Source of the DNA: Lepidurus packardi
Taxonomy: Eukaryota; Arthropoda; Branchiopoda; Notostraca; Triopsidae
Direction of reading: 5' to 3'
DNA length: 64,000 bases
Assembly: GCA_023053545.1 (NCBI GenBank)
Contig: JAKZAN010000006.1
Coordinates: forward strand, 12,283,412 to 12,347,411
The position numbers and the translations under genes are program-made. The first letter of the stretch is position 1. Each line of letters starts with the position of its first letter. The notes beneath the pieces are model-generated. The model worked only from the letters and a program-made list of their open reading frames with translations, had not been told where the DNA came from and searched no databases. Positions 1-64,000 of the stretch are shown here, one piece after another.

Positions 1-1630
1 TGCAAGAACCGACTGCCCTTCTTCAGAAATCAAATCTATGAAGTAAGACTTAAGGGATTCTTTCTGAGCTTCGTTACCCGGATGCTCCTCTAGCCACTCT
101 AGCCGTAGCAGGGATCAAGAATGCTAGCAATAGGGAATATTTTGTTGTTAAAGTGTTCGCCTGTGCACTCCAAAGGAATGCGGAGCAGGCTTAATAAACC
201 GCTGAATCGCTGTTTTAATGACTAGAGCAAAGTTTTCACGAGACAACTGTTGAATTTCAGTCGCTCTTGCAGCGAAAGTTTGTTCAGTAGAGCCAGTACA
301 GAAGGCACCACACAACTTATGGTGCAGTACCGGTCCCATTGAACTAACGTAGTAACTTCATCGAACGGTTCGAGAACTTCGATTAATTCTTGCAAATTCT
401 CTAAGTCTCTTGCTGTGAATGCCAAATTGTTCAGACGATTTTCTGTTGTGAACTGAAGGTATTTTCGATTGTCAAGAGAACCCACAGTAGCCAGTTGCTT
501 GTACAGGCTGTTCCAGCGTGTAGCGTTCGCGACTGGAATTACTTTCCCATTGCCCATTATTTCTTCGAAAGATGGCTTCGCTGAAGAGCTACGATGCAAA
601 ATATTAAGAGTTGAAAACATTTGGCAATTACTGAGTTATTGCTAGCGACTTGTAGTCCATCGCGAACGACTAGTTGCAGCGTATTGCCAAAACAAGGGAT
701 TCGATCTATTGCTTTCGATTCAACTACGTTCGTAATGTGTCCTTCGTCTGCCTCATCGAGGTCTTGCCAAAGTTCTTCATCGGAGATACTTTCATTTCCC
801 ACAAGGAAAATATCTTCGGAACTCTCAGGCGTTGCAAGCTTGCGTTCGTTTAGAACAAACAACGTTTTTTCATATTGCTGGCGTTGTCTGTAACGAAGAA
901 ACTTATTTTTTCTTCAAGACCGAATTCCGTCACTGCTTCTTCAAAGGCGTTCGCAATTAGTTCGCCTGTGTGAGATCCCTTGAAAGCCTTGAATGCTAAT
1001 AGGTACGAAGCAAAGGCAAACTCGTGAAATGTGTGAGCCGTAACTCCCAGGTAAGAATGCATTCGTCTGTCTGTCCAAATATCCATCGTGAGTGCGACGT
1101 ACCTCACGTTGGCCAGTGCTTCGAGCATTCTACCTTTCTTTTCCGCTGTAATATTTGGAAGCATCGTACTAGTTATATGCTGCCTCGAAGGTACGGTAAC
1201 ACTTCTATCCCAGAATTCTAAGAAAGTGCGGAATTCCGGATTTTCGACAATCGATATCGGTAGGCCGCCTACTGTAATGGCGTTCACAACAAGGGAACGA
1301 ACTTTTCTCTGTTGGTCCGGATGATTTTGCCCATATTTCGTAGAGCACACCCCATGTCTGTAAGTGTACGCTGACTTTTCAACTGCGACCAACTGCTTGG
1401 TATTGCTCATTCTGCGTTAGATGCTTCCTTTGCAGATGCCTATTATGAAAGATTATGAGCTGTGTTCTAGCAACATAGCTGATGTTTCCCTCTTCTCCTT
1501 TAAACACCTGACAAAATCGGAAGTCGTGCCCGACTTTTCACGAAGATTATCACAATATTGGAAATCTTTAAATGCAAATAGAACGATGGCCGGAATCTTG
1601 CTAGGGATAATTCTATCGTCCATTTTGAGC
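1..1630 (-). pseudogene. hAT-family (BED zinc finger) transposase, decayed N-terminal and central part
   Basis: Read on the minus strand, broken frames give the usual hAT order. Around 1630-1410 is a degenerate BED finger (one Cys, then His-x4-His in HLQRKH). Then come VPSR near 1110-1100, the MDIWTD catalytic block and VTDNASNM near 860-880, a Cys-x-N-T-LQLVV block near 690, and ATRWNSLY near 515. A weak ILDP block lies near 125. These match ZBED-like hAT transposases, which cut and paste DNA using an RNase H-fold DDE core. At least three frame changes (around 860, 620 and 200) break the protein, so it is inactive. The C-terminal dimerisation domain is not reached before the window edge. Confidence 0.8.
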
Positions 1631-1640
1631 CTGTGTTGAA

Positions 1641-2040
1641 CCTCAACTAACTTTTCCCGTAGGTGTTCCGTACTAAATACGGAAGGTTATTTCATTGTTG
1701 TCGAAATTCACTGTTGTGCAATTTGAATGTTCTCGTCCCCGCTAACGTTATGTTCTCGCCAACGTGCTAGTCGACATTCGTAACTAGGGCTAGTCTAAAA
1801 TCAGGGGAATTTTTTTCCCCAAAACACGGTTATGATTCAAAAACAGACCAAAAATCACGGCACCGTGACACGGTTCACTTAAATTGGCCCTTTTTTCAAC
1901 TCGGAAGTCCGAAATACAGTAGAAAAAAAATATTTAAAAGGTCAAATGAATGAGTCGTAATCTTACACCTTGTTTGATGTTCGAAAGGAAGAAAATCTGT
2001 TTGAAATAATTCGTAACTATGCAGTTTACGAGAAACATCT
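1641..2040. other. Gene-free AT-rich gap
   Basis: No coding pattern or clear repeat is visible. It separates a hAT N-terminal half from a hAT C-terminal half that lies in the wrong order for a single element. Confidence 0.5.
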
Positions 2041-2585
2041 TTATTGGCATACATTAAAAGCAAACATTACTTGTGCTAACAGGTTTTCAGGGAGAAAACT
2101 TTGTCTCTGGGCAGAGTTCACCTGTGTATAACAACTGACACAACGCTCAGCATCTACCGAATTCGGTGGAATGGATAGAAATCGTAATGCAAATTTCGTG
2201 AGTTCAAGAAATCGAGAAATATTGGCAGACCAGTAAGTTAGTGGAGAAACATCCATGTCAACTTCATTCACAGCATTCTTGTAAGCTAGGGCTTCCGTCA
2301 CAGCACGAGAATTACTTGAAAGACCAGGGATAGCTTCCTTAAACCCGTCCAAACTGAGTATTTTGGCTTGACGGGGATCGAATAGCCGAGCAGCTTTCAA
2401 AAACTTCACACCTTGCTGACGAAATCTGGGGACTCCTTTTGCGTCGGACATGTAATGTTGGGTTAGCTTCGTAGTCATGTCAGAAAACGCTTTCCTGTGT
2501 TTCGCAGGCAATGTTAAATCTTTGGCCCGTTCTGTTGACCACGAGTGTAGGTCGGCTATGCGATTGTAAGCTTGATGAATGTTGA
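2041..2585 (-). pseudogene. hAT transposase C-terminal dimerisation domain fragment
   Basis: This is the 3' part of one open minus-strand frame that starts at 2811. The residues include FLKAARLFDPRQAKIL and, near the end, LTYWSANISRFLELTKFALR followed by a S-x-D-A-E-R-C block. That is the hAT C-terminal dimerisation signature (short-lived conserved W, A, L positions and the VDAER motif). The frame stops at 2041 after LLAQVMFAFN, the normal C-terminus. It is upstream, in the minus sense, of the hAT N-terminal half at 1-1630, so the two are separate copies or a rearranged one. Its N-terminal side is Pao retrotransposon sequence rather than hAT. Confidence 0.75.
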
Positions 2586-3174
2586 CCTGCCGGGCTCGAG
2601 CCGGCTTTAGTTGAGTTCCAATAACCCAACGGGTTACCCAACCAAGTACGGTGTTTAAGGCGACCGATTCACCGGAATTGCCTCTGCGTATTTCGTTGGC
2701 AAGCATCAATTCGTAATGGTCTAGTCCCAGCAAAATGTCAACTGGACCTCCAGCTTCGTGCAAGGATAGGTCTGCCAGGTGCGGCCGTTGACCCTGCAAA
2801 CTTAGGACCAAGGTACAGGCACCACCTGGCTACATACTTTAGGTATCGAGTGTGCTTGAATAACAGCTCAATGACCGTCTGTTTGGGATTCTAGGCATAG
2901 TGTAACCTTCCGTGACGTACACTCCCTAGGTTACCCCGCTAATACAAAGTTAATTTTCTTTGCCTCGCAGGCCTAGTTTATTAAGGAAACCCTCCATAAT
3001 CAATGTTGTGTCGCTTCCCTCGTCCAGCATTCTTACCGCTCTGTTATGTGGCGATGTCATAGGCGTTTTGGAATGCCGCTGCCCGCACAACCGTCGCCCG
3101 AACTTTAACAAGGAGGCACTCTCGAGTTGAGATGCTTTACCCTCGTTCCAGGCAAGACGGTCGTGAACCGTCAA
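2586..3174 (-). pseudogene. BEL/Pao retrotransposon aspartic-protease region, broken
   Basis: Two minus-strand pieces, 3174-2950 and 2811-2586, carry the retropepsin-like region of Pao polyproteins. The first has RMLDEGSDTTLI, in which the usual catalytic D-S/T-G appears as D-E-G. The second has VDILLGLDHYELM followed by NSGESVALNTVLGWV, the conserved flap and downstream part. A frame break lies between them (2812-2949). The second piece runs without a stop into hAT sequence at about 2586. It follows the Pao gag at 3750-3214 in the same orientation. RT and RNase H, expected next, are missing. Confidence 0.7.
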
Positions 3175-3213
3175 CTTGGCGGTAACTTCTCGATTATGTC
3201 CGCGTGTGCCAAT

Positions 3214-3750
3214 TCACCCATGCGAGCCAAGTCGAATAATAAGTCTTACCTTTTCGGCAAACCGCTTCAGAGCGGAAGCGTTGCCCTTCCCTGTATGTAA
3301 TTTACTCAAAGCTTGAAAATGGGCCGCCCGCATTACATCTCGGCGCCCACATGTTTCCTTTAACCGCCCGAGAGCTTCCTTGTAAGCCTCTTCACCACCT
3401 CCAAGTCCATAAACTATGTCCATGTTATCTCCCCGCATACTTCTGCGAAGGATCGCCAATTTTTCTCCAGGAGACTTGGATGAATCATGGACTAGAGCCT
3501 TGAATAGGTCAATCCAGGAGAACCACTGCAGCGCACAGCCATCGTACGGTTCCAGGTCGGCTTTGATGGACGTCTGATGCCCATACTCCGAAGACCAAGA
3601 ATTATAACAAGATCTACCGTCCAGGTAGTCCTCGATCGAATCGTCAGGAGCAGAGTCTTTTCTCGGGTGAAAAATTAGATAATTAGAAAAATTAGATATA
3701 CTTCCAGACGTCTGTCTGTTTTTCTTCACTAATAAATTCAGGAGCTTCAT
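3214..3750 (-). pseudogene. BEL/Pao gag (DUF1759-type) fragment
   Basis: A 178-residue minus-strand ORF has the conserved Pao gag core: LEPYDGCALQWFSWIDLF, then SKSPGEKLAILRRSMRG, then a Tyr-x2-A-x4-L-x2-x-CGRRD block and a C-terminal FAEKVRLII. This matches the DUF1759 capsid-like region that precedes the protease in Pao elements. The N-terminus (MKLLNLLVKKN...) is not typical and the zinc-knuckle part is absent. The protease fragment at 3174-2586 continues in the same orientation. A Pao integrase lies at 4.2-5.9 kb on the opposite strand, so this is not one collinear element. Confidence 0.7.
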
Positions 3751-3826
3751 TATCTAGTGATGACTCAAACTCAAAAATCGTAGGCTTGGCAGAGCAGGTT
3801 TATCAATGATCTCTTTCTTTAAAGCA

Positions 3827-4021
3827 CTAACTGCAGGTGATTACGGGACGTTGGTCTTTAATGGATTGTACAGTTCGTTCAGGAAGGTATTCGGCTAGTT
3901 TTTTGTTTATAAATTTAATCGGTTGCAGAGATAGTTCCGCTTCCTTTTTTGCCATGCCCGTTCTCCTGGCACTGGGCTCGCTAGATAGTAGGTAGGGACA
4001 GTGGGAATCTTGTTGATCCAT
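3827..4021 (-). pseudogene. Possible R2-type non-LTR retrotransposon N-terminal fragment
   Basis: A 64-residue minus ORF holds MAKKEAELSLQPIKFINKKL followed by LPERTVQSIKDQR. The pattern of MA-x-x-E, F/I-N-x-x-L and a RT-x-x-I-K-x-x-R block recalls the stretch between the zinc fingers and the RT domain in R2-like proteins. Nothing else of such an element is visible nearby. The similarity is short, so the call is weak. Confidence 0.3.
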
Positions 4022-4229
4022 TCGTGCGCGTCACTAATTAAATAGTGTATTGATAAACAAGGAAAATCACTTTACAGCTCTTTTGGGTGAGCAAACCTTG
4101 GGGTAGTTGCTTTAGCGTACGTTCGAGGTTGCAACTATGCTTTGTTGGTTAGGGATAGGGTTTTGACAAGGACCACCATCTACATTTCAGAATATGACGC
4201 TTCATAGTGAACAAACAAGAATATATATG

Positions 4230-5918
4230 AGGCCATCGTGTTTATTGACATTGCCACACGTGACATTGCCACACGATCTGGTTTGGATATCAACCATGAA
4301 AATATGCAGTCTTGGTCAAAGGGCCCTGATTCCTTTTGCTAAAGGAAGATGCTTGGCCGTGAGATATTCCGTGGATTGTTAACCCGGAAGGGATGAGCAA
4401 CGTTGTTTCGTAACGTCACAAGCCACCGACGACGTCGACTGGGAGAGCGTACGGATGGAGGATTGCTCCGGGTTCCGCAACTTAACGGAATCATTAAAAG
4501 CCCTCCTGAAGGCTTGTCAGTGGCAAGCATTCAGTCCTGACATCAGTAGACTACGTGAAGGCGCCAGTTTGGCGCAAACTTCGAAAATATTGCCTTTCTA
4601 TCCATTTCTGGACGCAGATAGATTCTTGCGAGTCGGTGGAAGACTGGAAGCAGCTGATCTTCCTTTCGAAAATAAGCACCCAGTGCTTATACCACCCAAA
4701 CACCCTTTAACTCAGCGAATAATCGAAGACTTCCACCGTCAATTGTTGCACGCAGGTTTCAACCAAGTCCTGGCACACCTGAGGGAGACATACTGGATCA
4801 TCAACGGGCGCGAAGCGGTGAAGAGAGTCCGAAGGAGTTGCACAGAGTGCAAAATCGACGTTGCAAAATCAGCCACGCAACTTATGGGAAACCTTCCTTT
4901 GGAACGCTTACATGTTTCGCCTCCGTTTAGCAACACGTCCGTCGACTACTTTGGGCCGTTGGAAGTTCTTCTGGGTAATAATCGTGTCGTAAAACGTTAC
5001 GGTGCCATTTTCACTTGCATTGTGACAAGAGCGGTTCACCTCGATCTTGCGCGTACCCTGTTGACGGATGATTTCCTACTTGTACTACGTCGCTTTGTTG
5101 CGACCCGCGGCAAGCCATTGAGCATCTACTCCGACAATGGAACGAATTTTGTTGGAGCGGAAAGGGAGCTAAACCAACTAGCTCAAGCTACCCGCGAAGA
5201 TATCTCCCTGGAAGGATTCTGTACGGAGCAAGGCATTGAATGGAGATTTCAACCGCCATTGACCCCGCATTTCGGGGGTGTACATGAAAGTCTAGTAAAG
5301 TCGGCAAAGCGGGCACTTTACAAGGTATTGGCTATCGAGAAGGAGAAAATGAATCACATTACCGAAGAGATATTAAGAACTGTGCTGTCCGAAATCACCG
5401 GATTTTTGAACGGTCTGCCGCTAATGTACGTTAGCTCGGATCCAAAAGACATGCGAGTTATTACCCCAAACGATTTTCTCCACCAAAGATCGTCATCGAA
5501 CTTTGTACCTGCAGGGGATAAGGTCCAAAATAATCCCCGCAAACTCTATAAGTACCTGCAAGGTGTTACCACCATGTTATGGGACATCTGGAAGAAATAC
5601 TATATACCTACCCTCACCAATCGTTCGAAGTGGGGCAACCGACAACGGGATTCTCAGAGAGAAGATGCAGTTCTAGTTCTTGAACCTAACCTGCTTCGCG
5701 GGAAGTGGCTGCACGGAAGAATCACTGAAGTCTTCAGGGTAAGCGATGGCTGCGTTCGTTCGGCAATGGTGGAAACGTACTCGGAAATGTACCACTGCCC
5801 GATACATAAGCTTTCCCTGCTCGACGCCGTGCCAACTGAAGAGGAATCGGAGCAGCTCGTCGGAGACCCGAGTAGCTGCTTGGGGGGGAGTGTTGGTGCG
5901 AGCCAAGCCAAATATTAG
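4230..5918 (+). pseudogene. BEL/Pao retrotransposon 3' polyprotein: RNase H tail and integrase
   Basis: The open part starts at 4455 (487 residues) and holds a full Pao integrase. The zinc domain has H94, H99, C129 and C132. The catalytic triad is D164 (SVDYFGPLE), D227 (YSDNGTNF) and E278 (GGVHESLVK), and a DUF5641-like tail follows. Upstream of the ATG the polyprotein can be followed in broken frames. SGLDINHENMQSW and KGPDSF occur near 4275-4340, then LLKEDAWP, a stop, and IPWIVNPEG, which match the RNase H end of Pao. The reading frame is therefore damaged before 4455. The ORF runs about 30 bp into the 3' LTR. The integrase inserts cDNA into the genome; this copy lacks RT and gag on this strand. 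Confidence 0.85.
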
Positions 5919-6254
5919 GCCGCTCAGCCACCCCTTGCTTTTTGGTTGACAGGACCGTTGGGGATCCAAGGTGTAGGGTTGGTCTCGACAAGTAGGTTTA
6001 GAGAGCGAGAGTCGCAAGAGAGTGGTCGAGAGCGATAGAGTTGGGAACAAGGATCCAAAATATATTTCAGTAGTAACGATAGTTGATAGGTAGACCTGAG
6101 AAGTGTAACTCTGCACCCAAGTGTGACCGCCCTATTTTGTTATCCTTCTGTTATTAAGCATTATTTGATTTTCAATAAACCTCCAATTAAATCCAACGCT
6201 AAATTCCGTCTAAAACCACCAGCCAGCACTTCATCCCTTATCAAAAAGTTACAG
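5889..6254 (+). repeat. Probable 3' LTR of the Pao element
   Basis: It starts at TGTTGGTGCGAG just before the integrase stop. It contains a poly(A) signal (AATAAA at about 6174) and plausibly ends at GTTACA near 6254. No matching 5' LTR was found in the window, so the right boundary is an estimate. Confidence 0.5.
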
Positions 6255-6589
6255 TACATTCCGTACATTCACCCGCCCAAGAACACATAACATTGATCTT
6301 TGGTTAAAATATCGCATGGCATGTGCCAGATTAACATTCAGTCAAGATATGTCCATTAAGCAGCTCACCTTGTCCAGGGGTTTGGTTTGCCCGTCCACTA
6401 GGACCTGCTGCGTTGGTAGCAGAATTGCTTTCGTCCACATTCCCGCTTACGAATTTAAAATCTTCGTTCCGAATCTCCTCATCAGCAAGGCTTTGTGACA
6501 GACTGTTTCACAGCATTGTCAATGTAATTCAGACAGCAATGTCAATGGAAGGATACCAGTTGTGGACGTGATGTAGATTACCTATCCCT
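6255..6589. other. Gap without a recognised gene
   Basis: No coding or repeat signal was recognised between the Pao LTR and the BTB exon. Confidence 0.4.
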
Positions 6590-7201
6590 TTCTTCCTCTG
6601 CTTTCTTTCTCTGCTTCCGCTTCCTTGGGATACATTATATCCACAAGCTTCAGCAGGAGATTTTGCAATCTCTTCGGTCAATTGTCTTTTCGTTATGCCA
6701 TGAATCTCCAGGGACTGAGCAGTATCAAAGAAAGATAGGGTTTTCGCGTTTTCGATCTTGATTTCCCCATCGTACATGAAATCCACTAACAACTGCAACT
6801 CTTCAAAGCTACGTCTTTGAGGAACACGATCGGTTGGCAATCCGGGTGCAAGGATAGAGGTTCCTGTATAAGTAAACGAAAAAGCGTATATTAATTTACT
6901 ATATTCATGCATAAGCCTATGGTTGAAACGGCAAAGAAATTCCATTGTGCTCCTTCGAAAACCTAACCTCATGTCACCTAGTTTTATGTAACTAACCTAA
7001 CCTTGAGCTCAGTCAAATCTATGGTTCAATTTCAGTTCCATGACTGAAAAACTACCCCAGGCAACAATAGCAAGACCCAAATGTGACTGTCAGGCGCATG
7101 AGACGAATAATGACTCATGCATATGCTCTATTGTTCTTTAGCTACTTCAGTAAATATGCTTACTTCAAAATAAGAAGAAGACGCCCAGAGTATCACTCTG
7201 T
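6590..7201 (-). pseudogene. BTB/POZ-domain gene fragment, truncated by the myosin segment
   Basis: Two minus-strand exons are visible. At 7201-7162 is the end of a BTB first half (RVIL-x-ASSSYFE, then a GTAAGC-like donor). At about 6865-6590, after a TACAG acceptor, is the second half: SFEELQLLVDFMYDGEIKIE and LEIHGITKRQL, then a basic GSGSRERKQRKKGI tail with a donor. BTB domains dimerise and often recruit cullin-3 or transcription partners. The first exon is cut at 7201, where myosin V sequence begins. An inverted copy of the same exon lies at 10868-11041. Confidence 0.65.
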
Positions 7202-7332
7202 TCCATTCATGATGCAGAGAACCACGATTTACGCTTAGGTGAGTCGATATGCTCTTCTTTTGCTTTTATGTCGCGTTAAATGCAATTTTATTGCGTTTTG
7301 AATCGTTTCTTTATTTTTATTGTCCTTTTTAG

Positions 7333-9955
7333 GCCATCCAGACAGCTTTCACTACACGAGCCAAGACGGGAGTCCGTATGTGGATGGAGTAAACGATTTG
7401 GAGTACTTTATCGAAACGAAACGCGCATTGAGCATGTTGGGCTTTCCTGATGAGTTCCAGACGAATATTTTCCGGATTTTGGGAGCTATTTTGCATTTAG
7501 GAAACGTGCAGATTCAAGAAGCCCATCAAGAGAGCTGTACCATCCTGGTAAATTCATAAATATTGATGTTTTAAGCACTTTAAAAGGGAAATCTTGGATT
7601 TTGGAGTTGAACTAATTCAGAATTGTATTTTATTTTAGGTTAGCGATACTCACCTGGAGGATTTTTGCCACTTGATGGGTTTGGCTAATGACGATAAGGA
7701 GGAATTGCGTAAATGGCTATGTTTTCCCCAGATGCTTAGTATACGAGAAGTGTTTACGAAGCCAATGAACCTAAAAGAGGTAAAAAGCCTTCCAGTTTGG
7801 TCTTTTGTTACGATTAAAAAGACTTTTCGTCGGTTTTAGTCAATCTTTGCGCGTGATGCCCTAGCTAAGCATATTTATTCGCATTTATTTAACAAAATTG
7901 TGTCCTGATCAACAAGTCTTTAGCCAGTAATGCCAGTTTATCGGCGTCTTGGATATTTATGCATTTGAGACATTCCAAATTAACAGTTTCGAGCAGTTTT
8001 GTATCAACTATGCCAACGAAAAACTCCAGCTCCAATTCACCCAAGTAAAAAATTGAATTCTCTATCAGTTCAATGTCAAATTCAGTTGTGTTAACTCACT
8101 TTTCGTATGTTAGCACGTTTTCAAACTGCAGCAAGAAGAGTGCGCTAGCGAAAACATCGAATGGACTTTGATCGAATTCTGCGACAACCAACCCTGTATC
8201 GATCTTACCGAAAACAAGTTGGGAATATTGGATTTGCTGGATGAAGAATGCAAAGTAACAAAATATCGGTTTCCATTTGGTAGTTATTTTTTATTGGATT
8301 TTTTGGGTTAACAGTTACGTAAAGGATCGGATCGAGCGTGGGTTTCGAAACTCCAGGGCAAATGGGGAACTTTTTCCCACCTTAGCAAGCCATGCTTCTC
8401 GAATACGGCATTTATTACCACCCATTTTGCGGCTAAAGTCGAGTACGAGTGCGAAGGATTTCTGGAAAAGAACCGCGATACTGTCATGGAAGAGCAAGTT
8501 GCCATTCTTCGCCACAGCAAAGTATGGAAAAAAAGGGGGAAAAAAAACATCCTGATTTTTTGGGTACATTTTTTTTTACATTTTATTTCCAGAATCCATT
8601 AGTGCTCCAATTAGTGTCTGACGACGACAGCGAAGTGCAACCTTTCGCTCCTATGGTGACACGAACCACCCTACACGAGCGCGCTCATTTGACGGGGATT
8701 CCAGCCAGTAGCAAACCGGCATCTTCCAACACTCACCTAACACTAACCTTACACCAACCTAACCTAAAAAGAAAACGGTCGGCTCCCAATGCCGTGATTC
8801 ATTGACGCTGCTAATGAACGCGCTCAACGCTACCACGCCGCATTACATTCGCTGCATTAAACCGAATGACTTCAAAGAAGCTTTCTTTTGACCAGCACCG
8901 CGTTGTGCAACAATTGCGGGCGGGCGGAGTCCTGGAGACGGTCCGGATTAGCCAGCAGGTTTCCCTTCGAGGTAAAACAAATGAATCACTTTTGTTAGAG
9001 TTAATCTCTTTTTTAACTCGTTTTAGGTATCTGTAAGAGGATTTTTTCGTCCGGTACCGAGTGCTTTTGAAATCCCAAGATATCCTACGCCAGGACATTA
9101 AAGCAGCTCGCCAAGATACCATCGCTGTCACGTCAAAGTGAGCTCATTGATCTTAAAAAAAAAAATTTATCAAAAGATTTTTCCAAAATGAGCTATATTT
9201 TGGATAAGCTGAATAAGATTAGACTATGGATTAAAATGAAGTTTCAATTTTTGTCCTGTATAGGAATTTATTGGTATTTGGAATAGACAATTACAATTTA
9301 GAATAGTAATTAGCGTTTAGAATATTTCATTATTTTTTCTTATGATGACACTTCATATTCTGAAAACGTCTTGATTGACATTCTTTCCATCCTTAGTCGG
9401 ACAAAACTGACATAATGAGCTAATTAGCTATCCTTAATTAATACTTGTAATTATTTTACCATTTTTGATGTGATTTTCTTTTGTACATTTTTATAGCAGG
9501 AAGACACATTCAAATTTGGCAAATCGAAGATTTTTTCCGTGCGGGAGAGGTCGCCTACTTGGAAAAACTGCGTTGGGATGGCTTGAATACGTGTGCTAGT
9601 ATGATCCAGAAGAGAATGGTTGGCATTATCGACAGAAATACCTTGAACTGCGTAAAGCTGCAATGTGTGGACAACGTCTTGTTCCAGGTTCTTTGGCGCG
9701 AAAGTAATTGTGATATTTCAGGTTTATCTCGATATCGAGCCGTCAACCACGGCGTGCGAAGGTGTTATCTACCTGCTGTTAGCCATTCGGCGTCTGTGGA
9801 CTCCGCCTCCGGCCCAGTACACCCTTTGCATGCAATGGAAGCTTTGTTGCGGGAGTTCAACAGCTTCCTGAAAGCTATGGATGTCTTTGGAGTTGATCCG
9901 CCCGTAGTCACACAAATTTTCAGACAGATTTGTCAGACAAATTTTCAAATTTTTT
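7333..9955 (+). pseudogene. Myosin V (dilute-class) heavy chain, partial pseudogene copy 1
   Basis: Exons follow the myosin V order. 7333-7547: loop region, FRILGAILHLGNVQIQ. 7639-7779. About 7840-8044: relay helix, [20 protein letters not shown]. 8114-8254: [15 protein letters not shown]. 8315-8521: [13 protein letters not shown]. 8593-8971: [18 protein letters not shown]. 9027-9137: converter. 9500-9687: FGKSKIFFRAGEVAYLEKLR. About 9722-9955: globular-tail block LLREFNSFLKAMDVFGVDPP. Myosin V is a two-headed actin motor for cargo transport. Here the P-loop exons, most of the neck and all the coiled coil are missing. Several exons carry frameshifts (for example near 7904, 7930 and 8887) and a stop in the converter. 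Intact introns show a DNA-level duplication, not a processed copy. Confidence 0.9.
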
Positions 9956-10499
9956 AAATTAAAACCCTGTTTTCATTCATAATTTTATCATTTATGATTA
10001 CCAGATGCAGTCGAAGTACCCGACGTAGGTATTAAGTACACCCTAGTCGAAACGGCTACCAGGACTGGGAAAGCCTTTGCTTTCTCACTCTTTCCCAATC
10101 CTTCCATTTTGTAAAATTTGATGTAAATTATGGGTCGGTCAATAAACTGAAGGTCCTCGTATTTTGGCGTCCGAGTGTTATGCGGAAAGCGATCCTGGTG
10201 ATTTGGCGTCCGTGCGTTATGCTAAAACTTATCACCCCTTAGCCTAAGTCGCTGCTCGGGAATCTTCACCAGAGAATAGGGGCCATCATCCATTGTCGCG
10301 GGGCCAGGCTCCTGACCGGAAAAAGCATGCAAAAGTAATGGTAACCTGAGTCGATCGGCCAATGAAAAATACATGGTAAGATTACGGTGTTTTAGATTAC
10401 GTTTCTTCATTTTGTATGCAAACCGGACTGCAAACCAATTTGCTGGAAGAAAATCATTATTGTTCATGCCGAGTCAGGCGTGTCTCATTAGTTTTGCCT
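9956..10499 (+). other. Possible last myosin exon, poly(A) signal and short repeat
   Basis: After an ACCAG acceptor near 10003 a short open stretch ends AFAFSLFPNPSIL and stops at about 10114. It weakly recalls the myosin V C-terminus. AATAAA occurs at 10141. The sequence TTTGGCGTCCG-x-GTTATGC occurs twice within 60 bp (about 10160-10220). Nothing else is recognised to 10499. Confidence 0.3.
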
Positions 10500-10830
10500 T
10501 GTTAAAAAAATAAATTCCTCATGTTATAAAAAAAATGGCTATTTTTTGTTGGATTTTTTTGCTAGTGGATAGTTTACGGCAGCAACTTGAGGATATAGTC
10601 AACGTTTCGGAAGAAATCGTGCCACCCTTATTACCGCACTACAGAGCCAATTACATGACAAGTAATCCGTCGTTTTTATCAATTTATTATTAATTTAGAA
10701 GCTCTAAGGCTTCATTACCCGTACATAAAGAAGTGGCCTGAGTTAAACCTTTTGCTAAAATACCATTTTTACATGGAGTTGGTAATCAGTTTATTTCTTA
10801 ATACCAAATACCTTTATCAGTTTATTAAAT
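10500..10830 (+). repeat. Dispersed repeat shared with the myosin copy 2 region
   Basis: The part 10550-10650 (GCAGCAACTTGAGGATATAG and following) matches 50800-50890. The part 10640-10800 (AATTACATG-x-CAAGTAATCCG onward) matches 46800-46985, 50885-51050 and 51165-51345. This gives four diverged copies in the window. It sits beside myosin V fragments in both places, so it probably moved with them. Confidence 0.7.
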
Positions 10831-10867
10831 ATCAGTTTAGAGACTGACGGTTGGGTTAGAACTGCAG

Positions 10868-11041
10868 ATATACCAAAAAACACACTTTAAGATCGGGAAT
10901 TACTGTGTGCCGTTGCTCGGCGAGAAGCAATCGATTTGTATGCCCTGCCATAGTGCACCAGAAGGCCAAAATTTAGCAGCAGAGGGAAAGTTTCTGCCGG
11001 CCCACAGAGTGATACTCTCGGCGTCTTCTTCTTATTTTGAA
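10868..11041 (+). pseudogene. BTB/POZ first-half exon, inverted copy
   Basis: After a CAG acceptor the frame reads IYQKTHFKIGNYCVPLLGEK, then LAAEGKFLPAHRVILSASSSYFE split over the end of the exon, then a GTAAGC donor. The A-E-G-K-F-x-A-H-R-V-I-L-S-A-S-S-x-Y-F pattern is the conserved BTB core. Exon and following intron match the minus-strand exon at 7162-7201 as an inverted repeat; similarity stops near 11111 and 7106. The second BTB half is not found downstream on this strand, so this copy is orphaned. Confidence 0.65.
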
Positions 11042-11263
11042 GTAAGCATATTTACTGAAGTACCAAGTAGCTAAAGAACAATAGAGCATATGTATGAGTC
11101 ATTATTCGTCAGAATTAGTAACCATTGTCAACATTCCGATTATCTGCTTGGTAAAGAAAAACGGTAACGTTTTATTTCTACTGGGGCGCAAAACAGGACC
11201 AAGTAATGAATAACGTAAATGGAACACAATATAGTAAATATCAACCTCAGTTGCTTAGGAACC

Positions 11264-11397
11264 AGAAAATACTGCAGGCCAAGCGGTGTCATTCTTCATA
11301 ACGGCTACAACAGTAAACATTATAAGCAGCGCCATCTAGTCCCCATTGCGCAAGTCATTTTCAAAATACTGCAGGCCAAGTGGTGTCACTCTTCATT
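11264..11397. repeat. Pair of 34-bp direct repeats
   Basis: AAAATACTGCAGGCCAAG plus the following 16 bases occurs at 11264 and again at about 11363, with two or three differences. The rest of 11042-11655 shows no gene. Confidence 0.6.
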
Positions 11398-11655
11398 AGG
11401 TTACAGGATTACTTTGAGCATGTTCTATAATTTGTATAAATAAAAGATATGAACAAGGCTGGTGTACAACGTTTTTACCATTGGCCTTTTCGTGGATTAA
11501 TACAAATGCGAGGCTTCGCCTAATATCTTGTAGTCTGTAGAAGCGCGCATTATTTGATATTTTAGAACGCGGAGCACTAGTCAGGCCTAAGCGTAGCACT
11601 TCTCAGCCAAACAAGAAATGCCTGGCGGATATGCAAGCTGTGTTGGATGCTGTGT

Positions 11656-12305
11656 AACTATTTAAGAATGTTTTTCTCTCTATGTTTATCTCTCTGACTT
11701 CAAACAAATCTGCTAGAAGCAAAATCAAAATCGTTCGAATCGAACTTTCAAAACTTCAAAAACTACCGCGACAGTAATGTAGGTCGAACTATTTAAGAAT
11801 GTTTTTCTCTCTCTGTTTTCTCTCTGTGACTTTAAACAAATCTGATAGAAGCAAAATAAAAATCGTTCGAATCGAACGTTTAAAACTTCAGAAACTACTG
11901 TGACAGTAATTTAGGTCTAACTATTTAAGAAAGTTATTCTCCCTGTATTTTCCGAATCAGACTCCAAACAAATCTGCTAGAATTAAAATAAAAATCGTTC
12001 GAATCGAACGCTCAAAACTTCAAAAACTACCGCGACAGTAATGTGGGTCGTACTATTTGAAAAAGTTTTTCTCTCTGTTTTCTCTCTGTGACTTTAAACA
12101 AATCTGCTAGAAGCAAAATAAAAATCGTTTGAATCGAACGTTCAAAACCTCAAAAACTACCGCGACAGTAATGTAGGTTGAACTATTTAGGAAAGTTTTT
12201 CATTCTGTGTTTTCCGAATCGGACTCCAAATAAATCTGCTAGAATTAAAATAAAAATCGTTCGAATCGAACGTTCAAAACTTCAAAAACTACCGCAGTAA
12301 CTACC
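11656..12305. repeat. Tandem repeat, about 131 bp x 5
   Basis: Units begin with AACTATTTAAGAA-like sequence at 11656, 11787, 11919, 12051 and 12181, so the period is 130-132 bp. Each unit carries a pyrimidine block (TTTTTCTCTCTGT), the near-palindrome CGTTCGAATCGAACG, and ACTACCGCGACAGTAATG. Two subtypes alternate in the spacer (TCTCTCTGTGACTTTAAAC versus TTTCCGAATC-x-GACTCC), suggesting a 262-bp higher-order unit in part. No coding function is seen. Confidence 0.85.
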
Positions 12306-12854
12306 GCGACCGCCTAAATTTACAAGGAACGATATTGCAGTACCTCCGGGGAAAACGACGGCTAAAAGTTAACAATTTTCTTAATAATTTTTCATAAATT
12401 TATCCGCATGCACATCACATTCCATATTATATAAGTTAGGAAATACATAGCAGTGACTGTTGATTTTAATACTAACTTTAAATCATGGAAACTAGTTCAG
12501 CAGATCTGATTTCGCGTTGGGTAATTTTTTCTATTCCGGTCACTTTCAAGCGCTGGATTAAGCTTGTAGCGGGCGGGCGATGAATGTAGGCTACTCATTC
12601 CACTACGGGAAGGTAAGCTGCTTGGTATGATCTAAGAGCTTAATATGCCAAGCAATGATGAAGAACAAAAACTCGTACATGGAACGGGAATGAGTAGCTT
12701 TGTGATGAGTTTATGTTAAAGAAAGGTATAATAGTGGGCTACAAAAGTTGAACCCACTCATGCCAACCATACAGGAGTCGATTGAATCGAAATAAAAATA
12801 ACTGGATTTGAATGGCGCGCGTTACTGGAAGGGCCGCAAGGGGTGCTGTTCCAA
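12306..12854. other. Gap without a recognised gene
   Basis: AT-rich sequence with no coding or repeat pattern seen. Confidence 0.4.
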
Positions 12855-12930
12855 ACTTGCAGCCTTTGCAACTTGCCCAACTTTGTCCAACTTGCAACCT
12901 TTGCAACTTGCCCAACTTTGTCCAACTTGC
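12855..12930. repeat. 35-bp tandem duplication
   Basis: GCCTTTGCAACTTGCCCAAC and the next 15 bases occur twice in tandem (starting at 12862 and 12897). Within the unit CCAACTT-x-G-like words recur. Confidence 0.7.
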
Positions 12931-14269
12931 AGTCGCGCTCGCAAAGCCGAACGAGTTACATGTTCAGAGGGACCTGTTATGCATAACTTACAGAATAGTT
13001 GTTTTTTAGCTGAATTTGGGTAACTTACTCTTTCTGCTGTTACGAACAACATTCGTGTTAATTAACAACCATTAATTTAGCTTCATTTGTGAATTTTGTG
13101 CGAAGTATCTTCAGTGTTTTGTGTTTTCAGTGCCGAGTTTCACTGAAACGTTTGGGCGTGTAGGCGTTTTTGAACGTCTAAAACGGACGATTTTGTGAAG
13201 TTGGGCTGGACAAGCTTAAACTAGCTGCCGCTGGGTTATTCTTTTTCACCTCTTGCCTGCTCCAGTTGGTAATTATTATTTGAATTTTCTAGGAGACATC
13301 CTTATTTTTTTCGCCTGTAATGGCAATGAAGTTGAGTGAAAAGCTGGCGGGCCACGTGGGAGAGATATGTGTGAGTTTAAGGAAAGATATTTTAAAACGT
13401 ATTAAACAGTTTAATGTACTGCAATAGATCCATAATAATAAAAGGAATAAAATAGGTCCGTCCTCCTTTCGTTGTAGCTTTCGTTCTTGTGAATTTGGCT
13501 TATTAGTTAGTTATTAAATAGAATACGGGATTCCAAAACTACCCAACGCAGTGCCCAATCACGTTGTTCGTTGCTAATGTTGCCATGGCCTCTGGCGAAT
13601 GGATACAGCCACCTGGAGGCACTCGCCTCCACTTTGCGTAGTCGACGGAATTAATCCCGCCAGCCATTGTGTGAACAGACGCCAAGACGACTCCACGCCA
13701 AGACTCCACGCCACGCCAAGACGACTCCACGTCAGGTAATTTGCTCTTTCGTTGTATTCCAATTTTTCGACTCCCATCCGACTTTTATCAAACTGAAAGG
13801 CAAACAGACTTACGTGTTGTGCAATTAGCTTGCAAATGAGGACACTTTTAATTGAAAGTAACAATATGGATCATTTTCGATGTTATTCCCGGGGATAAGC
13901 TTCGGTAGATTTCGAACATTTTCAACTTTGTTTGAACATGTTTGTTGTATTTCTTAGAAGACCTTGTTGCTGTTGACCCTGTCCCCTTCGCCCAAACGTT
14001 AACCTTAGCTTCCTCATTCCCTATTACCTTGACCTTAACCTTAGCTCATTGTATCCAGTGATATAAAAGGGGTTGGTGTTTTGTGAGTCGGGGTTCTGAT
14101 TTCAGTTGGAAACGTAGCGGTGGAAAGTTACTGTCAATAGAGTGTCAGTCAGAAGAAATCCCCACAATGTTAATAATATGGTCATAGAAGATTGACTGAT
14201 TTTAAAGTATTTAAATAGCAGAATTTTAGAGATTTGATTCTTATTTGACAGTTTTGTTCTTGCTCCTTT
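12931..14269. other. Gap without a recognised gene
   Basis: No recognised domain on either strand. A short imperfect repeat of CCAAGACGACTCCACG lies at 13680-13735. Some GT/AG signals exist but do not frame a convincing gene. Confidence 0.4.
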
Positions 14270-14560
14270 TTATTCTAGACCGTGAGAGAAAGGGAGGAAG
14301 GACTCTCGGAAGGTTGTGGGTCGTCATAGATAAGAAAAAGAGGACCCTAGCCTGCACGTGGTCGACTTTGGGAAAACCTTCGTCCTTTTCACCCCAGCTC
14401 CAGGTCTCCAGCCGGCGAAAAGGACACATTTTGAGTCTTTTGAGAAAGGGAAGTTGATTTCGTGTGTTACTCTCTGTTTTCGTCTGTGTTCGTCTTTGCT
14501 GGGCAACTCAAGACTTTTTTTTTTAATGATCATTTTTGAGCTTGTGCAGAGAAAGCTTCG
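14270..14560 (+). repeat. Diverged copy of a unit also present at 29.07 and 30.97 kb
   Basis: TTCTAGACCGTGAGAGAAAG, then GGAAGGACTCTCGGAAGG, then GCCTGCACGTGGTCGACTTT align with 30975-31085 and 29070-29190 in the same order. The similarity continues through AAAGGACACATTTTGAGTC. A short peptide resembling RTCTWST-x-GK is shared, so this may be a decayed exon of the same unknown gene. Confidence 0.55.
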
Positions 14561-15251
14561 CGTATGCTAGCCAAGCAAAGCTTTTGGTTTTGGAAGAATG
14601 AAACCACAGTATAGAGGTTTCACAGTATGCTAACAGGGCTATCTTCCAATGTTAAGGTTTTCTGACGCCCTTCTCGGTCCCCAGAGTAATATTCAGGTAA
14701 AAGGCCAGAAAATGAAAGGGTACATTCGCAAACCTCCCAGTGCAGTTCAAAAAAGGTCACAACGGTTTACAAATCGCGTAATTTAAATCTATTGCTTTAA
14801 ACTATGTGAGCTTAAAATAAAAGATGAATTAACTAGGTCAAAGCACAACACGTATACACATTATAGACTAGTTCGCGTTACCCAGGTTGGACCACGAGGA
14901 GGCAGTCTATTTTGCAACCCATACATGTGTTTTATAGTATACAGGTTTAACCCCATATACCATAAAATACCCATGTATATTAATGTCTATATGTGTTGTT
15001 AGGACTATCTATGTCTATATACGAGTTATCCATTACATTGGTACTTTACAACTATTCCTAAATGTTACTAACTTTTGCAAGTTTAGTATTTTTCTTAACA
15101 AGTTTAACTACGGCTCTTTCTGCTACAGCTACATTTTCTTCTTTAAGTGTATAGTAAATCCTAACTCGAACGAACAAATTAAAAAAATAATCAACTGGAA
15201 AAGTTTCGCATGTCAATTCAGATAAACCAAGCAGTTTAAGTTTAGCAACAA
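14561..15251. other. Gap without a recognised gene
   Basis: Low-complexity AT-rich DNA just left of the Ngaro element. No coding signal. Confidence 0.4.
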
Positions 15252-15720
15252 TAATTGATCTTTTGCCGTCGAAGGATGGTAAAAGGATATTATCGCCAAG
15301 TCAGGCGTCGAGGGACTCCTCGCTTGTCTCCTCCCAAGATGCAGGCCTTGCATTCCGGCACATCTTCTTGGCTCGGTTGCGCTGCCCTGGTCGCGCGGCC
15401 TTTGTCGTCTTGACCTGGGTCACTCAGATTACCTTGGCTCCAAGGTCGGCGCTGCTCTTCCTTGTTTGCATCCCTTAGGTCACATCCTTGTCAATCGCCT
15501 CCCAGTTGGTATTTAAGGCCAGGACAATTGCAGAGCTTGGTCAGTCATCTTCCATTAGTGAAGATGGAAGCTTCCGAAGCGGAGAATTTGCCTCTCGCTG
15601 CGCTCTCTCCACCGTCCGAAGGAGACAGTCCGTCTTCCCAGCCAGGCTCGGTCCGATCCGTTGCGGGGTCGGCGCGGCGTTCGGCGCGGAACGCAAGGAA
15701 TCCGGCTGGCGGTTCTTCGA
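15252..15720 (+). repeat. Ngaro split repeat A1
   Basis: It matches 20450-20917 almost base for base, from TAATTGATCTTTTGCCGTCG to GGCTGGCGGTTCTTCGA. It includes the first 157 bp of the gag ORF. Confidence 0.92.
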
Positions 15721-17196
15721 GTAAGTCTGCCAAGTCATCTGCTACGTCATCTCGATCGCGTCGCGGTGATAGTGTCCAGGTGCCGTCCGCCTCTACATCA
15801 TCGTCCAGTGCCCGCTTGGTTGCTCTGCCGGTTGCCTCGCACGCCGCCCCACCTGCCACACCACCTCTCACCATGTTGACCACGCCGCACGCTCCGCTGG
15901 TGGTACCTTCTACCTCGTTTAACGCTCCGCCTGCAGCGTCTATTGCTTTGCCGGTCGCTCCGCATGTAGCGCCGTTTAATTCTCCGGTCGCTCCGCCTGT
16001 AGCGTCTACCGGTAGGCCTGTTGCCCCTTCGGCTTCGTTTGACGCCCCGCCCTTGCCGGTCGCTCCGCCTGTAGCGCCTTTTGCTTGGCCAGTCGCTCCG
16101 CCTGTAGCGTCCACCGGTCGGCCTGCCGCCCCGCTTGCTGCGACGCCTGTAGCACCGCTGGCTGCTCCCACTTCGCATTTTGCTCCGTTGTGGACGCCTC
16201 ATGCCACGCCTCATGCCTCTTACTTGACTGCCTCATCGCCCGCCTACCAGTCGGCTATGCCTTCCACACCCCAAGCAGTCACGTCGGTCGCATCTTCACA
16301 CCCGCAGCAAGGTATTTCTCCAGGGGACATTCAATCGCTGCTGGCATGGCTAACTACCCAAGGCCTCTCGAACCATCCGGACGTGCGTCCGGCAACAAAG
16401 CCGTACGCTGCGGCTTGGGCCCACCTTGGATCGGGGATCCAGCCCTCCATCGCCACTGCACAGTGCCCTTCTACTATGTTAACGGCATCCTTCGCAAACT
16501 TGCCACCCCTCCTTCCGGTTGCGGGAGAGAAGATCCTGAAAGGTCTAATCGCCCTTCCTCTTGGAGATCTTATCAAGAACACGACTCTCGAACAACCGTC
16601 GGCATCTAAGGGATCCTCGCCCCTATTGTTAGACCAGTGGGTAGTTGGCGTTGCTACTCTTTTTATGCATTCCGTTGCTAATTCTCCGCCAGATCTCCGG
16701 GCGTCCAAAGCAGTCGCCTTTTTGGGCCATATCCGAAACATGGCCTCGGTTTGGGCACAAATGCATCCGGTAGCTTGGAATAACCTGGACTTGTCCATTC
16801 GAGGCCGCGCGGACGCATATCCAGGTTGGCTTCCTGATGATCCAAGTTGGCTTCCTGATGATCCAAGTTGGTTTGCTGCACAGGCCGCTATCAGCTCGGC
16901 CCCAGCGGCGGTGGGCCTATCCGCAGCTTCCAAGTTCCCAGCCTGTTTCAAATGCCAGAACTGTAAGAGCTGGAACCGGGGCTCCCGAGACCTCTGCCAT
17001 CGTTTCAACAACACTTTTTGCGAAGGCCCTCCTTCATGCTCATACCTTCACGAATGTTCAATCTGCCACAGCCCGGACCACCCCAGACGCCGGTGTCCCA
17101 AAAAAAGAAAAGCCACATTTTGGTCATCGGTCATCCGGTCGTAACCGCTCGCGTTCTAGATCTCCGCGCCGCCAAAAGAACCCTCCAAAAAACTAA
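15564..17196 (+). CDS. Ngaro ORF1 (gag-like protein)
   Basis: The frame opens at 15462, but the ATG at 15564 (MEASEAENLPLAAL) is the likely start, after a promoter-like leader in A1. About residues 1-75 are Ser/Arg rich. Residues 90-270 are a low-complexity Pro/Ala/Val tract with repeated VAPPVA-type words. A middle folded part contains LDQWVVGVATLFMH. The C-terminus holds a Cys/His module, CFKCQNC, then FNNTFCEGPPSC, then H-x-C-x2-C-x4-H-x4-C, typical of Ngaro/DIRS gag proteins that bind nucleic acid. The zero frame stops at 17144. A second frame entered at the A7 run (17100-17106) gives an Arg-Ser tail, SGRNRSRSRSPRR, ending at 17196, which looks like the true C-terminus. Confidence 0.75.
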
Positions 17197-17234
17197 TATC
17201 TGCCGTCCTAGAGCCACCTGCTTCATCTTGCGTT

Positions 17235-19102
17235 TTGCTTCATCCGGGTAATGGTCCCATTGGTTCAGCTTCTCCTAGTGCTAGTAATGGAAATTCAGTG
17301 ACGGGTTCGTTTGATGTACCTTGTTCTTCCTTTGTGCCTTCCGATATTATGAATGTTATGGACGTTCCTTGCCCCATGAGCTTCGGGGGATTTCCGTTCA
17401 CTGTTGGGGAGGCATGCGCCTCGATTTCACCTGACATTGCTTCCGCAAAGCCCTCCACACCTGCCATCATTCCCGCCTTTTGTCATTTGGCAGAAAAATT
17501 CGTGAATAAAAACGTTGCACAAATTTGGCTCTATCGACTTTCCCGGGGTTGTGACATCGGCTTCTACCGCAAACGCATTTCACGTTTCTCTAGGAATTCA
17601 CCCTCGACCTACAGGGACCCTACCACGGTGGACCAACTTATCAACACTGAAGTCCAGAAAGGTCATGTCCTCGGCCCCTTTTCCACACCCCCTTTCAAGG
17701 ACTTTGTCGTCAATGCGCTTGTTTGGTTCCGAAAAAACCTAGTGGAGCTCGACTGATCATGGACCTTTCGCGCCCTCGCGGTTCGAGCGTCAACGACGGG
17801 ATTCCAGATTCCGCAGCTCATGTACAATATCACGGCATTGATGTGGCTATGCATCTGGTCAGAAGGATGTCCGCTTCAGACATGCCCGCCTTTATGGCAA
17901 AATGCGACATTAAGGCTTTTAGGCTCCTGCCTGTCCTCAAGTCCCAGTGGCCTCTGCTGGGGTTTTTCTGGCGCAATTTGTATTTTTGCGACGTTCGGCT
18001 AACCTTTGGTTGTCGTTCCTCTCCCAACATCTTCTGCCAGTTCGCTGAGGTGCTTCGAGACATAGTTCGCGGGATGACTTCACACGATGGCATTAATCAT
18101 TATTTGGATGATTTTTACTTTATCGCCGAGTCCCGGCTCGCTTGCCAACATCTATTGGACACAATGGAAACGGTTTGTGGAGAGTGCGGCATTCCGTTGG
18201 CTAACGAAAAAACTGTGCTACCTTCAACAAGGATGCCGCTGTTGGGTTTCGTTCTCGATTCTGTCCAGAATTCTATCTCCATCCCAGACGATAAGCTACA
18301 GGAGCTGTTAACGGAATTAAACGATTTCGGGGCGCGTAGAACAGCTCGTAAGTCAGTCTTGGAATCCTTGGTGGGCAAGTTATGTTTTGCTTCAGCTTGC
18401 ATTCCCGCTAGCCGTATTTTTCTTCGCCGGCTCTATTCCGCCATCAGCGAAACAGGCCCCAAACACCATTACGTCACCCTGTCCGCCGAAGCCAGGGAAG
18501 ACGTTCGGTGGTGGCAGGCTATGCTGCCCAGGTTCAACGGGACCGCACCGATCTTGGATTGCAAATGGACATCCGCAGAGTCCTTGAATCTCGCATCAGA
18601 CGCATCTGGGGCACTTGGCTGTGCTGCGGTATGGGGAAATCGGTGGTTCGCCATGCCATGGCCTAAACACATCCTCGCTAATCCCGCATGTTCCATGTCA
18701 TGGAAGGAGGGTTTCCCTGTTCTGGTGGCCTGTCTGACCTGGGGAATGCACTGGAGGGGACAAAAGATTACGTTACATTGCGACAACATGGGCATGGTAG
18801 ACGCGTGGCGGGCAGGGACGTCTAAGCAATCGTGGCTCGCGTCCTTGATTCGGCAAATCACTATGGCTTGTTTTTTCTACCATTTTCAGCTACGCTTAGT
18901 CCACATTCCCGGCATCCTTAATGACGCAGCCGACAGTCTGTCCAGATTTCAATTTAATCGTTTTTTCCAGGTGCGACCATCGGCGGGGCCCGACCCAGAC
19001 CGGATCCCGGGGCCGATTTCTCGTTTCCTGGATTCGCCCGAGTCACGGCTGGAATGCCTATCGCTGACCGATCTCTTATCCGAGATGCCAGAGTCCTGTT
19101 AA
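17235..19102 (+). pseudogene. Ngaro reverse transcriptase-RNase H, one frameshift
   Basis: The first part (17235-17756) ends with EVQKGHVLGPFSTPPF, the usual entry to DIRS-group RT. At about 17718 one base appears lost in CTTGTTTGG. The protein continues in another frame from 17723 (VPKKPSGARLIMDLSRP). RT motifs are KCDIKAF (catalytic D) and YLDDF (Y-x-D-D). RNase H follows with SDASGALG, SWKEGF, CDNMGMVDAW and NDAADSLSR, giving the D-E-D-D set. This enzyme copies the element RNA into DNA and degrades the template. It overlaps the recombinase ORF by 49 bp. Apart from the single break the protein looks intact. Confidence 0.88.
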
Positions 19103-19971
19103 GCGGCGCTCTAGCTCCCGCCTCCGCAAGCCTCTACGCAACAGCGGTATCGGCATTCCTTAGGTTTGCTCAGTCCATGAATTTACCCCATATACCCGCA
19201 GACGAGCCTACCTTAATCCTTTTCATCACATTCCTCCGTCGGATCGTCATGGCCCCTCAGTCCATTTTGTCCTATGTTGCGGCTGTTCGTTTTTGGCACG
19301 TGTCCCTTGGCTGGTCGCCGCCTTCAGGTCCCACGCTTTCGGTGGCCTTCAGAGCATTGAAACGTTTGCCAAACCCCGGGAGACGGCGCCTTCCCATCAC
19401 GGTAGAGCACATGCGGGCTCTAAAGCGGGGCATTATAGACCGTTTCCCTGATCCCCACTCACAGCTCATGCTTTGGGCGACGTGCACCACGGCTTTTTTC
19501 GGGGCCCTCAGAATTTCCGAATACCTGCCACCCTCTCTCACCGCCGCCGCACCTCTTAGCCCGAAGGACATGGCTATAAACCAGGACAATTGCGTCCTCC
19601 TTATTTGGAGGTCCAAAACCGATCAATCAGGCGCAGGGACCCGCGTGTCTTTCCAGGCCACGGGCAGATCCATCTGCCCTCAGCGAGCCATCGAGCGGTA
19701 TTTCGTAGCTCGGAGTTCGTTAACCGGGACCGTCGATTCAGCTTTGTTTCTCTGGTCGTCGAATTTGCCGTTGTTGCAGCGTCGCTTTAACGCCATCATA
19801 GCGGAGATTCTCCCCGAGTCGGCGGACGGTTATTTTTCCTCCCATTCGTTTCGGATCGGAGCGGCTTCCACCTTGGCGGCGTCGGGGGCTCCGGACCATG
19901 CTATCCGGCGCCTGGGTCGCTGGTCTAGCGGCGCGTACGCTAGGTATATTCGGACTATCGACGGCTCCTAA
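19054..19971 (+). CDS. Ngaro tyrosine recombinase
   Basis: A 305-residue ORF overlaps the RT end by 49 bp. Catalytic residues can be placed: R153 (ALRISEYL), K188 (RSKTD), H264 and R267 (HSFRIGAAS), W290 (LGRW) and a tyrosine in AYARYIR (Y295 or Y298). The N-terminal 120 residues form the SAM-like core-binding half. Members of this family insert the circular DNA copy without leaving a target duplication, in place of a DDE integrase. The frame is complete with a normal stop at 19969-19971, so this ORF could be functional. Confidence 0.9.
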   Translation: MPIADRSLIRDARVLLSGALAPASASLYATAVSAFLRFAQSMNLPHIPADEPTLILFITFLRRIVMAPQSILSYVAAVRFWHVSLGWSPPSGPTLSVAFRALKRLPNPGRRRLPITVEHMRALKRGIIDRFPDPHSQLMLWATCTTAFFGALRISEYLPPSLTAAAPLSPKDMAINQDNCVLLIWRSKTDQSGAGTRVSFQATGRSICPQRAIERYFVARSSLTGTVDSALFLWSSNLPLLQRRFNAIIAEILPESADGYFSSHSFRIGAASTLAASGAPDHAIRRLGRWSSGAYARYIRTIDGS

Positions 19972-20203
19972 CTTCACGTGGGCGCTTCAGTCCACTTGCT
20001 TTTCGTTTGCTTTTTTGTTTCTATTTGGCCAATATTCTGTTCTTTAAACCCCCTGTATCTTTGTTATTGGCTGGGCGTATTTGGAGCAACCCCGCTAGGA
20101 CGGCTCATCTCTAAAAATAAATGTTGGCGGTTCGCCTCGGAGCATTCTTTCCCCTTTCTAATTTTTTATAGGTTCGGGAGTTTTTGTTTGGGGACACCAG
20201 CTT

Positions 20204-21230
20204 GGCGGTTCGCAGGTCCGCAGCCTCCGGCGTTCCGAGCCGAAGCCGGAGGCCATGCGGTCCCTCGCGAATTGGCTGCGCCCTAGGGCCCGGTTTTATT
20301 GCCCAAACCTGGAAGGATTCCTCACGACACTTGGAGAAGATCAGTACTTCATAGGAAGCCCCTACTCTAGTCCTGCCTGTGCATTCGATTCGGTTTACTC
20401 GATGGATTCCTCGCTCATCTGGAAGGAGGCCTCGCGACACTTGGAGGGTAATTGATCTTTTGCCGTCGAAGGATGGTAAAAGGATATTATCGCCAAGTCA
20501 GGCGTCGAGGGACTCCTCGCTTGTCTCCTCCCAAGATGCAGGCCTTGCATTCCGGCACATCTTCTTGGCTCGGTTGCGCTGCCCTGGTCGCGCGGCCTTT
20601 GTCGTCTTGACCTGGGTCACTCAGATTACCTTGGCTCCAAGGTCGGCGCTGCTCTTCCTTGTTTGCATCCCTTAGGTCACATCCTTGTCAATCGCCTCCC
20701 AGTTGGTGTTTAAGGCCAGGACAATTGCAGAGCTTGGCCAGTCATCTTCCATTAGTGAAGATGGAAGCTTCCCAAGCGGAGAATTTGCCTCTCGCTGCGC
20801 TCTCTCCACCGTCCGAAGGAGACAGTCCGTCTTCCCAGCCAGGCTCGGTCCGATCCGTTGCGGGGTCGGCGCGGCGTTCGGCGCGGAACGCAAGGAATCC
20901 GGCTGGCGGTTCTTCGATAACCACTCCACCCTCCCCTTTATTTTTTTTTACTCCTTTTTTCCCTTTGTCTACCCTTGGACCTAGGGGGCGGTTCGCAGGT
21001 CCGCAGCCTCCGGCGTTCCGAGCCGAAGCCGGAGGCCATGCGGTCCCTCGCGAATTGGCTGCGCCCTAGGGCCCGGTTTTATTGCCCAAACCTGGAAGGA
21101 TTCCTCACGACACTTGGAGAAGATCAGTACTTCATAGGAAGCCCCTACTCTAGTCCTGCCTGTGCATTCGATTCGGTTTACTCGATGGATTCCTCGCTCA
21201 CCTGGAAGGAGGCCTCGCGACACTTGGAGG
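20204..21230 (+). repeat. Ngaro right end: B1 (20204-20446), A2 (20450-20917), B2 (20988-21230)
   Basis: B1 and B2 both run from GGCGGTTCGCAGGTCCGCAG to CTCGCGACACTTGGAGG. A2 repeats A1. The 70 bp between A2 and B2 (from TAACCACTCCACCC to the B2 start) are unique. The order explains circular intermediates: B-A joints regenerate the left end. A2 also carries a useless second gag start at 20761. Confidence 0.92.
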
Positions 21231-21239
21231 ATAACACTA

Positions 21240-21286
21240 ACTATCCTGGCGCTACGGGCGGAGGGCTAGTCAGTCGCAAAGGAACC
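21240..21286 (+). repeat. PAT split repeat A1
   Basis: 47 bp, ACTATCCTGGCGCTACGGGC through CAAAGGAACC, identical to 27577-27623. Confidence 0.88.
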
Positions 21287-21366
21287 GAGTGAGGGTACAG
21301 ACGTGCTTCAGCGTGGCTCTAGACGGAGGCCCAATTGGGAATATCGCGGGTGGCGTGTGAATTTCG

Positions 21367-22191
21367 ATGGCAACTAATTTTGTGGTGTGGGACGGGGAAA
21401 CAAGTTTGCGGGGGGTGGACGTGTTCGACGTTATAGTTAAGTTTAGACTACACGCTGGAGATGTGGCGATGGCGCGGTTTAACGCAGGAGAGACGTTGGA
21501 GTCGTTAAACGCGGAAGCGCTGGTGGGCAAAATTGAGGCCCTCACAGGGAAAAACGAGGATTTGTGGAAAACAATAATGGGTGCTGACGCAATTACGGCA
21601 GAAGCGTGGAGGATTCTAGTCCATTATCTCATTGAGAAGGCAGACGAGATCGCCTGCGCACCAACGGCGCCTAAGCGGGCGAAGAGAGGGGAGGTTCGGC
21701 CCGAGACAGCAGGAACATCGGGGACTCAGGTAAGAAGTAACTTTGTTATGTGGCTTTCCTGTCTGGGCATGTCGCGAATAAAGACCTACTGAACCGCATG
21801 AAAGATTTAGCAGGATTGGGATGTTGCACGCTTTCGCTTTGCCTAACACGCTTAGGGCATTTTCAGGCCCCAGCATGGTGGCTCCTATGGGTTTTTGGGA
21901 CGTTTGTTTTGGACGTGCTCTCGGGAGCACGAGAAAGTGAAGGTAAAGGAAGCGAGTACGATAGGGAAGACGGGAGGGAGGGAAAAGAGAGTGGAGCATA
22001 GGGCGGGGGGCTATGACTGAAGGCCAATATTGATTTTGACGGAAGGGAGCAAAAATAGTAAAAGGAAAGTAAGGGAAAGGGATTCGCAGGTTGGGCGCGT
22101 TTCGCGCTGCTCGCCTGACGTAAGGGAAGGAAAGGGAGAGACCGGAAGGAAAGAGGAAGGAATGGAAGAAAATCAGTAAAGGAATACCTAC

Positions 22192-22239
<48 letters not shown>

Positions 22240-22567
22240 AATTCGCGGGTTGAGAGTGCTTTCGCGCGTCTCAACGGGCGTAAAGGACGAAGATAACCGA
22301 GGAATACATAAAAAAAAAAAAAAAAAAAAAAGAGGGAAACTCGCAGGGAGGGCGCTCTTGCGCGGCTCGCCTGGCGCTATGGAAAGAATTAACCAAGGGA
22401 ATATATAAGTCCCGAAGTAAAAAAAAAAAAAAAAAAAAAACAGGGGGGAACTCGCAGGTTGAGAGCAATTTCGCGCGGATCGCCTGGCGCAAGGGAAGGA
22501 AAATGAGAGGGGCCGGAAAGAGCAAGGAGGGAAGGGAAGGAAATCAACAGAGGAAATACCAGAGTAC

Positions 22568-22601
<34 letters not shown>

Positions 22602-22686
22602 TTCGCAGGTTACGAACGCTCATGCGCAGCTCGCCTGGCGCAAGGGATGGGATTGAAAAAGGGAATACCTAAGCCCCGAAAAGAAA

Positions 22687-22718
<32 letters not shown>

Positions 22719-23643
22719 GGGGAACTCGCAGGTGGAGAGCCCTTTAGTGCGGACCACCTGGCGCAGAGGAAGGAAAGTGGAGGGAGCGAAGGAAGTATAC
22801 GAGAAGGGCACGGAAGGAAGGGGAGCGAAACCAAGGGGAAGGGTAGGTTTCAGACCAAAAAAAAAAAAAAAAAAAAAAAAAGGGGGTAGGAGGGCCGGGA
22901 TCGGGAGCATGACTATGAAACCTGCAGGACTAATAATTTTGCAGGGCTAATGAGTTCGCATGGGTCGCTTGGGTATGGGTCGGATTTGTTATCTACTCCC
23001 AGGACACCATTAAAACGATGATGGAGATGCAAGCGCGCCTGGCGGAGCTGGAAAGAGGAATCATCGGGGAGTCGGCGGCTTCCATAAAGCAGCAATTAAT
23101 GATGACGGCCACGTTGGACCCGGTGACGTTCAACCTCGCGCACTTCCTAGTAAGGCTAGAAGTATACGTGAACGCACTGCAGAGGGAGAAGAGCGCAGAG
23201 GCCACGAGGATGTACAAGATACTACAGGCCTTGCGGGATCGGGTCCGGGATGGTGCCGATATAAGGAACCTGTTTCAGGCGTTGGTAGGGAACGCAGAGG
23301 ACATCAAAATGCAAAAAGCCCTCCTGAAATTTGACGAAAATAGGAAAGGAAAGGGGAAACTCCCCGAGGGGACCGGCGCAAATGAACCGGGAGGGAGGGC
23401 TCTCTGGCAACCCTGGAGAAGGCCCTGGAGGCGACCAATAAAACGGTAGCGGAGCTAGCCAAGTCGCTACAAACACCAGCGTACAGAGGGCGGGGAAGAA
23501 GCGCGAGCCCGTTCCGCCGCTTCGGAACGTCCACATGTTATAGTTGCGGGTCTGTGGGGCACTTCGCGCGGGAGTGCCCAAAAGCCTACAGGAACCCCAA
23601 TGCGGGGGGAGGGGGAGGGGCGGGAAACCAAGGCAGTAGGTAG
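21367..23643 (+). CDS. PAT gag with a 1.27-kb intron and a C-terminal frameshift
   Basis: Exon 1 is 21367-21729: MATNFVVWDGETSLRGV, an ISLE-like helical part, ending GTQ before GTAAGAAGT. Exon 2 begins at 23003 after CTACTCCCAG and continues in phase 0 (DTIKTMMEMQARLAELERG). The 1273-nt interval is therefore best read as a spliceosomal intron. Exon 2 holds a capsid-like helical region up to about 23395, where one base is gained or lost. The continuing frame ends with a classic CCHC knuckle, CYSCGSVGHFAREC, and a Gly-rich tail to the stop at 23641-23643. Gag packages the element RNA. The splice model is inferred from sequence only. Confidence 0.7.
22080..22885 (+). repeat. Intronic array of GC-rich units each closed by poly(A)
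   Basis: About six related units follow one another. Each starts with a G-run and a variant of AACTCGCAGGTTGAGAGC, passes TTTCGCGCGG and TCGCCTGGCGCAAGGGAAGG, and ends in poly(A). The A tracts lie at 22195-22232, 22310-22331, 22419-22440, 22569-22596, 22684-22710 and 22857-22881. Unit length varies from about 85 to 165 bp. The whole array lies inside the proposed gag intron. Confidence 0.8.
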
Positions 23644-23751
23644 GGAAGGGGCGTATCCCTACCGACCGAAAAGAAATACAGTACCTGAAAAAAAAAAAAA
23701 AAAAAAAAATTTTAATGAGAAAATTAGGATAACGAGGAAAAAAAAAGAGCG

Positions 23752-26073
23752 ATGCGCGTAATGTTGAACTTCATCTCCTTTAAGGCTTACAGGACGCCGC
23801 CTAGCAGGAAAATCTGCTTTAACCCGGAAACCATCATGCCACAAAGGATGGCAGACCGCGAGCTGACATGGTGGGCGCTGACTTTGGAGGGGGAACCGGA
23901 AATGGGTAGAGAACTACCGAGGCTTGTCGAGGTGGAGGAGCTGGCGACCCAGGTTCAGGACGGCAGCGCCACGATGTCCGTGTGGGACGAAAACAAGTTC
24001 GTGGTGGGAGGCGTCAACTCCAGACTGAAACAATGGGAGGCCATAATGCAAACGGAGCAGTATGGTAACAAGGAGATAATTCTAGGCTGGGTGAAAGAGG
24101 GTTTCGACCTTCGACAATTCTTCAAACCACTTAAGGGGGCGTTCGGGGGCGCACAATACAACGCGGAGTCCCCACCCATGATGGCATTCCCGAACAGCCA
24201 GTCAGCAAGGGAAAACGTCGATTTCGTTTCCGAGACCATCACAGAACGGCTAAGGAACGGTTCCGTTAGCGTCTGGGGGCGAGTGGACCGAACGCCCCCA
24301 CCACATCTAGTCCTCCCGCTCACCGTGGAGCCGGAGAAGCCCCGCCTGTGCCACGATGAGCGTTTTCTAAACCTGTGGCTAAAGGACATGCCATTTAAGC
24401 TCGACGGCTTGTCGCAAGTACCCAGGATCGTTTCCAAAGGGGACCTTTTGGCAACCCTGGACGAGAAGTCCGGATATGACCATATCCTGGTGGCTCGGCA
24501 AGCGAGGAAGTACCTGGGCTTCGAATGGGGAGGGTGGTATTTCACCTTCAACACCCTACCATTCGGAATGAAGCTGTCGGCATACGTCTACCAGAGGGTG
24601 GGGTCGGCCCCGATAAGATGGCTCCGGGAGAGGGGAATACCCTCTCTCAGGTACATTGACGATACACTCATAGTCTCGGGACCCCAGGGGCGCGAGAGGG
24701 GTGGGAGTAGTGTAAAAAAGGCGGTGGCGTTACTAACGACGCTGGGCTACACAATAGCGACGAAGAAATCGCAGGCCCTTCCCGCGCCGAGGGTGAAGTT
24801 CCTAGGGATGGTCGTGGACGCCAGCCAACAGGCATTTTTTATCCCGGAGGAAAAGGTGGAGAGATTCATGCGGCTCAGGAAGGATATGCTAGGGAAGCGG
24901 ACAGTCTCGCTGAAGGAGTTGCAGAAGTTTGTAGGGAAGGTGATCTCCTTCGTCCCAGCCTTCCCGCACGCAAGACTTTTTGTTAGAGCCTGCGCGGCGG
25001 CCATAAGCGGAACGGGGAACGGGGCAAGTCGAGCGCCAATGGAGGGGGACCTTCGGGACGAGGTAGTATTTTGGGGATCCGTCGCGACAGAAGGACGGGT
25101 TTACCCTTGGAGGCCAGAAGCCCACTCCAAGGTTAGTGTGCAGCTGTACACGGACGCCTCCGGCTACGGTTGGGGCGCCTCGTTGGAAGTGAGTGGCAAG
25201 AAGCGGGCCATTTCCGACTATTGGACGGTCCGCGAGAAAAACATGGGAATAGCCGAGAAGGAGGCCATCGCTGTCACCAAAACGCTGCTTGCCGCTAGGA
25301 GCGTGTTGCAGGGACGGAGGCTGCTCGTCTTCGTGGACAACAAGAACGTCATGCAGCGCTGGAACGGGGGCGGGGGACGCGCGGCCGCACTGACGGGGGC
25401 CATGAAGGACCTCTTCATGGTCGTAATGAGGCTAAATATCTACCTCCAGATGAGCTACATAGCGTCCGCGGAAAACCCGGCAGACGGCCCATCCAGAAGG
25501 GTCTCAAAAGCTGACGCAACCCTTTCCGCGGAGTCTTGGCGGAGGGTACAGGGAGCTTTCGGGGGTAGGCGCGGCCATTCGCACGACCTCATGGCGCTGG
25601 ACTCCAACGCCATGACGGGCCGAGACGGACATCAGCTGCCACACTTCACTCCGTGGGAGTCGCCGAGCTCGGCGGGGGTGAACATGTTTTGCCAAAGGGT
25701 GGAGGACCTGGAAAACCCCTACGTGTTTCCGCCGTTTTCGATGGCAAGCGGGGTCCTCGCTTTCCTGAAGGAAAAGAGGGTGGCGTGTACAGTGGTAGTG
25801 CCAAAGGCGGCAGAGACCCCGGCGTGGTGGCCAGTTTTGTTAGCGATAGCAACGACTGGTTTCCCTCTGGGTTACAAGGGGGACAGGGGAGTTCTACGAT
25901 ACCCGTCGCCGAGTGGATGGTCGGATGACGAGGGGGGGTTGAAGCAAGACCTATGGGTGTTCAGGGTGGGCGGGTTCTTAGTGAAGAGGGGGGGGGGAGT
26001 GCACGCAAACAGAGTTGAGAAAGGCCAACTTAAAAAAAAAAAAAAAAAAAAAAGAGAAGAGAAAGGGCGATGA
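23752..26073 (+). CDS. PAT reverse transcriptase-RNase H with methyltransferase-like C-terminus
   Basis: A 773-residue open frame. The N-terminal 190 residues lead into RT. RT motifs are VEPEKPRLCHDERFLN, DLLATLDEKSGYDHI (catalytic D), FNTLPFGMKLSAYVYQ and RYIDDTLIV (Y-x-D-D). RNase H has YTDASGYGWG, AEKEAIAV, VDNKNVMQRW and ENPADGPSRR. The tail has HSHDLMALDSNAM, then VFPPFSMASGVLAFLKEKR and a following VVVP-x-WWPVL block. This is the region usually called a Dam-like adenine methyltransferase in DIRS/PAT elements, although its activity is unproven. The end reads through a 22-nt poly(A) tract as a Lys run. It is preceded by a poly(A) tract at 23688-23709. Confidence 0.9.
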   Translation: MRVMLNFISFKAYRTPPSRKICFNPETIMPQRMADRELTWWALTLEGEPEMGRELPRLVEVEELATQVQDGSATMSVWDENKFVVGGVNSRLKQWEAIMQTEQYGNKEIILGWVKEGFDLRQFFKPLKGAFGGAQYNAESPPMMAFPNSQSARENVDFVSETITERLRNGSVSVWGRVDRTPPPHLVLPLTVEPEKPRLCHDERFLNLWLKDMPFKLDGLSQVPRIVSKGDLLATLDEKSGYDHILVARQARKYLGFEWGGWYFTFNTLPFGMKLSAYVYQRVGSAPIRWLRERGIPSLRYIDDTLIVSGPQGRERGGSSVKKAVALLTTLGYTIATKKSQALPAPRVKFLGMVVDASQQAFFIPEEKVERFMRLRKDMLGKRTVSLKELQKFVGKVISFVPAFPHARLFVRACAAAISGTGNGASRAPMEGDLRDEVVFWGSVATEGRVYPWRPEAHSKVSVQLYTDASGYGWGASLEVSGKKRAISDYWTVREKNMGIAEKEAIAVTKTLLAARSVLQGRRLLVFVDNKNVMQRWNGGGGRAAALTGAMKDLFMVVMRLNIYLQMSYIASAENPADGPSRRVSKADATLSAESWRRVQGAFGGRRGHSHDLMALDSNAMTGRDGHQLPHFTPWESPSSAGVNMFCQRVEDLENPYVFPPFSMASGVLAFLKEKRVACTVVVPKAAETPAWWPVLLAIATTGFPLGYKGDRGVLRYPSPSGWSDDEGGLKQDLWVFRVGGFLVKRGGGVHANRVEKGQLKKKKKKKREEKGR

Positions 26074-26109
26074 TTAAAATACACAAGTTAACGGCGCTGA
26101 TACAGGCAT

Positions 26110-27537
26110 ATGGCAGGGGGGGAAACGAGCGTCTTGGGGGCAGGACAGGACAAGGTAAGAAAGGGTTCATTTAGAAGTAATCCTCTTTTCCACGTAGGTG
26201 GCGGTGGTTCGTCAGACGGTGGACGTGGAGATGCTACGGGGAAGACAACGACCGCTGGAGAATTTGGCGGCAGCAACGCCGTACGGGAAACAAATGGAAG
26301 GGCTGGGGCGGGACTTGGAGAACTTCCTAGGGGTCCTACCGGAGAGGAAGACGGTATGGGAAGCCACACCAGACGACCTGATCTTGTTCCTGATTCACAA
26401 GGACAAGGGTGGCAGAACAACGGTCCACAATTTGGGCTGTGGTGAAGGCGAAGCACAGCCGGAAAAGTGCGCGTGCCGACGAGGGCTGGCAGCGGGCACC
26501 ATAGACAGCATGATTGGAAGACTCATCACGATCTTCTACGGGAGGGGACTGACGGGGGAATGGAGGGGCACCAACTCGCAGGGTAGGGGTAACCCCGCTA
26601 AATCTTGGGGCTTCAAAAGGTACTTGGCTGCGGTCGAAAGGGAGCAGAAGCAGGCAAGGGCTCACCCAAAACAAGCGCAACCCGTCCTGGCCGACAAGTT
26701 AAAGGCAATGTCAACCCGATGGCTCAGGGACTGGATCCTATCCTCGGAGCCTAGGGAGCTCTCCTCTTCAGTAGGAACAGGGCGATCCTGCTCACGGTGT
26801 TCTTCGCGGGCTCAAGGGTTAGCGATGTAACCCGCCTGAGGACGAGTGAGATCCTCGCCTTGAAAGATGGATCGGGCCTGTTACTCCATCACACGGTAGG
26901 GAAAACTTTGAGGGACGGGAGGGACAATCTGTGCGCCATCATGCGGAATGACGACGCCGCCATCTGCCCGGTGAAAGCGATGAAGGACTACAATAGAACA
27001 GCGGGAGAAAACGGGGTGACGCTGGCGGGGGGATACTTCTTCCGTATGGGGGTGGAGAGTGGGGCGAACGAGGAGCCGGCCGTGTATGGTCAATTCCACG
27101 CAACCATGCATGCGTGCCTGCGAAATTTGGGGATCCACGGGGGCGAGACACCCCACGGGGTTAGGTCCGGTGGCGCCATCTCTCTGGCAATGCTGGGCGC
27201 GACGACTCAAGAAATTTGTAATCACGTGGGATGGACATCGCATGCTACAGCCCGCTACTACCTGGCCGTGGAGAAGGTAATGGGTACCGTGGCAACCGCC
27301 CGAAAGGCGGCAGCAGCGGCAGGCGTGCTGGAGGCGGCCAGGGTATACGACGGCCAAAACAACCCGATAGACGTGGCCCCGCTTTCGCGGTATAGAATAG
27401 GAGGTAGGAGCTCCAAGGACGTGGGATTAGGAGGAGGCGGGATGTTGGGTATGGAGGGTTGGGTGTTTAGGGTACGAAGTTCCTGCACAAGAGGAGGGAC
27501 TTTCCATTGGGGGGGCGGGCTCTATCCCCATCACTAA
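26110..27537 (+). CDS. PAT tyrosine recombinase, with a 43-nt intron and one frameshift
   Basis: The ATG at 26110 (MAGGETSVLGAGQDK) is followed at 26155 by GTAAGA and at 26197 by CCACGTAG. Removing these 43 nt joins it in frame to VAVVRQTVDVEMLRG. A core-binding half runs to LRDWILSSEPR. A one-base shift at about 26760 then leads to ILLTVFFAGSRVSDVTRL, with the first catalytic Arg. HGVRSGGAISLAMLG gives H-x-x-R, HVGWTSHATARYY gives the His/Trp and the nucleophilic Tyr. The enzyme integrates the circular DNA form. Either the intron or the frameshift could be a sequencing artefact; the domain identity is clear. Confidence 0.82.
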
Positions 27538-27990
27538 CACTGACCGGAGACCCGTAGCGCCAGGTTAGGATAATATACTATCCTGGCGCTACGGGCGGAG
27601 GGCTAGTCAGTCGCAAAGGAACCAAGGGAGGGTATTAGGCGAGGGTTCCAGCGTGCGAGAGGGGATTAGGGTGTAGGGGAGAGGGAAAAGCGAAGAGAAA
27701 GCTTGGGGTTTCTTTGGGACTCGGATTTCCTACCACCTTGTTCCGTTGCCCGAGCAGCTCTGCATTTGTTCATCTGTACCTGTTCGGAGTTTTTTTAAAA
27801 AAAAAAAAAAATATAATAATAATAGTAATAATGATAATAAGATGGGAAACGAGGAGAGGAGGGTATAGGAGACGAGGAAAGGTTGTAGGTATTAGCAAGA
27901 GGGCACCGGAACCACAGGGAGAGAAGAAAGGGCACAGAAGACAGGGGTCAGATGTAAAAGCAAAAGAGCGCCAGCAGTTGGGGAAAACAA

Positions 27991-28035
<45 letters not shown>

Positions 28036-28239
28036 GAGCAGGGAGACACGGGAGGGCGGGGTCCGGGGCCCAGAGCGGTCACATAGCCGCGGTTCGCAAC
28101 CGGACCCGCGATAGGATCCGGGCTCGGTCAGTCTGCCACCCGCCTGCCGGCGGAGGAAGCCGGTGGGGGGGCGGGCTCTATCCCCATCACTAACACTGAC
28201 CGGAGACCCGTAGCGCCAGGTTAGGATAATATACTATCC
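27508..28239 (+). repeat. PAT right end: B1, A2, poly(A)-containing spacer, B2
   Basis: B1 27508-27583 and B2 28164-28239 are identical 76-bp copies from TGGGGGGGCGGGCTC to AATATACTATCC. A2 (27577-27623) follows B1. Spacer 27624-28163 has A15 at 27797-27811 and A35 at 27996-28030 and no clear gene. The B1-A2 joint forms a hairpin with 14-bp arms, CCCGTAGCGCCAGG and CCTGGCGCTACGGG. Confidence 0.88.
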
Positions 28240-28579
28240 CTGGCTCACAAAAGGATTCCTGATAAGTTTCCTGAAAAACGGACTCACACTTAAAAAGATA
28301 CTGAATAGAGGCCCTAGGACCCTACGTCTGCCCCAAACTCCCTAGAGTGCCGGAGAGAAAGGTCACCAGTCCCCCGTTTTGTGAATGTTTTGTTCTCTTT
28401 TCGAACCCTTTTTATAGTAGATTTGGAATGCCTACTTCTGGGGTAGGATGGGCAAGTCTGTGAATCCATCCCTCCTATGTTCCTTGTTACCCTCACATCC
28501 TCTTGAGACCGAGAAAATCGTGTTAATCCCTTTACATTGGAAGATACCCCCAGTTACCATACTGTGAAACCTTTATACT

Positions 28580-29700
28580 GTGAATGAAACAGTTCTTGGC
28601 CAGAAGTGTTTTATTAGTTTGGTTATAATCCCAGTGATGGTGATTATAATCCGAGTTAGTTTTAATCCCAGTGAGGGCCATTTCTTGCCCATTTCTGAGA
28701 ACTTTGTCAAACTTTCTTGAATTCCGCGGAGTTTTCAAGACGAAGTCGAGGTAACCTTTTTGTAGGCATTCTTTTTAATGAGTGCTAAAAGTAAAAATGC
28801 TGAATTCATGGTTTCAATGTATGCCAACAGGAAACGTTCAGAAAGCCATTTGGGTTCGATAGAAAACGTCCATTTTAGGGTTTAGCAGTTGACTCGTTTG
28901 TTTGAATTCCAACTAACTCGTTTCCCCCCTTCTATGTTGGTTTTGCTGGCTCTTCGCCATGTAGACCGCGGAAAGAGGGTGGAAGGATGAAATAACCATT
29001 TTCTGGGTTGTGGAACTCGTCCTATGTATCGAAGCGAAAGGAAGAGTTTTTGTTCTTGTTCTTTTTTTTCCTAGGACGTTCACGACACTGTGAGAAAAGG
29101 GAGAACGAAGTCTCGGAAGGTTTTGGGTTGTAGGATATAGATAAGCAAAAGGGGGGTGCAGAACCTGCACCTGGTCGGTCGACGATGTTTGTTTTGCAGG
29201 ATCTTCGCCATGTAGACCGCGGAAAGAGGGTGGGTTGTGGAGCTCGTCCGTTGTATCGAAGCAAAAGGAAGAGTGAATAAGTCGACTTGGTCAACGTCGC
29301 AATCGTCTGGAACTTTGAGCCCTTTCTTTTAGACCTTTTCATTTGTGGGTGTTTTTCTCATAATACTTTTGACATAATAGAGATGCTTGTCTCTTAATAT
29401 TTGCCTTGACGCAAGGTCCATTTTTTAATTTGAATGAACTAGATCTTTTTTTATTACTATCTGCCTTGTCGTTGTCTAATAGGCTCGATATAGAGCTCCG
29501 TTTGGCTACTATTCCGTATTGAGAAATACCGCGAGCAGGCTCGTCATTTTCAGTGTGTTAAGTCTTAGACAGTAGCAACGGAGCTTCTCTGGGTTTTGGT
29601 GGGCGTGGTTCGGGTGCATTGTGGGGCCTGTGGAGGACCAGTAGGAAAGGGGCGTTCTATTCGGGTGTGGTGATGAAGAGGCGGGGTAAGGTTTGACTTG
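28580..29700. repeat. Decayed duplicated gene unit 1
   Basis: This stretch aligns piecewise with 31250-33690. Shared words include CATTTCTTG near 28680 and 31345, GGTTTAGCAGTTGACTCGTTTG near 28880 against 31990, TGTAGACCGCGGAAAGA (28965, 29215 and 32070), and GAGCTCCGTTTGGCTA (29490) against 33487. The order is kept, which points to tandem duplication of a multi-exon locus. The TGTAGACCGCGG block is itself duplicated here (28940-29045 and 29195-29300). Frames are broken. The gene was not recognised. Confidence 0.6.
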
Positions 29701-30204
29701 TTATTTTTTTTTATTCTCTATACTAATGTTGTTTTATTTAGTCAAATAGGCTATCCATTGGATCTCCTGCGTTATTACTTAACAACATCTCTATGACATT
29801 GTGCCTTAATGTTGTTAAATGCCGTCCATTAGAAGAAAGCGAAGACACAAGTAAGTGGCTCGGTTCTGGTCCTTTACCCACGTCGTAGTAGAATTCGCGA
29901 GAAGTTCGGTTTGGCAAGCCGTTCTCTAATTCGCTACCATGGATTGACGAACCCGAACCGAAGCTGCGCAGCACTGCATGTATTTTTCGTATAAACACCA
30001 AACCGTGTCCGGATAGGTTCAAGAGCACGAATCCCCAAGTGTGTTGCCTTTGAAGCTCGGGTGGGATGACGTGCTTTTTCCGTCACTCAAATGAAACTTG
30101 TTAAAGCTGAAGACCTTACTAAGCTGTGTTTAAACATGAACAGCATTACTAAGAGTTGTTCCTTTTCTATTTATTAGGTGGTGACAAATTTTACAAACAG
30201 TTTG

Positions 30205-30500
30205 CAAGTGTTCAGTGTGTGGTCCTTTCTCTCTTCCCGTTCCGCTCAGCCAACTTGATCCCCGTCAGTTTTGCCATCCTTTTGGAGACGAAAAAGACAA
30301 ACGCAACTGTATCTGCTATTTATCTGCTAAGCTAAGGCTGGGTGGAGATGCTATTATTCACCGTCTGATGGGAGCTGCCAGGAAGGAAAGGTATGCCAGG
30401 AATTCTGTGCCGGAATTAAGTGTTGTGGCCGGCTAGGTCTTTTGCTGCAACATTTGAATTTCCTGGGGGACAGAAAAGTCTTCTCTGTGCCATGCAATAG
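30205..30500 (+). pseudogene. Decayed exon of an unrecognised gene
   Basis: A 73-residue frame at 30215-30436 contains SQLDPRQFCHPFGDEKDKR and ARKERYARNSVP. A diverged relative lies at 32854-33060 (EGTRYARRFGCGKSPKDLLQ). Both are followed by a TTTGCTGCAA block and a GGGGG-ACAGAAAAG-like block, so they are the same decayed exon. No family was recognised. Confidence 0.45.
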
Positions 30501-30959
30501 GTCTTAAATGGCAAAAACAGCGAAAACTTTTCTGGGGTCATGGGTCAAACGGGTGGTGGGAGCCTCGACTGAAGAACGCGAAGACGACGACAGGCAAGGG
30601 AAAAGGTTTCGTCTGTGGACATTTCTGAGTACATTATTTTCTGTTCAATTTTAATGTTGGAAACACGTTAGTAACGAAACCTTCATCTCTTTTACAGGCT
30701 TTCCTCCATTTAGCGCTCCGTCTGCGATTTTGCCGTTTTTTCAAGATTGTTTGATGTTCTGGGGGCCGGATAAGAACTTTTCGGAAGAGGTACAAACTTA
30801 TTTTTTTTTCAAATGTGGTTTTTTGGTTTCTTTCCCTAGCCGAAGCGTTCACTTTATGTTTGAACATATTGGTAATAGGTTCTTAGAAGGTAGACTCATT
30901 TTCAAGTGTTTCAGTAGCTGAGTTTTAGCGCTTTTATTCCTATTTTACCGTTTTAATTC

Positions 30960-31240
30960 TTGTTCCTTTTTTTTCTAGGACGCTCATGAGACCACGAGAG
31001 AAAAGGAGGAAGAACTCTCGAAGGGCTCTGGGTTGCAACAATTAAGAAAAGGGAGCAGAACCTGCACCTGGTCGACTTGGGGAAAAATTGTCGTATTGTC
31101 GTATTGAAAAATTGTCGGAAGGGACACATTGGAGTCTTTCCAGAGAGGGGAGTACATTTCGTGCATTACTTCTTCTACATTACATTCGTCTTTTTGGGCA
31201 AGTCAAATTTATTTTTATAAACAGATTAGAAGAATTCGGT
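30960..31240 (+). repeat. Repeat unit related to 14.27 and 29.07 kb
   Basis: From TTTCTAGGACGCTCATGAGA to TCTTTTTGGGCAAGTCAA this aligns with 14270-14560. A TTGTCGTATTG word is tandemly repeated at about 31085-31105. Coding capacity appears lost. Confidence 0.55.
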
Positions 31241-31299
31241 TTGAAAGAATGAAAACAGTTCTTGGTCAGTGTTTTCTTTCTTTCAAACTTGTTTCAAAT

Positions 31300-32480
31300 T
31301 TTGTTATTTTTTAGGGAGATTTTATCTCAGCTTAGGGTCATTTCTTGTAAATTTCTGAGAAAACGCCCGGAAGAGAACTGAGCTGATCGTATGCCGTGTT
31401 AGTTACAAGTATAGTAATATCTTTTTATTTATTTATTTAGTTTTTGGCTCCCAATAAGAAGGTGGACACGTTAAGCAATCCTTGGTCCTGGGGTTCAGAT
31501 GACCTTGAGCTCCTGACTTGAGCTGAGTGGACATGGGACTCCCTGGTGGATTTTCTGTACTGACGGTATTACGTTTGACATTAATTTTAATGCCTTTTCG
31601 GTGCTAATTTTCCCCATTTTTCCCAATAGGGTTTAGAAAAAGGAGCGCTTTGTATTGGACCATGCGTAAGCCCTGTGGTCTGGTTCCTTTGGTGAGCTTT
31701 CTTCAAATCCGCGCTGTTTTCAAGCTTGTCTACCGAAGACGATATCAAATTTTGGAAGTCGAAGTAACCTTTTCGTTTCCCCAAAATAGCTGTTAAATTC
31801 TCCAACTTTTGAGGGAAATTTCTTCTCATTTGAGTCTCTTGAGACATTCTTTTTAAGGAGCGCTAAAATTCAAAATACTGAATATTATAGTCCAATTTAT
31901 CCTTTAATTTAGTGCAAAGTAAAAGATTTTGTACATGTTCTTTGAGATTCGGAAAGTCTTTTGCGTTAGAAAGAAAATGTCGTTTTTAGGATTTAGCCTT
32001 TGACTCGTTTGTATAAGTTCTCACTAACTTTTTTTCTCCTTTCTGTGTTGTTTTGTAGGACCTCCGTATTGTAGACCGCGGAAAGAAGGGAGAAAGGAAA
32101 CCTCTTTGGGCTGCGAAACTCGTACAATGTCTCGAAGCGACAAGGAAAATGTGAATAAGTCGACTTGGCCAACGACTCCATCGTCTGGAACTTTAACTCT
32201 TTCTTGTCATATTCAGCGAGTGTCGACAAAAGGTACAAACGCCGAGTACCATACATTATAGCGTCTTTCATAGTGGTTAATACTGGTTGTTTTCTCTTTT
32301 CTAGTTCTCGGAGCCAAAAGGAAGCTAAAATGAAATATGAAATGAAGCTAATGAAAGCGGAAGCGGTCACAGCAAAATATCATCCACTTTAGAAGAAGAC
32401 GAAGATTCTTGTGAGCTGCCGTTGCTAAATTCACTAGTTTTGTCCATGGCGCTTATAACTGAAGGTAAAGTATTCTTATG
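31300..32480 (+). pseudogene. Duplicated gene unit 2 with two exon-like stretches
   Basis: This is the second, better preserved version of the 28.6-29.7 kb unit. Exon-like stretch one, after TTTTGTAG near 32058, includes the frame MSRSDKENVNKSTWPTTPSS starting near 32127 and remains open to about 32260. Exon-like stretch two, around 32350-32464, reads SSTLEEDEDSCELPLLNSL and ends ALITEG before GTAAAG. Stretch two has relatives at 33310-33400, 33790-33890 and 29810-29850. The peptide features (Ser/Thr-rich start, acidic cluster) do not identify a family. Confidence 0.4.
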
Positions 32481-32799
32481 TTAAATGAACTAAATTTTTT
32501 AAAATGAATATCTGCTTGATCATGTAGGCAATTGTTGGCTTGAGATGAAGCGTCGTTTGCGCTAATATTCCGTCTCGACACATTTGTGAGCTGGTCCGAA
32601 TATTTGGGAAGGTTCTTTGCAGGGTAAGTTGTTCCTTTGATAATATCGCTCCAAACGGAGTTTTCTGTAGTGAAATTTTTCGGGTTTTCTCATTCAATGC
32701 TCTAGGCTTCCTTTTTCGAGCCCCTAGTGCTCTTTTCTCGCTAGTTAATGCAAAGGCATTCCTAAAGAAAATTATCCGTGCATCTATGCGATTTCTCCA

Positions 32800-34030
32800 G
32801 CTGCAGCACCGAAGATCATCGTCATCATTATAGCTCTTCCCTCAACTCTTGCCTTGCCTTTGAACGCCGTCCTAGCTGATCCCGCTGATCGTCTGTACAT
32901 TGCCTTTGATTCGGATTCGCCCTTTCGTGTGATGGAACTAGGAAACCCAGAGGGCACCAGGTATGCTAGGAGGTTTGGTTGCGGTAAATCGCCTAAAGAT
33001 TTGCTGCAATGTAACCTTCTGGGGGGCAGAAAAGCTTCCGTTGCTCCATTATGCGTTAGGTCTTCGCGTATTAGGTCTTTAAATGGTAGCAACGGAGCTT
33101 TTCTTGGGTTTGGGGGCGTGGTTTGGATGGATTTTGCAGCCCGATGGAAGTTAGGCAGGCCAGGGTTGAGTTCGAGTGTGGGTGTAAGAAGTGGAGTAAG
33201 TTTTTATCTTATTTCTTTTTATCGAATATTAATAGTTTTATTTTTTAGTTAAAAAAGGCTTTTCAACTGGATCCACTGCCGAAGATTATCTTTAATTGAA
33301 GCCTTTATGACGCTAAACTCCGTCCACTTTATAAGAAGTCAAAGATTCTTGTGAGCTGCAGTTATCAAATTTGCCAGTTTCATCTTTGGTGGTCATTACG
33401 CATGGTAATTTTTTGATTTGAATGAACCAGATTTTTTTTTATTAATATCTGCCGTGTCATTCGATAATAGGCTTCAGATAGAGCTCCGTTGTGCTAATAT
33501 TCCGTATTGGGGAAATACCACGAACAGGTCCGCTCATTTTCCACGTGTTTTAAATTGTAGCAACGGAGCTTCTCCGGCGTTTGGTGGGCGTGGTTCGGGG
33601 GCATTGTGGGACCCGTGGATGACCAGCAGGCAAGGGACGGTATTTCGTGTGGTGTTGAAGAGGCGGAGTAAGTTTTAAATTCTTGTTTTTTAAATTGTGT
33701 ACTAAGGATGTTTTTATTTAAATAGGCTATCCATTGCATCTCCTGCGTTATTACTGAATATTGTCTTCGATGACGTCTCTGCTTTTATGTCGTTAAATTC
33801 CGTCCATTAGAAGAAAACGAAGCTTCTTGTGAGCTGCAATCAAATTCATCAGTTTCTCCCTTGGCGTTTGTTACTGGAGTTAAAGTATTTTAATTTGAAT
33901 GAACTATTTTTTTTTTTAAATTAGTATTTGCTTGGTCCCAGGCTGTTATGGGCTTCAGATGGAGCTCCGAATAGAAGTGCCGTGTCCTGCTCCGCTCATT
34001 TGCGATGATTTTTTGAAGCTTAGCTTGTTC
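32800..34030 (+). repeat. Further decayed copies of the same locus
   Basis: The block 33060-33200 (TAGCAACGGAGCTTTTCTTG through AAGTGGAGTAAG) recurs at 33555-33675 and at 29575-29690. The block 33310-33400 recurs at 33790-33890. An open frame 32854-33252 reads VLADPADRLYIAFDSDS and may be a remnant exon. At least three copies of the basic unit are therefore present between 29.4 and 34.0 kb. Confidence 0.55.
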
Positions 34031-34177
34031 CTTTGATACTCCATCTTTGCTCCAAGGAGTTTCAGTAGGATTTTTTTATTTGTTCAGTAGTACTTTATTA
34101 AAATGTAATTGTTTTGTTCAAGGAGATCGCGCATTGGTTTTCGCGCAAAAGCATCGCGCTTTTTCTTTTTTTTTTAG

Positions 34178-34710
34178 GCTAAATCGTCTGAGTTTAAATG
34201 ACATCGATTTTGATCCGAATGAGGTCCTTTTCCGCCACAAGAGTTGGGGAGCTATGTCTTCAGTGAAGGAACCGCTTAACATTGAGATACTTGACAATAT
34301 GTTATTCACAACCTATTCTGGGCATTGTATGCGTTTCTCCGTATGCCCTTTACCGCCCGACTTCCCTGAATCCCTCTTAGGGGAAATCAGAGAGGGACTG
34401 CAATACGTCCTCTGTTCCTTGTGAGTTACTTCCCCAAGCTAATTAACTTCAGTTAATTATTAAGTTACTTAAAAAAGTATTATTCTATTATTTCTGTATT
34501 AATTTGAAGTTAACTTATAAATTGTACATTATTTCTTACGCTTTTACAGAATTGTGCTGGAGAAATTCGCACAGAATTAGGCGGACACATCAGCCCACTT
34601 GGTTTTGAATGCTTATGCTCATTTTATCCACTAGACCAAGAAATCTTCAGCACGAAGTTCATTCGCGACTCCATGGACCAGCGGTGTGTGCAAGATTTGA
34701 ATAAGTATAG
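34178..34710 (+). CDS. Two exon-like stretches of an unrecognised protein
   Basis: Stretch one follows a poly-T tract and TAG at 34177: LNRLSLNDIDFDPNEVLFRH, then FTTYSGHCMRFSVCPLPPDF, ending before GTGAGT at 34421. Stretch two follows TTTTACAG at 34549: NCAGEIRTELGGHISPLGFE, then FYPLDQEIFSTKFIRD, ending AAGTATAG before GTAATT at 34711. Composition and splice borders look like real coding exons of one globular protein. The phases do not join directly (two bases against zero), so there is an undetected frameshift or a wrong border. No family was recognised. Confidence 0.4.
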
Positions 34711-35396
34711 GTAATTTTGAGTCTTTGTCAACTTTCTTCATTTTCTTCAAATTCTGTTGTTGTTGTTTAATTGCAATTATGCTGTGTATTGGAAGGAATT
34801 TGTAGCATTTTTGGTTCCATTTATGGCATGAAAACCCAGTTTAATGTGTAATAGACGGCTAATTTGAAAGTTTTTGATATAGCAAACTTATAGTTCGCCA
34901 AACACTAATTGCTTTCGGCCGTTATAGCAATTGCAAAACTTGCTTCACTCTTTCGTCGATATGGTAAAAATGGAGTTTAAAAATGGATACGACGTACAGT
35001 AGAGAAGAATGACCCACACGACCTTCTTTGACCAATTTCCCGGAAAGCGATTTAGTCCATTAATAGAATTTCGTAGCACTCCAAAAGTGTTCGCACACCA
35101 ACGCCTTTTCCGTAGTCTTGGTTAAGAGTCGATTCTAACTGCCTTAGCGTTCTTATTCGTCAAAAAAGGGAAAATGGTCATATTATGGTTCCTTTGGATC
35201 GTGATATGCGATTCTTTTCAGAGGCGAGGTTAACACGAGCTAGACTGGAATTGAAGTATTAATCAGCAGCAGTTTAATTCGCGACTAGCAACGTTATCGA
35301 CACAACTGTGACTTTGGATTGCGTCATAACCTAATCCGTAGGAAGGGAAACATGAAATTTGAAACTTCGAAGCTAAGCAGATCATTTAAAAACAGC
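34711..35396. other. Gap without a recognised gene
   Basis: No coding pattern on either strand. Possible long intron or intergenic DNA. Confidence 0.4.
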
Positions 35397-35869
35397 CTAA
35401 TCTCTTAGCAAAACAGGAAAAGCAAGCCCAAGAAGCGGGGAAAACATTGGCCAATGCTCAGCGATAGCACAACGTGTCGTCGAGCCGGAAGTTGCTGGTA
35501 AAACCGGTTCGGGTCGCGGGTGGGTAACAGCCTGGATCGAGTACTGCTCAGATGCCTCGCTGGTACCCACCATACGGAAGACTTGGAATTTGATGCCAGG
35601 ATCGGTGTCTCTCCGTTGCACCGAACTGATATTTAAACGGTAGGTGAAAGTGTCACTGCCGTTGTCTTCACCAAGACGGCCGACATAAGTATCCGCAACA
35701 GGATCGCCGACTGACTCTCCTTCCACTTCTATTTTATCATCGGAAGGTGTAGGTAAGATCCAGAAAGCACGGTGGGGGCGGGGGTTAGCGTGAACCGTTA
35801 CTCGCACTTGGCCAGGCTTATTTTCCTCGAAGCCATACATGGTGATGACATTTTGCGGCATCGGAGGGA
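35397..35869 (-). CDS. Terminal exon of an immunoglobulin-like cell-surface protein
   Basis: After a TGATTCAG acceptor at 35870 the minus frame reads VPPMPQNVITMYGFEENKPG, then VTVHANPRPHRAFW, a Tyr-x-G strand and LNISSVQRRDTDPGIKFQVF. This is one Ig-like domain: the ANPRP-x-x-x-x-W core, then the D-x-G-x-x-x-F/Y-x-V strand. It lacks a clear first Cys, so it may be a variant domain. The last 20 residues are hydrophobic (PLLGLAFPVLL) and could be a GPI-attachment or membrane signal. Preceding exons are not seen before 36.8 kb, so the gene is partial or the upstream exons are lost. Confidence 0.5.
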
Positions 35870-36776
35870 CTGAATCAGTATTGGATATTAATGTTTGGTA
35901 ATTATTTATCTTGAAAATGTATTGTACATTGGGTATCCAAGGTGGTCTGGTCCATAGCATTGCCCTCCTTTCTGAACCAGTCGGCTTCCGCCATACACTG
36001 TAATACTTTATTGTTATCTTCTGGTATGAACCGTCGTTTCAAAACGCTGTTCACAGTAGCTTTTGTATTCTGCCCCACTTGAGAATATACTCTACACTGT
36101 TAACAAAATCCCATCAAAATGATTGAAAACCGGTACTCAAAAAGATGGGAACGAGGAGACGAGTTTCTTGCCCTCAAAAATAGATGAGAGGAAAGCTCTC
36201 AAAGGAGCTATATCCAAGCTTTCAAAACAAATAGCTTGCAATACTCAAAATTAGAGGTTATTTCTCAAATGTGCTAAATATAAGCTTTAAAAAAAGGGCA
36301 AGCATGGACCTAAAACTGATTTTTTACCAATCATTTCTTGACGACCACCATCTCAAAAAAAATATTTTTGATGCTTTAAATAGATCCTCCAGCGTACTCT
36401 TTTTTAGTATCTATTGTTTCCAATGATTTTCAAAATATTTTTGTATTGTATTAATATTTACTAAAAATACTGATCAGGTACTTAAAAAAATCAGGTACTT
36501 CAAAAAATCAAATTTTAAACGTCACAACGGGAAATAAAAAAATATTAATGCAGAAAACTATACGAAAATAACGAAGTGAACATCAAAGTCAAAAAAGTCA
36601 AAACACGCAAAAAGGAAATAACAAGAAAACCGCAAATACTGTCATTAAAAGGCATAACAAATAAACGAAAGAAAAAAATCAAACAGACAGAAAAAAATAA
36701 CAGGATGGTCAGGATAAACAACAGGATATATAAGTATCGAAACAAGGCGAAACGTCAAAACACAACATATTATGCA
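35870..36776. other. AT-rich gap without a recognised gene
   Basis: Low-complexity A-rich sequence. The ORFs are Lys/Asn runs typical of AT bias and are not supported as genes. Confidence 0.45.
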
Positions 36777-36834
36777 GTGCAAACAAAAACAAGATTTTTC
36801 AGGGATCCCTGAAAAATCTTGTTTTTGTTTGCAC
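36777..36834. repeat. Perfect 58-bp palindrome
   Basis: GTGCAAACAAAAACAAGATT and the next nine bases are followed directly by their exact reverse complement, centred on GGATCC. There is no loop. It ends 16 bp beyond the stop codon of the minus-strand gene at 36850, so it would lie in that gene's 3' UTR as a 29-bp hairpin. Confidence 0.95.
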
Positions 36835-37895
36835 TTATTCCCCAGCATCTTATTCCTCCATTTGACGAAGGAGTACATTAATGGGTCCACTTTTGGAGTA
36901 CTTTGCTTCTTTCAGGTTGAGGCATCTGCCTTGCAAGAATCGCAGCACTTCTCCTGCTTCCTTGGCATACTCAATGTTATAAACGTAGTGAGTGGCCATT
37001 AAACAGGCAACAGCTTCAGTAGCATTTGATGGAGCAAGAAAGGGCCGTCCATCTGCTACAACTGTCAGCGATTGCGCGATGGACACTATATACGGTGTGG
37101 ACCGTACGGGCTTCTCTTTGACAATGGTCATCAAGTCTGCGTCCTCCTGAATGATTAGAAGCATCATACAGTTAAGCTAGTTTTTTAAGTAACAATGGCA
37201 AATATTGCTAATACCTCTCGTGAGTCAAAAAAGAACTTGCTATTCTTGGCTTTACGCAAAAGCAGCAACGGAAGGACATGTAAGGTAGCCATTGACGCAG
37301 TGTCTATATATGACCAATTTAAATTAATTTCTCCCCCTTTAAAAACAAAAACTACACTTACCCAAATCATCTTGAGCTTCCATGTACTCCGGGAGAAGGA
37401 GGACATCACGGACATGTGCTAAAGTATGGTTCTTTGCAACAAGAAGTATTTTTGGCACAACTTCAACCCAGTTCTCCCTGAACTTAGAAACAGTATTGAG
37501 CCCGAGGACCAGGTCCATTTCCAGAAGAAGCTACAGAAAAAGAATCTCAGCCAATAAAATCGAATAAAAGTAGTTTACTTACGAAAACTTCTTGATTGAG
37601 GTATGGGCATTTGTTGTTGACTTCCTCAATCGATTTGGGCGGCTCTTGCATTATGATTGCCCTTCGCCCTTGATGTGTTAATCGTAACAATCAGGGCCAT
37701 ATTAACAATGGCGCAAGTGGCGCAAGTGCGCCGGGCCCACAGGCTTCAGGGGCCCACCAAACCATGCGTGCAAATAAATTTAATGCCTATTTTTTATGAG
37801 TGAGTGAGCGTGTGTGTGTCCCCGCTAACTGCTGTATCGGTATACAATATGCAGGGGGGCGGTATGGCAAGTAGCTAGTATAGGTAGCGCTCTGT

Positions 37896-39023
37896 GTGAA
37901 TGCGATTTCCTTCTTCGGATTTCTTGAGCAATTATATGTTGTCCTCTCAGCTTCAACCTATCGCTGGGGCCTTCTGAAAACATTTATGGCGGAAGGGGCA
38001 GGCTTAGAAGAACGAATATGCTTACCTAAAAGCTTGAGTGAAACAAGGTGGTCAGCACGTGCCGACGCTACAAAGAGCCTTGTCGCGCACTACCATATAT
38101 ATCACCGTGTTCTCGAGAAAATTGCAAACGACCCTGATCAGAAGGCTGATGCTAAGGTCACAGCCAGGTCCTTATATAAGACGATGAAAACGTTGGAGAC
38201 GGCTCTTATGGCAGTATTTTGGAATGTTGTACTCCAGAGGACAAATCAAACCAGCAAGCGTCTTCAGTCACAATCGATTGATTTATGCTTGGCGGTCGCT
38301 CTGTTAAAGTCACTTGCAGACTATGTGGCAGAGCAAAGAAATCATTTTGAGGAGTTCTGCGTCGCTGCAGCATCCTTGTGTGGCACCTCTGACTTCAAAG
38401 AAAAACGCCAGCGATTCCCCACAAGATATGCGGATGACGGCAATGCATCGACTGTCATTTTCAACAGCAAAAATCAATTCCGCATCCAAACGTTTCTCGT
38501 GATTATTGACTTGTTCATTGGAGACTTACAAAAGAGAATTGCGGCATATGCCAATGTCGATTCCAGCTTTCGCTTCCTCAATTACATTGAGACTGATGCT
38601 GACGGTATTGCGTCCTCACTGCAGAAGGCCATTGAAATGTATCCTAACGATATTTCTGCCGATTTGAAGGAAGAATGGGAGCACTGGCGCTTATTTCTTC
38701 GGTCATTTTTGCCAATGCCCGATTCCCCGTGTAGTCCAACACGAATGCTTAATATCATCCGAGAGCATGCTTTGCAAACGGCGTTCGCAAATGTCTTCGT
38801 CATTCTGCGCATCTACCTGACACTTCCAGTATCAAACTGCACAGGGGAAAGATCGTTCAGCCACATGAAGCGAATCAAGAGTGTACTACGTTCCTCGATG
38901 ACCCAAGATCGTTTTGTAAACCTCACGCTGATGAGCATTGAGAGTGACATTGTTTCTTCACTCGATTTTGATGATATTATTAATGTATTTGCCTCTGCGA
39001 AAGCGCGGCGAAGAAACATGTAA
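37896..39023 (+). CDS. hAT transposase C-terminal half (ZMYM1/TTF-type)
   Basis: A 375-residue open frame has SLSETRWSARADATKSL (the conserved ETRW-x-x-R segment), a long helical insertion region, and the hAT dimerisation end VSNCTGERSFSHMKRIK followed by RLV-like RFVNLTLMSIE. It matches the TTF/ZMYM1-like hAT proteins (usually 600-900 aa). The zinc finger, DUF4371 and first catalytic Asp are missing. The first residues (MNAISFFGF) lie within former coding sequence, so the ATG may be accidental. Not catalytic alone, but it could dimerise with full-length relatives. Confidence 0.85.
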   Translation: MNAISFFGFLEQLYVVLSASTYRWGLLKTFMAEGAGLEERICLPKSLSETRWSARADATKSLVAHYHIYHRVLEKIANDPDQKADAKVTARSLYKTMKTLETALMAVFWNVVLQRTNQTSKRLQSQSIDLCLAVALLKSLADYVAEQRNHFEEFCVAAASLCGTSDFKEKRQRFPTRYADDGNASTVIFNSKNQFRIQTFLVIIDLFIGDLQKRIAAYANVDSSFRFLNYIETDADGIASSLQKAIEMYPNDISADLKEEWEHWRLFLRSFLPMPDSPCSPTRMLNIIREHALQTAFANVFVILRIYLTLPVSNCTGERSFSHMKRIKSVLRSSMTQDRFVNLTLMSIESDIVSSLDFDDIINVFASAKARRRNM

Positions 39024-39052
39024 ATAATGAAATTGTATTTCCACAATTTCAT

Positions 39053-39094
39053 CACGTAGTCGTTTTTTATTTCCACATAAAAAACGACTACGTG
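39053..39094. terminator. Perfect hairpin at the hAT 3' end
   Basis: CACGTAGTCGTTTTTTAT, a 6-nt loop TTCCAC, then the exact 18-nt complement. It follows the transposase stop by 30 bp. It could act in 3'-end formation or transposase binding; only the structure is seen. Confidence 0.8.
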
Positions 39095-40410
39095 TCCTCC
39101 AGTTTTGAGTCAAATTTAAAAGTACGGAAGGGGCCTATTAATATAACTTGCGCCAGGGCCCACAAAAGGTTAATCCGGCTCTGGTAACAATAGTTTTATT
39201 TCTCCTCCGGAAACCTTATTTCGATACATGTGGAGCAGCTTTTGCACATTCCTCTCGTACGAAGTTGGTCGCCTATAGAAGAAAACATTAATCCCGAACT
39301 TAGTGAAAATAGAGTTTTTCGAAGAATTTGATTAGTTACAAATGTAAGATATTCTTACTAATCCCTGTTGTTTCTTTCGTTCCTCCGGATAAATGGCACT
39401 TCACACTCGGGGTCATCAGTCTCCTCTTCCAATTAAGTTTGCCTCTTTGCCTGATATTCTGCATACATGTCATGAGCTTGGCCTTGATGAATTCCTAGGA
39501 CAATTTTTTATATATGTTATGCATATACAACTTACAAAAACACTTACAGCTGATCCTTCAACATCATGCCGTTTGATAGCCAGCGATGAGTACTTAGACA
39601 CAAGTTGTCGACCGATGTCTAAGAGGGTCCTCGGAAATGGATAATAAATTGGGCAGATTGAGCGTGCAACAGTCCGTACGACGCAATTAAATTCATTCAT
39701 GTTAAGAGGCTCCCCTTTCTTCATTTTGCCGTCAATTATAATTCCATAGTAGGTTGGTATTTTGTAGCTGGCAGGTAGTTGTCTGTATTCGAACACGTTC
39801 ACTGCGGCATAAGCGGAACCTGTGTTTGTCAAATACTTTATAATTAAAATAGTTTTAGCGAGATTAAACCTGAAGCAGGTGTTGGCGCGCTCTCTTCCAC
39901 AGTCATTCCCTCTTCCGATAAATCCGAGTAAGATAGGGGGTCGTCGTCGGCATGTTCGACAAGTTGCCAGTTTGCTTCGGCGGAATTATCTGAAAGACAA
40001 ATTAAAAGAATACATTGCATGTGCTTAGCGTGTCTCATTTAACCTAAATGTTAAGAATCCTTCATTGAATGAATTTATAAATTAAACTTCGAAATACCTT
40101 GAGCATCCGATGTTAAAGGACTCGGCGAAGCAGGTGTAATGAAAGAATCCGAAAGAACACCCCGCACAATACTACGGTCATGAATTGCTTCCGATTTCTC
40201 AATTGCAGTCCACCGCCCAGGAAAATCTTCATTTTCAATTTCGAAGTGTTCAACCGTTCTACCCGCAAGAACAGTCTTCAGCAAATCATTGGATTGGGCT
40301 CTCGCAGCTACTGCATGCTTTAGACGACTTACGTCCCTTTCACCCGCAATCGAGGAAAAGGATACTCGAAAATCTCTTCCTCCAACTTGCAATAGAACTT
40401 GCTTGCTCAT

Positions 40411-41194
40411 TTTTAGAATCCTTTAAGCTAAATAACGAAAAAAAGGAATCAATGAGACGCACAAAAATCACAAGTCACTTGTTACAAAGGCGAGAAAAAT
40501 GGCGCTGACGAACTATTACCGTACGCCACAAACTAACAATGAAAATCCTTACAGCGTAAGCCTTGCTGTAGGAGAGAAACGTTCGAAAACTCACGCACGC
40601 TCGTGCCGCTGCCGTAATGCTATCATAAGGCGGTTCGATGAGGCCTTTTTTTCAGCGACAGCTATATTTCTTTATAAAAACTTACCTAATGAAAAGTTTC
40701 TGGAACGGTTGCTGCACTTAAAATGTATTAATCTTAACAAAAAAGATCACCGTTTCCAACAAACTTCCTAGATTGCAATGACCCAATGTAATTCATTCAG
40801 CGCAGTCCTTTCACAACGCGCGCCACCTCAGCGCCACTCGAATACAAAAAACAAGGATATGAGCGCGAAGTTTCAAACACTACACTTGAAAAGAAGCCCT
40901 AGCCAGTCTCCACTGTGACGTCACAGCTGTCGCGCACGGGTTACCACACGAGCCAGAAAAACCGCACGCACCACACACATTAGCTTAACTACACAAATTT
41001 AGACCAGGGTCGACGAGTTTTCGCGCTCAAACCCTTATCATTGTGCAGCTAAAGCGTCTGAGGTCGCGCACGCCTTTAAAAATTTTGGCTACACTGTGTT
41101 AATACAGGATTTAACAAAACACTTATGTGATAACAGCAATGGTATTAAAGCCAGTGTTTTTCAAGTTTACAAACCAGAATAATTGAGCCTTAAA
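40411..41194. promoter_or_regulatory. Divergent intergenic region with a CRE-like palindrome
   Basis: It lies between the starts of the minus gene (40410) and the plus gene (41195). At 40913-40926 is CTGTGACGTCACAG, a 14-bp perfect palindrome with the TGACGTCA core bound by CREB/ATF bZIP proteins in animals. The surrounding 40.8-41.0 kb is GC richer than its neighbours. Promoter function is inferred from position and motif. Confidence 0.5.
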
Positions 41195-43910
41195 ATGCAC
41201 GTGAGAGGAGAAACTTGCCATGAGTACAAGTGTGAAGTTTCGACATGCAACTTTGTGGCCGCTAATGAAAAACTATTACTCACGCACTATAGTACAATAC
41301 ACCGATTCGAACCGAAATTTGACGTGACGTGTTTTATACCCAAATGTGCTCATAAACGGAAGTTTTTGAGCTTTTCCGGTCTGTATAAGCATGTACAAAA
41401 TAAACATGCGCGTTATTCTAAAGAAACCGAAGATAAGAATGGCAGTAAAAGCGTGTATTGTCCAGAAACAGCAGAAGAAACTGGTATTAAAATATTTCAG
41501 TAGACACTTCCGCATTAAATTTACCATATCAATCAAAATATTAATTTTTAATATATTATACTCGACAGGCTTTGAGGGCTCGTTCGATCAAAATTGCGAG
41601 CCAGGCGGTACATATACCACTGACAATATGACTGAGTCACAGCACAGTGCGTCGGCATCACTAGAAAAGGGCTCCGCCGAGTTTGTCCTGAAATTATTAG
41701 AAGGCAGAAAGTTAAACCAGACCGATATCGAGGCGATTATGCAGGAAACCCAAAAACTCGTATCGCTAGCTGTAGCAGCCACTTTGGAAAGCCAAACTAA
41801 CCCTTCAGAGGGTGCTACAAGTCCTGAAGTTACAAAAGATTTATTCAAGCACCTTCGGTCTCAGCATGCTCGCATAAAATATTTTGTTAATAACCTCGGA
41901 ATGGTACAGCCTACGAAGATTTACCTTCCATTAGCCTCGGAGCAGTTTGCAGAAAGCCGCAATAAAAGCAACGAAATTCGGAGGGCCAATTACTCGTACG
42001 TTCCCTTGCTCCAAACCTTAGAAAAACTCCTTAACAACAGAGAGTTATACAGCAAGATTGTGAGTGCAAAGGAAAAAGTCGCGGGGCTTTATGCGCAATT
42101 CGAAGACGGAACGGAGTACTCCGATAACCCGTTCTTCCAAGAACACAGAAATGCTCTTCAGCTCCATCTGTACCTCGACGAGGTGGAACTATGCAATCCA
42201 CTGGGGAGTAAGAAACACAAACTTGTGTTCCTTTACTTCTGCATAGGCAACCTTCCACCGAAATACTGGTCGAGCTTCAAACAGATCCATCTGCTCGCGA
42301 TATTTTACAATGATCTTGTTAATACTTACGGCATTAACAAAATACTGGAACCTGTCGTTGAGGATATAAAACAACTGGAATCCGGCGTCCAGATGCAGAT
42401 TAACGGTGAGAGAAAGACGGTATTCGGCACGTTAGTAGCGGTTTCCGCCGACAACCTAGCAAGTCATGCTATTGGAGGCTTCAAGAAGGGTTTTTCGAGG
42501 ACCTTCCGCATGTGCAGAACATGTCTGGCAACTCCTGAAGAAATGCAAACGAAGTTCACCAACTGGGAGTTGCCAGAGAGGACCAAAGAAATGCACAATA
42601 TGCAATGTGCTGGCCTGGCAACTGACAGCGCAGATTATTTTAGTAATTTGTATGGTATCGCATTCGTTTAGGCGCTCAACGAGTTAAAGCATTTCCATGT
42701 CATTGGAGGCTTAGTGCCTGATATCTTGCATGATATCTTGGAAGGATGTCTCGGCCTAACAGTCTGCGAGCTTCTTCTTAGATGTACTGCAAAGAGATAT
42801 TTCAGGCTGAACCAGCTTAACTTCGCCATTAAAAAATTCCAATATGGAGACAGCGAGTTTAAAGACAAGCCCTCCAAAATAGAATGGACGCATCTGAAGA
42901 AGAAAAAGCTACGCCAGAGCGCCGCCCAGCTCTGGCTTCTGGCCGTAATTCTCCCGCTTCTAATTGGCAAGTTGGTCCCGAAGAACGACGAAGCATGGGC
43001 GTGCTTTACAATCCTGCTAGAAATATGCCAACTTCTGTTTCAAGATGCAATTTCCGAAGCGGACTTACTCATCTTGGAGTCCTTAACCAACGACTACTTG
43101 ACCCAGTTTAAGTTGGCATTCGAGCGACGCATTACGCCGAAGCAGCACTTTTTGGTGCACTATAGCACGTACATCCGACGAATGGGACCTCTTGGTGTGT
43201 ACTGGTGCATGCGTTATGAGGCCAAACATTCCTATTTCAAAAGCCTCCAGCGGAAAATTGGTCAGTTTAAGAACGTACCCATGACGTTAAGTTTAAGGCA
43301 CCAGCAATGGCAGTGCTTGAATCTTCTTACAGGGAAGGACGCGTTGGATCATGATTTTACTCCGTCTCCAACATTTTCGTCAAATCCACTGTCCGCAGTG
43401 AATAATCCTGGTACGCTACAAGATTAAAAATAATATAAAATTTCGAAATTTACCTGATATTCGTTAGGACAACTCGCTAGTTTTTATTCAATGGATGACA
43501 CTGCCGGAGAGGTCGAAAGGTTACACTGGATAAGCCGTGGATGTAACGTCTACAAATGCAACGACAGTCTTCTTCTGTGTCCCCTGCAGGGTTCCAGGCA
43601 TTGCCAGTTTGGGTTGCTCTTGGACGTATACAGATTCCGTGGGCTGTACGCTTTTCGTTGCCGTCTGATGGACACAGATGGGTACGACCTCAATTTGCAG
43701 GCGTACATCGTTAGTCCGCGGAAGGATTCCTTGGAGATTTTCCTTTCACCAAACGAATTGATTGATTACAGGATTCGTCACCTCCACGTGGAGAAAAACT
43801 TCATAAATGAAACTTACCCGAATAATATTAAGACGAGGTATTACCTGGTTTCCAAAACAAAAGTGCCCGTCATTACCCAGGAAGACATCTATTTGCAGAA
43901 TACTTCTTAA
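41195..43910 (+). CDS. Transposase-like protein with N-terminal zinc fingers; one in-frame TAG
   Basis: Exons 41195-41483, 41569-43410 and 43468-43910 join in phase to exactly 858 codons. Exon 1 (ATG at 41195) has two C2H2-like fingers, C-x4-C...H-x4-H (YKCEVSTC; THYSTIH) and again (VTCFIPKC; KHVQNKH). Exon 2 carries SADNLASHAIGGFKKGFS with CRTC, then DILHDILEG, LPLLIGKLVPKND, ITPKQHFLVHY and MRYEAKHSYFK. This resembles uncharacterised transposase-derived proteins of invertebrates and fish, possibly tnp2/EnSpm-like, with D, D and E candidates in those motifs. Exon 3 is a small beta-rich tail. The only lesion is TAG at 42669-42671, between GIAFV and ALNELKHF. The function is unknown; nuclear DNA binding is inferred. 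Confidence 0.7.
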
Positions 43911-45123
43911 TCCAGACATGGTTTTTCTTGATACTGCTTCTGCTTGTGAAAGAAAGGGTAAAAAATATAATAAATTGATATGCTTACTGTTATCCCCATT
44001 AAAACAAAAACACGTGTTGTTTTCAACTTTCATGAGCGGCTTTTCAATGACTTCCTCACAATAAAAAAGAACAACTCCAAAAACAAGAACACATTAGCTG
44101 GTATAACCACGTTTTGTTTAGTCTGCTGTCAGCACTGAGTGTACTAAAGAAAGGGTAAACATAAATGCTGGATCGCGAATAAAATAGTGCAACACTATTC
44201 GATACCTTGCATAACAGTTTACTGCTCTGGTTTACGGGTCACCCTTTAGTAGCACGAGCTCTTTGAAAGAGGAACCTCTTATTTTTAAAGCTAAACGTGA
44301 TCATTTTAAATGAAACTGTATTTGTTTCGAATGCAGGTCCAGGGTATTGAGGAGGATCCACTCATTTTAAAAGGGTCATGTTCATTTTGAACATCAATCA
44401 ATCAATTTTTTCAATGTCCCTGAGTACTTGTTCTGATTACCCGTTTTAACAGTGTATAATCCTTGCTATCAACTTCAATAGCATTCAACCAATGAACTCA
44501 ACCAATGAGCGAGCTGTTTTGCTGTCCGCGTTTTATACACACCGTGCTAACGATCGTAATCTTTATTGTGTCACCCTTTACCTGAAGCTACTTGTTAGGG
44601 ACATTAATTTGATCCGTAACAATATTCTTGTATATTTATACGAAATATGGTAACTTCATCTTTGTCATTCCATTCTTTAAGGTAATGCTTTAGTACTTCA
44701 TGTAATGGCCATAGAGTTGTTTTAATTATACGAGAGCAGTCATTTACTCTGTTGCATAATTTTCCACCAGCTCGACTGAAAGTATGGCTAGTGAAGAGTA
44801 GTAGATTTTCCGCGTCTAGCCTGTGAATGCTTTCATAAAACTGGCGGTACTCTATAAATACTATATTGAGACGGCATAATGTTTTTACATAACAAATATG
44901 CTGTGTAAGTGAACGAGAACCCTAAATTTGGGAAACTAAATTTTTTAGGAACATTAGACGGGAGGAAAGGTATGTTGTTGTCCTTGTAAAGTTGATATAT
45001 AACGAGGCCAATGTTATAGATGTTGTTGATTAATTGACGTCTAGTATTACATAGTACAGAATATGATTGACTATAAGCTAGGTGCAGGGCGAAGTATACT
45101 ACACAAAGCGTTAATGACTGCTC
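43911..45123. other. Gap without a recognised gene
   Basis: No domain, tandem repeat or convincing exon on either strand. Confidence 0.45.
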
Positions 45124-45669
45124 TTATTTTGTAGTCGTATAGAAACTGTCAAGATGATTGTCCGTGTGTTCGCGCGCCACATGTTTTGTGAGATTGTCAT
45201 ACCTGTTAAACACTTGCTTACAAGTATCGCAACTGTGTTGAATTTTATTGCTATTATTGGGAACATTGCAGGTAAGCAAGTGTCGCTCTAGGTTATAGGT
45301 ACGCTGAAAAGATAATCCGCAAGTATTACAGTTTTTTATTCTAAAACGTGAATGTGACTCTTTCATGCTTTGGTTAGGAGTTTCCAATAGTACATAGTCC
45401 TCTGTAATCGCTATTTTAGGCAAATCTTGTTGCTCTTCTGTGTAGTCGGTAACATTCGAATTAGGAGGTAGGTATGTTTGTATACCGGAGATGTTCCTTG
45501 TCTTATCGTTATTACATTGATTAATTACTGTATACATTTCTTTGTAATGTTCTTCTCTCATTTGCTTATCATTTGGACACTTTACCGGAAATTCTTTTTC
45601 AGTTGAGTAAGTGTGTCTTTTGGCAATAGTGGATGGCGTTGACGGGTTGTAGTGTATCTGCAGATGCAT
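45124..45669 (-). CDS. C2H2 zinc-finger protein, C-terminal part
   Basis: A 181-residue minus frame. The first 115 residues are polar and without a known domain. The end has two fingers: CNTCGLSFQRTYNLERHLLTC (C-x2-C...H-x3-C) and CDTCKQVFNRYDNLTKHV with a final H (C-x2-C...H-x4-H), the phenylalanine and leucine spaced as usual. Such proteins bind nucleic acid in the nucleus. The ATG at 45669 is not clearly the true start: related-looking frames continue upstream to 46315, with breaks. Confidence 0.6.
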   Translation of the reverse strand: MHLQIHYNPSTPSTIAKRHTYSTEKEFPVKCPNDKQMREEHYKEMYTVINQCNNDKTRNISGIQTYLPPNSNVTDYTEEQQDLPKIAITEDYVLLETPNQSMKESHSRFRIKNCNTCGLSFQRTYNLERHLLTCNVPNNSNKIQHSCDTCKQVFNRYDNLTKHVAREHTDNHLDSFYTTTK

Positions 45670-46315
45670 GCTTTTCTACTTGACTGTCACGTGTGTCGGT
45701 TGCTTGGACTTGCAAATGGATAGCAGGTTGTACTAGGCTATATTTTACCTGCGATTCCTAGGTTGTATTGTCGATGGTTGTATTATCGCGGTCTGCCTTT
45801 TCCGAATGTTGTATTTCCTTTCCTGTCCCAAACCGGACTCCCTCTTTTACATTTCCTTCCCCCTTTAATATCACTTGGTGACCTTTCTTTAGCGAATATC
45901 CCTCTTCCAACGTTGGTCCTTCGTTGACCCGGCCTTGCCCTTCGCCAAGAATACTCCATCCACTCCCAAAACGTGCAAATCAAGCAAGGCCAACGTGTTT
46001 TAACCCCCTCGATAGCCTCGGCTTGTCGCCCTCTCCGCAATCACCTTGCCATACCCCATCGAGTCCCCAAGGATGACGCTTCGAGGAAAGCAGCCAAGGA
46101 GCCTGGGGAGCAACAAGGTTCAACACGGGTACGGAACGCCACAGTATATCAATGCTGTCAACTGTTGAGGGATTAATTTGTAAGTTAGTATTTTCTTGAA
46201 AATCGACTATTTCTTTTTGAATTGTTTCGATAGGTAGTTTTTGAGATATTCGTTTTAGAGAATTGCTTTGAATAGTATTAGAAGTGGTTCTGTGGATTTT
46301 CGTGCTTGTAGACAC
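45670..46315 (-). pseudogene. Broken frames upstream of the zinc-finger ORF
   Basis: The minus strand at 46315-46140 reads MSTSTKIHRTTSNTIQSNSL and a following helical stretch. At 45980-45780 an open frame is rich in Gly and Lys (GYSLKKGHQVILKGEGNVKE). Around 46080-45990 another frame reads VILGDSMGYGKVIAERATS. These do not join in one frame, and no family was recognised. It may be a decayed 5' part of the zinc-finger gene with an insertion. Confidence 0.3.
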
Positions 46316-46454
46316 TTTTATCAGTTGGTAGCAATATTTGCGTGCAAGACAAGGCAGTCAAGTCAATTTCAAAGTCTCGTATGGTTGTAACCGAGTTTCG
46401 TGTGACAACGTTGATACACGTGCAACGTTTTTTCCTGCACAACACCACAACGCT

Positions 46455-46738
46455 GTTCCTTCAATCCGTTACAGGAATCAAGCAAAGCAACCTGTGAAGC
46501 CGTATCTGAAATGCAAAATAATGAATAAAAATATTATAAACGACATTTACCAAAGTCATCATCCAAAAGCGCGTACGCCGGGTTGAGGAGAAGTTCCCTA
46601 ATAGCCTTATAGTTTTGTTCTTTGGCCACCGCAATTTTCTTCGGTACATATCTCCTCCAATTTACTGTAAACTTAGTTGCCTTCCCACTTCCGAGGAGCA
46701 AGTCCAGTTCCCAAAGCAGCAGTAATATCGATATTATG
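46455..46738 (-). pseudogene. Second copy of exons F and F2 of the unknown eight-exon family
   Basis: The minus strand at about 46735-46551 reads LLLGSGKATKFTVNWRRYVP, then KKIAVAKEQNYKAIRELLLN and DDDFG before GTAAATG. It aligns along its length with exon F at 37530-37362. After a TTTCAG at 46506, DTASQVALL matches the start of exon F2 (DTASMATL), in the same phase, then decays. The other exons are not found, so this is a partial duplicate. Confidence 0.65.
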
Positions 46739-46789
46739 AGTAAACAGTAAGCGTTTACATTTATTATTTTATGTAACGTATTTTAATTA

Positions 46790-46988
46790 CATACATAAGG
46801 AAAAGGAAACATTTGACTACAATTACATGGCAAGTAATCCGTCATTTTGATCAATTTATTATTAATTTAGAATCGCTAAGGATTCATTACCAGTACATAA
46901 TGAAATGTCCTGAGTTAGACCTTTTGCTAAAATACCATTTTTACGTGTAGTTGGGAATCAGTTGATTTCTTATTTGGCTAATCGTTAG
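46790..46988 (+). repeat. Dispersed repeat, left part of the segmental duplication
   Basis: GGCAAGTAATCCGTC through GGCTAATCGTTAG matches 51165-51337 and, less well, 50885-51055 and 10640-10800. Confidence 0.75.
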
Positions 46989-47696
46989 TGTAAGGAGTGG
47001 AATTAGTGGTGGTATGGATTTAAAGCGCGATAACAATATACTATGCAGAGTTAAGAGATTAACACTGAATATACGATAAACACTGTTGACCATAAATGTA
47101 AAGGACAACGTAAAGACATCTCTCGTGCCGAGGCCAGAACCCTCGTGAATGTCTATACGTAGTCCAAAGGTAATCTTAAGTTCCGAAGCCCAACGACGCA
47201 AGAAAAAGCAAAACAGCGATGTCAACACAAGGACACAACCCAAGCCTAATTATAAACCAATTGAGGCCACGGAAGTACAAGACACCCGGAACGGCAAGAA
47301 TAAACCATTGAGGCCAAGAAAACAACCGAAGCGCACCTCGATACCGATGTCCAACTGGCCTATAAGTACGGACCCACCAGATGACAGCAACCAGTCCTCC
47401 CTCCGTCTCAGTCCCCGCAAGACCAGTTCACCCCCTGTCTCAGTCTCCGTAACGCCAGTTCCCCTCAGTGTTCCTTGCTCGGCGGACGGTTCCTTGCCAA
47501 GGATACCCGTCCGCCGAGCAATTCCCCCCCCCCCAGCAGTCCGCAGCCGCCATCACCGTCTATCGAGACCGAAGCCAGCGAAGCCCTAACCCGAAGCCCG
47601 ATCGACCCGACCCCTCCCCTGTCCCTCCTCTCTAAACCTGTACCGACCCCGCTGATAGTTAGAGTGAAATACACAGAATTATCTGACTATCACATT
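46989..47696. mobile_element. Solo LTR, 708 bp, with TTAG target duplication
   Basis: The insert begins TGTAAGGAG and ends CTATCACA, and is flanked by TTAG at 46985-46988 and 47697-47700. The paralogous segment at 51330-51340 has the uninterrupted site (CGTTAGTTTATTGAATTATC). A Pro/Ser-rich frame (47149-47589) lies inside but has no recognised domain, and is more likely chance coding in an LTR. A 15-bp inverted repeat (TTGCTCGGCGGACGG) at about 47474-47522 may form a stem. Confidence 0.75.
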
Positions 47697-48502
47697 AGTT
47701 AAGTGAGTTATTTCAATTAGCTCTCTACAATTAAATTTTTCATTTCATTTAAAATCTCCTCCCATTGCCATCCATTTCAGAGAGCGCAGTTAAATTAAAC
47801 AGTTGATTGTCATTATTGAAGAACTGAGTTAGGAAAAGGGAAATATTTCAAAACTAATAGTTCTGTTTGCACCGTTAATGCCCAAAAGCTCTCATAATGG
47901 CGCTCGGGTCGTATTACGCAATTAGAACGCAGCTGTGGCTGGTAGCAGCCCCTAAGGAAGCCTCTCCTGTTGGCGTTTAGCGTGTTTTGTCAGAATAAGT
48001 GTCTTAAAAAGTGGAACTTTTCGGAAGTTTTAGAGGTAAGGAACAAGTGGAGAATACTCGCATTCACTTAGACTTAATTAATGTACCAAGTTTAACCTCT
48101 AAGTATGCCAGTTAAGCCCGTTCTTGCCATTTTTAAGAGCGATAACAGGCTGTCCGTTGCCTCCACACTCCAACGTTTAGACAACATTTAGATTTTCTAA
48201 ACAAACGAAATGTTTAGAAAAAAAGAAGGATTTTTGTATTTTCACTTTTTTTTTCTATTTAACATAAGGAGAGCTTACTAGCATACAATGGGATAGAGTG
48301 GCGCGTTGAAATTGGCGTAATAAACTGCACATGGTAAGCGTTCACTTTTGCGGGGAATTTTTCAGCACGATAGTGGAAAAACTTCAGTACTTTCCAGTTT
48401 CATTGCCATTTTTTATTGGTAGATTGGTTCGATTTCCATTTGACACTATTTAATTTAATGCTATTTAAACATTATTCGTGCAATACATGCTAGCTTTAAT
48501 TT
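47697..48502 (+). repeat. Segmental duplication arm 1 (partner 51338-52170)
   Basis: Words such as AATTAGCTCTCTACAATTAA, GAGAGCGCAGTTAAATTAAA, GGCGCTCGGGTCGTATT and AGCGATAACAGGCTGTCCGT recur in order at 51350-51810. Divergence is low with small indels. No gene is seen. Confidence 0.85.
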
Positions 48503-49130
48503 GGTAATAAGATATCAATAATTGTTTTCATAGAGTTTTTGTTTCTCTTGGCAAATAGGTACCGCCCAGGGCAGCTAACTTTGCAGTGAACCAGCAGCCT
48601 TTTTGCAGCCATCTGGGTTCTTCTCTGCGTTGTACTTTTGTTGAGTTTGTCTGGATTCTTCAACGGTTGTTTTAGCCGAGAGTGTTCGTGTCCTGACACG
48701 AGGTGTCTCAGCTGCTGCTAAATTTGGTAATAGGATATGAATAATTGTTTTCATAGAGTTTTTGTTTCTCTTGGCCGATAGGTACCGCCCAGGGCAGCTA
48801 ACTTTGCAGTGAACCAGCAGCCTTTTTGCAGCCATCTGGGTTCTTCTCTGCGTTGTACTTTTGTTGAGTTTGTCTGGATTCTTCAACGGTTGTTTTAGCC
48901 GAGAGTGTTCGTGTCCTGACACGAGGTGTCTCAGCTGCTGCTAAATTTGGTAATAGGATATGAATAATTGTTTTCATAGAGTTTTTGTTTCTCTTGGCCG
49001 ATAGGTACCGCCCAGGGCAGCTAACTTTGCAGTGAACCAGCAGCATTTTTTGCAGCCATCTGGGTTCTTCTCTTCGTTGTACTTTTGTTGAGTTTGTCTG
49101 GATTCTTCAAAGGTTGTTTTAGTTCTTTTT
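48503..49130. repeat. Tandem repeat, 223 bp, three copies
   Basis: Units start at ATTGTTTTCATAGAGTTTTT at 48521, 48744 and 48967. The third copy is truncated on the right. Units contain GGTACCGCCCAGGGCAGC and CGTGTCCTGACACGAGGTG (an internal inverted repeat around CTGACACG). The minus-strand ORFs over it only reflect the repeat and are not supported as genes. Confidence 0.88.
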
Positions 49131-49179
49131 AAGAAATTCACAAGTCCGGATTCTAACCTCTTTTCTTGTTTTCTTGTAG

Positions 49180-50715
49180 GAATCCGTTTGGTTGCTGTTA
49201 ATCCCTATGAAGAGTTACGTATTTATGGCAATGACATTGTCCTGACTTATCGAAACGAGAGTCAATATGGGAATTTAGACCCTCACATCTTCGCAGTCGT
49301 AGATGAAGCTTAGACGAAACTTGAAAGTTCAGATTTTCCCTCTATTTGATTCCTTTTTACAATAAATTCCTCATTTTGTAAAAAAAAAAAAAAAAAAAAA
49401 ATGGGCGATTTTTTGTTGCAGAGAGAACCGAAACCAGTCCATCATTGTGTCAGGAGAGTCAGGAGCAGGCAAAACTGTTTCTGCCAAGTACGCAATTCGT
49501 TATTTTGCCCCTGTCGGAGGTTCTGCCACTGAAACGCAAGAGGAGAGGACATTTTTGGCTTCGAATCCCATTATGGAGGTAAATATACTTCATTTGTGTT
49601 ATTTTTCATTTGAAAAAGTGGCAAAAAGCAGGGGAAAAAATGAACGGGGAGCACAGTAAGCTTGTAAATTGGTTATCTTTGGCAGGCGATTGGGAATGCG
49701 AAAACGACGAGAAACGATAACAGTTCCCGATTTGGCAAATATATCGAAATCAACTTATATGGAAATAGGCAAATATATGGAAATCGACTTGGATAAGGCA
49801 AATATATGGAAATCGACTTTAACAGTCTATATCAGACTACGGGAGCAAACATACGGACGTATTTACTCGAAAAGTCACGGGTGGTCTTCCACTCGAACCA
49901 GGAACGGAATTACTACATCTTTTACCAGTTATATGATGCTGCTAGTCTTCCCGAGTACCAGGATGTACGCTTAGGTGAGTCGATATGCTCTTCTTTTGCT
50001 TTTATGTAGCGTTAAATGCAATTTTATTGCGTTTTGAATGGTTTCTTTATTTTTATTGTCATTAAGACAGCTTTCATTACACGAACCAGGGCGGGGGTCC
50101 TTACCTTGATGGGGTAAAGGATTTGGAGGAGTTCACGCACACCAATCGCGCCTTCCATTCATTGGGCTTTAATGATGAGATCCAGAAGAACATTTTCAGG
50201 ATTTTGCGGGCTATGTTGCACCTAGGAAATGTGCAGATCCAAGAAGCGGATCAAGAGAACTGCACCACCCATGTTTAAAAGTATTTATGTTTCAAGCACT
50301 CTTTAAGAAGAATTTTCGAGTTCTTGTAGTTCCATTTATTAAGATATTATTTTTAGCGTCCTGATACTCCTGGTTGATTCCTGCCACGTAATGGGTTTGA
50401 AATTGAATATAAAGAGAATTTGCGTAAATGGTTGCGTTATCGCCAGATTGTTACTAAGCGAGAAATGGTTACAAAGCCATTGAACCGAAAAGAGGTAAAA
50501 AGCGCTCAATTTTGTCCTTTCAAATAAAAAATAGTCAACATATAAAGTCAAAATGTCGACTTTTTCTTTTGTTTCAGGCGATATGTCCGCGTGACGCCCT
50601 AACTAAGCATAATTATTGGCCTTTATTTTAAAAAAATGTGTCCCTGATCAACAAATCTTTGGCTAGTAATGTCACATCCTTGCGGTTTATCGGCGTCTTG
50701 GATATCTACGGGTTG
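49180..50715 (+). pseudogene. Myosin V heavy chain, partial pseudogene copy 2 (motor N-half)
   Basis: Exons are 49180-49313 ([29 protein letters not shown], then TAG), 49422-49578 (P-loop: [19 protein letters not shown]), 49686-49973 ([20 protein letters not shown], switch I), about 50068-50274 (FRILRAMLHLGNVQIQEAD) and traces to 50715 ([11 protein letters not shown]). Switch I is followed by a triplicated AAATATATGGAAATCGACTT-like block that ruins the frame. Introns match copy 1 closely (49976-50060 against 7237-7330). Copy 2 covers the region missing from copy 1, with overlap, so both derive from a fuller gene elsewhere. Confidence 0.9.
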
Positions 50716-50794
50716 GATATCTACTTTACCTAATAGCCGCTCGATTTGCAGGTATTCGTGTTTGGGTACAAAAAGAAAAACCGAAAAGATATTT

Positions 50795-51345
50795 ATGGGA
50801 TTTTTTTGCTAGTCAACAATTGACAGCAGCAACTTGAGGATATAGTCAACGTTTTGGAAGATATCGTGCCACCCTTATGACCGCACTACAGGCAAGTAAT
50901 CCGTCGTTTTGATCAATTTATTATTAATTTAGAATCTCTAAGGCTTATTTACCAGTACATAAAGAAATGGCTTGAGTTAAACCTTTTGCTAGAATACCAT
51001 TTTTACATGGAGTTGGTAAACAGTTTATTTCTTACTTGGCTAATCGTTAGTTGATTGACTCATTTAAATTAGCTCCCTATAACTTATTTTTTGAATTAAA
51101 TTAAATTTAAAATCTCCTTTCATTCCCACCCATTTCAGAGAGCGCAGTTAAAGGAAACATTTCACTACAATTACATGGCAAATAACCGTCGTTTTGATCA
51201 ATTTATTATTAGCTTAGAATCGCTAAGGATTCATTACCAGTACATAATGAAATGGCCTGAGTTAGACCTTTTGCTAAAATACCATTTTTACGTTTAGTTG
51301 GGAATCAGTTTATTTCTTACTTGGCTAATCGTTAGTTTATTGAAT
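50795..51345 (+). repeat. Two tandem copies of the dispersed repeat
   Basis: 50800-50890 matches 10550-10650. 50885-51055 and 51165-51345 match each other and 46800-46988. Between them, 51060-51165 is shared with the 47.7-47.8 kb and 51.35-51.45 kb segments (CATTTCAGAGAGCGCAGTTAAA). Confidence 0.75.
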
Positions 51346-52170
51346 TATCTCAATTAGCTCTCTACAATTAATTTTTCTACAATTTCTCTACAATTTTTTT
51401 CATTTCATTTTAAATCTCATCCCATTCCCATCCATTTCAGAGAGCGCAGTTAAATTAAACAGTTAATTGTCATTATTGAAGAACTGAGTTAGGAAAAGGA
51501 AATATTTCAAAACTAACTAGTTCTGTTTGCACCGTTAATGCCAAAAAGCTCTCATAATGGCGCTCGGGTCGTATTGCACTATTAGAACGCAGCTGTGGCT
51601 GGGTGGCAGCCCCTAAGGAAGCCTCTCCTGTTGGCGGTTAGCGTGTTTTGTCAGAATAAGTGTCTTAAAAAGTGGAACTTTTTGGAAGTTTTAGAGGTAA
51701 GAAACAAGTGGAGAATATTCGCATTCACTTAGATTTCATTAATGTACCAAGTTTAACGTATAAGTATGCCAGTTAAGCCCGTTCTTGCCATTTTTAAGAG
51801 CGATAACAGGCTGTCCGTTGCCTCCACACTCCAACGTTGTTCCAACGTTTAGATTTTTCTAAACAAACGAAATGTTTAGAAAAATGAAGGCTTTTTGTAT
51901 TTTTACTTTTTTTCTATTTAACATAAGGAACTAGCAATAAGAAGAGCTTACTAGCATACAATGGGATAGAGTAGGCGCATTGAAATTGGCGTAATAAACT
52001 GCACGTGGTAAGCGTTCACTTTTGCGGGGAATTTTTCAGCACGATAGTGGAAAAAGGACATTACTTTCCAGTTTCATGGCCATTTTTTATTTGTAGATTG
52101 GTTTGGTTTCCATTTAATACTATTTAATTTAATGCTATTTAAACATTATTCGTACAATGCATGCTAACTT
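51338..52170 (+). repeat. Segmental duplication arm 2 (partner 47697-48502)
   Basis: Collinear with arm 1, with small indels. Keeps the empty LTR site at its left end. Confidence 0.85.
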
Positions 52171-52640
52171 GAATATGGTAATTAGATATCAATAATTGTT
52201 TTCATAGAGTTTTTGTTTCTCTTGGCAAATAGGTACCGCCCAGGGCAGCTAACTTTGCAGTGAACCAGCAGCCTTTTTGCAGCCATCTGGGTTCTTCTCT
52301 GCGTTGTACTTTTGTTGAGTTTGTCTGGATTCTTCAAAGGTTGTTTTAGCCGAAAGTGTTCGTGTCTTGACACGAGGTGTCTCAGCTGCTGCTAAATTTG
52401 GTAATAAGATATGAATAATTGTTTTCATAGAGTTTTTGTTTCCCTTGGTAGATAGGTACCGCCAAGGGCAGCTAACTTTGCAGTGAACCAGCAGCCTTTT
52501 TGCAGCCATCTGGGTTCTTCTCTGCGTTGTACTTTTGTTGAGTTTGTCTGGATTCTTCAAAGGTTGTTTTAGCCGAGAGTGTTCGTGTCTTGACACGAGC
52601 TGTCTCAGCTGCTGCTAAAACATTCGAGTTATTCTTTTCG
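52170..52640. repeat. Tandem repeat, 223 bp, two copies
   Basis: ATTGTTTTCATAGAGTTTTT starts at 52194 and about 52418. It is the same unit as at 48503-49130 but one copy shorter. Confidence 0.87.
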
Positions 52641-53290
52641 TCGAAGCATTTAACGTCGAAGTCGGCTATTACTAGGTGTTGTAGTAAGAATGAATCAGGG
52701 TTTTTGAGATTTCTGGTTTCTGGCGTATGTGCTTTTTTCATTTAAATGACCTCTTAGACCTCGGCTATTAACAGCTACTTGTATTGAAATTTCATTGTTA
52801 TTACGTCATATAGTGTTTATGGCTTTGAACATTTCCATATAAGGAAGGCCGTTCCTTTGCTCAAGTGTACTTTTCGGGTTTTATTTTGACATTTTCGACA
52901 TTGTGTAAAGTTTAGGGCTTGGTTGGGACAGGTGACGGAATGTATAATGGCGTCCGTGAGTTTTTTTTTTTTTTTTTATTAAATCCAAAATGGCTGTGGT
53001 ATGTGGGATTTGACAGAATTGTTAAGTGCTATAGCGTAACCGGTTTCTCCACACAATTCTTATGAGATGGATCGGTCTTGTAAGGGGTTCTCAGTTTTCC
53101 CGTCGACTTTTCCACTTTTTGTTACTGATTCCTTGATTCATTTCAGGGCTTCTGCTTGGCTTGTAGGTGTATACCTGTCCAGGCGGTCGACAGTAGGCAC
53201 CTTTCTCTCTCCGAGCAGGTGTGTGACTTGTGTCTCGGCTGCTTCGGTGCGAAGTATCTTAATACCGTACTTTCCAGGAGCAGCTGGATG
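52641..53290. other. Gap without a recognised gene
   Basis: It contains a T16-18 tract near 52962. No coding signal. Confidence 0.4.
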
Positions 53291-53390
53291 TATATTATCC
53301 TAATCCGGCGTTAGGGGGTCACCGGTCAGTTTTAGTGATGGGAATAGAGCACGCCCCCCAAATGGAAAGTCTCTCCTTTTGTGCAGGAAC
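53291..53390 (-). mobile_element. PAT terminal repeat B fragment, inverted
   Basis: The minus strand reads GTTCCTGCACAAAAGGAG, GACTTTCCATTTGGGGGGCG and ATTAGGATAATATA, matching 27478-27577 including the B1 repeat. Several substitutions show it is an older copy. No recombinase ORF is attached. Confidence 0.75.
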
Positions 53391-53639
53391 TCCCTAAACC
53401 CCCAACCCTATACAAAATTTTAATACCAATTATTTAAATTTCAATACCAAAAATAATTTCAATTTGGAGTACCATTTAGCCAATCATTTTCATTCTCCGC
53501 CGATCCCTATGAATGTCTTTGATTTCCACTCGTCCCACGGTAGTCCAACCTCTCCTCACGGTAGTTCAACCTCCATGCGTGGTCGTGCTTTTTGGGCTGG
53601 CTTTCTTATGGGACGTGCATCTGGTGCGGTTTCCACTTC

Positions 53640-54411
53640 CTCTCGTTCCGCGGACGGTCCGACTTCGAAGGGGTATAGCTTTATGATCGGTCTGTTAGTA
53701 ATTCCGCCTGTAGTCCTCAATTCAGCGGCTCGGGTTAATCCATCTCTACCCGGGAGTAGTTTGGTGATTACTATTGTCGCGACGCTGTTGTAGAGAAGAC
53801 CAAAGAAAGGATGGTTTGGACTTACCTATAGTAGACAACTTCAGGCAAGGAATAAGAGAAATGTGGGGTCATCCAAGAAGTAGGCTTTTATTTAACCGCG
53901 ACCCAACACCACTTGCCAACAAAAACGACAGGATCGGAGCGAACCAAGTTACTCTTGTGTGATAACATACAAACGAGCGTAACCAACGGTTACTGAGGAA
54001 GGTGGTATACAAGTTCCTCGAGAGTTTGCCCGTATCTCCTTTGTATACGCCCCACACATTGGAGAAAACAACATATGAAGAACGTTCCGGTACACGTGTA
54101 CAAGTACACACGAAGAGAAAAACAGGGAAGGAATTGTACAAAACCCAACAATTATCCCTCGTCTCCAAAACAGCCTTTTTCCTTCATTTGTGGATATGTA
54201 CGAGATCTCCAACCTGGATCTTGGACGAATTACGCGTTGAAAAATATCCATGACGTTGACGCATTGCGGTTAAATACTCTTGTTTCCATCTTTTCCAAGA
54301 ATGCCGGAGAAGTTCACGAATTTGTAGGGCAGCTTGTGGAAGTTTCGTGTCATCGCCGAACGTGTGTACAGAATTTTCAATACCATGGACTTTAGGCGAA
54401 GTTTCACACAA
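53640..54411 (-). pseudogene. BEL/Pao integrase C-terminus (DUF5641), split by an LTR-like insert
   Basis: The minus strand at 54411-54184 reads LRHSWKRWKQEYLTAMRQRH, then SSKIQVGDLVHIH, the conserved start of DUF5641. It resumes at 53785-53640 with KLLPGRDGLTRAAELRT, then GGITNRPIIKLYPFEV, the conserved end. The 387 bp between (53786-54172) interrupt the domain. No upstream catalytic core is in the window. Confidence 0.75.
53786..54172 (-). mobile_element. Possible solo LTR inside the Pao fragment
   Basis: On the minus strand it starts TGTTTTGGAG and ends CTCTACAACA, matching the TGTT...AACA form. It has an AATAAA signal (TTAAATAAAAGCC) about 100 bp from its end. A clear target duplication was not found, so the call is tentative. 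Confidence 0.45.
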
Positions 54412-54584
54412 ATTATATATTAAAGGGTATGGTCAATTTTCCCTCTTTAAAAAAGATGTATAGTGAAAGAGTTACTGACCTGGAAGGAGGTTTTTGTCAC
54501 TAGTTTACCACGATAAAGATTTGAAAAGTAGGAGCACAGGAAAAACACGACTGCACTCTCCGTCGCCGTTTTTTTTTACCCCGA

Positions 54585-54935
54585 ACTGTATTGCTCTCTC
54601 AGTGCACGTAATGTGTCTGTTGTGTCTTCCTCTGTTTTCCTGGATTTGAGCAACTTGGCGGCTTCTTTGATAGGCAAAAGGGTCTCCAGGACGTCTACTG
54701 CCGGTTCTGGTCCCTGGTCCAGATGCGACAGGTTGAGCCCAACCTGCACGCCAGTGGCACAGGTCTTTCCGGAGCAGCAAAGTAGTCAGCGATGACGTGT
54801 TTGCGAAGTAAAAGAGCTGCACAATACAAGACTGAGACAATTAATACGGTTTGGGGAAGAATGCGGTTAATCTGGGATTTCTATCTTTCTACTTCTCTGA
54901 AAACTTGCGCGACTACGGGCGGATCAGACGCCGAA
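54585..54935 (-). pseudogene. Myosin V globular tail (dilute domain), pseudogene fragment 3
   Basis: The minus strand reads ISHSASDPPVVAQVFRE near 54930-54885. Then, after a gap, NTSSLTTLLLRKDLCHW appears near 54810-54755. A frame change follows, then VQVGLNLSHLDQGP and LETLLPIKEAAKLLKSRKTE, with a stop at about 54585. The LLLRKD-x-C-x-W block and the Ala/Lys/Leu helix are characteristic of the myosin V cargo-binding domain. The GATCCGCCCGTAGTC stretch also occurs in copy 1 at 9895; copy 1 has about 120 bp there that this copy lacks. It is on the opposite strand to copies 1 and 2. Confidence 0.75.
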
Positions 54936-55150
54936 TGGCTAATAGCGGGTAAATCGGCACAGTTATTCGTCTTGATGATGCCCAGAACATTTCGCACATG
55001 TATGTGGGTTCTTTACATTGAAAGGCAGTGTGACCGTAGCATTGGCAATTGCTTGGCAGAGACCGTTGCTTGTGACCGTAGCATTGGCAGAGAACGGGAA
55101 ACCTTAGTGCTCTTGTTCCAACTGGGAAAAGATTTCGTCAAATAAATATA
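54936..55150 (-). pseudogene. Patchwork segment with zinc-knuckle-like peptide and 43-bp duplication
   Basis: The minus strand holds CQCYGHTAFQC and, one frame on, CAKCSGHH, which recall the knuckles of retrotransposon gag proteins. TGCCAATGCTACGGTCACA occurs twice, 43 bp apart. The right end (FDEI-x-SQLEQEH) matches the Myb-like gene at 59.49-59.52 kb. It is therefore a composite of several sources. Confidence 0.4.
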
Positions 55151-55153
55151 TAT

Positions 55154-55646
55154 TGTCACGCTTTAAACTTGCAAACGGTTTTATTCTGCAAGGTGAGCGT
55201 AGTTCGTTGGAAATGGTGGGTTTTGAACGTTGTATTATAAAGATCTAAGTAAGTGGGCTTTAAGTCGCTTACAGGGTTCAGTGGCACAAATGCTCAACTT
55301 GAGGTCTACAACAACCGACTCTCTAACCAGCGAGTCTCTAACCACCGAGTCTCTAACCACCGAGTCGACCATCACTCTCACACGCAACCCCCTTTTATAC
55401 ACCACGAGGGCCCCCTCGTTCCTCGCTGGAATGTCAACCAGAGCAAGGCGCCAGGTTACTTGAGACGCCGGAACGGAGGTTCTCGGGTGCCCTATGCTGC
55501 AACATGCAAAGCTTGCTGACCCTACGCCAAGACTCGATGCCCCGTCAGCACATCTCACACTCGGAGATAGCTGAATAAGCACTGAATCATGCTGTAGGGA
55601 CGCTGATCATGCAGAAATTAAGCAATGACCTATTCAGGCCGTGACA
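55154..55646 (-). repeat. Ty3/Gypsy 3' LTR, 493 bp
   Basis: On the minus strand it runs from TGTCACGGCC to AAAGCGTGACA, so TGTCAC and GTGACA are the inverted ends. A TATA box (GTATAAAAGG) is at about 55391-55400 and AATAAA at about 55180. A 15-bp word, CTCGGTGGTTAGAGA, is repeated three times downstream of the TATA box. It follows a Gypsy integrase fragment directly. Confidence 0.82.
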
Positions 55647-56123
55647 TTACCCCCAGCCCGCCTTCGAACCTTTCTTCCCTTTCTTCCCTGTGGTCTCACC
55701 TTTCCGCGTCTGGCAATCCGCACAGGATGCTACATAATTTGCTACATCTCGCATCAGTTTGGGCCAATAATACCGCCTATTTATCTTATCCCAAGTCCTC
55801 TTTAATCCCAGGTGACCAGCCGTGATGTCATCATGACATGTGTAAAGGACCTCTTCCTTTAACGAGGCTGGCACGCATAATTTCAAGCGATAGTCCCCAT
55901 TCCTAAGGGTTACCCGAAACAGCTTCCCCTCCTGCAAGGAGTACTGACCTGCTTTTCGTCTCTCTAGGGCGCTGGGGTTCACGGTTTCAAGGATGGTAAT
56001 AACTTCTGCCCACCGAGCATCTGAACGTTGTTCCCTCTCGACCTGGGCTGGCGAAACCATGCCCTCACTAATCTCCATCCCACTATAATATCTCACCACT
56101 ATAATATCGACGACATATTCCAT
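55647..56123 (-). pseudogene. Ty3/Gypsy integrase zinc-binding domain fragment
   Basis: A 158-residue minus ORF: HDDITAGHLGLKRTWDKINR, then YYWPKLMRDVANYVASCADC and a following Q-T-R-K-G. The H-x3-H...C-x2-C pattern is the integrase HHCC domain. The frame stops at 55647, right at the LTR border. The DDE catalytic core normally follows and is absent, so the copy has an internal deletion between integrase and LTR. Confidence 0.82.
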
Positions 56124-57407
56124 TAATGCTTACAAGAATAATAAAAAGGGGAGCACCTTTGTAGGAGGTCCTTGCTTTGCTGCCGTCAAATTACTTGGTC
56201 AGCCAAGCTCCAAACGACGAATTTCGGGATTAACAGTGAGGGATGATAGGAGTGTGAAACTTTACGTTTAGTGGGCGAGCTGACCTTAACTTCACGTAAA
56301 GTACTGAAATTAAGTATCGTTCCTATGGTTTTCGAAATTGACCAATCACAGCGCTTTTCCACTGTTTGGATGGGTTTTTACATTGCTTGCCTACTTCTAC
56401 GCTCTAGTAATAGCATTATCACGACAAGGAGGCTCATCTAAATTCTCTCTCAAAATGCTTTGTATGATTTTACGTTTGGAGATACCGACAGTAAGTTTCT
56501 GTGCTATTACCTCTTGGGTTTCTTTGTGCAGACGGCATCTACCAGCAAGACGATCATGAGGCACATGTGACCGACAGAACGTTACCTCACAATTACCTGA
56601 CAAATGACTGATGCGACGCTTGACGCGAAAATCTTGCCTCAATTCCTGTTCCATTACAGGCACAAAGATAAAAAACAAAACTGTTTCCTGTGGCTGTAAA
56701 CTCCAAAACGCAAATGTCAGCTAACACTTCACTTTAAAAGTTTGACGCTTATGTTGTGTCAGATTCTGGAATCCGCAAGCTTGCTAATATATTGCTCTTG
56801 CTTTTGAACATCACACGACGACTTCAGGGAACGCACTGTGAAGCCTTGACTGTGAAGCCGACCCGAAGCTTGCCCAAAGAATTTCGGCGCGGATCTCGGG
56901 CCGGCCGGACGGCAAGCTATGGCGATCGGGCGATGGCGCGAAGAAAAAAAGTCATTTATTAGGGTGCTTGTACAGGCCTTAAGTAATTGGCTCTTAGGCC
57001 TAGTGTCGGGGGCTCCGTGGGCCCCGTAGAATCGAGTCGTCCCTATGCTGCCTACCCAAAGCTAAACGTTACAGGTCAAAGTAAAAAAAAAAGTAAGTTC
57101 ACAAGTAAAAAAGTATGTTCAAAGTAAGTTCAAAAAGAAAACACCCTCAGAAATGGGCAATATCGAATCAGTTATGCGAAATGTATTAAAAATGACAGAA
57201 ATTAAAATTTAAAAATTACACTGAAAACATTACAAAACATTACAAAATATTATAATCACAAAATGAACATTACACATAAAAAACATTAAAAACAATGAAA
57301 CACAAATGTATACCGCGCTAATCCAATTCAGCCGTTTCGCTATTTGCAAGGACTAAAGAAAAAATGTGCAAGAACAAAAATTAGACAATTAGAAAAAGTA
57401 AGTAAAA
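56124..57407. other. Gap without a recognised gene
   Basis: AT-rich with several ATTACAAAA-type short repeats near 57220-57290. No coding signal was recognised. Confidence 0.45.
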
Positions 57408-58755
57408 TTAGAAAATGCATTTACGCTTCTCGGCAGAATCCGCTCGATGAATCTTTTTTTGCGCATTTGCGGTACATCTTTGCAGGCATTCTTTGACGCT
57501 CTGTTTGGGGACACCTTTTTTTTGGCATACATAAGCTATTAATGCCTCTATTGCTGTTGGAGAGAGTTTGGGTTTAGGCGGCGTTTTCAAAAACGAGTTT
57601 TTGGGGGATGGTCGTCCCGTCAGGGACTTCGTCCCCAATTCATCTCCGAATAGCTTCGACGCAAGTGATTTCGTCAGATCATCCGCCGACGTTTGTTGGA
57701 GATCGGCCAAACACAATTTCAGATCTTTCTCCGAGATCTCCTTGTCTCCGAATTGTACCATCTGAAAACAAACAAAAGAAAGCGTAAAACTACACGAATA
57801 AAGAATTCATACACATTAAACGTGTAGTATTATATACGTACTGGTATATCGGGCACGGAGGGTACTGCCTCTACTTTCGCTTTTAAAGAATTGACCTCTT
57901 TTTGCATACGTTTCATCATATTTTTCATATCCCTTGGGGACAATTCCTCCTCCTCCGAATCACTACTATCTTCCTAAATGTAGTTTTTTTGTAAGTTTAA
58001 ATTGAAATTGAGAAAAATCAAACGGACAAAAACTTACCCTATCTGATCCACCTGGAGTACCTGCAGACGAATATGATGGCGATGCCGGTTGGTATGCTGC
58101 TTCTGCTTGTCCTGGTGCTGGGCCTGGTGCTGGTGGGTAAGCTGCAGGTGGGTATGTTGCTGCTGGTTGGTATGCTGCTTCTGCTTGTCCTGCTGCTGGG
58201 CCTGGTGCTGGTGGGTAAGCTGCAGGTGGGTATGTTGCTGCTGGTTGGTATGCTGCTTCTGCTTGTCCTGGTGCTGGGCCTGGTGCTGGTGGGTAAGCTG
58301 CAGGTGGGTATGTTGCTGCTGGTTGGTATGCTGCTTCTGCTTGTCCTGCTGCTGGGCCTGGTGCGGATGGGTAAGCTGGTGGGTATACTGCTGCTGATTG
58401 GTATGCTGCTTCTGCTCTTCCTGCTGCTGGGCCTGGTGCTGGTGGGTAAGCTGGTGGGTATGCTGATGGGCCTGCAGCAGGGCTTGCTGCCTTCGACGAT
58501 ATTACCTAAAGTAATAACAAATGAGTAGTTAAAAATAAAACAAAATAAGTGAAATATTTATGATAAATTTGTTCTTTCATTAGTACGAACCTGACGCTCC
58601 TGGAAAGCTGTGACTGCCAGGGGTGGCCGCAGTGTACGCTTTGGTGCCTTGTGCGCCTTGCTGGTTTTCGTCTTAGTATCGGAAGTTAGTTCGTATCCAT
58701 CAAACTTTGTTTTTTTCCTCTGCCTTTTCGAATTTTCTTGTCCATGTGAATCCAT
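57408..58755 (-). CDS. BEN-like-domain protein with Pro/Ala tandem repeats (four exons, 372 aa)
   Basis: Exons are 58755-58591, 58505-58038, 57973-57842 and 57761-57408, all phase 0 and of lengths divisible by three. All borders are GT-AG. Exon 1 is basic (SKRQRKKTKFDGYEL), probably nuclear-localising. Exon 2 holds five repeats built on AYPPAYPPAPGP and GQAEAAYQP. Exon 3 is acidic then helical (DSSDSEEEEL; MMKRMQKEVNSLKAK). Exon 4 has LFGDELGTKSLTGRPS, then LSPTAIEALIAYVCQKKGVP and VKECLQRC, the pattern of BEN-type DNA-binding domains. Such proteins usually act in chromatin or with transposons. No lesion is seen, so it is probably functional. A BEN-family match is inferred from pattern, not a search. 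Confidence 0.75.
58083..58490. repeat. 78-bp coding minisatellite, five copies
   Basis: GGTATGCTGCTTCTGC starts at 58091, 58169, 58247, 58325 and 58400, a period of 78 bp with one 75-bp unit. The period is a multiple of three, so copy changes keep the minus-strand frame of exon 2. Confidence 0.92.
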
Positions 58756-58999
58756 TGCTGACTATGGGTGGACTGTGATTGAGCCGTATCATATACATCT
58801 CCTTTTATAGTTGTTCTGTACCTGACATCATAAAGGCCGACGTACTCAGAACGTAAGCCGTATTTCAAAGCGTATTCTATAAAGGTCACAAAAAGGATGG
58901 AGAGAACCTCCAAAAATCTTCGGAAAAAATCCATCGAGGGCATAATATGTGCCGAAAACCATCTGGTTTGCCGGAAAAATCTGCTAGTGCGGCTGGGCC

Positions 59000-59490
59000 T
59001 TAAGGCCACGGTGGAGCCTACTGTAGGCGTTTTCGTTGTTCATAGATGGCATCTCGAGCGCCAGTGAATTTGCCTATAATTCAGGGGCAGTTAATATCCT
59101 TTCGTTTCGCCAGATGGCGAGGCAGGCAAACAAGCGGGAATTGAAACTATGCTTGAATCAACGCATACACAGTGGCAAACCGTAGTGTAGTACACAAGCA
59201 AGCTCGGTTTTATTGTTGAATTTATATTGTGCGTTTATGTATCTTACTGTATGTATGATTATTATTATTTAACGAATTACCAGTATAGACTATTATCTTA
59301 CGGGCAAATTGTATTTACTGTTCCAGTGTTTTTGCCACACACTTTGTGTTTCGGCAAGATAAAAAATGCAATACAATATTTCACGAATTTTTTTCTACAG
59401 TTATATTTGTGTTAGGATGAGGCTCGGGATGGGCAAGGGTAAGGTTTTCAAACTGTTCAATGGCTGGTGAAATGGTATTTTCGGATAGGA
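59000..59490 (-). repeat. 491-bp direct repeat, left copy
   Basis: It matches 62099-62589 with only a few substitutions seen (for example CAAACAAG against CAAATAAG). It starts TTAAGGCCACGGTGGAGCCT and ends TTTTCGGATAGGA. It contains the 3' end of a minus-strand coding region plus its 3' UTR with AATAAA. The left flank reads GCTGGGCC then TTAAGGCC. Confidence 0.93.
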
Positions 59491-59875
59491 AGTGCTCTTG
59501 TTCCAACTGGGAAAGGATTTCGTCAAACATTTGGATTTGTGGCAGAATTTTCCTCAGGAAATGGTTCTTTAAGCTGAGGAGGGATCGACCAGGACAAATC
59601 TAATAAAGTCACTAAAATAATGCATCAAAATCCTGGCACTAAAAAGTGAACGTTACGTTTGCTGCCACCATTTCCTCCCATAGTGTATTGCCCGTCACTC
59701 GCCCGTACGCATTGTTATCTTTTATGAATTGCACGGTTGACGTGCGTTCAGCAGTGCCGAAGTGGCCCAGTTTCCCACTTCGGTGCTTGGGATGCTTCGG
59801 TGCTTGAGTTTCCGAGAGTTCCTGTTTGAATGGGAAAGTGTTCGAATTACTGCACGGACTTTTCGAGTGACCCAA
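59391..59875 (-). CDS. Myb/SANT-like accessory protein of a PIF/Harbinger-type element
   Basis: Exon 1 (59875 to about 59645) ends AERTSTVQFIKDNNAYGRV, then TGNTLWEEMVAANVT. Exon 2, after TTTATTAG at 59600, runs SLLSLKNHFLRKILPQIQ and ends NTNITVEKNS at 59391. FI-x(n)-V-x-G-N-x-LW-x-x-M followed by W/L-x-S-L-K-N-x-F-x-x-x-I-LP is the Rap1-Myb/MSANT pattern. Such proteins bind the element ends and help transposase enter the nucleus. The start is uncertain (MGHSKSPCSN at 59875 may not be original). Confidence 0.55.
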
Positions 59876-59935
59876 TATTACATTATAAAATAATATAGTA
59901 ATAAAGTATTACATTATAAAATAAAGTATTAAAAA

Positions 59936-60293
59936 ATGAAGGCAGGAGAGGCAGAGGCCGAAGTTTCACGATTGATCGATAGGTTTCCTAAAAAAAGAAA
60001 TACGTTTAAGGTAGGACAGTGTGACCATTTATGGGGACCATTAACCCTTTCTTCCCTGTGGTCTCACCTTTCCGCGTCTGGCAATCCGCACAGGATGCTA
60101 CATAATTTGCTACATCTCGCATCAGCATACCCACCAGCTTACCCACCAGCACCAGGCCCAGATGACGGAATCACCGGTAGACGAGAAAATGCGAAGAACG
60201 CAAGTCGCAGTTCAACTCCTTTAGTTCAACTACCAGTTGACAATAAAATACCCGTCCTCGTAGTGTTTACAAACATTATTATCTGCCTTCGTA
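59936..60293 (+). other. Patchwork segment with an accidental fused ORF
   Basis: 60045-60125 is an 81-bp exact copy of 55677-55757 (antisense of Gypsy integrase). The next 42 bp, to about 60161, copy exon 2 of the BEN-like gene, inverted. The joint lies in a shared CATCAG. An ORF starting at 59936 (MKAGEAEAEVSRLIDRF) runs through all three parts, including SAYPPAYPPAPGP. Confidence 0.8.
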
Positions 60294-61550
60294 ATGGATC
60301 TCGAAGAAAACACAAGTAAATACAATATTATTTTCATTAATTTGAGCTACAATTGTTATTCTCTTTTAGATAGTCAACTAGTCCTTGCAACAGTTGCAGT
60401 AAAACAGTTTCTTGACCATGTCATTGAAGAAGAGTCAACTAGTGAATCTGAAGGAGAAGTAGATGATGACATTAATATTAATCTAGTCATTTCTTTTATT
60501 TCTCTTGGAAGTGAAACTCACCGTCGGCAATCTGGATATAAATGTGTTATTAAGTCGTATTCGGATGCGGACTTTTGGCGTCATTTTCGCGTGACGCGCT
60601 CAACATTTAAAAAAAATCTGTGATTTGCAAGGTGATTCTGGATTTCTAAATGATGTTGTCTACCACGGCGGATATCAACCAGTATCTTTGGATACAATGC
60701 TATACATTACTCTCAGTTATCTTGGAAACCAAGGGGCCATTCGCCTCATCGCAGACAAGTTCGGATATTCGGAGTCAACTATCTGGCGAGTGGTGCAAAC
60801 CGAGTGCCAATGGTTTTTGACAATCAAGCACGTTTTATTCGATGGCCAACGAGTGATAATGCACGCGCCATAGCTCGGAGGTTTCAGAAGAAGCATGGTT
60901 TTCCTGGAGCTGTGGGAGCTATTGACGGTTGCCATATTCCTATTCACCCACCGTCTGCGAATAGAAGAGCGTAAATAAACTATAAACGTTTCCACAGCAT
61001 CGTACTAATGGCAGTATGTCTCCCGAACAAATCGTTTTCATATATATTTACCGGATTCCCAGGTAGCTGCCACGACTCGTATGTCTTCCAGCGGTCTTCA
61101 CTCTTCAGACGCCTAGATTCCGATAACTGTGGACAGATTCTTAATTCACAAAACTACCACTTGATTGGGGACAGTGCGTTTCCATTGAAGAAGTGGTTGT
61201 TGGTACCGTGCAAGTTTCAAGAAAACCTTTCTGAGTACCAAAAATTGTATAATAAGAAACTGTCTGGCACCAGAATAGTAGTAGAACAAGCCTTTGGGGA
61301 TTTAAAAATGAGATTTCGAAGATGCCAGAAGGTACATGCAACGGTAGAAAATAGTGTTAAAGTTGTTGTTGCTTCTTGTGTGTTACATAATATTGGCATA
61401 GAAAATAGAGACTTCTGTATTGGCCGCACTGTAAATGATGGTGATGGTAACAGTGATGTTAATTTGCCTGAAAGAAATTTTGTACCCACTAACAGTGGAC
61501 AAGCTAAACGAGAGTCTGTGAGGCAGAAACTTGCAAGAATATTCTTGTAG
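60294..61550 (+). pseudogene. PIF/Harbinger (HARBI1-like) transposase, three lesions
   Basis: Exon 1 is 60294-60315 (MDLEENT), and exon 2 starts at 60370 after CTTTTAG. The protein shows DADFWRHFRVTRSTF, then TMLYITLSYLGNQGAIRLIA, FGYSESTIWRVV and FIRWPTSDNARAIARRF. The DDE_Tnp_4 nuclease core follows: GAIDGCHIPIHPP (D1), LIGDSAFPLKKWLL (D2) and VVEQAFGDLKMRFRR (E), then a normal stop at 61548-61550. Lesions are one extra A in the A8 run at 60609-60616, a frameshift near 60833, and TAA at about 60973 where YINYKRFHS is expected. Harbinger nucleases need a Myb-like partner. One lies in reverse at 61700-62099. Confidence 0.85.
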
Positions 61551-61699
61551 ATGATTATGGCACACATTGCTGCAGTTTCAGAACAAGGTTAACAATTTCT
61601 GAAATCAAAATTTTATTTGGGTGTATATATAAGTAATGACTGTAATTACATTTTTAATTAAGATACATTCAAATTGCATATTCTTTATAAAACGAACGT

Positions 61700-62099
61700 T
61701 TAGTCAATCAGAATCTGAAGATTCCCTCCTTTTCCTTTATTTTCCTTAATACTTTGGAGGGCGTCACGCAATACTCCTACAATAGCGTTGGTTGCTGCCA
61801 TGATTTCCTCGTGTCTCTTCTGCTTCTTTTCTTCTTTCTGCATATCTCTTTCTTCTCTTCTTTTTAGTAACTGCGATCTCTGTTCGTGCGACTGTTCCAG
61901 GATTTCCATTATTTTCTCCGTCTTTGATGCCTTGGACGGTTTGATTTTTTTAAGTGGTCGTGACGAACCAGTCTCTAACGGGTCGTCCATATGATCAAAC
62001 TCGTCTTCAAAAACTATACCTTAAGATAATAAGATTTCATTGAATAATACATGAAAACTTACCTGCGTTGCTCGTTGATGTTCCTGGCAAATTTCGTCT
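61700..62099 (-). pseudogene. Harbinger Myb-like accessory protein, C-terminal exons, cut at 62099
   Basis: The last exon is 62019-61700. It reads IVFEDEFDHMDDPLE, then SSRPLKKIKPSKASK (basic), then a coiled coil with RREERDMQKEEKKQKRHEE, and ends NLQILID. A preceding exon stretch, RRNLPGTSTSNA (62099-62063), ends in GTAAGT. The phase joins (GCA G / GT ATA). At 62099 the coding sequence is interrupted by the right copy of the 491-bp repeat. Orientation is convergent with the transposase, as in typical Harbinger elements. Confidence 0.6.
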
Positions 62100-62589
62100 T
62101 AAGGCCACGGTGGAGCCTACTGTAGGCGTTTTCGTTGTTCATAGATGGCATCTCGAGCGCCAGTGAATTTGCCTATAATTCAGGGGCAGTTAATATCCTT
62201 TCGTTTCGCCAGATGGCGAGGCAGGCAAATAAGCGGGAATTGAAACTATGCTTGAATCAACGCATACACAGTGGCAAACCGTAGTGTAGTACACAAGCAA
62301 GCTCGGTTTTATTGTTGAATTTACATTGTGCGTTTATGTATCTTACTGTATGTATGATTATTATTATTTAACGAATTACCAGTATAGACTATTATCTTAC
62401 GGGCAAATTGTATTTACTGTTCCAGTGTTTTTGCCACACACTTTGTGTTTCGGCAAGATAAAAAATGCAATACAATATTTCACGAATTTTTTTCTACAGT
62501 TATATTTGTGTTAGGATGAGGCTCGGGATGGGCAAGGGTAAGGTTTTCAAACTGTTCAATGGCTGGTGAAATGGTATTTTCGGATAGGA
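62099..62589 (-). repeat. 491-bp direct repeat, right copy
   Basis: Near-identical to 59000-59490. It joins directly to longer coding sequence on its right (ORF 63058-62480), so this is the copy in its original context. Confidence 0.93.
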
Positions 62590-63058
62590 GAGGCTGAAGG
62601 AAAGGAGACGATGTAAGGTTTGAGGGAAGGGGTGTCGCAGACGTCGAAAGATATTGTCCTACTTGTTCCACACAATGCTGCAGCGCTTGAATATGGGTTC
62701 TCCTCCTTTGACGCCGACGTTGGGACTTTGAAGTCGGTTGATCTTGGGGCTGAGCATGAAATGGGACCTGTTGGTAGTAAGCATTGCGGAAATCTTGAAC
62801 ATGATATTGTGCAGAGGAGCTCAGACGCTCTGTGTCGTTATGGGTTCTGCTGTAATGGAGCGGCCAGCGTGTAGGCCTATGTTGCTCCTGACTTTGCTGC
62901 CTACGGTACGGTCTTTGTTGCTCCAGATTCCTGTACACCGACCGGCCCCTGTGAGTTCCATGGCGGTCCCTGTCATCTATGACTTGCAGCGCAAGATCCA
63001 GAACCCGAGCTTGGCTTCTCGTGAGGTCGGCCATAGCGCGTTGCATTTCGCGATTCAT
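62480..63058 (-). CDS. Unrecognised element protein, C-terminal exon
   Basis: A 192-residue minus frame opens after CTACTCTAG at 63059. Start: MNREMQRAMADLTRSQARVL, helical. The middle is rich in Gln, Arg and His (QQRPYRRQQSQEQHRPTR). Then comes a basic stretch (SQRRRQRRRTH), and the end SPAIEQFENLTLAHPEP matches the Myb-like protein at 59391-59490. Probably a full-length cousin of that accessory protein. A small exon (VQREVHLSTTQ) may precede it at about 63158-63130. Myb motifs are not seen in this exon. Confidence 0.5.
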   Translation of the reverse strand: MNREMQRAMADLTRSQARVLDLALQVIDDRDRHGTHRGRSVYRNLEQQRPYRRQQSQEQHRPTRWPLHYSRTHNDTERLSSSAQYHVQDFRNAYYQQVPFHAQPQDQPTSKSQRRRQRRRTHIQALQHCVEQVGQYLSTSATPLPSNLTSSPFLQPLLSENTISPAIEQFENLTLAHPEPHPNTNITVEKNS

Positions 63059-63541
63059 CTAGAGTAGAATATATTTATGTCAGGTTAAGTTTATAAAACT
63101 ACCTAAATTTTTATTAAACAAGCACTTACCGTTGTGTCGTAGAAAGATGAACTTCACGTTGAACTGTATGACAAACAAACTATCCGAAAACTGCTTAGAA
63201 ATGTTGTTTTTTAATATTTTTTCCCTCCGTTTTATACAAAACGGTTCTCCCAAGAGCCGCTTTTCATTAAAGAAATTTAAACAGTTCAGCTATTGCAAAA
63301 ATGTCAATGTTCCTGAAGGATGGTACAGTACAAGGGAAAGCTTGAATTATATTGTGCAAGCAAGGGAAAGGCATTCCCCATAATCCCTTTACAGTAACTT
63401 GTCAAATTTATCCAACAAGGACAAAACAATCACTTAGATAGGTAGAGTAACTCAACAAACTAGTATTGTTTATCACACAAACGTGAGACTTCATATAAGC
63501 AGAAAGCCTGTTGCAAGTGTTATTCCAGATTAGTTGCAACA
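63059..63541. promoter_or_regulatory. Divergent spacer between two element genes
   Basis: It separates a minus-strand gene from a plus-strand start at 63542. It is AT-rich, without a clear TATA box or palindrome. A possible small minus exon lies at 63130-63158. Confidence 0.3.
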
Positions 63542-64000
63542 ATGGGGTCTCGTGTTAGGCGCATACGCAACTTGAAGAGACGAAAACGCCTTTTTCAAGA
63601 AAATAAGCAAACCAACGCTTCTCCCTCTTTCACACCAAAAAAAAAGAGGTGAGCGAGTTATCTTTCATAATCCCTTCAAACGAGACTGTTACAGAAAATT
63701 GTATCGAGTCACGTAGTCATTGTACTAATACTTCAAGTGGTATCCCAATTGCGAGCACAAGCTTCTCGAGTAGCATTGCCACTAGCAATGGTGACGAGCA
63801 TCCTTTGCAAAGTTCAAACATAGGTGATTCTTTCTCAATGTATGCTTCCCCTAGAATGAATGAGGGCAATGGCAATGACAATGAAGATAGGAATTATGGC
63901 AGTTTCTCTCCCACGCTTTGGCATGCCGGTAGGAAAAACGACCAACTCGAAATAGCAGCTACTCCGCTGATCACTGAACGTGTTGTTTACAGTCAACCAG
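63542..64000 (+). CDS. 5' part of an unrecognised ORF with an A9-run frame change; continues past the window
   Basis: The ATG at 63542 gives MGSRVRRIRNLKRRKRLFQE, a very basic start, then PSFTPKKK and a stop (TGA) just after an A9 run (63637-63645). Shifting frame at the run opens EVSELSFIIPSNETVTENC and a Ser/Asn-rich frame with no stop to the window end (NGNDNEDRNYGSFSPTLW). One A more, or two fewer, would join them. It may be the first exon of a transposon gene. No domain is visible. Confidence 0.45.

Follow-up and report, generated by a model that had tools for sequence, protein, structure and literature searches.

The closest described systems to the tyrosine-recombinase (YR) retrotransposon considered here (E2) are the ALOG-containing DIRS1-type retroposons (Iyer and Aravind 2012, PMC3537659) and the Pat1-like elements (Szitenberg et al. 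2014, PMC4157794). According to the former paper, the ALOG retroposons are patchily distributed in metazoans, occur also in Ectocarpus and, like E2, combine a zinc-knuckle gag with RT-RNase H and an ALOG-recombinase; in the Ectocarpus element, unlike in E2, the terminal direct repeats measure 159 bp and additional ORFs lie on the 5' side. The latter describes a zinc finger in the Gag of echinoderm-form Pat1-like elements (as in E2), together with a methyltransferase domain in Pat1-like elements, for which E2 gave no Pfam profile match (none at E up to 1 in its 781-aa frame), and characterizes strict DIRS1-like elements by long inverted terminal repeats with an internal complementary region (PMC4157794). 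As to introns, the word itself occurs 0 times in the main texts of PMC3266345, PMC4157794, PMC3783388 and PMC3537659, no YR retrotransposon with a natural intron is mentioned in the available portions of PMC8547959, PMC5633606, PMC12477816, PMC5718144 and PMC2936281, and full-text literature searches returned, among the matches listed, no intron in a PAT or ALOG element. The earlier note's remark on spliceosomal introns in DIRS1-like elements found no confirmation in the literature searched either.

E2 occupies positions 21240..28239 on the forward strand of the window (i.e. the whole 64-kb stretch of DNA analysed, G000:C5:12283412-12347411 of the 108.6-Mb assembly in which the genome searches were carried out). 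It carries split direct repeats of the A1-B1A2-B2 type that characterizes PAT-like elements (A1 21240-21297, B1 27508-27583, A2 27577-27634, B2 28164-28239), the same cross-matches being present in a second genomic copy (copy 2). Its genes, all on the forward strand, are ordered as a gag in two pieces, an RT / RNase H open frame (23728..26073, 781 aa stop to stop, with an in-frame ATG at 23752 and an A22 tract upstream; Pfam RVT_1 2e-15, RT_RNaseH 5.1e-9) and a tyrosine recombinase (26198..27537, Phage_integrase 1.4e-6) with an N-terminal ALOG domain (ALOG_dom, PF04852, 6.9e-13). This is the domain set of YR elements of the DIRS order, and none of the five E2 pieces scanned gave a Pfam match to a DDE integrase. 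In the window copy the recombinase is spread over two overlapping open frames, with ALOG_dom and Phage_integrase falling in different frames. Furthermore, integration appears to have proceeded without target-site duplication, as expected of YR elements: when the alignments were inspected by eye, the flanks of the window copy and of copy 2 had ACTAT alone in common, which belongs to the element ends. A zinc finger of the Pat1 type (CX2CX4HX4C) was recognized by eye in the second gag piece, within the unbroken frame of copy 2, and the ALOG matches found in the genome were two only, those of the window copy and copy 2. The C-terminus of the 781-aa frame presumably resembles the MT regions of DIRS elements.

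The earlier note had brought up DIRS1-like elements, a designation that does not hold for E2 in the strict sense, given that its main repeats are split direct ones (not the long inverted terminal ones that go with an internal complementary region) and that its recombinase is of the ALOG kind. An imperfect inverted pair of 33 nt (85%; 27563-27595 / 28207-28239) covers the B1/A2 junction and the right end, which look like a palindromic recombinase core site; such a site would be expected to give a pair of this kind. From its sequence we would class E2 as a PAT-like, ALOG-type element, two names that may overlap. The RT and ALOG queries found no relatives in IMG/VR, and Rfam gave 0 matches at gathering scores.

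We consider it moderately probable that a spliceosomal intron splits the gag of E2 and, perhaps, that another of minimal size splits its recombinase ORF, the support in the sequence being the splice signals, the phase, the coding character of exon 1 and the presence of both splice sites in copy 2. The candidate gag intron (21730..23002, 1,273 nt, CAG/GTAAGA ... CTACTCCCAG/G) has its donor CAG/GTAAGAAGT starting at 21730 and its acceptor CTACTCCCAG/GAC ending at 23002, and lies between exon 1 (21367..21729, 121 codons from its ATG, ending in phase 0) and exon 2 (23003..23639, with the CCHC zinc knuckle), which begins directly after TATCTACTCCCAG. The segment has GT-AG ends and its removal restores the reading frame, both of which are expected of a spliceosomal intron: with the 1,273 nt taken out, the 121-codon frame continues in phase 0 into the following gag frame, just as the earlier note had claimed. 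The donor agrees with 8 of 9 consensus positions, and scores of 8 or 9 are found at 46 of the 6,998 GT sites on both strands of the window; three donors on the sense strand of E2 reach at least 8/9 (21730, 25132 and 26155), two of which (21730 and 26155) sit where the reading frame must jump. The acceptor (simple score 11) is unremarkable on its own, since 3.3% of the AG sites in the window score as well; on the sense strand of E2 this score is reached by seven AG sites, 23002 among them. An acceptor-like site at 23784 would link exon 1 (from donor 21730) to the RT frame in phase 0, and represents a possible alternative splice. Short GT-AG intron candidates were also called by script in host chaperonin genes (noisy calls, several of them clearly wrong, which serve solely as a sign that the host has such introns), and as these are mostly under 250 nt, a length of 1,273 nt seems long and one of 43 nt (that of the second candidate intron) very short.

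Neither Pfam (no match for exon 1 at E up to 1; for exon 2 a sub-cutoff THP2 match only, 0.034) nor a single-sequence fold of exon 1 (mean pLDDT 42.7) was informative, and exon 1 is therefore assigned to gag by its position and phase. In the window copy exon 2 starts within an open frame (22937-23449) that breaks before the zinc knuckle; copy 2 has one frame of 214 codons.

The genome search matched exon 1 at three places at least and exon 2 at two at least. Judging from the places of the exon matches, copy 2 (L003, C5:9.66 Mb) holds both exons with 843 nt between them; of copy 3 (L044, C2:2642774) a decayed 5' fragment is present, whose exon 1 contains a stop and which covers neither the acceptor nor the array. 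Searched at the DNA level with the complete intron, the genome gave four matches, namely the window copy, copy 2 (two) and copy 3. The two copies that hold both exons are close relatives, and each has at least one broken frame (in the window copy those of gag and recombinase; in copy 2 the RT match contains a stop).

Exon 1 was compared with copy 3 from 21472 to 21729 (258 aligned positions; the initial 105 nt of the exon, which are gapped, were left out), giving 14, 14 and 49 mismatches at first, second and third codon positions (86 positions each). By this third-position excess (one-sided binomial p=5e-8), exon 1 is truly coding and was under protein-level selection. The codon bias is absent from the segment 21813-21995, which begins 83 nt past the donor (19/16/19 mismatches of 59 each, 177 aligned positions) and which, by the same measure, is without protein-level selection. 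With 54/177 mismatches and 53 gapped columns, this segment is less diverged than the third codon positions of exon 1 (49/86, p=5e-5), more diverged than its first and second positions (28/172, p=0.002) and similar to the 5' leader (48/127), which is at most a weak hint of non-coding constraint.

These comparisons bear on the main alternative, namely that there are two separate ORFs and no cis-splicing, i.e. a small protein of ~141-144 aa ending inside the ‘intron’, and a second one starting at the in-frame ATGs of exon 2 (23018 and 23021) and expressed either through internal initiation after the A-tract/array or through spliced-leader trans-splicing at 23002. The exon 1 frame does run on to a stop soon past the donor (at 21790, giving an open frame of 143 aa), and A22 tracts precede the RT and recombinase frames too (at 23688 and 26032, respectively). 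The copy 3 comparison is equally compatible with an intron and with a short separate ORF, because the tested segment starts beyond the 21790 stop, and the stretch directly past the donor that holds this stop is missing from copy 3. On the other hand, copy 2 does not keep the stop at this position, its frame being three codons longer (146 aa), it would take a coincidence to produce a donor so near the consensus together with an acceptor in exact phase, and a similar donor-acceptor pair is found before the recombinase. We regard the two-ORF arrangement as unlikely, if far from negligible. Copy 3 (L044:4055-4080) lacks ~80 nt just past the CAG of exon 1, with the gap ending near TTTAGCAG; in this one decayed copy, the gap is possibly a captured short splice or a deletion through CAG..CAG microhomology.

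The part of the earlier note according to which the segment carries its own tandem array, inside the gag of a YR retrotransposon, was borne out by repeat analysis: six GC-rich units with A-tracts and G-runs span ~22079..22881. The cores measure ~56 nt; A-tracts of 22-38 nt precede five of the six, one more A-tract stands at the end of the array, and purine spacers are also present between them. When a sequence-only model was made from the window cores, it recovered all six of them and four more in copy 2, one of which is shortened and weak (18.9 bits). The donor GTAAG and the acceptor CTACTCCCAG are retained in copy 2 while the array between them differs, so that the conservation asked about in the earlier note holds for the splice sites and fails for array length (four units vs six). 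A continuous gag without the array, which the earlier note had named as the finding that would speak against an intron, was found nowhere in the genome, both places that hold the two exons (2/2, counts being lower bounds) having intron and array. We therefore give next to no credence to the idea that a dead copy recently took up the array, or all of the 1.27 kb: the broken gag and recombinase frames of the window copy would suit it, yet it is contradicted by the same array family and splice sites in copy 2, and by the differences among the six unit cores (mean column identity 83%). Since copy 2 keeps the splice sites around fewer units, the array is labile, and the simplest reading is that units were duplicated in tandem long ago, in a space where this is tolerated, with gains and losses of units since.

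Two further proposals on the array were rejected. A conserved hairpin was unsupported, the z-scores of the cores being -1.94, -3.22, -0.44, 0.71, 0.36 and -0.92, and compensation on both sides being shown by 0/14 pairs in the consensus from the six window rows, whose covariation term is unfavourable. Likewise, the array did not emerge as a dispersed repeat in a genome search with an 18-nt core (up to 2 mismatches), since 6 of the 7 matches fall in the two copies and the seventh, on C6, is at chance level (1 match for the reversed control); as this pattern recovered four of the six window units, it could overlook distant relatives. Runs of A or T of at least 14 nt in the 64-kb window are, in 10 of 12 cases, sense-strand A-runs of E2 (22195-28030), six of them in the intron, one before the RT, one before the recombinase and two in the 3' region, and some of the A-tract lengths of E2 differ in copy 2.

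The second candidate intron (26155..26197, 43 nt, AAG/GTAAGAAAG ... TTTTCCACGTAG/G) is identical in copy 2, and its removal would join a candidate first recombinase exon of 15 codons (26110..26154, from the ATG at 26110) in phase 0 to the recombinase frame at 26198. Counting against this intron, an upstream ATG at 26070 lies in a different frame. Near the end of the recombinase, copy 2 carries an extra A-rich insert.

In the most likely reading, the host spliceosome would take out the intron to yield the gag mRNA (and perhaps the recombinase mRNA), and the unspliced RNA would be the template that is copied and integrated, for which reason the copies would keep their intron. The GC/poly(A) array would sit in tolerated intron space, its length shifting through gain and loss of units. 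The intron in copy 2 fits such an unspliced-RNA template, and also fits a spread as DNA, in which a real intron would be kept because the copies arose by recombinase-mediated excision and reintegration, or by duplication. The recombinase makes this route conceivable, and the window copy and copy 2 have diverged unevenly, by 1/127 in the 5' leader, 10/363 in exon 1, 11/350 in the part of the intron that precedes the array, 21/463 in the array (with a further 339 gapped columns) and 3/598 in exon 2, a pattern suggestive of recombination between lineages. Nevertheless, we hold a spread as DNA to be quite improbable: the two insertions share their element ends and differ in their flanks, and E2 encodes RT and RNase H, on which grounds retrotransposition is the default.

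Introns in retroelements are known in general. The Penelope-like/Athena retroelements reportedly keep introns in spite of being thought to spread via RNA (an account that goes back, as is said, to Arkhipova et al. in 2003); these are likewise intron-keeping copies, but their class of retroelement is unrelated and integrates by another mechanism. In retroviruses the unspliced RNA is the genome, and gag is made from it. Unspliced RNA would be the genome in E2 as well, the retroviral arrangement being reversed in that gag would need spliced RNA; if spliced, E2 would have to control splicing as retroviruses do, with the roles swapped, the expression of gag (and perhaps of the recombinase) being tied to splicing and the copied RNA having to escape it. 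An elaborate form of this proposal, in which the RNA is split by splicing (gag and recombinase made from spliced RNA only, the genome from unspliced RNA) and the array is a tunable brake that sets the ratio, seems to us distinctly doubtful, the array as a splicing brake being speculation. The introns of 843 nt and 1,273 nt would form a natural pair for relating repeat number to retroelement expression and, should the splicing hypothesis be true, introns would be added to the ALOG-type/PAT-like elements.

Elsewhere in the window, a second YR retrotransposon of another lineage (E1, 15252-21234) ends 5 nt before the start of E2. Its direct repeats are split as well, long (300 nt and 248 nt) and 99% identical, and it has RT and recombinase Pfam matches, with one long open frame of 576 codons, itself lacking a Pfam match, at the position expected for gag; the genomic locus L010 is E1-like by its ORFs. 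An inverted repeat of 34 nt (91%; 14605-14638 / 28549-28582) brackets E1 and E2, and is possibly formed by the ends of an older element hosting both insertions. The open frame 4383-5915, with DUF5641 and integrase zinc-binding matches, is what we take to be a BEL/Pao-type remnant. Moreover, similar 223-nt tandem repeats are present at 48498-49122 and 52172-52619, and a 78-nt tandem repeat (4.8 copies, 58083-58453) has long open frames on both strands.
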